Shown here one piece after another: positions 1-33,242 of a DNA stretch of 33,242 nt. The DNA is taken from positions 1 to 33,242 of the forward strand of contig DAHWKL010000003.1 in the NCBI GenBank assembly GCA_027343665.1, in the 5' to 3' direction. The stretch is from an archaeon. GTDB lineage: Archaea; Nanobdellota; Nanobdellia; Pacearchaeales; GW2011-AR1. The notes under the pieces are model-generated. The model made no database searches. It was not told the origin of the DNA and worked only from the letters and a program-made list of their open reading frames with translations. The translations under genes were made by a program, and so were the position numbers. Position 1 is the stretch's first letter. The number at the start of each line of letters is the position of its first letter.

Positions 1-1
1 T

Positions 2-472
2 TTGCCTCGATTTAATGTAAAGCAGCAAATCGCATGCCCGGCAGGAACGCTCGAGATAGAATCAACAGGCGAACTACCTGTCAGATTAAAAGATATAATA
101 AGAGGGTATGCACTCTATTCAGACAGAGGTATCCAGGGTAAACTATCAAGAGAATATGAAAAATTTGGGCTCGTATCGCTTGCTTCATATCTCCCAAGAC
201 ATCCAAAGCTAAAAAATCCCAGTATGCTCATTCTGCTTGATTACCTTGACAATGAGTCACATTCACCCCAGTTTGATTTTCCAGACCTTCCAATATCAGA
301 AAATCCAAATGTATATTCTGCATTTAAAGCCTTTGACAGGATACCATTTACAAAAGCCCTCGAAGGGATGATGCGTCTTGCGTCCAAAAAGATTACACTT
401 GAAGAATTGACTGAAGAGAACAAAAAGATAGAAAGGATTTATTTTCCGTGGCTCAAAAGTCCCAAAAAATAA
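2..472 (+). CDS. Hypothetical protein, probably 5'-truncated by the window edge
   Basis: A reading frame is open from the first bases to a TAA at 470-472. The first possible initiator in the window is a TTG at position 2, but nothing upstream is visible, so the true start probably lies outside and this is a C-terminal fragment of at least 156 residues. I do not recognise the family. The visible part is soluble, with no membrane segment or signal peptide; it has a mixed charged N-terminal half and a helical, Lys/Glu-rich end (about residues 115-150). The stop codon lies inside the left copy of the tRNA-derived 23-bp repeat. If the repeat marks an integration site, this gene once ended directly against the 3' end of the convergent tRNA-Thr gene. 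Confidence 0.6.
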   Translation: MPRFNVKQQIACPAGTLEIESTGELPVRLKDIIRGYALYSDRGIQGKLSREYEKFGLVSLASYLPRHPKLKNPSMLILLDYLDNESHSPQFDFPDLPISENPNVYSAFKAFDRIPFTKALEGMMRLASKKITLEELTEENKKIERIYFPWLKSPKK

Positions 473-490
473 AAGCCACAGCCGAGATTT
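468..490. repeat. Distal copy of 23-bp tRNA-derived direct repeat (att-like)
   Basis: This 23-bp stretch is identical to 1139-1161; its core is gccacagccgagattt. The right copy is the 3' end of the tRNA-Thr gene plus six trailer bases. Here the match stops within the T-loop and no other tRNA sequence follows. Two copies in the same orientation flanking one gene, one of them completing a tRNA, is the geometry left by tRNA-targeted site-specific integration. The sequence identity is seen directly; the att interpretation is inference. Confidence 0.75.
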
Positions 491-523
491 AAATAAATGT
501 CCCTTTTTTATGGGTTTCAAAAA

Positions 524-1078
524 TCAAAGTTTGTAAAGATAAACCCCCCAAGTAGTTTTATCTTCATATTTTATTTTCCCTATACGTTGAAAAGCAAATT
601 TATTAACAAAGAAATTTAGTGAAGTTTCATTCTTAATCGGTCTTTCTAAAATTTCGCAGATTATATATTTAAAATTTCTTTTCTTACACTCTTTAATAAA
701 AAAATTTAATAGCTTTTCGCCTGCTCCTTTGCTCAATATATCTCTACCTATGTGGCGAAGATAAATCAATTTCTCTTTCTTGAGAATTTTAAACTTTGAT
801 GGGATAATCCCTAATCTTTCTAACCAGTATTTCTTGATTTTTATCCATTCATCTAGAGGATAAGATAAAATATACCCAACAATTTTCTTTTTCTCTATTG
901 CGCAAAGAATTATATTCTCGTAATTTTCAAGAACTTTTAACAACTGCTCTTTATTTATGGAGTAAACTAAAAAACCGTTCTTTTTCTTATCTCCTGCTTT
1001 GAGATTTTTTATCAAAAGCTCGTTCTGAACTTTTAAAATCCCATAAACATCGCTACATTTTGCAAAATTAATTTCCAT
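524..1078 (-). CDS. GNAT-family N-acetyltransferase
   Basis: Predicted 184-residue acetyl-CoA-dependent N-acetyltransferase. The acetyl-CoA-binding motif A region is visible at about residues 107-130: a beta strand (LIYLRHI), then a KGAGEKLL loop-helix, followed by the strand KYIICEI and a C-terminal segment with N-F-F-V-N typical of the last helix of the fold. The substrate cannot be read from the sequence. I chose the ATG at 1078 over an upstream TTG at 1093 because a TATA-like ttttatta box centred near 1105 sits 27 nt away, the spacing seen across this window. The gene is isolated and is enclosed by the 23-bp tRNA-derived repeats. Its protein is richer in Lys, Ile and Phe than its neighbours, which suggests lower GC and recent acquisition. 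Confidence 0.8.
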   Translation of the reverse strand: MEINFAKCSDVYGILKVQNELLIKNLKAGDKKKNGFLVYSINKEQLLKVLENYENIILCAIEKKKIVGYILSYPLDEWIKIKKYWLERLGIIPSKFKILKKEKLIYLRHIGRDILSKGAGEKLLNFFIKECKKRNFKYIICEILERPIKNETSLNFFVNKFAFQRIGKIKYEDKTTWGVYLYKL

Positions 1079-1138
1079 AACTTCTTGAAACAAACTAAGT
1101 TAATAAAATTTTCATAAACCCTTACTTTTGGAACAAAT

Positions 1139-1161
1139 AATAAAAGCCACAGCCGAGATTT
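1139..1161. repeat. tRNA-proximal copy of 23-bp direct repeat (att-like)
   Basis: Identical to 468-490, 671 bp away in the same orientation. Bases 1145-1161 are the discriminator, acceptor 3' strand, T-stem 3' strand and part of the T-loop of the tRNA-Thr gene; 1139-1144 are trailer. The only gene between the two copies is the GNAT gene. Confidence 0.75.
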
Positions 1162-1246
1162 GAACTCGGGACCTCTACCTATCTGTGCGAACCCACACGT
1201 AAATCGCTTACCAAGGTAGCACTCTTACCAACTGAGCTACTGCGGC
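1145..1246 (-). tRNA. tRNA-Thr (anticodon GGU) with 28-nt intron
   Basis: Read on the minus strand the cloverleaf is complete. The acceptor GCCGCAG pairs with CTGTGGC; the D arm is GCTC/GAGT; the anticodon stem is CTACC/GGTAG; the T stem is CCGAG/CTCGG with loop TTCAAAT; the discriminator is U. The anticodon loop reads TT-GGT-A, is then interrupted, and resumes with A before GGTAG. Removing 28 nt leaves a 74-nt tRNA with anticodon GGU. CCA is not encoded. The gene is convergent with the left-edge gene and upstream of the GNAT cassette; the 23-bp repeat covers its 3' end. Confidence 0.93.
1181..1208 (-). other. Archaeal tRNA intron (position 37/38)
   Basis: These 28 nt interrupt the anticodon loop at the canonical archaeal position. 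The intron contains its own short hairpin (GTGT, loop GGGTTC, GCAC), compatible with a bulge-helix-bulge substrate for the splicing endonuclease. The exact boundary could shift by one base. Confidence 0.8.
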
Positions 1247-1273
1247 ATCAAGCTAGAAATAAAAAAGAGTTAT

Positions 1274-2914
1274 TTAAAACTTCCCGTAAACCCTTTCAAG
1301 ATTGATTTCAAAAATACTTACGGGCATCTTGATTTTCCAGTTTCTTAAGATTTTGGGATGGATCTCCCCTATGAGCCCTATCCTTTCACCTTCAAATATA
1401 ATTTCGGCAGAACGTCCTTCTACAAAAAAAGAATTGAGATTTTGTTCTTCCTTAACTTCAAATGAAAAACCAAGATTTTGAGACAAATAATCTAAGGTCT
1501 GTTTCAAATCAGTATAATTTCCCGGCGTAAAAGCTACTCCCAGATGATCCTCTTCAACAGTCATTTCATTCTTGTCTGTGTAAAAAACCCTGCCGGTTTC
1601 AAAAATCTTCTGCGGATATTCTGAATCACTGTTCTCGGAAATAATCTTAAGAAGATAATGTAAAAGGTCTTTTCTCATTATATTGTAATCCGTTTTTGAA
1701 CCTGAAAGTTCTATAAAACCTGACTCTTCTTTCTCCGGGACCCCCATCTTTTCAAACTGATCCTGTTTTTTCGTCAGATGATAATTGGAGATTTCAAGAA
1801 GTCCTAGTCCCGAGAGTATTTCGGAAATTTTTCTCTTTAATATTTCATTTTTGTTTTCTTTTCCTATCGTTGAGATATCAGGAATTATAGGCTCAAAATT
1901 ATTATAACCATGCGCTATAGCTATGTCTTCAATCAGGTCAATCTCATGAAGTATATCCATCCTCCACGGCGGAATCTCAACTTCCCCATCAGCAAAATAG
2001 TTGTAACCCATTTTTTCGGCAAGCTTTTTCAGGCTTTTCTTGTCAAGTTCCAGCCCTAAGATCTTGTTTGTCTTTTCAAGGGAAAGTGCCATCTTCTCTG
2101 ATTTAAATGAAGGAGTAATATTATCCTTAACTTTCATCTGATAAACTTTCCCGCCCATCTCTGCAAAGCTTGCAGTTATTATCGAAAGACACTTCTCTAA
2201 GATTGCAAAATCGAAACCGGAGCATTCGACAAAAATATCTTTCGTTTCATTCGTGACCCTTCCTGTCTTCTCAGAATTGATTATCGGAGGCATGGAAAGT
2301 ATATTCTCCTGCGAATCTGTAAAAATCGGAAATTTCATTTTTCCGGCGAGTAGATGAGCAAATTCCTTCCCTGTCGGATGTTTCTGGAGTATCTCAAGCC
2401 CGGACATTTCCTTCGGATAATCAAGTGGTTGGAATTTTATCTTGTCCGGCTCAACTGCTTTGTAATATATCGGAAGGACAATCTTGTCAAGTGGATAAAT
2501 TCCAATAGCAAGTTTTTTTCTGTCACGCCCAACAGTCAGGTGGAGTTTTTCCTGCAGCTCAATTATCTCTTTTATTTTTGAATCATCCAGCTTGAGGCTT
2601 TTTATTATGGCACATGCAGTGAAAGGCCTGACTTCTTTAACTGATGAGTCCACTATTACTTCATAATTTTTTTCAGGTTTATTTATGGTATAAGTCCTCA
2701 TTCCCGTTTTCTTTCCAAGAAAAGCGAGAAAACTTCTTTTGAAGTTTTGATAACTCAAAAGATCGGGCCTGTTTGGGAAAATCTCAAGTTCCAAAGTATC
2801 ATCGCTCACACTTTCAACGGGGGTCCCAAAAAGAGCAATCATTTCCTGCATCTCAGAATCAAGTTTCCCAACATCACTTTCAAAATTTTTCCTGCCAAAT
2901 TTCACGTTTGCCAT
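1274..2914 (-). CDS. pheT: Phenylalanyl-tRNA synthetase beta subunit
   Basis: Large subunit of the (alpha-beta)2 enzyme that charges tRNA-Phe with phenylalanine. At 546 residues it has the short archaeal/eukaryotic PheT length, without the bacterial N-terminal tRNA-binding and C-terminal anticodon-binding extensions. Visible landmarks are the N-terminal FGTPVES/LELEIFPNRPDLLS region, the B5 segment around IPPWRMDILHEIDLIEDIAIAHGY (about residues 315-340), and the C-terminal catalytic-like module ending with RIGLIGEIHPKIL and NWKIKMPVSIFEINLE. It is the last gene of a three-gene operon; its ATG lies one base after the stop of the transglutaminase-like gene, so translation is probably coupled. 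Confidence 0.97.
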   Translation of the reverse strand: MANVKFGRKNFESDVGKLDSEMQEMIALFGTPVESVSDDTLELEIFPNRPDLLSYQNFKRSFLAFLGKKTGMRTYTINKPEKNYEVIVDSSVKEVRPFTACAIIKSLKLDDSKIKEIIELQEKLHLTVGRDRKKLAIGIYPLDKIVLPIYYKAVEPDKIKFQPLDYPKEMSGLEILQKHPTGKEFAHLLAGKMKFPIFTDSQENILSMPPIINSEKTGRVTNETKDIFVECSGFDFAILEKCLSIITASFAEMGGKVYQMKVKDNITPSFKSEKMALSLEKTNKILGLELDKKSLKKLAEKMGYNYFADGEVEIPPWRMDILHEIDLIEDIAIAHGYNNFEPIIPDISTIGKENKNEILKRKISEILSGLGLLEISNYHLTKKQDQFEKMGVPEKEESGFIELSGSKTDYNIMRKDLLHYLLKIISENSDSEYPQKIFETGRVFYTDKNEMTVEEDHLGVAFTPGNYTDLKQTLDYLSQNLGFSFEVKEEQNLNSFFVEGRSAEIIFEGERIGLIGEIHPKILRNWKIKMPVSIFEINLERVYGKF

Positions 2915-2915
2915 T

Positions 2916-3473
2916 TTATAATTTTATCTCTCCAATAGATTTAACAACTTTTCTGGAAACCTCTTCCCAATCTTTTATTGTTTTTATTTTATTATCCCAT
3001 GAATCCAACCCTTCTGACACAATAATATTATTTTTATAAAAATCACTTCTTTGAGGAATCAAGAATAAGGAAGCATGACTCGCATCAACAAGGACCCACG
3101 AACCCTTGATATATGCTTCAACAACACAATGGCCTTTATTCCAAGGAGAACATCTGTCAATCCCAGTCAGATACTTTGCAGGAATGCCCAATGCACGAAG
3201 TAGCACTGCGGCAATTAAAGCATCATCATGGCATCCTGTAGAAAATTTATCTTTTATCATTTTATCAACTGTCCGTGAAGCAAATATTTTTTTCACTTTC
3301 TGAAAGTCCTTCATTTTAGAGATATTATTAACTTCCCAATCCAGAATTTGAACAATTTTTTCTATATCACTTCCATTAAATGTTCCTGCAATCTTTTTTA
3401 TCGAAGGTGTTACCTTGCTTTGATTACCTTCTCTTAGCCAATATGAAATGTTCTTTTCCTCAATTTTTTCCAT
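2916..3473 (-). CDS. Transglutaminase-like (papain-fold) protein between pheS and pheT
   Basis: Predicted 185-residue soluble protein of the transglutaminase-like superfamily. Counting from a possible upstream GTG at 3488, the triad candidates are Cys86 in STGCHDDA, His120 in KGHCVVEA and Asp135 in WVLVDAS, in the right order and spacing; subtract five for the chosen start. The preceding F-x-TGC-x-D-x-A and the LLRALGIPAKYLTG segment are hallmark surroundings of the family. In archaea and bacteria such proteins are mostly thiol proteases or peptidoglycan/peptide hydrolases; the substrate here is unknown. I chose the ATG at 3473 because it shares its A with the pheS stop (TGATG). The gene sits between pheS and pheT with no spare bases on either side, so it is certainly co-transcribed with them. 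Confidence 0.82.
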   Translation of the reverse strand: MEKIEEKNISYWLREGNQSKVTPSIKKIAGTFNGSDIEKIVQILDWEVNNISKMKDFQKVKKIFASRTVDKMIKDKFSTGCHDDALIAAVLLRALGIPAKYLTGIDRCSPWNKGHCVVEAYIKGSWVLVDASHASLFLIPQRSDFYKNNIIVSEGLDSWDNKIKTIKDWEEVSRKVVKSIGEIKL

Positions 3474-4984
3474 CACACTTTCACCCACGCTTTCATTTTT
3501 CTCAGCTGATTTATATCATTCTTGTAAAGCTCACGCAGATCTTTTACTTGATAATAATCCATAAGTATCCTGTCAAATCCGGGACCCCACGCAAGCACAG
3601 GCACATTCATCCCAAGAAGTGTGGTCACAACTTCAGGCCTGAATATCCCGGCACCGCCCAGCTCGAGCCAGACTTTCTTCTCCGGATGCCACCAATGTAT
3701 CTCAACAGAAGGTTCAGTATAAGGGAAATATGCAGGAGTAAATCTTATCTTCTCGTATCCCATCTTCTTGAAAAACTGTTTCAGATAACCCAAAAGGTGT
3801 CTGAAATTAAGATTTGGAGCAACTACTATTCCTTCTGTCTGGTTGAACTCAAAACCATGTGACCAGTCTACAGTTTCATTTCTGAAACATTTTCCTATAG
3901 CAAAATATTTTTTTGGGAAGTCTTCTTTCTTCAGACTTGCAAGAGTCCTTGCCGAAAGACAGGTTGTATGAGTCCTAAGAACCATCTTTTTAGCCTCTTC
4001 TTCATCCCAGTTGTAATTCCATCCTTTGCTCCCAGAGACGCCTTTTTCATGTGAGAGTCTCACAGCCTCGACAAGTTTTTTATCCGGTAATTCTCCTTTG
4101 CGCCCCAGAAAAAAAGTGTCTTGCATCTCTCGCACAGGGTGATCTTGGGCTGTGAAAAGTGCATCGAAAACCCAAAAACTGGATTGCATAACTTTTCCAT
4201 TCATTTCCTCAAACCCCATCTCTGTCCATATTTTTCTCCCGTAATCTATTGCCTGATTCACAAAATGCCTTTTCCCACCGTTCACTCTTGGAACCGTCGC
4301 TGTCACATCATATCTCCTGAACTTTTTATTCCTCCAGTTCTGCTCCTTCTTAAGAAGTTCGGGGGTAATCTGCTCGATAAGCTCTCTTGAAATATCCTTT
4401 GAACTCATCACTTCTTTTCCCAGAGGAGTGACCTTTATATGGAATTTTTTCCTTTCTTCAGCTTCAATTATATCTTTCCTTTTTAATAATACTTTAAGCA
4501 ACGATTTCTGCTCGGGCGTCAGTTCATCCTCTTCAAGAGGAAGGGATTCGATAAAGATTTCTTCAGAGCTTTTTTTCGAGATTGCCTCTTTTGAAGCGCT
4601 TAGAATTATTTTACCATTCTTTATCTCTATGAATGCTTTTGATTTCAGGACTCCGAGTGAAACTTTGAACTCATCCGCGTTCAGCCCCGATTCTTTTTCC
4701 GCATCTTTCAGGAGGATTATCCTTCTTTCATTAAGCAAAAGGAGAAGTCTCCTCTCAGGAAGACCTTTTTTCCTGTAAAGTGCACCATTAACACCCACAT
4801 CGATGACTTTCTTTTTCTCTGTCTCAAATTCAATTATTTTCTTGTTTGAAAGATACTCAAGCGCACGCAGGACAGAAACTTTATCCAGATTCGACTTTTT
4901 GCATATTTCTGAGAGCCCTTTCTCTTCAAGATAAGGTAAAATCTTTTTCTCGTTTGTGCTAAGTGATTCTATAAGTTTGCTCAT
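3473..4984 (-). CDS. pheS: Phenylalanyl-tRNA synthetase alpha subunit
   Basis: Catalytic subunit of phenylalanyl-tRNA synthetase (class II). The 503-residue length and N-terminal winged-helix modules (about residues 1-200) are of archaeal/eukaryotic type. Class II landmarks follow: HPVREMQDTFFLG near residue 288, motif 2 with FRNETVDWSHGFEFNQTEG near 367-385, the phenylalanine-pocket region FTPAYFPYTEPS near 415, and motif 3 with GAGIFRPEV...GPGFDRILM at about 446-475. It is the first gene of pheS - transglutaminase-like - pheT. A TATA-like element (gtttttaattgc on the minus strand, 5003-5014) is centred about 25 nt upstream of the ATG, so the mRNA is probably leaderless. Confidence 0.98.
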   Translation of the reverse strand: MSKLIESLSTNEKKILPYLEEKGLSEICKKSNLDKVSVLRALEYLSNKKIIEFETEKKKVIDVGVNGALYRKKGLPERRLLLLLNERRIILLKDAEKESGLNADEFKVSLGVLKSKAFIEIKNGKIILSASKEAISKKSSEEIFIESLPLEEDELTPEQKSLLKVLLKRKDIIEAEERKKFHIKVTPLGKEVMSSKDISRELIEQITPELLKKEQNWRNKKFRRYDVTATVPRVNGGKRHFVNQAIDYGRKIWTEMGFEEMNGKVMQSSFWVFDALFTAQDHPVREMQDTFFLGRKGELPDKKLVEAVRLSHEKGVSGSKGWNYNWDEEEAKKMVLRTHTTCLSARTLASLKKEDFPKKYFAIGKCFRNETVDWSHGFEFNQTEGIVVAPNLNFRHLLGYLKQFFKKMGYEKIRFTPAYFPYTEPSVEIHWWHPEKKVWLELGGAGIFRPEVVTTLLGMNVPVLAWGPGFDRILMDYYQVKDLRELYKNDINQLRKMKAWVKV

Positions 4985-5002
4985 TCTTATTCATAATCCC
5001 CC

Positions 5003-5014
5003 GCAATTAAAAAC
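5003..5014 (-). promoter_or_regulatory. Candidate TATA box of the pheS operon
   Basis: The minus-strand sequence gtttttaattgc is centred about 25 nt before the pheS ATG at 4984. A separate TATA box at 5040-5048 serves the divergent pilin-like gene. Confidence 0.55.
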
Positions 5015-5039
5015 ATTTGGTTTCACATATTCAAATAAA

Positions 5040-5048
5040 TTTATAAAA
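5040..5048 (+). promoter_or_regulatory. TATA box of the pilin-like gene
   Basis: The sequence tttataaaa is centred 25 nt upstream of the ATG at 5069. That spacing predicts a leaderless or nearly leaderless transcript. Confidence 0.6.
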
Positions 5049-5068
5049 TCCTCGGTCATGTTAAAGAG

Positions 5069-6349
5069 ATGAGCAGTAAAAAGGGGTTATCTGAGGTTGT
5101 AACAACCATAATAATAATCCTTATTGTTCTGGCGGCAATTGCTATATTATGGGCAGCTTTAAGCGGATTTCTCTCCAGTGGTGCAAAATCGATAAATCTT
5201 GGGGGAGTAGCTCTTGATTTTGTCATAAACTCCGCCACAGTAAACTATTCAACAGGCATCGCTGCTGTCAAGGTCACAAGAAATTCGGGCATTGTGAATG
5301 AAACAGTCACAGCGCTGAAATTTATTGTCGCAGATAGTAAGAATTCAGATATATTCACAGTAAACCTGCCAAATGGATTTCCAGAACTTGCAACAAGAAC
5401 TTTTGATTTAAACCTCACACAAAGCAAAATATTAAATTTAAGTGATATAAAAAGTATATCTGTTGCTCCTGTGTATTTAACAGGGACAGGGACATCCCAG
5501 GTAGGCCCGGCACAAAGTCAATTCCAGTTCGCGGGATTGGGAAATGTGACTGTAGGCTCATCCGGATGTTTGAAAAATTCCGATTGCGGTGTAAGCGGAT
5601 GGGTATCCCCTGCATATTGTGATACAAACATCACTTCTGCCCGTTATTGGAGAAATTACACATGCATTTATGGAACATGCACAAGTTCAACATCAAAGGT
5701 AATCACGAGCACCTGCTCAGGATCAGAAACATGCTACAATGGAAACTGCACTCTTCAGAAAGTTGCATGTACTCCCCAGAATGTGACTCTTGACTGCGGG
5801 CAAAACTCATCCGTTGGATTCCCTTACTGCAATCCCACACATAGCCCAGAAGAGGTTCTTCAGGATTACACAACTTACCAATGCCTTAATAATTCATGCA
5901 TGCAAGGATCAAACTCAACTGTGATTCAATTATGCAATGTGTCTTCCAAACAGGTCTGCGGAAATGTGAATGGGGCGCCTAAATGCTTTACCCCTGCACA
6001 ATGTGCAACAAACGCTGACTGCCAGTTCGGACAGATATGCACAAACGGGAACTGCACCCAGGAATATGCAGCATTGAACGGGACAGTCTCATCATCATGG
6101 CCTCCCGGAATAAATGTTTATTTTGACAGCGCAGATTTGCCAAGGACAAAGGGATCCATAAACTATGCGGGTTACACTGTAATTTTCCCCGGAAGCAATC
6201 AGACTTCATGTCTCACAGTAAAAAGTTATTATTATCCCCCATCAACTTCATATGATGCTTATATAGAACTCAATCAGTCTCTGAATAACATAACGACAGG
6301 GGATAAATTCCAGATTTGGCAGACTTCTTACGGTTGCACTTTTATTTAA
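5069..6349 (+). CDS. Archaellin/type IV pilin-like surface protein with Cys-rich repeats
   Basis: A 426-residue secreted protein. The N-terminus has a class III signal: a short basic leader (MSSKKG), a predicted prepilin-peptidase cut before LSEVV, then a long hydrophobic helix (TTIIIILIVLAAIAILWAAL) of the kind that packs into archaeal pilus or archaellum cores. The exported part starts with a beta-rich region to about residue 165. A cysteine-rich block follows (about 168-340) with two long repeats of the pattern C-x5-DCG...C...Y-x-C-x4-C...C-x4-C...C and a third short one (CATNADCQFGQIC). The C-terminal region (about 345-426) holds two more cysteines. Many N-x-S/T sites suggest N-glycosylation. 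It is probably a pilus subunit or pilin-anchored adhesin; at 426 residues it is much longer than a typical pilin. Confidence 0.82.
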   Translation: MSSKKGLSEVVTTIIIILIVLAAIAILWAALSGFLSSGAKSINLGGVALDFVINSATVNYSTGIAAVKVTRNSGIVNETVTALKFIVADSKNSDIFTVNLPNGFPELATRTFDLNLTQSKILNLSDIKSISVAPVYLTGTGTSQVGPAQSQFQFAGLGNVTVGSSGCLKNSDCGVSGWVSPAYCDTNITSARYWRNYTCIYGTCTSSTSKVITSTCSGSETCYNGNCTLQKVACTPQNVTLDCGQNSSVGFPYCNPTHSPEEVLQDYTTYQCLNNSCMQGSNSTVIQLCNVSSKQVCGNVNGAPKCFTPAQCATNADCQFGQICTNGNCTQEYAALNGTVSSSWPPGINVYFDSADLPRTKGSINYAGYTVIFPGSNQTSCLTVKSYYYPPSTSYDAYIELNQSLNNITTGDKFQIWQTSYGCTFI

Positions 6350-6369
6350 TAACTTGACTTTAAGCATAA

Positions 6370-6810
6370 TTATATCTCTTTAGTCATCCATGTCGGCATT
6401 CCAAGAACAAGGCCTAAAGATTTCAGAAGAAGTGGGTCCCTTTTCTCATTGCTTTCTATAAATACAACTTGCAATTTGCTTTTTTTGCACAATCCTATAT
6501 TCTGTTTTAGTCTGGATAATATTCTTTCTTTCTCATGAGAATTTACAAGCTCTTCAATATCAAAGCATATTTTAACACCATTTTTTGCGGCAATTTTCGC
6601 CATGACTTCGTTGAATCCCGAGTTTCTCTGCTTCAAAAAATCTTTCCTGCCTGAAAGATGAATAAGAAGCATATTTATAGGGAGCTTCTCCATGACTTTC
6701 CTGTTAAGTTCATCATCAGATGAAGAAAAGATTATCTCTTTCTCCCGATTTTTTTTGACTTCCTCCCTGAGCTTATTAAAATTCTTTTCAGTTAGAATTA
6801 CCCTTTCCAT
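6370..6810 (-). CDS. rnp3: RNase P protein component 3 (Rpp30/Rnp3), shortened
   Basis: Predicted 146-residue RNase P protein subunit, part of the ribonucleoprotein that matures tRNA 5' ends. The match is to the second half of the Rpp30 TIM-barrel-like fold: a strand with LLIHLSGRKD; the segment SGFNEVMAKIAAKNGVKIC (archaeal proteins read similar to SGIDHVLARLA...VAIEL); then FDIEELVN, an NIGLCKKSKLQVVFIE strand, and the end motif RDPLLLKSLGLVLGM. Family members are usually 210-240 residues, so the front of the barrel and the C-terminal helices are reduced. I prefer the ATG at 6810; a TTG at 6852 overlapping the pyrH stop would add 14 residues. It lies downstream of pyrH in the same operon. 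Confidence 0.78.
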   Translation of the reverse strand: MERVILTEKNFNKLREEVKKNREKEIIFSSSDDELNRKVMEKLPINMLLIHLSGRKDFLKQRNSGFNEVMAKIAAKNGVKICFDIEELVNSHEKERILSRLKQNIGLCKKSKLQVVFIESNEKRDPLLLKSLGLVLGMPTWMTKEI

Positions 6811-6848
6811 AAAAGCAATAAGAAATGGAATTTTATAATTGTTATGAT

Positions 6849-7532
6849 TCAATTTTCAATAGTAGTACCAACAAAGCTTTTTCCTTCAAGAAAATTCTCC
6901 AAATCCTTCACATCTCTCATTATGAAAGTCTTTATCCTGTGTTTCATTATTATCTTCGAAGCGCCCTGATCGAGAACAAAATGCTGTCCGGGCTTGAAGC
7001 CTATCTTCTGCGCCATTTTATCAAAGCCTTTCCAGGAGATTTTTTTTATCAGTTTTGCATCTGAATATTTTTTTGGGTCTTTATCATAAAGCCCGTTGAC
7101 ATCAGTAAGATTGACAAATTCGCCATTGAGCGCTTTTGCTATCGTGGCGGCGGTCGAATCGGATGTCTGTTCCGGCTTGTACTCAAGACCGCCGCAAAAG
7201 ACAAGATTTCTCTTTTTGAGGTATTTTTCAAGAGTCTCCATGTCTTTTGGGATCCCCCATTCCGGATCAAATCCGAAAAAGTACGAAAGGAACCTCGCGT
7301 TCATCCTTGTAGCTGCAATTCCTGAAAGAGACTGATGATAAACATTCCCCCTGTTCATCTCTATCGCTTTTATGTATTTCCTTGCAATGCTTCCGCCACC
7401 GCAAACAACAACAATCCTGAATCTTTTGGAATTTTTCATGATGACTTTTTTGAACTCATTTAGATATCTGAAGTTCACATCATCAGGAATTATCAGGCTT
7501 CCTCCTAAACTAATAACTATTGTTTTTTTCAT
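6849..7532 (-). CDS. pyrH: UMP kinase, archaeal type
   Basis: Phosphorylates UMP to UDP with ATP in pyrimidine nucleotide synthesis (amino-acid-kinase fold). The 227-residue length fits the family. Visible motifs are the N-terminal VISLGGSLI (phosphate loop, residues 6-14), VVVCGGGSIARKYI (about 41-54), and the nucleotide-binding FVNLTDVNGLYDKDPKKYSDAKLI segment (about 135-158). It is the first gene of a pyrH-rnp3 operon. A TATA box, tttatataac on the minus strand, is centred 26 nt before the ATG, so the mRNA is probably leaderless. Confidence 0.95.
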   Translation of the reverse strand: MKKTIVISLGGSLIIPDDVNFRYLNEFKKVIMKNSKRFRIVVVCGGGSIARKYIKAIEMNRGNVYHQSLSGIAATRMNARFLSYFFGFDPEWGIPKDMETLEKYLKKRNLVFCGGLEYKPEQTSDSTAATIAKALNGEFVNLTDVNGLYDKDPKKYSDAKLIKKISWKGFDKMAQKIGFKPGQHFVLDQGASKIIMKHRIKTFIMRDVKDLENFLEGKSFVGTTIEN

Positions 7533-7551
7533 TCTCTAAACAGACAAATAA

Positions 7552-7563
7552 GTTATATAAATT
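7552..7563 (-). promoter_or_regulatory. TATA box of pyrH-rnp3
   Basis: The minus-strand sequence aatttatataac is centred 26 nt from the pyrH ATG at 7532. Confidence 0.6.
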
Positions 7564-7578
7564 TTCTTGAAAAGCAAT

Positions 7579-7590
7579 CTTTAAATAATA
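7579..7590 (+). promoter_or_regulatory. TATA box of the secreted protein gene at 7614
   Basis: The sequence ctttaaataata is centred about 28 nt before the ATG at 7614. It is a separate box from the pyrH one, so this divergent pair has two promoters. Confidence 0.6.
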
Positions 7591-7613
7591 CTTGACATTA
7601 AGAGAGATATAAG

Positions 7614-8357
7614 ATGAAGAGGTTTTCAGTAATTTTAGCTTTTGCAATTGTCATCCTTCTAGCTGTAGGAGTCCTGGCTGAGACTTCATCAATAGTCCCA
7701 TCATCAAATTCCACCAATATATCATCGACAGCAATCTCAGGCGAAGTGGCTCAATTCGTGAAAAACATCGCGGGAAACAGAGGCATACCCCAGAATCAAA
7801 TCACAGGGGTGAGACAAGTTGACTTTAACAACTTACCTAGCGAGGTTAATATAACTAATATTGATAACACCACTCTTGCAATGTATCAGGTGAACGTGAA
7901 CGGAAGCAAACCAATTTATGTTATAACTGCTTCACAGGTGGAATTCAAGAAAGAGCTTCAGAATTTCGTCGGGAAGATGCTCCTTAATCTCGGACTGCCC
8001 GGAGAGATCACTAACTCGACTTTCCTTATGTCTGCTGCCGGTGTACAAGGATCATATGACCAAGGATATGTAATGATAAGAGATGGGAGCATAACAGGAA
8101 TATCCACAAGTCTCGACAATGAAAATCAGATGTCAGGACAGATTGCACAGATTGTGATTTATAAGAACGGACAACCCATTGGATTCAGGAATACTTTTGA
8201 TCTTGGTGAAACAGGTTCTATGTCGGATTATAATACCGTCGGAGACGGAACAATAAATTTCAACAAAGGCGATGTCATCTCCGTAAGAGCTATTCTTCCT
8301 GATGGGGCGAAGGTGTATAATATAAATACCCTGTTAGAGATAAATGAAAAAGAATAA
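7614..8357 (+). CDS. Secreted hypothetical protein
   Basis: A 247-residue protein with a clear Sec-type signal peptide: MKR, then a hydrophobic stretch to about residue 21, ending VLA before ETSS. The mature part begins with a Ser/Thr/Asn-rich linker (residues 23-45). It then has a region that looks alpha/beta (KPIYVITASQVEFKKELQNFVGKMLL) and a C-terminal beta-rich domain with the short strands AQIVIYKNGQPIGF and VISVRAILPDG, reminiscent of an Ig-like sandwich. No cysteines, lipobox or second membrane segment is seen, so the product is probably released or held at the surface by a partner. I do not recognise the family. The next gene starts 31 nt downstream but has its own TATA box. Confidence 0.75.
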   Translation: MKRFSVILAFAIVILLAVGVLAETSSIVPSSNSTNISSTAISGEVAQFVKNIAGNRGIPQNQITGVRQVDFNNLPSEVNITNIDNTTLAMYQVNVNGSKPIYVITASQVEFKKELQNFVGKMLLNLGLPGEITNSTFLMSAAGVQGSYDQGYVMIRDGSITGISTSLDNENQMSGQIAQIVIYKNGQPIGFRNTFDLGETGSMSDYNTVGDGTINFNKGDVISVRAILPDGAKVYNINTLLEINEKE

Positions 8358-8359
8358 GA

Positions 8360-8367
8360 TTTAAATA
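8360..8367 (+). promoter_or_regulatory. TATA box of the gene at 8389
   Basis: The sequence tttaaata is centred 26 nt upstream of the ATG at 8389, only three bases past the preceding stop codon. The downstream gene therefore has its own leaderless promoter. Confidence 0.6.
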
Positions 8368-8388
8368 CTCTAATATTTTAAAAATAAA

Positions 8389-8703
8389 ATGAGAGATGAA
8401 GTTGAAAAAACAAGGCTCATAATAAAAGCCCTTATTGCTATTGTAGTTGTATTAGGGCTCGTTGTTGTATACCTTTTGGTGGCTCTTCCTGCATATAATA
8501 GTTCCCTGAACAATGCTTATGGACAAGGTGTAAATTATGGAGTGAACTACACTGTTCTTTCAATCCTTCAAAGTATACAGACACATGGTTATGTCGCAAT
8601 ACCTTTAGGAAACAATCAGACAGCTTACTTAACTGCTTTCAATCCTAACGCTGTTGGTAATTCTTCTGTAAAAACAGCTGCTTCGACTAATAAGTCAGCT
8701 TAA
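8389..8703 (+). CDS. Small single-pass membrane protein
   Basis: A 104-residue protein of unknown function: a charged N-terminal cytoplasmic tip (MRDEVEKTR), one transmembrane helix at about residues 11-33 (LIIKALIAIVVVLGLVVVYLLVA), then about 70 mostly polar extracytoplasmic residues with N-x-S/T sites. The charge distribution favours N-in/C-out. The short strand YVAIPLGNNQTAYLTAF is the only ordered-looking part outside. It lies between two other surface-protein genes on the same strand. Confidence 0.7.
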   Translation: MRDEVEKTRLIIKALIAIVVVLGLVVVYLLVALPAYNSSLNNAYGQGVNYGVNYTVLSILQSIQTHGYVAIPLGNNQTAYLTAFNPNAVGNSSVKTAASTNKSA

Positions 8704-8769
8704 GGATTCAAACGCAAAAAGCTTCGGTTTTCTAATTTAGACTACAACAGATTATGTCCTCTTAATTTT

Positions 8770-8782
8770 ATGTAAGTAAAAA
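8770..8782. repeat. 13-bp direct repeat, copy 1
   Basis: The sequence atgtaagtaaaaa recurs at 8831-8843 in the same orientation, 61 bp away, inside the 180-bp spacer before the gene at 8884. I see no coding potential in the spacer. Confidence 0.5.
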
Positions 8783-8830
8783 AACATTCAAAACCCATCT
8801 TTTTTGCAGCACACCAAAAAAACAGGTGAG

Positions 8831-8843
8831 ATGTAAGTAAAAA
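8831..8843. repeat. 13-bp direct repeat, copy 2
   Basis: Second copy of atgtaagtaaaaa. It ends 13 bp before the TATA box of the downstream gene, where an archaeal regulator could bind. Confidence 0.5.
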
Positions 8844-8855
8844 TCTAGCTCATAA

Positions 8856-8867
8856 AAATTTAAATAG
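8856..8867 (+). promoter_or_regulatory. TATA box of the gene at 8884
   Basis: The sequence aaatttaaatag is centred about 22-23 nt upstream of the TTG at 8884. An in-frame TAA at 8878-8880 excludes any earlier start, so the spacing implies a leaderless UUG start. Confidence 0.55.
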
Positions 8868-8883
8868 ATATTCTTCTTAAAAA

Positions 8884-10473
8884 TTGAAAAGAGGAGTTAC
8901 TTACAAATTGGTTTACAAGAAATACATTGAAAGGAATGGGAAAATATACGGTCCTTATGTTTATAACAGTAAGAGGGTTAATGGTAAGGTCATCTCGGAA
9001 TATATAGGAGCAGAAGAACACAAGAAGAAGAATATATTCCCAGCATTAATCATCGCCTCGGTTTTTATCATCGCTGCATTGTCATTTTTCATTTTTTTAA
9101 ATCATGGGATATCTGGAAATGCTGTATTTAACGTTCAGGGAAAGATAATAAATGGAAGCTTGTCAAATGGGCAGCTGAACTTTGTGCTTAACGAAGGTGA
9201 ACTTATCCCGGCAGGCTCTCAAATCATTATAGAGAACAATGGATCATCACAAACCTATAATTTGAGTGATTTGCTTTCTGGAAATAATATCTCTAACGGA
9301 AGCTTTTATTTACAGGGTTCATCTTTGTCCGGCTCCGGAAAAGGTTATGGTCTTGAAGGAAAAGAAACTGTTTACCCTACAGTCAACTTCAGGATTGAAC
9401 TATTAAATAAGATGCAGAACACTCAAACCAATAACTCTGGATTTTCTGGTGGAAGCACTCAAAATAATCAAAGTACTGTAAATTCATCCCTGCCGGCATC
9501 AAACTCCTCAAATGTAACTTTCATTATGCCATCAAACTCAACACAAAAAAATCAAAGCTCATCAAATGCAACAATGAATCGGACAACTTTGCCTGGTAGT
9601 TCACAGGGACAAAATAATCAAAGTATCGGAGTCCAAAACAAAACCGGAAATCAAAATCCGCCAAAGAGTGCATCTAACTCAACAATTAATCCTTCAAAGA
9701 CCAAACAAAACGAAACTCAAATATCAAATTCAACACCTCCAGCAGTATCTACCTCCCAAATAACAGGTAGTGTAATCTCCGGAAAGATAAATACAACTCC
9801 GCAAAACATTCTGGTAATATCAGGCCAAGCTTCTAGTGGAAACAATTTTATTTATAACTCATCCGGAAAAAGTGGGATCATAATATCCGGGAGCGTTAAC
9901 TCACAAGGAGAAAATTTGTCTGACAATGAAATTGTTCTGCAGAACACAGGAAAAGAGATAGTTGTAAGCACAAATTATTCATTTACACAAAATGGATACG
10001 GCAAAAATTTCCTGGGGCAAAATACAAAAACTTATTCTATAGACCTGTCAAAACTGAATAAGCAAATAAAAGAAGGGACAGTTACAGTAAAATTGATTTA
10101 CAATGGAAATGAAATTGCATCCTTCTCACAGGATATATCAAACGGGAGCTTATTAAATCCCAATTTAAGCTCAAACAACACAAATCTCTCTATAAACCTC
10201 ACTGCATCAGAGAGGGAAACATTATTGTCTTATATAAATGAATCTTCAGTACATGCAGAAGTAAGCACTTACAAGGACAAATATCTCGTAGATTTGACAT
10301 ATGGGCCTTATAGCTCTGAGTATAGCTATTCCCAAAATCTGAACGAAAATGAACTGCAATCATACATTGAAAGGGATAAAACTCTTTGGCTAAAGGATAT
10401 TGCAGCAAGCCTTACACAGACAAGTCCGCCAAGAATATCATCGGATAACTTAAGCAAGAACTACAGTTTATAA
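8884..10473 (+). CDS. Membrane-anchored Ser/Asn-rich surface protein with cytoplasmic N-terminal domain
   Basis: A 529-residue type II-like membrane protein. Residues 1-50 form a small cytoplasmic domain with YKKYIERNGKIYGPYVYNS and KVISEYIGAEE; similar strand-rich pieces occur in other DPANN proteins and near some DNA-binding domains (family knowledge, not checked). One transmembrane helix follows at about 51-72 (IFPALIIASVFIIAALSFFIFL). The ectodomain has a beta-rich part to about 175, a low-complexity Asn/Ser/Thr/Gln linker (about 180-300) with many N-x-S/T sites, then beta-rich domains and a C-terminal helical region rich in Tyr/Ser. Only TTG is available as start. Function unknown; the glycosylated-stalk look suggests an adhesin or envelope spacer. 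Confidence 0.75.
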   Translation: MKRGVTYKLVYKKYIERNGKIYGPYVYNSKRVNGKVISEYIGAEEHKKKNIFPALIIASVFIIAALSFFIFLNHGISGNAVFNVQGKIINGSLSNGQLNFVLNEGELIPAGSQIIIENNGSSQTYNLSDLLSGNNISNGSFYLQGSSLSGSGKGYGLEGKETVYPTVNFRIELLNKMQNTQTNNSGFSGGSTQNNQSTVNSSLPASNSSNVTFIMPSNSTQKNQSSSNATMNRTTLPGSSQGQNNQSIGVQNKTGNQNPPKSASNSTINPSKTKQNETQISNSTPPAVSTSQITGSVISGKINTTPQNILVISGQASSGNNFIYNSSGKSGIIISGSVNSQGENLSDNEIVLQNTGKEIVVSTNYSFTQNGYGKNFLGQNTKTYSIDLSKLNKQIKEGTVTVKLIYNGNEIASFSQDISNGSLLNPNLSSNNTNLSINLTASERETLLSYINESSVHAEVSTYKDKYLVDLTYGPYSSEYSYSQNLNENELQSYIERDKTLWLKDIAASLTQTSPPRISSDNLSKNYSL

Positions 10474-10516
10474 GAAAATTTACGGAATTTAATTCTCAGT
10501 TACAGATAATTTAATC

Positions 10517-11269
10517 TTATTGAAATCCTTTTTGCATAGCAAGTGGTCCCGGAGGAGGAGAAAGAGTTTCGCCTTGCGAAATTTTCTCAATTACAAATCT
10601 TGAACTCACAGAATCGGATATCATAGCAGTTATAAGAAGTTTTCCAACAGCAACCCGAAACATACCACTTCTCTTTGGTATTTTTGACATCTCAGAGAAT
10701 CTGTCTATAACTTCATCTATTTCGACCTTTGAAAGTTTTACATTTGTGGGTTTCCTGCCCATACGACCGTTTACATAAACCGGCTCATTCTCACCTTCAG
10801 TTTCAAAACTTAAAACATTTGCATCTTCCACCAAGGGATTAAGCTTCCCAAGATCTATAGAAACTTTGCTCGTCGCTACTGGCTTCACATTTGAAAGGTA
10901 AGGTGGAAGTGAAACTTTGGGAATTTTAAGAACTCTCTTGACCCCAAAACTAGCCGGTTTTTTCACGGAAACAACAGGAGGCTCATGTGTCGGTCTTCCT
11001 GGAAGAAAAGTTTCCTCACTCAAGTTCTCTTTTTTTATTTCTGATTTCTGAGGTGAAAGTTTTTCTTTGACCTTTTCCCTTATCTCTTCTTTTATTATCT
11101 CCTTGACTTCCTCTTTGGAAACTAATGGAGGAGCAGAAGTTTGGATTTGATTTTCACGGAGAATTTCAGTTAACTTGAAAATTTCCGCACTTCTGGAATT
11201 AACTATAAGATTTCTTACAACTTTCAGAAGCGTCTCAAGCCTGACCTCATCTGATACAAGTTCAAACAT
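10517..11269 (-). CDS. Hypothetical protein paired with the upstream coiled-coil protein
   Basis: A 250-residue soluble protein of unknown function. It has a helical N-terminal part (FELVSDEVRLETLLKVVRN, residues 1-45), a Lys/Glu-rich predicted coiled segment (about 55-85, KEEVKEIIKEEIREKVKEK), a proline/valine-rich linker (about 95-150), and a compact C-terminal domain (about 155-235) that starts with short strands (VYVNGRMGRKPTNVKLS) and ends in helices (VEIDEVIDRFSEM, RVAVGKLLITAMISD). The tail is proline-rich (LSPPPGPL). I chose the ATG at 11269, one base after the stop of the preceding gene; a TTG at 11281 is the alternative. The tight coupling suggests the two products form one complex. 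Confidence 0.68.
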   Translation of the reverse strand: MFELVSDEVRLETLLKVVRNLIVNSRSAEIFKLTEILRENQIQTSAPPLVSKEEVKEIIKEEIREKVKEKLSPQKSEIKKENLSEETFLPGRPTHEPPVVSVKKPASFGVKRVLKIPKVSLPPYLSNVKPVATSKVSIDLGKLNPLVEDANVLSFETEGENEPVYVNGRMGRKPTNVKLSKVEIDEVIDRFSEMSKIPKRSGMFRVAVGKLLITAMISDSVSSRFVIEKISQGETLSPPPGPLAMQKGFQ

Positions 11270-11270
11270 T

Positions 11271-11777
11271 TTATCTTTCAAAAGGCGGAAATTCCGGAGG
11301 ATTTTCAGGTTTAGAAGAAGTGTAGCTCTGATCCTCTTTTACTATCTGCCTTTTTTCAACTGTCTCCTCTTTTTTAATTCCGACTGGGATCGTCCTTTGC
11401 GTAAAAGAACTCCTTGAATTATCGCTTTTATCCATAGACTCATATATCAAAGTAAGCCCTTTTGCAATCACTTTATTTTGATCAAGAATTGAGATCATAG
11501 TATCAAGAAGCTGTCTTTCTCCGTGATCATCCTTCTTTTTGTCCATCTCATTCTTCACAATAATCTTTGCAGAGTCTTCAAAAAGTTTCAGAAGTTCAGA
11601 AATCTGTCTTGTAAGGTCGTCGAATTTAGCAGAAAGATTGACAAGAACTTTTTGAAGTGAGACAAAATTTTCTATAAGGAGTTTTTCAGTCTCCCGGGGA
11701 TAAACTGGATTTTTTGTATGAGAACTATGTGAAGAACTTTTGTGTAAAGAATGTTCATGTTCACCTTTTTTTGCCAT
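11271..11777 (-). CDS. Coiled-coil hypothetical protein
   Basis: A 168-residue soluble protein. A His/Ser-rich, probably disordered N-terminus (residues 1-28) precedes a long helical segment (about 29-120) with heptad-like hydrophobics (LLIENFVSLQKVLVNL, FDDLTRQISELLKLFEDSAK, LLDTMISILDQNKVIAKGL) that should form a coiled coil. The C-terminus is polar and proline-rich (PENPPEFPPFE). No enzyme motif is seen. A TATA box (atttataaataag on the minus strand, near 11795-11805) is about 23-25 nt upstream of the ATG. It leads a two-gene operon with the hypothetical gene at 10517-11269. Confidence 0.68.
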   Translation of the reverse strand: MAKKGEHEHSLHKSSSHSSHTKNPVYPRETEKLLIENFVSLQKVLVNLSAKFDDLTRQISELLKLFEDSAKIIVKNEMDKKKDDHGERQLLDTMISILDQNKVIAKGLTLIYESMDKSDNSRSSFTQRTIPVGIKKEETVEKRQIVKEDQSYTSSKPENPPEFPPFER

Positions 11778-11832
11778 AAAGACCTTAAGAGAAACTTATT
11801 TATAAATTTTTGTAGATGAAAGTATGCAAAGA

Positions 11833-13875
11833 TTACAACCCATTTGGTAACTGATTTGAATCCGATTTGCTCTCCCCCTTTAGGTATTCTTCTTTCATTT
11901 TTCCCATTTCATATTTTCGGGGCTCAGAATCAGTACCATGAATAAACTCGCTCTCAAAGGAGTATATTTTTTCGGAGACTTCTTTAGCTTCATAAGGATT
12001 CGCAAGGACAAAATCCACTCCTTTTCTTACAAGGTATTTCAAAAGTTCATCACTTCCGTTAGAAGGCATTATGAAATCTGTCTCAACACCATTTCTTTTA
12101 GCAACTCTTATCATATATTCAATCTGATAAAGGAAAGCTGGATTCATTTCATCGAAAAGGACAGAGACCGAATCGTTTTCCCTATCGACTGCAAGGAGAT
12201 ACTCAAGAAGTCTTTCAGAATTTATCACTATTGAACTGACCTTCTCCTCACAAAATTCTTTTATAAGTTGTATAGCCGCAGGAGTCTCTATCATCACACC
12301 CAATCTGGCATTTTCAAATCCAATCTTCTTAAGAATACTCTTCACCTCATTAAGTTCACTTATTGAGACGACGTTTGGTATCAAAATCCCTATATCTGAT
12401 TTTTGGGATGCCCTTTTCAGAGCTCTTAGTTCAGCTTCGATTATGTCTGGATATTTCAGGCTAAAACGGATGCCATGAAGTCCGAGAAGGGGGTTGTTCT
12501 CCTTAATATTCCTTGATCCCTGAAGATTCGAAAATCTGTCTGACAAAAAATCACTCGTCCTTACAGTAACTTCTTCAAAATTTCCTGCGACAAGATTTAC
12601 GCCTTCATAGATAAGATTTTCATACTCGTTTATATAATGCGAATCCAGAAAATAAAGAGGATGTTTTCCTATTTTTTCTATCATTTTTTCAATTTCAAAA
12701 AGTCCTATCCTCTTAAGACCGGTAGCTTCGCCTTCTTCAAGTATGAAAGGAGAATCAAGAATGAGCTTCATTTTAGTTTTTGTGACTTTCTCTATCTTTC
12801 CAACACCGTAAGATTTTTTGGGCGTATCATTAGTTTTTTTGTCGGGACTCACCTTTAATTCCTCTTTCTTTGCTTGAATATCTGTTTCTTCAGATTGCAT
12901 AACATATATTCCCGATTCATCTATTGCAAAATCTATCTTCTGTGGAACCCCAAAATGTGACTCAATCTTTTCAGCTAGATCACCTAATCTTTGGATTTCA
13001 TAATTATTAAGAACTTCAGAATTTTTCCGTTCTTCACTTGATGGCATTGCCTTAAGGGCCCCAGAAGAACTCCTAACGACATAAAAATTCTTTTGCCCTG
13101 TCCTCTTCTCAGTAACTGAGAGGTCTCTTGAAAGAACACATTTGTCGGGAGTAACCCCTTTAAGGTTCATTCCTTCCCCTATTCCCCATATTGAATATAA
13201 GCTTATACTTCTTGAGGAGTCTCTTGACAGCACAAAGCCAGACTTTTCTGAGTTGACCATTTTCTGAACAATTACCGCAATTTTCAAATCGCTAATCTTC
13301 ACACCTTTTTTCATTTCCCTTCTTATAGTCTCCGTATTGAAAAGCGATGCAAAAGCATTTTTGATATGGTCAATAATTTCGTCATTTCCCTTTACATTAA
13401 GATAAGTGTCCTGTTCTCGCGGCGCATCTCCCCTGTGAGATTTAAAACAGATACTGCTTCTAATTGAAACAAAAGATGGTTCGCTTGCACTGTTTAGGAT
13501 ATCCTTAGCGCTGCCTTTTCCTATCTCAATCTTATCAGCTCCCAAAGCTTGATAATAATCGATTATATCTTCCTTAAGTTCCTCGGAAAACTCTGCACTT
13601 GTTATAAGCCCCTTTATTTTGAAGACAATATCCGAGAAGGATTCCGGTTCGTCGGGGTTCGCTTTGCTCAAAAGTTCATCTATCTTGTCATTTATTCCTG
13701 AAGAAGACAAGAAATCAACATAAGCTTCTGAAGTCACAACAAAACCGTTAGGTACGGGAAGATGATTTGAAAAAAGCTCACCAAGATTGGCCCCCTTGAA
13801 TCCCGCAATGGAAAACATATCCTTGTTAATAGTTGAGAACCATTTCACAAAATGAGCATTATTTTCCTCTTTCAT
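11833..13875 (-). CDS. PEP synthase-like protein lacking the phosphohistidine domain (probable pseudoenzyme)
   Basis: A 680-residue relative of phosphoenolpyruvate synthase/pyruvate phosphate dikinase. Residues 1-330 follow the ATP-grasp-like nucleotide-binding part: KGANLGEL, VPNGFVVTSEAY, SIRSSICF, EQDTYLNVKG, VQKMV, WGIGEG. Residues 366-640 follow the PEP/pyruvate TIM barrel: GLKRIGLFEIE, IGKHPLYFL, NPLLGLHGIRFSL, GVMIETPAA. The phosphohistidine swivel domain that normally lies between them (G-G-x-T-C/S-H-x-A-I) is absent; only a charged 25-residue linker joins the halves. Other usual key residues are changed: the C-terminal C-G-Q/E-x active site reads MPSNGS, the G-S-N-D-L metal segment reads INSERL, and the usual Q-A-R-P-E reads MQSEET. 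I infer loss of PEP synthase activity and a regulatory or binding role. It is monocistronic; a TATA box near 13892-13905 is about 25 nt upstream. Confidence 0.8.
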   Translation of the reverse strand: MKEENNAHFVKWFSTINKDMFSIAGFKGANLGELFSNHLPVPNGFVVTSEAYVDFLSSSGINDKIDELLSKANPDEPESFSDIVFKIKGLITSAEFSEELKEDIIDYYQALGADKIEIGKGSAKDILNSASEPSFVSIRSSICFKSHRGDAPREQDTYLNVKGNDEIIDHIKNAFASLFNTETIRREMKKGVKISDLKIAVIVQKMVNSEKSGFVLSRDSSRSISLYSIWGIGEGMNLKGVTPDKCVLSRDLSVTEKRTGQKNFYVVRSSSGALKAMPSSEERKNSEVLNNYEIQRLGDLAEKIESHFGVPQKIDFAIDESGIYVMQSEETDIQAKKEELKVSPDKKTNDTPKKSYGVGKIEKVTKTKMKLILDSPFILEEGEATGLKRIGLFEIEKMIEKIGKHPLYFLDSHYINEYENLIYEGVNLVAGNFEEVTVRTSDFLSDRFSNLQGSRNIKENNPLLGLHGIRFSLKYPDIIEAELRALKRASQKSDIGILIPNVVSISELNEVKSILKKIGFENARLGVMIETPAAIQLIKEFCEEKVSSIVINSERLLEYLLAVDRENDSVSVLFDEMNPAFLYQIEYMIRVAKRNGVETDFIMPSNGSDELLKYLVRKGVDFVLANPYEAKEVSEKIYSFESEFIHGTDSEPRKYEMGKMKEEYLKGESKSDSNQLPNGL

Positions 13876-13916
13876 AAAGGCTTAAAGAAAAAATAGTTAA
13901 TAAAGTTTTTCGAAAT

Positions 13917-14102
13917 TCAGTCTTCTTTTGATATAGCCCCTTCGGGGCAGAATTCTATAGCTTCATCAACGCATGGGATATCCAGTTCCTCTTTCACACG
14001 GGCACGGCCGTTAACCACTTGAAAAACTTCCTCACATATTGACTCACAAGTCCCGCAGCCTTTGCATGCATCATTAACTTTGATTTTCATGATTTCAGGC
14101 AT
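13917..14102 (-). CDS. Small single-cluster [4Fe-4S] ferredoxin
   Basis: A 61-residue electron carrier. Cys13, Cys16 and Cys19 (C-x2-C-x2-C) with Cys52 (C-P) should ligate one [4Fe-4S] cluster. Cys23 and Cys44 remain, in the positions that form a disulfide in the Pyrococcus-type monocluster ferredoxins. The ATG at 14102 is preferred because the TATA box shared with the divergent deaminase is 24 nt upstream; an ATG at 14090 (MKIKV) is the alternative. A longer in-frame extension upstream overlaps the deaminase gene and is not credible. The redox partner is not identifiable from this window. Confidence 0.88.
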   Translation of the reverse strand: MPEIMKIKVNDACKGCGTCESICEEVFQVVNGRARVKEELDIPCVDEAIEFCPEGAISKED

Positions 14103-14121
14103 ATGTTGAAGTTTAATAATC

Positions 14122-14130
14122 TTTTTATAG
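14122..14130. promoter_or_regulatory. Single TATA box shared by divergent ferredoxin and deaminase genes
   Basis: The sequence tttttatag (ctataaaaa on the other strand) lies midway between the two start codons: 24 nt from the ferredoxin ATG at 14102 and 25 nt from the deaminase ATG at 14151. There is no room for two conventional leadered promoters; a weaker AT-rich stretch at 14111-14120 could act as an alternative for the ferredoxin. Confidence 0.55.
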
Positions 14131-14150
14131 AATGCAAAGATGAGAAAAAT

Positions 14151-14660
14151 ATGTTCAGTCAGATAGACCTTAATTATATGAAACTCGCGCTGAATGAGGC
14201 GGAAAACTGTTACAAAAGGGGAGATTTGCCTGTCGGGGCGGTACTGGTTATAAACGGAAAGCTCGAGGGAATCACTGGAAACTCGGCAAAGACAGACAAA
14301 GACTGGACTTCTCACGCAGAAAGTTCTCTACTGCATAAGTTATCATGGAAGATAAAACAAGCCGGAAAAGATGCTGATTCAAAATTATATACTACTTGGG
14401 AGCCTTGCTTAATGTGTACAGGGGCATCCGTCATAGCCAGAGTCAGTGAGATTATCTACGCTTGTCCTGACCCCTTAGGAGGAATGGCTAATGTGAATCC
14501 AAAAAACCTTGGGTACTGGAACGAAAAACATTGGCCGATTTTCAGAGAAGGCCCTTTTAGTAAGGAATCATTTGAACTTCTTGTCAGGTACATGGAAGAG
14601 AATAGGATAATTTGGGGAGAATTCCTGAAAAAATTCGTTTCAGAATTTTCGATTCATTAG
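14151..14660 (+). CDS. Nucleoside/nucleobase deaminase (cytidine deaminase-like fold)
   Basis: A 169-residue zinc-dependent deaminase. The catalytic motif is intact: His55-Ala-Glu57 (SHAESS) supplies a zinc ligand and the proton shuttle, and Pro85-Cys86-x2-Cys89 (EPCLMC) supplies the other two ligands. The order and the GASVIARVSEIIYACPDP segment match the guanine/cytosine deaminase and TadA-like branch. The bulky insert after PDP (NPKNLGYWNEKHWPIF) and the C-terminal helix fit nucleobase deaminases better than TadA, but the substrate is not decidable from sequence. I chose the ATG at 14151 over one at 14103 because the shared TATA box is 25 nt upstream and the domain starts there. Confidence 0.83.
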   Translation: MFSQIDLNYMKLALNEAENCYKRGDLPVGAVLVINGKLEGITGNSAKTDKDWTSHAESSLLHKLSWKIKQAGKDADSKLYTTWEPCLMCTGASVIARVSEIIYACPDPLGGMANVNPKNLGYWNEKHWPIFREGPFSKESFELLVRYMEENRIIWGEFLKKFVSEFSIH

Positions 14661-14671
14661 ATTTATAAATC
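14661..14671 (+). promoter_or_regulatory. TATA box of lemA
   Basis: The sequence atttataaatc directly follows the deaminase stop codon and is centred 26 nt before the lemA ATG at 14691, giving lemA its own leaderless promoter. Confidence 0.6.
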
Positions 14672-14690
14672 TGAGTTAAGTTCTTCATCC

Positions 14691-15239
14691 ATGATAGAGT
14701 GGATAATCCTTGCGATAGTCGTGTTAATTGTGCTAATCGCGATTTTCTATTTCAACAGATTCGTGGTTCTGTCAAACAGGATAGACAATTCGCTTTCTCA
14801 GATTGATGTTCAGCTTAAAAGAAGAGCTGATCTTATACCTAATCTTATCGAAACGGTTAAAGGCTATGCCAAGCACGAAAAGTCGATAATGGAAGACGTT
14901 TCAAAGGCCAGAAAAGCCATGATGGAAGCAAAGGATCTTGTTGGCAAGGTAAAAGCTAATGACGTTTTATCCGGCGCTTTAGGAAAACTTTTCGCTGTCG
15001 CGGAGAATTACCCTGATCTTAAAGCAAGTACAAATTTCATAGAGCTTCAAAGGGAACTTTCATCAACCGAAGACAGAGTGGCTTACGCAAGGCAAAATTA
15101 TAATGATTCGATCTTGAGTTATAACAATATCATACAGAAATTCCCCGGCGCAATGTTTGCGGGAATGTACGGAAGAAAATCAAAAGAATATTTGCAGATT
15201 GCCCCTGCGGAGAGAAAAGCTCCAAAAGTTAGTTTCTAA
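14691..15239 (+). CDS. lemA: LemA family membrane protein
   Basis: A 182-residue LemA protein: an N-terminal transmembrane helix (residues 3-22, EWIILAIVVLIVLIAIFYF) followed by the family's four-helix coiled-coil domain. The signature runs from residue 31: NRIDNSLSQIDVQLKRR, DLIPNLIETVKGYAKHEK, then FIELQRELSSTEDRVAYARQNYN. LemA often accompanies the HtpX protease in bacteria and archaea, and the molecular role is still unclear. Here htpX lies 1.3 kb downstream on the same strand, separated by two opposing genes. Confidence 0.94.
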   Translation: MIEWIILAIVVLIVLIAIFYFNRFVVLSNRIDNSLSQIDVQLKRRADLIPNLIETVKGYAKHEKSIMEDVSKARKAMMEAKDLVGKVKANDVLSGALGKLFAVAENYPDLKASTNFIELQRELSSTEDRVAYARQNYNDSILSYNNIIQKFPGAMFAGMYGRKSKEYLQIAPAERKAPKVSF

Positions 15240-15248
15240 TTTATAAAA

Positions 15249-15842
15249 TTAAATTTTCTCAAAAGCGACCACGAAAAACTGTCCGACATTTTTCCGGTCA
15301 TAAGGGAGTATTTTCTTCTCAAGAACCCTGAATTTCGAGGCAGAAAAGATTTTCCCGTACTCTTTTTTCGATATAAGGGACATTTGCGAAGTTTCCGTCC
15401 TTTTTCGCAGTAACTTCCTAAGAAAAGATTTCACATGAGGCTCCAGAACATTGTGCCTGAATTTGTCTATGACTATGAACTTACCGCCATGTTTCGTTAT
15501 CCTGAAAGCTTCCTCCATGACCTTCTTCTTCTCATCAATGTGGTGAAGTCCTAATCTTATTATTACAAAGTCAAAATAATCAGAATCAAATCCTGTGTGG
15601 GCTGCAGAAGCGATTTTGAGCTTTACATTTTCATCATTTGAGAATTTTTCCCTGCATAAACCGATTGCGTCATGTGAAATATCAAGCCCCCAGATTTCAT
15701 CTGCACTCCTTTTCAAAAGTTCAAGGTCACCACCATAACCGCACGCAAGATCACAAATCTTGGAAAGTTTATCCTTTGAAACATATTTTAATATGAATCC
15801 ATCAAAAAAATTGTCCCTTTTTTCCCTTGAAAATTTTTCCAT
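15249..15842 (-). CDS. SAM-dependent methyltransferase (class I)
   Basis: A 197-residue Rossmann-fold methyltransferase. Motif I is ICDLACGYGGDLELL (about residues 29-43); the acidic residue of motif II is in WGLDIS (51-56); FDFVIIRLGLHH is motif IV; and GGKFIVIDKF is the post-motif strand. It resembles Methyltransf_11/UbiE-like enzymes, and the substrate is unknown. The ATG at 15842 is preceded by a purine-rich AAAGGAG about 6 nt upstream, a good Shine-Dalgarno, as expected for an internal operon gene. It lies 12 nt downstream of the C39-like gene. Confidence 0.87.
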   Translation of the reverse strand: MEKFSREKRDNFFDGFILKYVSKDKLSKICDLACGYGGDLELLKRSADEIWGLDISHDAIGLCREKFSNDENVKLKIASAAHTGFDSDYFDFVIIRLGLHHIDEKKKVMEEAFRITKHGGKFIVIDKFRHNVLEPHVKSFLRKLLRKRTETSQMSLISKKEYGKIFSASKFRVLEKKILPYDRKNVGQFFVVAFEKI

Positions 15843-15854
15843 TTCTCTCCTTTG

Positions 15855-16460
15855 TTATCTCCTGTAAACTACCAAAAAATCCTCATCTGTCCCTTTTGCC
15901 TTTCTGGCCTTGTCAAAAATATCCTTTTTAATCTTAAAGAATTTTTTTGGATTATTAAACCCCTGATTATGGACATAAATATTTTCTTTGTCATATCCTA
16001 TGACAGGGACAAAATGACCTTGATATTTTTCCCCATTTTTCTCAAGAACGACATTCCAGTCAAGGAGCATTATCGGAATGCTATCTTCTGAGATAAGTCT
16101 GAGAAAATCTCCAAGGGCAAAAGTTTTTTCTTCCATTTTAACTCCCGCTTTTTTTGCCATGAGATTTATCTTATCAACATCACTGGAAGTTTCATCTGAA
16201 TATTTTTTATAAAAATCGAGCTTCAAATTCTCCTCATTTAATGAAAGATGTTTTGAATAAAATTCCGTCCTGAATCCATACAAAGCTGCAGCCGCTGCAA
16301 TCTGAACTGTGAAAACCGCTTTCCCTTCTTTTATCCCGACCTTTTTCTCTATGTCCTCAATAGGCTCAATTTTACCGAAATAATCAAGCACCATCTTAAG
16401 TGCTGAAGGCCCGCAGTTTAAAAGAGTCGTCTGCTTGAAAAAAGGCACATCAATTTTCAT
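15855..16460 (-). CDS. C39-like cysteine peptidase-fold protein
   Basis: A 201-residue cytoplasmic protein of the peptidase C39-like superfamily. The oxyanion Gln10 and catalytic Cys16 are in PFFKQTTLLNCGPSALKM, and the catalytic His149 is in GHFVPVIGYD; an Asn/Asp partner could be Asn165 in YVHNQG. No ABC-transporter or membrane domain is attached, so this is a stand-alone C39-like enzyme rather than a bacteriocin exporter. It leads an operon with the methyltransferase. A TATA box (gatttataacc on the minus strand, near 16480-16490) lies 26 nt upstream of the ATG. Confidence 0.8.
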   Translation of the reverse strand: MKIDVPFFKQTTLLNCGPSALKMVLDYFGKIEPIEDIEKKVGIKEGKAVFTVQIAAAAALYGFRTEFYSKHLSLNEENLKLDFYKKYSDETSSDVDKINLMAKKAGVKMEEKTFALGDFLRLISEDSIPIMLLDWNVVLEKNGEKYQGHFVPVIGYDKENIYVHNQGFNNPKKFFKIKKDIFDKARKAKGTDEDFLVVYRR

Positions 16461-16534
16461 CCAGAAGAAAAATATCGGATGGTTATAAATCTTCCATTCA
16501 TTAAATTTTAAAACTCATTCACCCTATCTTTTTT

Positions 16535-17410
16535 ATGGAATATATTGATTTCAGGGATCAAATATCAAAGAATAAAAGAAATTCTGTATTTTTGATGATT
16601 TCCGTATTTTTTGTCATAGTCCTCTTGGGATATGTTATATCACTCGCCTTTGATCCGAGTTATTTCTTTTTCATAATGGCTCTTGCAACAATAATTTCCA
16701 TAATATACACATGGATCGGGTTTTACAATTCTGACAAAATAGCCATAAAATCTGTCGGAGCAAAACCCGCTGACAAGATTAAATATCGGGATTATTACAG
16801 GCTTGTTGAGAGTCTAACTGTGGCTTCCTCTCTTCCCATGCCAAGACTTTATGTCATGGATTCGCCATCGATAAATGCTTTTGCGAGTGGAAGGGATCCG
16901 GAACATGCAGTTTTATGCGTGACGACAGGAGCTCTTGATAAACTTGAGAGAAGGGAACTGGAGGGTGTTCTCGCGCACGAGATGGGACATGTGAGAAATT
17001 ATGACATAAGATTCACGACTCTCGTTGCTGTTATGGTCGGGATGATAGCAATATTCTCCCAGATATTTCTAAGAAGCTTATGGTTTGGCGGGGGAAGAAA
17101 TGAAAACAGAGATTCTGGAATTTTTATAATATTGGGTATTGTCCTTGCGATTCTTGCGCCGATTGTCGTAATGTTCGTGCAGCTTGCGATTTCAAGAAAA
17201 CGTGAGTACACAGCTGATGCGACAGCCGTTAAGTTCACAAGAAATCCCGAAGGGCTCATAGGAGCTCTTGAAAAGATACAAAAAGAAACACAGCCTGAAA
17301 GAAAGATATCAAAAGCCGTGGCACCTATGTTTTTCTCAAATCCATTCAAGAACCTTTCATCAACACACCCGCCGATAGATAAAAGGATAGATGTTTTGAA
17401 AAAGATGTAA
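16535..17410 (+). CDS. htpX: HtpX-like membrane zinc metalloprotease (M48)
   Basis: A 291-residue membrane protease of the M48 family that degrades damaged membrane proteins. It has two N-terminal transmembrane helices (about residues 17-38 and 43-63). The zinc motif is His148-Glu-Met-Gly-His152 with the third ligand Glu224 in SRKREYTADA. Two further hydrophobic segments lie at about 163-180 and 195-220. The C-terminal NPFKNLSSTHPPIDKRI signature is complete. A TATA-like aattttaaaac at about 16503-16513 is some 27 nt before the ATG. It is close to but not in operon with lemA. Confidence 0.96.
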   Translation: MEYIDFRDQISKNKRNSVFLMISVFFVIVLLGYVISLAFDPSYFFFIMALATIISIIYTWIGFYNSDKIAIKSVGAKPADKIKYRDYYRLVESLTVASSLPMPRLYVMDSPSINAFASGRDPEHAVLCVTTGALDKLERRELEGVLAHEMGHVRNYDIRFTTLVAVMVGMIAIFSQIFLRSLWFGGGRNENRDSGIFIILGIVLAILAPIVVMFVQLAISRKREYTADATAVKFTRNPEGLIGALEKIQKETQPERKISKAVAPMFFSNPFKNLSSTHPPIDKRIDVLKKM

Positions 17411-17448
17411 AAAGAGAGATTTATATATCAAATCTTACTCGGTTATTG

Positions 17449-17652
17449 ATGGCAAAGGTCGATCTGAACGTTTTCGAAAAGATTTTGATGGTTATTTCTG
17501 TCATCGGCTTTGTAATTGTCGATTCTCTTTTCTTTCATGATATATTCAAACCCGGAGAGATAATTACATTCCCCCAGATTCTGACAGGGATATTAAGTGT
17601 TTTTGTTTTCATTTTCTGCATAAGTCTGCTCTTCAAAGATTGGTTGAAGTGA
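17449..17652 (+). CDS. Small two-helix membrane protein
   Basis: A 67-residue protein with two predicted transmembrane helices (about residues 9-27 and 40-62, separated by a short polar loop FKPGEIITFP). Function unknown. The ATG at 17449 is preferred over the TTG directly before it because the TATA box atttatatatc (17419-17429) is centred 25 nt upstream. It follows htpX by 38 nt on the same strand but has its own promoter. Confidence 0.65.
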   Translation: MAKVDLNVFEKILMVISVIGFVIVDSLFFHDIFKPGEIITFPQILTGILSVFVFIFCISLLFKDWLK

Positions 17653-17697
17653 TTCCACCACAATAAAATTTAAAAATAAAATATATTTTTGCCTTTT

Positions 17698-18180
17698 ATG
17701 AGTTCAAATTTGATGAAAATTCTCTATATCCCTTTAACTGCAGTATTCATTTACGGGGGAGTGTTAACCTATGACGGATCTGAAAAAATAACTCAAAGAG
17801 GGGAAATGCTATCAAAAGAGAAAAATGAACTCAATACCACAAGAGAAGAGCTTGATAGCACCAAGTCAAAGTTGACAAAAATCCTTAATGGTCTTGAAAT
17901 AAGGGAAGTTCCTTACAATTCTGAATTAGTGAGAAAACTTAATGGAAATCTTTTGATGCTTCAGACATCACCTCTTGTAAGATCATCAAAATATTATTGT
18001 AATGAAGCCATTAAGGAGACGGGTGAAAAGATTCTGGAGATAGATAAAAAAAGGAATTACCTTGAAAATAGTCTTCCCCCATTAAAAGATTACATGGAAA
18101 CTTTAGGAGGCCTGAGCATTATGATTCTGTCTCTTGCTATTGGCAGTAAGATGTTGGGAGACAAAAAAATTTCCGAATAA
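17698..18180 (+). CDS. Membrane protein with central coiled coil
   Basis: A 160-residue protein with hydrophobic helices at both ends (about residues 6-22 and 139-154). The central region is rich in Lys, Glu and Leu (SKEKNELNTTREELDSTKSK, then KETGEKILEIDKKRNYLE) and should form an antiparallel coiled coil. Two hydrophobic ends with the middle on one side suggest a membrane hairpin or spacer. I chose the ATG at 17698 rather than a TTG at 17689 because an AT-rich TATA-like element (aatttaaaaataaaa, about 17668-17682) lies about 23-28 nt upstream. Family not recognised. Confidence 0.62.
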   Translation: MSSNLMKILYIPLTAVFIYGGVLTYDGSEKITQRGEMLSKEKNELNTTREELDSTKSKLTKILNGLEIREVPYNSELVRKLNGNLLMLQTSPLVRSSKYYCNEAIKETGEKILEIDKKRNYLENSLPPLKDYMETLGGLSIMILSLAIGSKMLGDKKISE

Positions 18181-18210
18181 TTTTATAAACATCTTATTAT
18201 TCATTTGATA

Positions 18211-19263
18211 ATGGGATTAATAAGAGGTACAATAATTTTTACTCTTACCGTATTGCTTTTTATATCCCTTTTCGCAGTTAATATCTTTCTGACCTTAAGC
18301 TCATCAGTGAACTACAATAATGTAGAACCTTACATGATAAATATAACACAGACTTCAGCTTTAAATTCCGGATCAAGCGCAACAGCACTTCAGGAAATTT
18401 ATCAAAAAAAAGCGGAATGCAAAAATTCAACTTCAGTCAATTTCACGTTTGAAGGTAGCTCAATAAATATTCCGTGCCAGATAATTAGTTCGGGTGAAAA
18501 ACCCACAATTGATTACTTGGTGAATCAAACAGCGAAAAACGAATATTACAAAAATTATACCTGCAGTTTTATAGAATGTGTAAAAAATGATCCCTCTGCC
18601 TTAATCTCTCAGATGGCCAAAGAATATTGGGATTCTGAACTCAGGACTATGATCCTGCTATCTCTTGCTATATTCGGCTTGCTATTCCTCTTCTCGAAAG
18701 AGAAACATAATGCTTTCATAGTTGCAGGCATAGCCTCTGTTTTGTCATCTATTCCTTTCAGGCAAATAAACTGGCTTATATCTCTTATATCTGAATTCCT
18801 TCCATTTAGAATCCTTCCTGCATTTTTCAGCAGCGCTCCGGCAGTGTCCAATCTCATGCTGATAATCGGCATAATACTTATTTTTTCAGGCGTAGCTTTC
18901 GGTTTTTTCAAATGGGGGATAAAGATTGGAAGTTTCATAGAATCAATACTGAAAAAGATGAAGAAAGAGGAAAAGAAAGAAGAGGAAGCGGATAAAGTTG
19001 TAACAAAAGGTGAAGTTGAAAAAATTGTGAAAGAAGATATAAAGAAAGAGATGAAGAAAGATGTTGATGAGAAAGTCGAAAAAGAAGTCAAGTTAGATGT
19101 AAAAAAAGATGTCCCGAAAGAAGTAAAAAAAGAGATAAAAGAAGATGCGAATGCAAAAGTTAAAGAAGATATAAAAAAAGAAATAACCAAAGATGCCAAA
19201 GAGAATAATCAAGGAGAAAAATCCAAAAAGAGCCAGCCAAAGAAAAATGCAAAGAAAGAATAA
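18211..19263 (+). CDS. Membrane protein with Lys/Glu-rich C-terminal tail
   Basis: A 350-residue protein with an N-terminal transmembrane helix (about residues 4-28), an extracytoplasmic domain of about 115 residues with four or so cysteines and N-x-S/T sites, and three or four transmembrane helices between about 145 and 245. The cytoplasmic tail from about 250 is almost entirely Lys, Glu, Asp and Val in short repeats (KKEVKKEIKED, KVKEDIKKEITKD) and is probably a long charged helix. The helix-ectodomain-helices layout matches the protein encoded at 28922-29812, so the two are likely paralogues; the tail is unique to this one. I chose the ATG at 18211: TATA ttttataaac at 18181-18190 is 25 nt away. 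Confidence 0.72.
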   Translation: MGLIRGTIIFTLTVLLFISLFAVNIFLTLSSSVNYNNVEPYMINITQTSALNSGSSATALQEIYQKKAECKNSTSVNFTFEGSSINIPCQIISSGEKPTIDYLVNQTAKNEYYKNYTCSFIECVKNDPSALISQMAKEYWDSELRTMILLSLAIFGLLFLFSKEKHNAFIVAGIASVLSSIPFRQINWLISLISEFLPFRILPAFFSSAPAVSNLMLIIGIILIFSGVAFGFFKWGIKIGSFIESILKKMKKEEKKEEEADKVVTKGEVEKIVKEDIKKEMKKDVDEKVEKEVKLDVKKDVPKEVKKEIKEDANAKVKEDIKKEITKDAKENNQGEKSKKSQPKKNAKKE

Positions 19264-19280
19264 TTAGGATTAAAATAAAT

Positions 19281-21395
19281 TTATATTAAACTATCGGCAT
19301 CATCACTTTCACTATCTGATTCTTCAGGAACTTTTTCTTCATTTTTGCTTTTCTCTTTATCCGCTAATTTTTGCCTTTCCTTTTCCTGCCTTGCAAGGAA
19401 ACCGGAAATGAAAGTTGAATGCCCTTCTTTTTCTGCAACACCTTCGACGCGGTAAGCTTTCATGCCTCCGATATCAAGGGGGCTGCTTTTTATATTCTGA
19501 TCAAGATTTCCCTTGAAACTCTCAGATAATAATATTTCCCCATTTGAACTGTTTGCAATTTTCTTTGCTGAAATCATGATAGTCCCCAAACTCATGAATT
19601 TTATGACATTGTGTTCAGGTTTGGTTATCACGGGTCCATAATTCAGAGAAATCCCATATTCTATTTTTTTCCTGAATTTTTTATTATGTTCATCCAAAAC
19701 TTTCTTTATCTTATGAGAAGCAGAGAGAGCCTCTTTTTGGTTCTTGAAAGTCTTCGTGAACGACGGCGCAAGTATGAAAAAAAGATAAGCTGCATTTTGA
19801 TATAAAAAACCATTGGAGCTTTCTATTATTTCACGCACTTTACCCAGAGTCTCCTTGACATTCCCTTCTCCTGAACTTATTTCAGGATAATTCTTTAACG
19901 AAATGCAACCGACCGAAGAGTTCTGTTTAGTTCCCGAAATTGAAAGGGAAATTTCAGCTCTTTTGCCTGAATGGAAAAAAGGCTCCTTTTTCATTTGCTG
20001 AGGAACTTGCTCTTTGCTTTCAGACTTTGGTTTTGCGGAAAGGACAGCAAAGCTTCCCAGATTCACTTTTGATTTTCCTTTTTTGACCATGAATTTTCTC
20101 TTGTAATTTCTTCTTATTATTAAGTAAAGCCCGAGAGCAAGAATCACTATTATGAAAGCCCATATCATAAGGTTCACATTCCAGTTATTATCATTAACTT
20201 TTTCAAGGCTTATTGCATTTCCCGAGAGGAAAACAGTGTTATGGGAGTTTCCGACAGAGACATTATACTCCCCGTCCGGCGCACTGATCAAATATTTCTG
20301 GGACATGCCGATGCCAAGTGAAACGGGGACTTCAACACTTTGAGATCCTATATTAACCGCAAGTGTGCCATTGTAAAAGACATTCCCTACATTCGTGATG
20401 GTAAGAGTATTATTTACAATTTTAGAGGAAACCGCTCTGTTTACCATTATCTGCGCGTAAGCACTGTTTATTATTCCGCCGACATAAGCTGAGATTGTAA
20501 AGTTTGAAGGTGCCTGAGTTGAATTAACGTCATAATTGAATTCATTTCCTGTTTTTGTGACTATCTGGTCGATGATGTTTCCTGAAGAATCTTTCACTGC
20601 AATGTAAGCATCCTGTCCAGCGATGTTTTTTCCCGTCTGGTCATGCAGGATTATCTTTCCGCTTATGGAGCTTCCCGGCATTACTTTCATATTGTCAAGG
20701 AGAACTTCAACATTTGTCGGCACCTGATTGACATTCAAAAAGTATATTTTACTCCCGAAATTTGAGACGCTTCCACTCGAGTCTTCCTCAGAGACATTGA
20801 GATAAAAAGTGTGCTGTCCTGCTGCAGTATCTGAAGGGAGAGCGAAATTTATTGAAAAATCTCCGTTCTTTACATCGCCGTTGAAAGTGTTATTATCCAA
20901 TCCGGCACTGTAAAATCCGTTTGCAGGCATCCCGTCCTGTTTTATCGCAGAACCAGTCAAATTCACCTCATTTCCGGGATTTACTGAAACTTGCCATCCG
21001 GAAAGATTGACATTTATGAAATTCGAGATAAGAAAATTTCCGGAGGTCGCTTCAGAAAGATTATTATCATATACCTGAAGATTGCACTGACCTGAGAGAC
21101 CGCCTACAAAAGACTTCAAAATAGGAATAAGTATCTCTTTTTGAGACCGTGAATCTACAGACAAGAACTCTTTGTATACTTCTGCTCTTGTACCGCCGCA
21201 ATTGAGGTAAACTGAAACGACACCGCTGAAAACATTTTGTGGGACTATTGATATTGTTGTATTTATGCTATCTCCGTAATTATAAACTGAATTTGGCTGA
21301 TTGGCAAAATTTATCTCACCGGCAGAAACAAAAGACACAAAAATGAGGATAAAGGCTGAAAAGACCAGAAAAGACCAAATTTTTTTCATTTTCAT
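19281..21395 (-). CDS. Receptor-like protein: Ig-like ectodomain, one TM helix, degenerate nucleotidyl-cyclase-like domain
   Basis: A 704-residue type I membrane protein. A signal peptide (residues 3-25, ending VSAG) precedes about 375 residues of beta-rich, N-glycosylatable ectodomain with Ig/CARDB-like segments (VEVLLDNMKVMPGSSISG, LTITNVGNVFYNGTLAVNI). A transmembrane helix at about 405-427 (LMIWAFIIVILALGLYLII) and a basic stop-transfer follow. The cytoplasmic domain (about 478-640) follows the class III cyclase fold: strand VGCISLKN, helix, strand YQNAAYLFFILA, helix, strand IEYGISLNYGPV, then FMSLGTIMISAKKIANSS and GEILLSES. The metal aspartates (F-x-D-I and G-D-G in active enzymes) read SL and QNA, and the N-x3-R transition-state pair is missing, so it should not be catalytic. 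The tail is highly charged. I chose the ATG at 21395 because a TATA box lies near 21427-21436 and GGTGA sits before it. Confidence 0.72.
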   Translation of the reverse strand: MKMKKIWSFLVFSAFILIFVSFVSAGEINFANQPNSVYNYGDSINTTISIVPQNVFSGVVSVYLNCGGTRAEVYKEFLSVDSRSQKEILIPILKSFVGGLSGQCNLQVYDNNLSEATSGNFLISNFINVNLSGWQVSVNPGNEVNLTGSAIKQDGMPANGFYSAGLDNNTFNGDVKNGDFSINFALPSDTAAGQHTFYLNVSEEDSSGSVSNFGSKIYFLNVNQVPTNVEVLLDNMKVMPGSSISGKIILHDQTGKNIAGQDAYIAVKDSSGNIIDQIVTKTGNEFNYDVNSTQAPSNFTISAYVGGIINSAYAQIMVNRAVSSKIVNNTLTITNVGNVFYNGTLAVNIGSQSVEVPVSLGIGMSQKYLISAPDGEYNVSVGNSHNTVFLSGNAISLEKVNDNNWNVNLMIWAFIIVILALGLYLIIRRNYKRKFMVKKGKSKVNLGSFAVLSAKPKSESKEQVPQQMKKEPFFHSGKRAEISLSISGTKQNSSVGCISLKNYPEISSGEGNVKETLGKVREIIESSNGFLYQNAAYLFFILAPSFTKTFKNQKEALSASHKIKKVLDEHNKKFRKKIEYGISLNYGPVITKPEHNVIKFMSLGTIMISAKKIANSSNGEILLSESFKGNLDQNIKSSPLDIGGMKAYRVEGVAEKEGHSTFISGFLARQEKERQKLADKEKSKNEEKVPEESDSESDDADSLI

Positions 21396-21471
21396 CACTT
21401 CTTCACCAAATTTCAACGATGGATTTATTTATAAAATGTATGGTATTGAAAAATAACTTTGCCAAAAAAAG

Positions 21472-21483
21472 ATAAATATATTA
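21472..21483 (+). promoter_or_regulatory. TATA box of the 40-residue membrane microprotein
   Basis: The sequence ataaatatatta is centred about 28 nt upstream of the ATG at 21506. Confidence 0.5.
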
Positions 21484-21505
21484 ATAGGTAAAAATAAGAA
21501 TTTCC

Positions 21506-21628
21506 ATGACAAGAAAGATGCACAGACTCCTTGTAAAAGTGGTTGGAATTGCTTTGTTTATCTGTTTTATACTTCTTCTGACACTCGTTCTTATGGGATC
21601 CAAAGCGACAATAACAGGAAGCTGGTGA
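21506..21628 (+). CDS. 40-residue single-pass membrane microprotein
   Basis: ATG at 21506 to TGA at 21626-21628. The product has a basic N-terminus (MTRKMHRLLVK), one transmembrane helix of about 20 residues (VVGIALFICFILLLTLVLMG) and a short polar end (SKATITGSW). Positive-inside rules place the N-terminus in the cytoplasm. A TATA box sits at the right distance for a leaderless message. It lies between the divergent receptor-like gene and trpS; trpS has its own TATA box, so this is a separate transcription unit. Family not recognised; support rests on the promoter, the clean topology and the length of the gap it fills. Confidence 0.6.
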   Translation: MTRKMHRLLVKVVGIALFICFILLLTLVLMGSKATITGSW

Positions 21629-21657
21629 TTATCCTTTGCACCTTAAGCGTTCAAAAT

Positions 21658-21669
21658 CTTTATATAGAA
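21658..21669 (+). promoter_or_regulatory. TATA box of trpS
   Basis: The sequence ctttatatagaa is centred about 25 nt upstream of the trpS ATG at 21688. Confidence 0.6.
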
Positions 21670-21687
21670 ACATTGATTGTCTAGAAA

Positions 21688-22812
21688 ATGGCTCAGAAAG
21701 TGAATCCATATGAGGTGGAAGGGAAAATAGATTATGATAAATTAGTTGATGAATTTGGTGTCAAGAAGATAACTCCTGACATGCTTAAGGAGATTGAAAA
21801 CATCGCGGGAGAACTTCATCCATATCTCAGGAGAGGGATATTCTTCGCTTATAGGGACCTGAAAAAAGTCCTTGATGAATATAAAAAAGGGAACAAATTT
21901 TTCCTTTACACGGGAAGAGCACCATCAGGGCCGATACACTTGGGCCATATAAGCGTCTGGTTATTCATGAAATGGCTCCAGGAAAAGTTCGATGTTGAAG
22001 TCTGGTTTCAATTTCCGGATGAAGAGAAATTCCTTTTCAAACAAGAAGCTAAATGGGAAGAGATACAGAAGTGGACTCATGAGAACATGCTTGATGTGAT
22101 AGCTTTGGGCTTTGACCCAAAGAAAACTCATTTCTTAGTCGACACTAAACACGCAGGTATAATGTATCCCGAAGCTGTGAAAGTTGCGAAAAAAATAACT
22201 TTCTCATCCATAAAAGCTGCTTTCGGATTCACTGATTCAAATAATATTGGAAGCATTTTTTATACATCAATGCAGACTGTTCCGATTTTCCTGCCAAACG
22301 TATTGAGAAGAGAGGATAGACCATGCCTTATCCCATTAGGTATAGACCAGGACGTTCATTTCAGGTTGTCAAGAGATGTCGTGGAAAAATTAGGACACCA
22401 AAAACCGGCAATAATCCATGCTAAGTTTATGCCTCCATTGACAGGAACAGAAGGGAAGATGTCTTCATCTAATCCGGATGCGGCAATACTCATGACAGAC
22501 TCGCCTAAAGAAGTCAAGAGGAAAATAAACAAATATGCTTTCTCCGGCGGAAGAGACACCGCTGAAGAACAGAGAAAATACGGTGCTAACGTCGACGTTG
22601 ATGTTGCATGCCAATGGCTCAAATATTTCGAGCATGACGACAATAAGCTCAAAAAAATATACGACGATTACGGCAAAGGAAAACTTCTTTCAGGTGAGGT
22701 TAAAAAGATTCTTATTGACAAGATAAACGATTTCCTTGCAGAACACCAGAAAAGAAGAAAAGAAGCTGAAAAACTTATTGACAAGTTCATTTACAAAGTT
22801 GAGAAGAATTAA
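21688..22812 (+). CDS. trpS: Tryptophanyl-tRNA synthetase, archaeal/eukaryotic type
   Basis: Charges tRNA-Trp with tryptophan (class I). It is 374 residues, the usual archaeal length. The first signature is HLGH at residues 84-87, preceded by GRAPSGPI. The second, KMSxS, is Lys257-Met-Ser-Ser-Ser261 in the segment GTEGKMSSSNPDAAI. Also visible are PDEEKFLF, the FTDSNNIGSIFYTSMQ tryptophan-pocket region and PLGIDQDVHFRLSRD. It is a stand-alone gene with a leaderless-type promoter. Confidence 0.98.
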   Translation: MAQKVNPYEVEGKIDYDKLVDEFGVKKITPDMLKEIENIAGELHPYLRRGIFFAYRDLKKVLDEYKKGNKFFLYTGRAPSGPIHLGHISVWLFMKWLQEKFDVEVWFQFPDEEKFLFKQEAKWEEIQKWTHENMLDVIALGFDPKKTHFLVDTKHAGIMYPEAVKVAKKITFSSIKAAFGFTDSNNIGSIFYTSMQTVPIFLPNVLRREDRPCLIPLGIDQDVHFRLSRDVVEKLGHQKPAIIHAKFMPPLTGTEGKMSSSNPDAAILMTDSPKEVKRKINKYAFSGGRDTAEEQRKYGANVDVDVACQWLKYFEHDDNKLKKIYDDYGKGKLLSGEVKKILIDKINDFLAEHQKRRKEAEKLIDKFIYKVEKN

Positions 22813-22888
22813 GGTTTAAAGATTATTCTTGGGGTATCAACGCATATTCCCAGACAAGGTAACCAAGTTTTCCCAACAATCACAAAAC

Positions 22889-24028
22889 TTATTTCACAAA
22901 AGGCCCATATACTCTTGGTCCGGCATCTCCAGGATTGTACACAAGATAGAAATTTCCACAGTTAACTACATAAGTGTCATAAAAACCGCCAACCATCCCG
23001 TGTCCCGGAGAATATGAAGCCACATGGATAGCCGCAAAATTGTGATTGTTGCAACTGAACATGTTTGTTGTCGAATTGTAACCTACAACCTGACCATTGA
23101 CATTCATTGTCGAATTGATAAGCCCAATGGGACTTGAAAGGAAAGCACTGCTGTTAAGAGCTGGATACAGGGTAATCATGCTTTCATTAACGGTCTGATT
23201 AACTTCAGGTGTATTCACATTACTGCTCTCATTAACACTTGCATTTGTCTCATTTCCTGAAGAAGTCACATTTCCTGATCCTCCGAAAACAAGGAAATAC
23301 CACCAAGGTTGGCTATAATGCATGACTTCACCATTTGTCGCATTTATCTGTGCCTGAAGCATTGCCCTGACTCTGAATAAACCCAAAAGAGCAACAGTCT
23401 TGTTTGTTGAAGCTTCATAAACTAAACTTGCATTGGTCCCATTTCCGACTTGTTTTAAGACAACAGAAATATTCCTGCTTTGAAATTTACTTATCGCAGT
23501 CTGTGAAGCAACATCCGGAAGAACCTTCACATCTTTCTCCTGGCCGTCAGAGAGTCTCGCTTTCATCATGATTCCGCTCCCGTTTCCATATCCTGAAAAA
23601 TTAACTCCCAGCCCCTGAGCAACTGAAACATTATATCCGTGCATCTCGACTTCATTCTCAACTTCTCCATCATTACCGACACGAGACCTCACAGTTATTT
23701 GATTCCTTGAGCCATTTTCACCCTGATAAGAATAAACACTTTCGTTCTCATGTTCACTTTGCCCTCCGTCATTCAACGGATGCATTAATCTTTCCTGTTC
23801 GCGAGTTTGGGATTGGTTCATCTCTGCCTCTCTTTCCTGTGTTTGATTCTGAGACCCATCACTATAATTCACAGAAGCATTTGCCCCTGCATAAGCTGAA
23901 ATCAAAGGCCCTCCGACATCTGAATTAGCACCAGTCCTTGCATTTATTCCGGAGTCATCAGCATAAGCGAAGCCAAGGAGAGCGACAACAAGCACCGCAA
24001 CAAGCATTAATGATACCACTTTTTTCAT
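22889..24028 (-). CDS. Secreted hypothetical protein
   Basis: A 379-residue protein with a signal peptide (MKK, hydrophobic core, cut after YAD or AYA near residue 23). The mature N-terminal region is Gln/Glu/Asn-rich and disordered (about 45-105). It is followed by a beta-rich domain (about 105-215: NQITVRSRVGNDGEVENEVE, SNFQSRNISVVLKQVGNG-like strands), an Asn/Ser linker with N-x-S/T sites (about 255-290), and a C-terminal domain (about 295-379) with three cysteines and Tyr/Gly-rich strands. I do not recognise the family. It shares a single TATA box with the divergent gene at 24079. Confidence 0.72.
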   Translation of the reverse strand: MKKVVSLMLVAVLVVALLGFAYADDSGINARTGANSDVGGPLISAYAGANASVNYSDGSQNQTQEREAEMNQSQTREQERLMHPLNDGGQSEHENESVYSYQGENGSRNQITVRSRVGNDGEVENEVEMHGYNVSVAQGLGVNFSGYGNGSGIMMKARLSDGQEKDVKVLPDVASQTAISKFQSRNISVVLKQVGNGTNASLVYEASTNKTVALLGLFRVRAMLQAQINATNGEVMHYSQPWWYFLVFGGSGNVTSSGNETNASVNESSNVNTPEVNQTVNESMITLYPALNSSAFLSSPIGLINSTMNVNGQVVGYNSTTNMFSCNNHNFAAIHVASYSPGHGMVGGFYDTYVVNCGNFYLVYNPGDAGPRVYGPFVK

Positions 24029-24047
24029 TCATTTTTGAAGGAAGCAT

Positions 24048-24059
24048 ATTTTATAAATC
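24048..24059. promoter_or_regulatory. Single TATA box shared by two divergent genes
   Basis: The sequence attttataaatc is centred at 24053: 25 nt from the ATG at 24028 on the minus strand and 26 nt from the ATG at 24079 on the plus strand. The near-symmetrical core (ttataa) can be read both ways. No second TATA-like element lies between the two start codons. Confidence 0.6.
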
Positions 24060-24078
24060 TTCGCTGCCATATTAATCG

Positions 24079-24717
24079 ATGCAAATCATTCCTGAAGCAA
24101 TATTCATTTTCATAGCTGCATTAATATTCGCACTCTGGGAAATAGAGATCGAAGGGAAAAACGGATGGGCAGGAAAACTTCCAACCTGGTATAAAAAATC
24201 AGGATTCTCAAAAGTTTTTTCGAACATCGCTGCAAAACGTCCTCTTTCAGGATATCATATGATGATGATGTTATTCATGCTCGTTATCTTCCAGTCTGTG
24301 TTTTTCTTCGGAGTCCCATGGAATTTCCTGAACGAAATAAGTGTCCTTATGATGATGATCCTTATGCTTTTGATAGAGGATTTCTTATGGTTCGAATTTA
24401 ACCCTTATTATGGCCTTAAAAGATTCAAAAAACAGAATATCTGGTGGCATGGAAAAGGAAAATGGTTTTTCAATCTCTTCCCGATAGAATATCTGAGGGG
24501 GATATTTTTCCTTACTGTGATTGTCGTGATCCCGGCTATAACTCTCAATAATAAACCTTTTTTCTCGGATTATCTGGAGATTGTCGGAGTGGAGATAATC
24601 CTCATAATAATCTCAAATATATTCGTCGGACCTTATCACAGATGGTATAAAAAGATGAGAACACTTGATGAGAGCCGTTCCTTCAGAAGGAAAATAAAGT
24701 TCGATAAGATAAATTAG
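24079..24717 (+). CDS. Multi-pass membrane protein, conserved-looking
   Basis: A 212-residue integral membrane protein with about five transmembrane helices (near residues 3-21, 60-78, 85-103, 142-157 and 165-182). Conserved-looking polar residues sit at membrane edges: EIEIEGKNGWAGKLPTWY, EDFLWFEFNPYYGLKRF, NIWWHGKGKWF, and PYHRWYKKM. The charged/aromatic clusters with His, Glu and Asp suggest an active site at the membrane face, but no catalysis can be named. The stop overlaps the stop of the convergent DedA gene by four bases. Confidence 0.7.
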   Translation: MQIIPEAIFIFIAALIFALWEIEIEGKNGWAGKLPTWYKKSGFSKVFSNIAAKRPLSGYHMMMMLFMLVIFQSVFFFGVPWNFLNEISVLMMMILMLLIEDFLWFEFNPYYGLKRFKKQNIWWHGKGKWFFNLFPIEYLRGIFFLTVIVVIPAITLNNKPFFSDYLEIVGVEIILIIISNIFVGPYHRWYKKMRTLDESRSFRRKIKFDKIN

Positions 24718-25322
24718 AAACCATCTCTCCATTTCACTATTTTGTCCGCTATCTTCTTTCCTGCAAGGTATATCAATATGACTGCAACAACAAGGGCAAT
24801 GAGATAATAACCTGCATTGTTGTAATAATGAAGAACTGAACCTGCAAATGCTCCGAAGGAATATCCAAGTATGACAAAAAACACTGCTCTGGGCAGGATT
24901 ATTATCGCACTCCAAAAGACATATTTTTTCAGCGGAACTTTGCTCGCTCCTGCCATCATCAGACCTGGCACTGAAAGCACGGAACTCATCTTTATCAGGA
25001 ACATTGTCTTGCCCAGATGATTCCTGAAATGCGAATCAACTTTTGCTAAAACATTCCCTTTTATTCCGAAGAAATGCCCGTACTTTTCCACAAGCCTTTT
25101 CCTGCTGAAATATCCGATGGTATAGGCAAGAACATCCCCCACCGCGTCACCAAGGAAAGATAAGAGGAGAATTATCCAAACATTGAAATAACCCAGCGAA
25201 GCTGCAAAAGCCGCAGCAGTCGTTATTATCGGCCCTTCTATAATCATTATAAGAAATATGAGGAAATATCCGTGAAACTGGACAAAAGAGAGCATCTGCG
25301 AGAAAGAAAGCAGGTTCACCAT
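24714..25322 (-). CDS. DedA/VTT-domain membrane protein
   Basis: A 202-residue member of the DedA (SNARE-associated/VTT) family, implicated in lipid scrambling and membrane homeostasis. The family pattern is visible: an E-G-P reentrant segment (IIEGPIITTAAAFAASLGYFN), a conserved acidic/glycine stretch (LGDAVGDVLAYTIGY), and the G-x3-KT-x2-I-K-x2-S-V-x2-PG-x3-AG segment around LGKTMFLIKMSSVLSVPGLMMAG-like residues (about 100-125). C-terminal helices follow. A TATA box near 25346-25355 is 27 nt upstream. Confidence 0.88.
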   Translation of the reverse strand: MVNLLSFSQMLSFVQFHGYFLIFLIMIIEGPIITTAAAFAASLGYFNVWIILLLSFLGDAVGDVLAYTIGYFSRKRLVEKYGHFFGIKGNVLAKVDSHFRNHLGKTMFLIKMSSVLSVPGLMMAGASKVPLKKYVFWSAIIILPRAVFFVILGYSFGAFAGSVLHYYNNAGYYLIALVVAVILIYLAGKKIADKIVKWRDGF

Positions 25323-25387
25323 GCTTGATATTGTGAAAAAATCTTTATTAACATTCCTAAAAACAGAAGGAGCTCCTTTACATAGGA

Positions 25388-25395
25388 TTTAAATA
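25388..25395 (+). promoter_or_regulatory. TATA box of the GT2 gene
   Basis: The sequence tttaaata is centred 25 nt upstream of the ATG at 25417. Confidence 0.6.
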
Positions 25396-25416
25396 ACCTC
25401 GGAGTTTTTTTGATAC

Positions 25417-26160
25417 ATGGAAGTGGCTGTGATCATTCCCACGAAAAACGAGGAGAAAAGCCTGCCCCCTCTTCTTGAATCTTTGAAAAAACAAGACTTC
25501 AGAGGGTTTAGGATAATCGTTGCGGACGCCGGGTCATCGGATAAGACAAGGGAGATTGCAAAAAGGAGTAAGTGCATGGTGATAAGAGGCGGATTGCCTG
25601 CAATAGCAAGGGACAATGGAGCGAAAAAAGCGATTTCATCCGGAGCGAAAATATTGATTTTTATAGATTCTGATGTCATTTTGCCGAAAAAGGATTTCAT
25701 AAAAAAATCTATAGGTGAGTTCAGAAAAAGAAAGCTGGATGTCGCAGGCGTAGAAGTCGCAGCTTATTCAGATAATCCAAAAGACAAAGAATTCAAAGAA
25801 TCGAGAGATCCGCGATTTGCAATTTTTTACGCGATATTCAATCTCATATTAAAAAGTTCACAGAAAGGAAAAAATCCATTTATGCAAAATTACATGATGG
25901 CAAGAAGTGAAGTCCACAAAAAAGTGGGAGGATTCGGAAACCTCGAGTTCGGAGAAGATTCAGCTTACTGCAAAAAAGCCGCAAGGATGGGATTCAAATT
26001 CAGAGTTCTCGAAACCCCCGGCAAGATACTGATCTCTCCAAGGAGGTTCAAGGAAAAAGGATTCTTCAGGCTTGTCATCTTATATCTTTATTTCAACGCG
26101 AGAATCATCTTAGGTCATGAATTTGTAATAAATAAAAAGAATATGTATTTTGAAAAATGA
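25417..26160 (+). CDS. Family 2 glycosyltransferase
   Basis: A 247-residue GT-A fold glycosyltransferase. It starts with VAVIIPTKNEEKSL (residues 3-16), continues with the nucleotide-binding strand IIVADAGSSDKTREIA (34-49) and the metal-binding Asp84-Ser-Asp86 in FIDSDVILP; a later acidic motif is GEDSAYCKKAARMGF, the ED-x-E/D-like catalytic region. The C-terminus has one hydrophobic segment (FRLVILYLYFNARIIL) that may dock it at the membrane. The substrate is unknown; surface-glycan or lipid-linked sugar transfer is likely given the glycosylatable surface proteins nearby. It overlaps the next gene by four bases (ATGA). Confidence 0.92.
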   Translation: MEVAVIIPTKNEEKSLPPLLESLKKQDFRGFRIIVADAGSSDKTREIAKRSKCMVIRGGLPAIARDNGAKKAISSGAKILIFIDSDVILPKKDFIKKSIGEFRKRKLDVAGVEVAAYSDNPKDKEFKESRDPRFAIFYAIFNLILKSSQKGKNPFMQNYMMARSEVHKKVGGFGNLEFGEDSAYCKKAARMGFKFRVLETPGKILISPRRFKEKGFFRLVILYLYFNARIILGHEFVINKKNMYFEK

Positions 26161-26609
26161 ATTTCAAGGAAGACTTCCTCAATTTTAACAAAGAGATAAT
26201 CTTAGGAGAAGTCGGAGCAATAATAGGTGCTCAGGTCACAAGTTATTTTGTCTCGAATGCGACTATGTCTGCAAGCACCATCTCAACTTCGGCAGTCTTA
26301 GGTTCAATAGTCGGAGCCTCACTTTTCTGGGTCGCGACAAGAGTATATGATAAGATAAAAACTTCAAGAAGAGGTTTCTCAAGTAAAAGTTTCGTAGAAG
26401 ACCTTGCATATTTCACTCCTGTTGCTTTTATCCTTACTTCATTGATATATTATCCGTCACTGTATTATTTTTCTGAATATCTCATAAAAAATTCAGGCCA
26501 TGTCACAATCCCCGTGTTTTTCTCTCAGACAGGAGCCTTCCTTCTGCTTCTTATGGCGCTGAATTTTTACAGGTACCTGCTGTATAAGTATGCAGGAAAG
26601 GAATTGTAA
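26157..26609 (+). CDS. Four-helix membrane protein, operon partner of GT2
   Basis: A 150-residue protein with about four transmembrane helices (near residues 14-31, 38-60, 81-98 and 118-138). The first pair is glycine/alanine/serine-rich (LGEVGAIIGAQVTSYFVS, VLGSIVGASLFWVATRVY). Unknown function. The ATGA overlap with the glycosyltransferase stop implies translational coupling and a shared process, for example presenting or flipping a lipid-linked sugar; that is inference only. Confidence 0.7.
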   Translation: MNFKEDFLNFNKEIILGEVGAIIGAQVTSYFVSNATMSASTISTSAVLGSIVGASLFWVATRVYDKIKTSRRGFSSKSFVEDLAYFTPVAFILTSLIYYPSLYYFSEYLIKNSGHVTIPVFFSQTGAFLLLLMALNFYRYLLYKYAGKEL

Positions 26610-26665
26610 ACCAAGTACTCATTGTTCAATAAGCTTTTAAGTGTATTTTCCTAAAAAAAGGTAAA

Positions 26666-27277
26666 ATGAACGAGAAAAAAGGTTGGATTGATTACGTCAT
26701 CTATGTCATTTGGGCTTTTTTCGGCGGGACAGGAATCTATGAACTATTTCAGAGTTTTTCCAAGGGATTGATATACCTTTTGGGATTAATCGCCATCATT
26801 GTTGTATTTTATGAGATAAAAACACCTAAGCTTGCTTATCTGGGGATACTTGTCGTCGTTCTTGGAAACCTATTTGGAGAGATTTATTTTGGATTTTTTT
26901 ATCATATTGCAATTTATGACAAAATACTGCATCTCTTTTCCCCAATCGCCGCATGCACTTTCTTTTATTTCATGTTAAAAAATAAAGTCAAAGACAAAAA
27001 AATGCTCATATTGCTTTCAGTTGCTTTATTGCTTTCATGGGAACTTATATGGGAAATATGGGAATTCACATCAGACCATTTATTCGGAACAATGGCCCAA
27101 GGAGTTTTCATTTATGTTAAAAATTCAACAGGCGGAATGCAGCTCAAACAAGTTATGGATCCTCTGACAGACACAATTTATGACATGCTTTCAAATCTCA
27201 TTGGGGCATTGGTCTGGGCTGCAGGAGCATTATTCTTCACAAGAAACAAGAAAAAAATAAAAAAGCTGCAAAAATAA
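26666..27277 (+). CDS. YjdF/DUF2238-like membrane protein
   Basis: A 203-residue integral membrane protein with six or so transmembrane helices. The residues that recall the YjdF/DUF2238 family are D-K-x-L-H in IAIYDKILHLFSPIAA (about residue 92), E-L-x-W-E-x-x-E in LLSWELIWEIWEFTSDHLFG (about 125-142), and D-T-x-D-M-x-x-N-x-x-G-A near DPLTDTIYDMLSNLIGAL (about 166-183). These conserved charges inside helices hint at an enzyme or transporter, but function is unknown. A TATA-like gcttttaagtg (26632-26642) is 29 nt before the ATG. Confidence 0.7.
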   Translation: MNEKKGWIDYVIYVIWAFFGGTGIYELFQSFSKGLIYLLGLIAIIVVFYEIKTPKLAYLGILVVVLGNLFGEIYFGFFYHIAIYDKILHLFSPIAACTFFYFMLKNKVKDKKMLILLSVALLLSWELIWEIWEFTSDHLFGTMAQGVFIYVKNSTGGMQLKQVMDPLTDTIYDMLSNLIGALVWAAGALFFTRNKKKIKKLQK

Positions 27278-27289
27278 AAAACTGAATTG

Positions 27290-27541
27290 TTATTTGTCGA
27301 ACTTCATGACTTCGACATCTCCGAGAAAACGTTTCTTCTCTTTGACTTCCTTGTTAAGGATTTCTATCTCTTTGAAAGAAAGGTCTATTATCCCTGAACT
27401 TTCTTTGCCCTTGAAGCACACAGAAACATAAGCGTCTTTCGGCTTCAGAAAATCCTCATTTATCATGAACTCTTTTATTTCGCCTGAACTCTCGAGGCGG
27501 ACAACACCATCCCTGTTTTTCTTCCTTATCCTGACCTTCAT
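27290..27541 (-). CDS. Small hypothetical protein
   Basis: An 83-residue soluble protein that looks like a small beta-barrel: strands KVRIRKKNRDGVVRL, IKEFMINEDF, AYVSVCFKGKESSGIIDLS, then a Lys/Glu helix and a final strand GDVEVMKFD. Function unknown. A TATA box (gatttataaa, 27561-27570) is 25 nt upstream of the ATG, giving good support for a real leaderless gene. It is convergent with the membrane protein gene at 26666. Confidence 0.65.
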   Translation of the reverse strand: MKVRIRKKNRDGVVRLESSGEIKEFMINEDFLKPKDAYVSVCFKGKESSGIIDLSFKEIEILNKEVKEKKRFLGDVEVMKFDK

Positions 27542-27601
27542 GGAAATTTGAACTAATACCGATTTATAAAAATATATGGACTCAAAAAGATATTCGGAAA
27601 A

Positions 27602-27611
27602 GTTTATATGT
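27602..27611 (+). promoter_or_regulatory. TATA box of the 59-residue ORF
   Basis: The sequence gtttatatgt is centred about 28 nt upstream of the TTG at 27635. Confidence 0.45.
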
Positions 27612-27634
27612 CTTTGGATATTTAGAATAGGACA

Positions 27635-27814
27635 TTGAAAAACCTCGCTAAGAAAATATTTGAAATTGTAAAACCTGATGTAAAAGTTGATGAAAATGAA
27701 AAGACCTTTGAGATAACTTATGACGGGGTTCTTCTTAAGAAAATTACTGAGTCTTATTATATCCTAAGAGGATATCGGCAAATTGGGAATGAAACAGATT
27801 ATTCCCTTCCATAA
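27635..27814 (+). CDS. 59-residue hypothetical protein (TTG start)
   Basis: An open frame from TTG at 27635 to TAA at 27812-27814. The product begins MKNLAKKIFEIVKPDVKVDE and goes on with EKTFEITYDGVLLKKI and a Tyr-rich ESYYILRGYRQ. It reads like a small alpha-beta protein: one amphipathic helix, two strands and a polar end. A TATA-like box at the right spacing and the otherwise empty gap support it. The codon choice is ordinary for this window. No ATG is available and I recognise no family. Confidence 0.5.
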   Translation: MKNLAKKIFEIVKPDVKVDENEKTFEITYDGVLLKKITESYYILRGYRQIGNETDYSLP

Positions 27815-27829
27815 TTCCAGATCGAGAAT

Positions 27830-28102
27830 TCATTTAAGCTTATTATAAAGCCAGGCGAACACAAATGTCAGGACAAAACCGTCTACAAATCCGTAGACCA
27901 CTCCGAGCACAACTCCGATGAAAGTGTAAGGATTGTATCCCAAAAATCCGTAGCACTCATATATTAGCTCACCCCAGAAAGGGAAGAATCTTGTGAAAAG
28001 CGCGATTAAAAGCACAAAGACTGCCCAAAGGATTCCCCCTGTAAGCCCGAACCTGACCGGATTCAAGTCAGCATAATCTCTCTTCACTATTTTCTTTGCC
28101 AC
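27830..28102 (-). CDS. Small membrane protein of the archaeal 'holin-like' family
   Basis: A 90-residue protein with a cytoplasmic basic N-terminus and two hydrophobic segments (about residues 18-42 and 60-86). The C-terminal signature FIGVVLGVVYGFVDGFV...FAWLYNKL and the N-terminal FGLTGGILWAV match small membrane proteins that databases label 'bacteriophage holin' in archaea and some bacteria (recalled, not checked). Nothing phage-like lies nearby, so that label should not be read as lysis function. The start is GTG at 28102; a TATA-like cttaaaaagtg on the minus strand near 28120-28133 is 25 nt upstream. Confidence 0.65.
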   Translation of the reverse strand: MAKKIVKRDYADLNPVRFGLTGGILWAVFVLLIALFTRFFPFWGELIYECYGFLGYNPYTFIGVVLGVVYGFVDGFVLTFVFAWLYNKLK

Positions 28103-28180
28103 GAATCATTGAATGAAAAGCACTTTTTAAGATTTTTTATAGATTATTAAAAGTTAAAAACAAAAAAATAAAGGATAATT

Positions 28181-28621
28181 TTATTTTTTAGCATCCCTTG
28201 AGAGATATTTATCTTCTTTTGATTCACGGATTGCTTTGACGGTCATTTTAGCGGCTTTTCCCAAAACATAAGCAGCAGTGACAGTTCCCAATGTTTCAAG
28301 GGGCTTGTCCACAATATTTTGTGATGCATTCCCGATTATATGAAAAAGCTCACCCATCTGCCCATTGAAAAAATCTCTTATTCCTACATTCGCTGCATAA
28401 CCGGACACACTATCCCAAAGGACCTTCCCGGTCTGGTAAGGGCCATAGAGAATCTTTTCAGGAACATTGTATTTTGGATCTGCTCCGACAGTCAAAACAC
28501 TTGCAACAGGAGTTGCGAAGTCTATAAGTCCTTCAAGCCCTTTTGCTACTAGAAGTGTCGGGTGCTTGATCTTCAAGGCAGCCCTTCTGTATGAATCTTT
28601 CATTTTATCTGCAACACTCAT
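28181..28621 (-). CDS. Hypothetical protein, operon partner of the RHH regulator
   Basis: A 146-residue protein of unknown family. It is mostly helical with moderately hydrophobic stretches (LVAKGLEGLIDFATPVASVL, LETLGTVTAAYVLGKAAKM) and charged ends (MSVADKMKDSYRRAALKIKH and RESKEDKYLSRDAKK). The hydrophobic parts could lie in or on a membrane. Its ATG overlaps the stop of the ribbon-helix-helix gene (ATGA), so expression is coupled to that regulator. Antitoxin-first order with a 4-nt overlap is the classic layout of type II toxin-antitoxin pairs, but no known toxin motif is seen. Confidence 0.65.
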   Translation of the reverse strand: MSVADKMKDSYRRAALKIKHPTLLVAKGLEGLIDFATPVASVLTVGADPKYNVPEKILYGPYQTGKVLWDSVSGYAANVGIRDFFNGQMGELFHIIGNASQNIVDKPLETLGTVTAAYVLGKAAKMTVKAIRESKEDKYLSRDAKK

Positions 28622-28803
28622 TTTTTTATACCTCCTTTTGACTTTTCTAAAAACAATAATTCCTTGAGAACTTTCTGTATGCTGAACTCAACAGCATGTG
28701 ATTTGTTCCTGAAAAATTTGTTCTCGACAGATCTCTCTATTATCTTCACCGTTTCATCATCGACACTTATGCTCAATCTTTGCTTTGTATTATTTGTTAC
28801 CAT
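28618..28803 (-). CDS. Ribbon-helix-helix (CopG/MetJ-type) DNA-binding protein
   Basis: A 61-residue RHH transcription factor. The operator-reading strand is KQRLSISVDDE (about residues 7-17), followed by helix 1 (TVKIIERSVENK), the turn (FFRNKSHAVEFS) and helix 2 (IQKVLKELLF). It acts as a dimer that inserts the antiparallel ribbon into the major groove. Immediately upstream is a perfect 17-nt palindrome over the predicted transcription start, a likely autoregulatory operator. It is the first gene of a two-gene operon. Confidence 0.85.
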   Translation of the reverse strand: MVTNNTKQRLSISVDDETVKIIERSVENKFFRNKSHAVEFSIQKVLKELLFLEKSKGGIKK

Positions 28804-28806
28804 TAT

Positions 28807-28823
28807 GTAATAATAATTATTAC
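28807..28823. promoter_or_regulatory. Palindromic operator of the RHH operon
   Basis: The sequence gtaataataattattac has perfect 8-bp arms around one central base. It lies 4-20 nt upstream of the RHH ATG and spans the transcription start predicted 26 nt downstream of the TATA box, so a bound RHH dimer would block polymerase. The palindrome is seen directly; binding is inference. Confidence 0.6.
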
Positions 28824-28831
28824 ACTTTATA

Positions 28832-28842
28832 CTTTATAAATC
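28832..28842 (-). promoter_or_regulatory. TATA box of the RHH operon
   Basis: The minus-strand sequence gatttataaag is centred at about 28837, 34 nt from the ATG. The transcript therefore has a short leader of about 8 nt that starts inside the palindrome. Confidence 0.55.
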
Positions 28843-28921
28843 TTTCGATTTTGTTATTATCTTACAATGATGACAAAAATAAAGTCATGTAACACCAAAA
28901 AAATTTTTAAAATCAAAAGGG

Positions 28922-29812
28922 CTATTTAACTCTTTTCTCATCCGGCTTCGGGAGCGGCTCTTCTTTTTTCTTCTTTATGAAAAATGAGACAGCAAACATC
29001 ACAATGCCAATTCCTCCGATGACGTAAGCATAAGTCTGGACACGTGAAGAGAGGGATAATATTAAGTCAGATAAGACTCTGTTCAAAAAGCTGAGATTTC
29101 CTGTTATCCCGCCCAAAGGAAGCGCCGAGAGTGCATTTCCGAGTATGAGCACAGAAATTCCTGAGAGGACAAAATCTATACCGCTCCATCTTGTTCTTGT
29201 GTCAGATACAAAGAAGATTATCAAAGTGAAAACGATCACAAGGGCAAAAGCAAGATAAAGATAATTCTGATAACTTTCAACATAATTTCTAGCTTCTTGC
29301 ATTCCGCTCATGTTTATACCGAAAACTTTCACGAGATTAACCTGGCCGCTCGGCGGGATGCTGAAGTTTGTTTTATTCATGACGAGATTGACATAATCAG
29401 AGACATTGACGTAAGATGGCCTGCATACAGGAGCATTACCGCTGAATGGGTCTTCTCCGGGTGAACAGATTGGAAATTTCTCTGCGCTCTGTATCAAGAA
29501 ACCTTCCAGTTTCGAATTGTCCACTGTAAGGGTAAGGTTAAGCTCCGGAGAATCGCCGCGAAGATAGGATAAAGTGTTTGAGAGATAATTATTCACAAGT
29601 TCCGGAACTCCTCCAGAAGGGATGACTATGAAACTTCCCCCGGGAAGCTCTGAGACATTTATCTGAGGATAAGCTCCGCTTTGATTCAATGCATGTTCGT
29701 AAATCTGCGGATAAAGAAAAGCCTGAATGCTCCATAATATCCCAAGAGCCATAAGAGACACGACTAAAAGAACAGACAAAAACGAGATAAGTATCCCTCT
29801 TCCTATATGCAT
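28922..29812 (-). CDS. Membrane protein, paralogue-like to the one at 18211
   Basis: A 296-residue protein: an N-terminal transmembrane helix (about residues 6-33), an extracytoplasmic domain of about 150 residues with two cysteines (SAEKFPICSPGEDP and NAPVCRP) and N-x-S/T sites, then three or four transmembrane helices (about 186-275) and a short basic/proline C-terminus. The order of elements and the first residues (GRGILISFLSVLLVVSL against IRGTIIFTLTVLLFISL) match the protein at 18211-19263. Function unknown. A TATA-like cttttaactc on the minus strand near 29836-29845 is 28 nt upstream. Confidence 0.7.
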   Translation of the reverse strand: MHIGRGILISFLSVLLVVSLMALGILWSIQAFLYPQIYEHALNQSGAYPQINVSELPGGSFIVIPSGGVPELVNNYLSNTLSYLRGDSPELNLTLTVDNSKLEGFLIQSAEKFPICSPGEDPFSGNAPVCRPSYVNVSDYVNLVMNKTNFSIPPSGQVNLVKVFGINMSGMQEARNYVESYQNYLYLAFALVIVFTLIIFFVSDTRTRWSGIDFVLSGISVLILGNALSALPLGGITGNLSFLNRVLSDLILSLSSRVQTYAYVIGGIGIVMFAVSFFIKKKKEEPLPKPDEKRVK

Positions 29813-29911
29813 TTTAGAAACAGGAAACCCTGAGTTAAAAGGGTTTTGATTTTTCAGGGATCTAAAAAACTTTTAAACTTCCGAGCCGTCTTAATTTAAA
29901 GAGAGGATGAG

Positions 29912-31720
29912 ATGAAAGAAGATAAAAGTTTTTACGATAAATTCGGAATGTTCGTTTTTCCGATGTTTATCCTTGCGATGCTGATAATCGGCCTTCTCTT
30001 CCAATTTGTGAGCGGGGATGCACAGACTGCTTACATATTTTATATAATTGGGATAATTCCGGGTGCAGAACAGCTGGTCGCCGAAAGTTACGAGACGCTG
30101 AAAAACAGAAGTTTCGCTCTTGATTACATAGCAATACTTGCGATAATTGTCTCCGTGATAGCCGGGGAATATCTCGTCGGGAACATTATAGCTTTGATGA
30201 TATCAAGCGGGAATGGCCTTGAGAAATACGCGCAAAGAAGGGCGAAAAGTTCCCTCACAGCTTTGTCAAAAAGGATTCCTGATGAAGCCCTTGTTTATGA
30301 AAGCGAGGCGAAGGCAAGAAAAGAAAAGATAAAAGATGTGAAGAAAGGGACCCTTATCCTTGTGAGGAAAGGTGAGGTCGTGCCTCTTGACGGGAAACTT
30401 GAGTCTGAATTCGCGCAGATAGATGAATCCTCCCTTACAGGAGAGCCTTATTTTGCCGACAAGATAAAGGGGGATATTCTAAGAAGCGGAACTGTCAACA
30501 TGGGCAACACCATAATGATAAGGACGACGAAAGAGGATAGAGATTCAACATATAGGCAGATAATAAATCTTGTCAAAAAAGCCCAGGAGGAAAAATCTCC
30601 AATGATAAGGACAGCCCACAAATACAACGGATTTTTTGCGGCATTGTCTCTTGTGATAGCTTTCGCGGCTTTCCTTTACTGGCATGACCTGGATCATGTT
30701 CTTGCAGTTCTTGTCATAGCGACGCCATGCCCTCTTTTGATCGCCGCTCCTGTAGCTTTGATAGGAGGTATGAGCGCCTCAGCAAAGAAAAAGATAATCG
30801 TGAAGAACCTATCTGCGATGGAAGCTGTCTCAAGGTCAGACACTCTGGTGTTCGACAAGACGGGGACCATAACTCTGGGAAAACCAAATCTCAAAGAGAT
30901 AGCAGTGAAAGACAAAAGATACGACAGGAGAAAAATATTGGAGATAGCTGAAGCGATAGAAAGGAATTCTCTCCATCCTTTTGCGAGATCCATTGTTTCT
31001 GAAGCAAGGAAAGAGAAACTGGTTTCTCTCTCGGCCAAGGATGTTGAGGAAAAGCTGGGTGAAGGGATATCAGGGACGGTCGGGAAGAAAAGATACACTA
31101 TCCTCAAAGGGAAAGATTCTGAGACGAACCATCTGCATCTTATTGAAGGCAAAAAGGTCATAGCTGAGATAATGTTTGAAGACGTCCTTAAAGACAATGC
31201 AAAGGAAATAATCCTTAAACTGAAAAAAAAAGGAATAGACATGCACATTTTCACAGGAGACAAGAAGGAGACGGCCGAAAAGCTGAAGCTCTCTCTTGAC
31301 CACGGGATAGACATAAGGTCTGAGATGTCCCCTGAAGACAAAGAGAAAGGGATAAAAGAGCTGAAACAAAAAGGCAAGACAGTCGCCATGGTCGGAGACG
31401 GGATAAACGACGCTCCAGCACTTGCATTGTCTGATGTGGGAATGGTTTTCAGCCACGAAGAGCACACGGCTTCTTCTGAAGCAGCCGACATCGTCTTTCT
31501 TGGCGGGGGATTTTCGGAAGTTTATGATTCCATAAAGATATCAGGAAGAACGATGAAGATTGCCAAAGAGAGCATGATAACGGGGATAGGACTCAGCATC
31601 GCAGGCATGCTCTTCGCAGCAGGCGGTTTCATTGTCCCTATCGCCGGGGCGATAATCCAGGAATTGATAGATGTTTCTGTCATAATAAATTCTTTAAGGG
31701 CGATAAAATACAAAAAATAA
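29912..31720 (+). CDS. P1B-type heavy-metal-transporting ATPase
   Basis: A 602-residue P-type ATPase that exports transition-metal ions. The actuator-domain SSLTGEP, the phosphorylation site Asp315 in DKTGTITLGKP, the HP dipeptide (NSLHPFARS) and the hinge MVGDGINDAPAL are all intact. The ion-pathway motif in the sixth membrane helix is Thr271-Pro-Cys273-Pro-Leu, a TPC/CPx variant rather than CPC, so copper is less likely; members with TPC have been linked to Ni/Fe or other divalent metals. No N-terminal metal-binding domain (no GMxCxxC) is present; the protein starts almost directly with membrane helices. The start at 29912 is preceded by GAGAGG about 5 nt upstream and a TATA-like cttttaaactt at 29870-29880, so this mRNA has a short leader. 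Confidence 0.94.
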   Translation: MKEDKSFYDKFGMFVFPMFILAMLIIGLLFQFVSGDAQTAYIFYIIGIIPGAEQLVAESYETLKNRSFALDYIAILAIIVSVIAGEYLVGNIIALMISSGNGLEKYAQRRAKSSLTALSKRIPDEALVYESEAKARKEKIKDVKKGTLILVRKGEVVPLDGKLESEFAQIDESSLTGEPYFADKIKGDILRSGTVNMGNTIMIRTTKEDRDSTYRQIINLVKKAQEEKSPMIRTAHKYNGFFAALSLVIAFAAFLYWHDLDHVLAVLVIATPCPLLIAAPVALIGGMSASAKKKIIVKNLSAMEAVSRSDTLVFDKTGTITLGKPNLKEIAVKDKRYDRRKILEIAEAIERNSLHPFARSIVSEARKEKLVSLSAKDVEEKLGEGISGTVGKKRYTILKGKDSETNHLHLIEGKKVIAEIMFEDVLKDNAKEIILKLKKKGIDMHIFTGDKKETAEKLKLSLDHGIDIRSEMSPEDKEKGIKELKQKGKTVAMVGDGINDAPALALSDVGMVFSHEEHTASSEAADIVFLGGGFSEVYDSIKISGRTMKIAKESMITGIGLSIAGMLFAAGGFIVPIAGAIIQELIDVSVIINSLRAIKYKK

Positions 31721-31738
31721 AAAATAAAAAGCTTGGAT

Positions 31739-32626
31739 TTACTTTCCGAATCTGAAGAATGCGCCCAATCTTGCCCAAAAACTCATTCCCCTGTCGGAAT
31801 TTTGGCTCGCATTTCCGCTTGCGTTTGCAAGGCCGTATGCATTTCCTCTTGGAGGAACTTCGTTTCCAAGGACCCCTCTTGTCTCGCTGTTCATTGTTGC
31901 GAAGCTTAGACTGTAGCTTTCTCCGGAATTAAGAGCAAGTTCTCCCTGCCATACTCCGAAACCTGAAAGAGAAGTTGTCTCTGTGAGATTAAGTGTTCCC
32001 GCATCACTTCCCTTGTTCATGACTTCATAATCTCTGCTTCCTGATGAACTTGAGACAAGTTTAAGGTTGAAAGCAGGATCACCCATTATTAAAAGTACGC
32101 CGTTTCCAAGGATGACTGAAGAATTATCTGTCTCATTCACGAATGGTCTTTGAGTAAGAAGCACGTTTATGAAACTCCCGTTGCCTTCATTTGATATGGC
32201 CCAGCCGGTCCCATGATCGACTTCAACAAACCCGCTTGCTACAAGCCCGTTATTCTGAGGGGCATTAAGCATATTCAGACTGTTATTGAGATCCATTGAA
32301 TCATTGCCTGCAAATTCGAAAGAACTTTGGTTCCTCATCTCATCAGATATCTGCCCAGGATCCCTTATCATTAATCTCTGACGGTCCTGCTGTCCAAAGC
32401 CTGCTCCGAGTCCCGCATTGGCATGGACTGTTGCATTCGCGGCGAATTCCGGATTCATGACATTAGGATCGGGAGATCCTCTGCCCTGAACACCCCCTTC
32501 AAGTCCTGCAACCATATGGCCATTGACTCCGAAGTTAGGATCCGCTGAAACCAAAGCTGCACTTAAGAGCCCTGCAAAAAGCACTGCACTGACTAACATA
32601 GCGCTGATTTTCTTTGTGTTTTCCAT
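31739..32626 (-). CDS. Secreted hypothetical protein
   Basis: A 295-residue protein with a signal peptide (MENTKK, hydrophobic core, cut near VSA-DPN, residues 27-30). The N-terminal mature region is Gly/Asn-rich (about 30-75) and holds a Gln/Arg segment. The rest is beta-rich with N-x-S/T sites (SGFVEVDHGTGWAIS, VILGNGVLLIMGDPAFNLKL, ESYSLSFATMN), ending in an Asn/Ala linker and a short aromatic/basic tail (FWARLGAFFRFGK). Its domain style resembles the secreted protein at 22889. I chose the ATG at 32626 with a GGGAGG Shine-Dalgarno 9 nt upstream; an in-frame ATG at 32662 lies exactly 26 nt from the TATA box (32684-32693) and could be used without a leader. Confidence 0.7.
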   Translation of the reverse strand: MENTKKISAMLVSAVLFAGLLSAALVSADPNFGVNGHMVAGLEGGVQGRGSPDPNVMNPEFAANATVHANAGLGAGFGQQDRQRLMIRDPGQISDEMRNQSSFEFAGNDSMDLNNSLNMLNAPQNNGLVASGFVEVDHGTGWAISNEGNGSFINVLLTQRPFVNETDNSSVILGNGVLLIMGDPAFNLKLVSSSSGSRDYEVMNKGSDAGTLNLTETTSLSGFGVWQGELALNSGESYSLSFATMNSETRGVLGNEVPPRGNAYGLANASGNASQNSDRGMSFWARLGAFFRFGK

Positions 32627-32683
32627 TTTTGTTTTCCTCCCTTTTAACTTTCTTGTTTCCATGCAATATCCAGCCAAAAAATC

Positions 32684-32693
32684 TTTATTTAAT
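32684..32693 (-). promoter_or_regulatory. TATA box of the secreted protein gene
   Basis: The minus-strand sequence attaaataaa is centred at 32688, 26 nt upstream of an in-frame ATG at 32662 and 62 nt upstream of the preferred ATG at 32626. Confidence 0.5.
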
Positions 32694-32707
32694 TCATCTG
32701 GAACCAG

Positions 32708-32729
32708 AAGTGGGACTTAAGTGGGACTT
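32708..32729. repeat. Two tandem 11-bp repeats upstream of a promoter
   Basis: The unit aagtgggactt occurs twice with no spacer. The block starts about 15 bp upstream of the TATA box of the secreted protein gene and lies 8 bp from the stop of the winged-helix gene, where an archaeal activator could bind. The sequence is seen directly; regulation is inference. Confidence 0.55.
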
Positions 32730-32737
32730 ATTTTAGG

Positions 32738-33242
32738 TCATTTCACAAGCTCTATGATCTTATTCCTTCCGTCACCGCTTCTTTTTATTATATTTTTCTT
32801 CTCGAGCTCCTGTATATGCCTGAAGAAAGCTGATTTCGGGATGCCTGTAGTTTTCCTCAATACAGAACTTTTCATCTTCCCCTTATCCTTGAGAGCGTCC
32901 ACTATCAAGTTCTCGCGCACTGAGAGTATCTTCTGGAAAAGTTCTATCTTATCCTGCTTTTTCCTAGCGCTCTTTGCTTTCTTCTTGGCAGGAGCGCGCT
33001 CTTCATCGCGTTTCCTGATTTTGGACCTGAAATGATACAGAAGCCATATCGCAAAAGCAAGGATTATCACAATTATTGATATGAGGAGCCAGTCTGTCCC
33101 GGGAGTCTCCCCTATCGAGTAAGATACATTGACATTGTCATTTGCGAATACGGCTATTGTTCCGCCATCTATAGTGATTTCGCCGTTCGTGCTTTTCACT
33201 TTAGCCCCCGCGGGCAGGAAGACTTCTATGTTCGAATCAGGA
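32738..33242 (-). CDS. Membrane-anchored winged-helix transcription regulator (5' end outside window)
   Basis: The frame stays open to the right edge of the window, so the N-terminus is missing; the GTG at 33199 is unlikely to be the true start. The visible part has the end of a beta-rich extracytoplasmic domain (VFLPAGAKVKSTNGEITIDG, then SIGETPGTD), one transmembrane helix (WLLISIIVIILAFAIWLLYHF), a very basic linker (AKKKAKSARKKQ) and a C-terminal winged helix (KILSVRENLIVDALKD, SSVLRKTTGIPKSAFFRHIQ, LEKKNIIKRSGDGRNKIIEL) as in IclR/MarR-like archaeal regulators. Such proteins couple an outside signal to DNA binding at the membrane. The downstream secreted gene, with tandem repeats between the two, is the obvious candidate target. 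Confidence 0.82.
   Translation of the reverse strand, partial: PDSNIEVFLPAGAKVKSTNGEITIDGGTIAVFANDNVNVSYSIGETPGTDWLLISIIVIILAFAIWLLYHFRSKIRKRDEERAPAKKKAKSARKKQDKIELFQKILSVRENLIVDALKDKGKMKSSVLRKTTGIPKSAFFRHIQELEKKNIIKRSGDGRNKIIELVK

Follow-up and report, generated by a model that had tools for sequence, protein, structure and literature searches.

The 33,242-nucleotide stretch of DNA analysed here (the window) comes from a DPANN archaeon and carries, on its minus strand, a gene for a predicted single-pass surface receptor (P0001; 19281..21395, 704 aa) whose cytoplasmic domain is related to class III nucleotide cyclases and retains none of their catalytic residues. We consider it likely that the protein descends from a receptor-type class III cyclase and now acts as a catalytically dead platform for dimerisation/docking at the membrane. 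Only a very small number of predicted archaeal adenylate cyclases are reported to belong to class III (PMC8646023). Here, a degenerate class III cyclase is among the core genes of an entire DPANN family and stands beside intact receptors with the same kind of ectodomain, an intact-to-dead series that would illustrate the path from receptor enzyme to pseudoenzyme. We found no description of this receptor pseudo-cyclase family in the open-access literature.

The reading frame starts with the ATG at 21395, with a Shine-Dalgarno-like GGTGAA just upstream, and stops at 19281. It is not a chance ORF, since the same protein is found in 70 of the 92 relatives’ genomes searched. Hydropathy reveals only two hydrophobic segments, residues 3-31 and 404-431. 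The former corresponds to a signal peptide (residues 1-25, 21321..21395), with cleavage predicted near the junction of VSA and GEI; the latter contains the single transmembrane (TM) helix (residues ~408-431, 20103..20174). Between them lies an Ig/macroglobulin-like ectodomain (residues 26-404, 20184..21320) with 11 N-glycosylation sequons (N-x-S/T) in 379 aa, versus 2 in the 270-aa cytoplasmic part. The cytoplasmic part consists of a variable juxtamembrane linker (residues 435-474, 19974..20093), the degenerate cyclase domain (residues 475-654, 19434..19973) and a conserved C-terminal motif, HSTFISGFLARQEKER (residues 659-674, 19374..19421), which may form a docking helix. All of these features lie on the minus strand. 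Hydropathy, sequons and macroglobulin (MG2) matches agree with the layout first proposed for this gene, that is, signal peptide, Ig-like ectodomain, one TM helix and cytoplasmic domain. Animal natriuretic peptide receptors, which are single-pass receptor guanylyl cyclases, also combine an ectodomain, one TM helix and a cytoplasmic cyclase-type domain. The likeness is one of layout only, as the window protein has another kind of ectodomain and lacks both the kinase-homology domain and catalysis.

The ectodomain has an MG2-like stretch that resembles the MG domains of alpha-2-macroglobulin and complement (PF01835 MG2, PF07703). In the window protein, this stretch (residues 240-294, 20514..20678, minus strand) stays below the Pfam cut-off (E = 4e-5 to 4.4e-4, 21-24 bits vs 32.8). 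It is stronger in relatives, where 33 of 47 ectodomains match MG2 at E<=0.01 (best 3e-13), and the ectodomain profile has a weak match to complement C4 (E=0.0026). Unlike alpha-2-macroglobulin, the window protein is a membrane receptor with an ectodomain of ~380 aa, without the thioester motif GCGEQ anywhere in its 704 aa and without a demonstrated protease-trap architecture. The same ectodomain and TM helix also occur in DPANN proteins with short or no cytoplasmic tails (L055, L062, L064, L068 and L070). L060 was rejected as a further cyclase-less receptor: a contig end cuts the gene, and the missing part is L082 of the same genome.

Searched singly against Pfam, NCBIfam and the PDB, the window protein gives no match on its cyclase domain, and the relationship emerges at the level of the family. 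A cytoplasmic-domain profile built from 49 family members places class III cyclases at the top of the PDB matches (Cya2, 2w01, E=2.2e-5; 6fht, 4e-4), and hhalign aligns the family profile to six intact DPANN cyclases with E=1.5e-12 over 155 columns. Fifteen of the 49 members reach PF00211 on their own at E<=0.01 (best 9.5e-6), while only two other families appear, each matching one member; whole-genome searches yielded several more family members above the PF00211 cut-off. Matches to 3eeq (a cobalamin protein) and to eS1 ribosomal proteins were dropped, being weak (E 0.05-0.2), short and not repeated. The original prediction had singled out two motifs, YGISLNYGPV and then SLGTIMISAKKIANSSNGEILLSES. 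Both are where it had placed them and align to the class III cores GIGINTG and TAIG..VN.A.R..G...ILIS. The domain shares 155 homologous profile columns, the order of strands and helices, and GIGINTG-like and TAIG-like cores with class III cyclase domains of the Cya2/CyaB/CyaC type (PF00211, COG2114). It differs from them in that its catalytic residues are all replaced or deleted in the window protein, its beta2-beta3 hairpin is shortened and it has no cyclase-transducing helix. An AlphaFold model built from only 3 sequences is poor (pLDDT 57, pTM 0.50), with an order of elements that fits class III; used as a Foldseek query, this model retrieves class III cyclases at ranks 1-48, with TM scores of only about 0.3, and we count it only as support. 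Judging from the family profiles, the hhalign comparison and the PF00211 matches, the cytoplasmic domain is homologous to class III nucleotide cyclases, as had been claimed from the single sequence.

The replacement of metal-binding and transition-state residues, also part of the original prediction, can be followed position by position. The metal aspartates correspond to Ser499 and Ala535/536, the transition-state Asn to Ile608 and the transition-state Arg to Lys612. In addition, the substrate lysine is deleted and its Thr/Asp partner is Met601, so that none of the six catalytic or specificity residues remains (S,-,A,M,I,K). The MAFFT and hhalign registers agree at the first metal position; at the second, two alignments differ by one residue, and the window protein has Ala in either register. 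The same losses run through the family. Both metal aspartates occur together in 0/88 domains, the first (Me1) is kept in 2/88, and an Asp at the second position, seen in 31/88 domains in one register, is never paired with the first. None of the 88 domains has the substrate lysine, which is deleted in every one; Met takes the place of its Thr/Asp partner in 45/88, and the transition-state Asn survives in 8/88. Because the metal aspartates, the lysine, its partner, the Asn and the Arg are all lost, the window domain, read from its residues, should not be an ordinary active class III cyclase.

The original prediction had also suggested looking in DPANN genomes for homologues that keep the two aspartates. 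Six were found, each combining the same ectodomain profile with one mid-protein TM helix and an intact PF00211 domain homologous to that of the window protein. Three belong to the same family as the window genome (L059 in G050, L186 in G497 and L187 in G427), and these genomes carry the dead receptor too; the others come from other families of the class (L193 in G157, L132 in G218 and L136 in G323). Unlike the window protein, all six keep the metal aspartates (FTD/FSD), the KxxGD motif (as K(F/Y)xGD), the Y(T/S) motif (as EY(T/S)), the Asn/Arg pair and an upstream S-helix/transducing helix such as FGKYVD. Their Lys and Thr/Ser pair presumably points to ATP as the substrate. We found no description of these six receptor cyclases in the literature searched. 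In a maximum-likelihood tree, a 98/98 branch separates all receptor-borne domains, whether dead or intact, from other DPANN cyclases, and the dead domains of the archaeal family form one clade (100/99), albeit with long branches. The simplest reading of this tree, within the limits set by those long branches, would be a single loss of catalysis in the lineage of the window family. DPANN genomes also hold scattered intact class III cyclases with a different architecture (L075, L076, L077, L189, L190 and others); no PF00027 cNMP-binding effector was found in the 92 genomes searched, whereas 10 of 14 controls were positive.

The dead form is close to universal in its own lineage. Among 180 species of the archaeal family, 169 match the cytoplasmic-domain profile, as do 17/17 family genomes that are at least 90% complete. 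In a phylum-wide sample, 62/64 family members match and the frequency of the domain drops fast outside the family, where the remaining matches are distant relatives or ordinary cyclases. Within the genus, mean identity is 57% for the domain versus 43-55% for four parts of the ectodomain, and falls to 14% in the linker. In measurable pairs, dN/dS lies at 0.035-0.23 in the domain, as against 0.11-0.32 in the ectodomain. The domain value is the lower one in every pair with both computable, a rough comparison given that several dS values are near saturation. These ratios point to a domain that is kept by purifying selection, and because it is both present in 169/180 species and low in dN/dS, we read the gene as one that is not decaying. 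The window’s own genome has a second, more diverged paralogue with the same ectodomain (L056, C4), which groups with L053, L057 and L063. Its cytoplasmic domain may be a still more degenerate cyclase, but we do not claim this, the hhalign probability being only 42%. A stand-alone degenerate class III domain, with no evident signal peptide or TM helix, occurs in another family of the order (L085, 310 aa, in G056).

The segment between membrane and domain bears on how such a receptor might work. Where intact relatives have the S-helix/cyclase-transducing helix, the dead form has the variable linker (11-14% identity). With no coupling helix and a variable linker in its place, the dead form is unlikely to carry signals from the ectodomain as a rigid body; transmission by clustering or tethering would be more likely than helix rotation, and a docking/scaffold role is favoured over a rigid transmembrane sensor. 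The original prediction had thought of a nucleotide- or protein-binding pseudo-cyclase, perhaps a transmembrane sensor. In the platform that we propose, the dead domain would pair as class III domains do. Its surface, together with the C-terminal FIxxFLxR helix, would hold a cytoplasmic partner at the membrane, and the ectodomain above the tethered partner may be a cell-surface or adhesion module. Signalling would not proceed via cAMP/cGMP made by the window protein. The FIxxFLxR pattern follows the domain in 69/87 members, compared with 1.9 in shuffled tails, the pattern having been written after inspecting the sequences. The intact L059 has no such motif in its tail. Similar tails occur in relatives at the order level: L052, L058 and L067, which have the degenerate domain, and L062 and L064, which lack it; in the latter two they read FIKRSLRK and FIERALRK.

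The main rival to this platform is a metal-free nucleotide or anion sensor, in which a remodelled pocket would bind, without metal, a phosphorylated ligand such as ATP or GTP and signal its presence to a partner or, inside-out, to the ectodomain. The order of strands and helices that forms the pocket is retained, and the basic residues kept there would also suit a nucleotide or another anion bound without metal: K/R/H occupies the first metal position in 61/88 family domains, K/R the transition-state Arg position in 84/88, and the acidic residue preceding Y(T) has become K/R in 73/88. However, the window protein itself has Ser, not Lys, at the first metal position, the residues that would recognise the substrate are gone (the lysine throughout the family, its partner frequently replaced by Met), and a report across the membrane would have to pass through an unconserved linker that lacks the rigid coupling helix. 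We regard the sensor as improbable on balance.

Two further readings fare worse. The dead domain could be half of a heterodimer that pairs in trans with an active class III cyclase, as in C1/C2, and the three genomes that hold dead and intact receptors of the same ectodomain plan (G050, G427 and G497) would offer such a pairing. Yet a canonical class III cyclase is present in only 8/180 family genomes, far fewer than have the dead form, and the window’s own genome has none, which makes this arrangement very unlikely. The reading to which we give the least credence is that of a pure surface or adhesion protein with an inert cytoplasmic remnant. The DPANN proteins that have the ectodomain with short or no cytoplasmic domains fit it, but the cytoplasmic domain is more strongly conserved than the ectodomain, has the lower dN/dS in measurable pairs, and is present in nearly all genomes of the family.

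Returning to the docking platform, a wider scenario can be drawn around it, which we hold tentatively and rate somewhat below an even chance. Receptor cyclases with macroglobulin-like ectodomains would have arisen in DPANN, and in one family the receptor would have turned into a non-catalytic core hub. Through the dead domain and the C-terminal helix, this hub would connect the cell surface, possibly at host contacts, with a dedicated partner in the cytoplasm. If true, a pseudo-cyclase would be the basis of a surface-signalling or attachment system that spans a whole archaeal family. Nearly all species of this group, thought to live on hosts, have the receptor, and its partner can be searched for directly.

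Three neighbouring genes are often kept beside the receptor gene. A 352-aa membrane protein with a Lys/Glu-rich tail and no Pfam match (18205-19263, plus strand) is convergent to it, stays nearby in 15/19 relatives and is a possible partner of the receptor. A W/Y-type aminoacyl-tRNA synthetase (21688-22812) is kept in 16/19 relatives and an M48 peptidase (16535-17410) in 13/19. We do not claim an operon partner among them, since all three lie on the strand opposite to the receptor gene; for the same reason, the arrangement may have been inherited as such and not form a functional unit. A further gene (15855-16460, minus strand) matches PF09778 ‘Guanylate_cyc_2’ at 7.8e-25. C39-like peptidase models match it too, and its product more likely has a C39-type fold than that of a cyclase.
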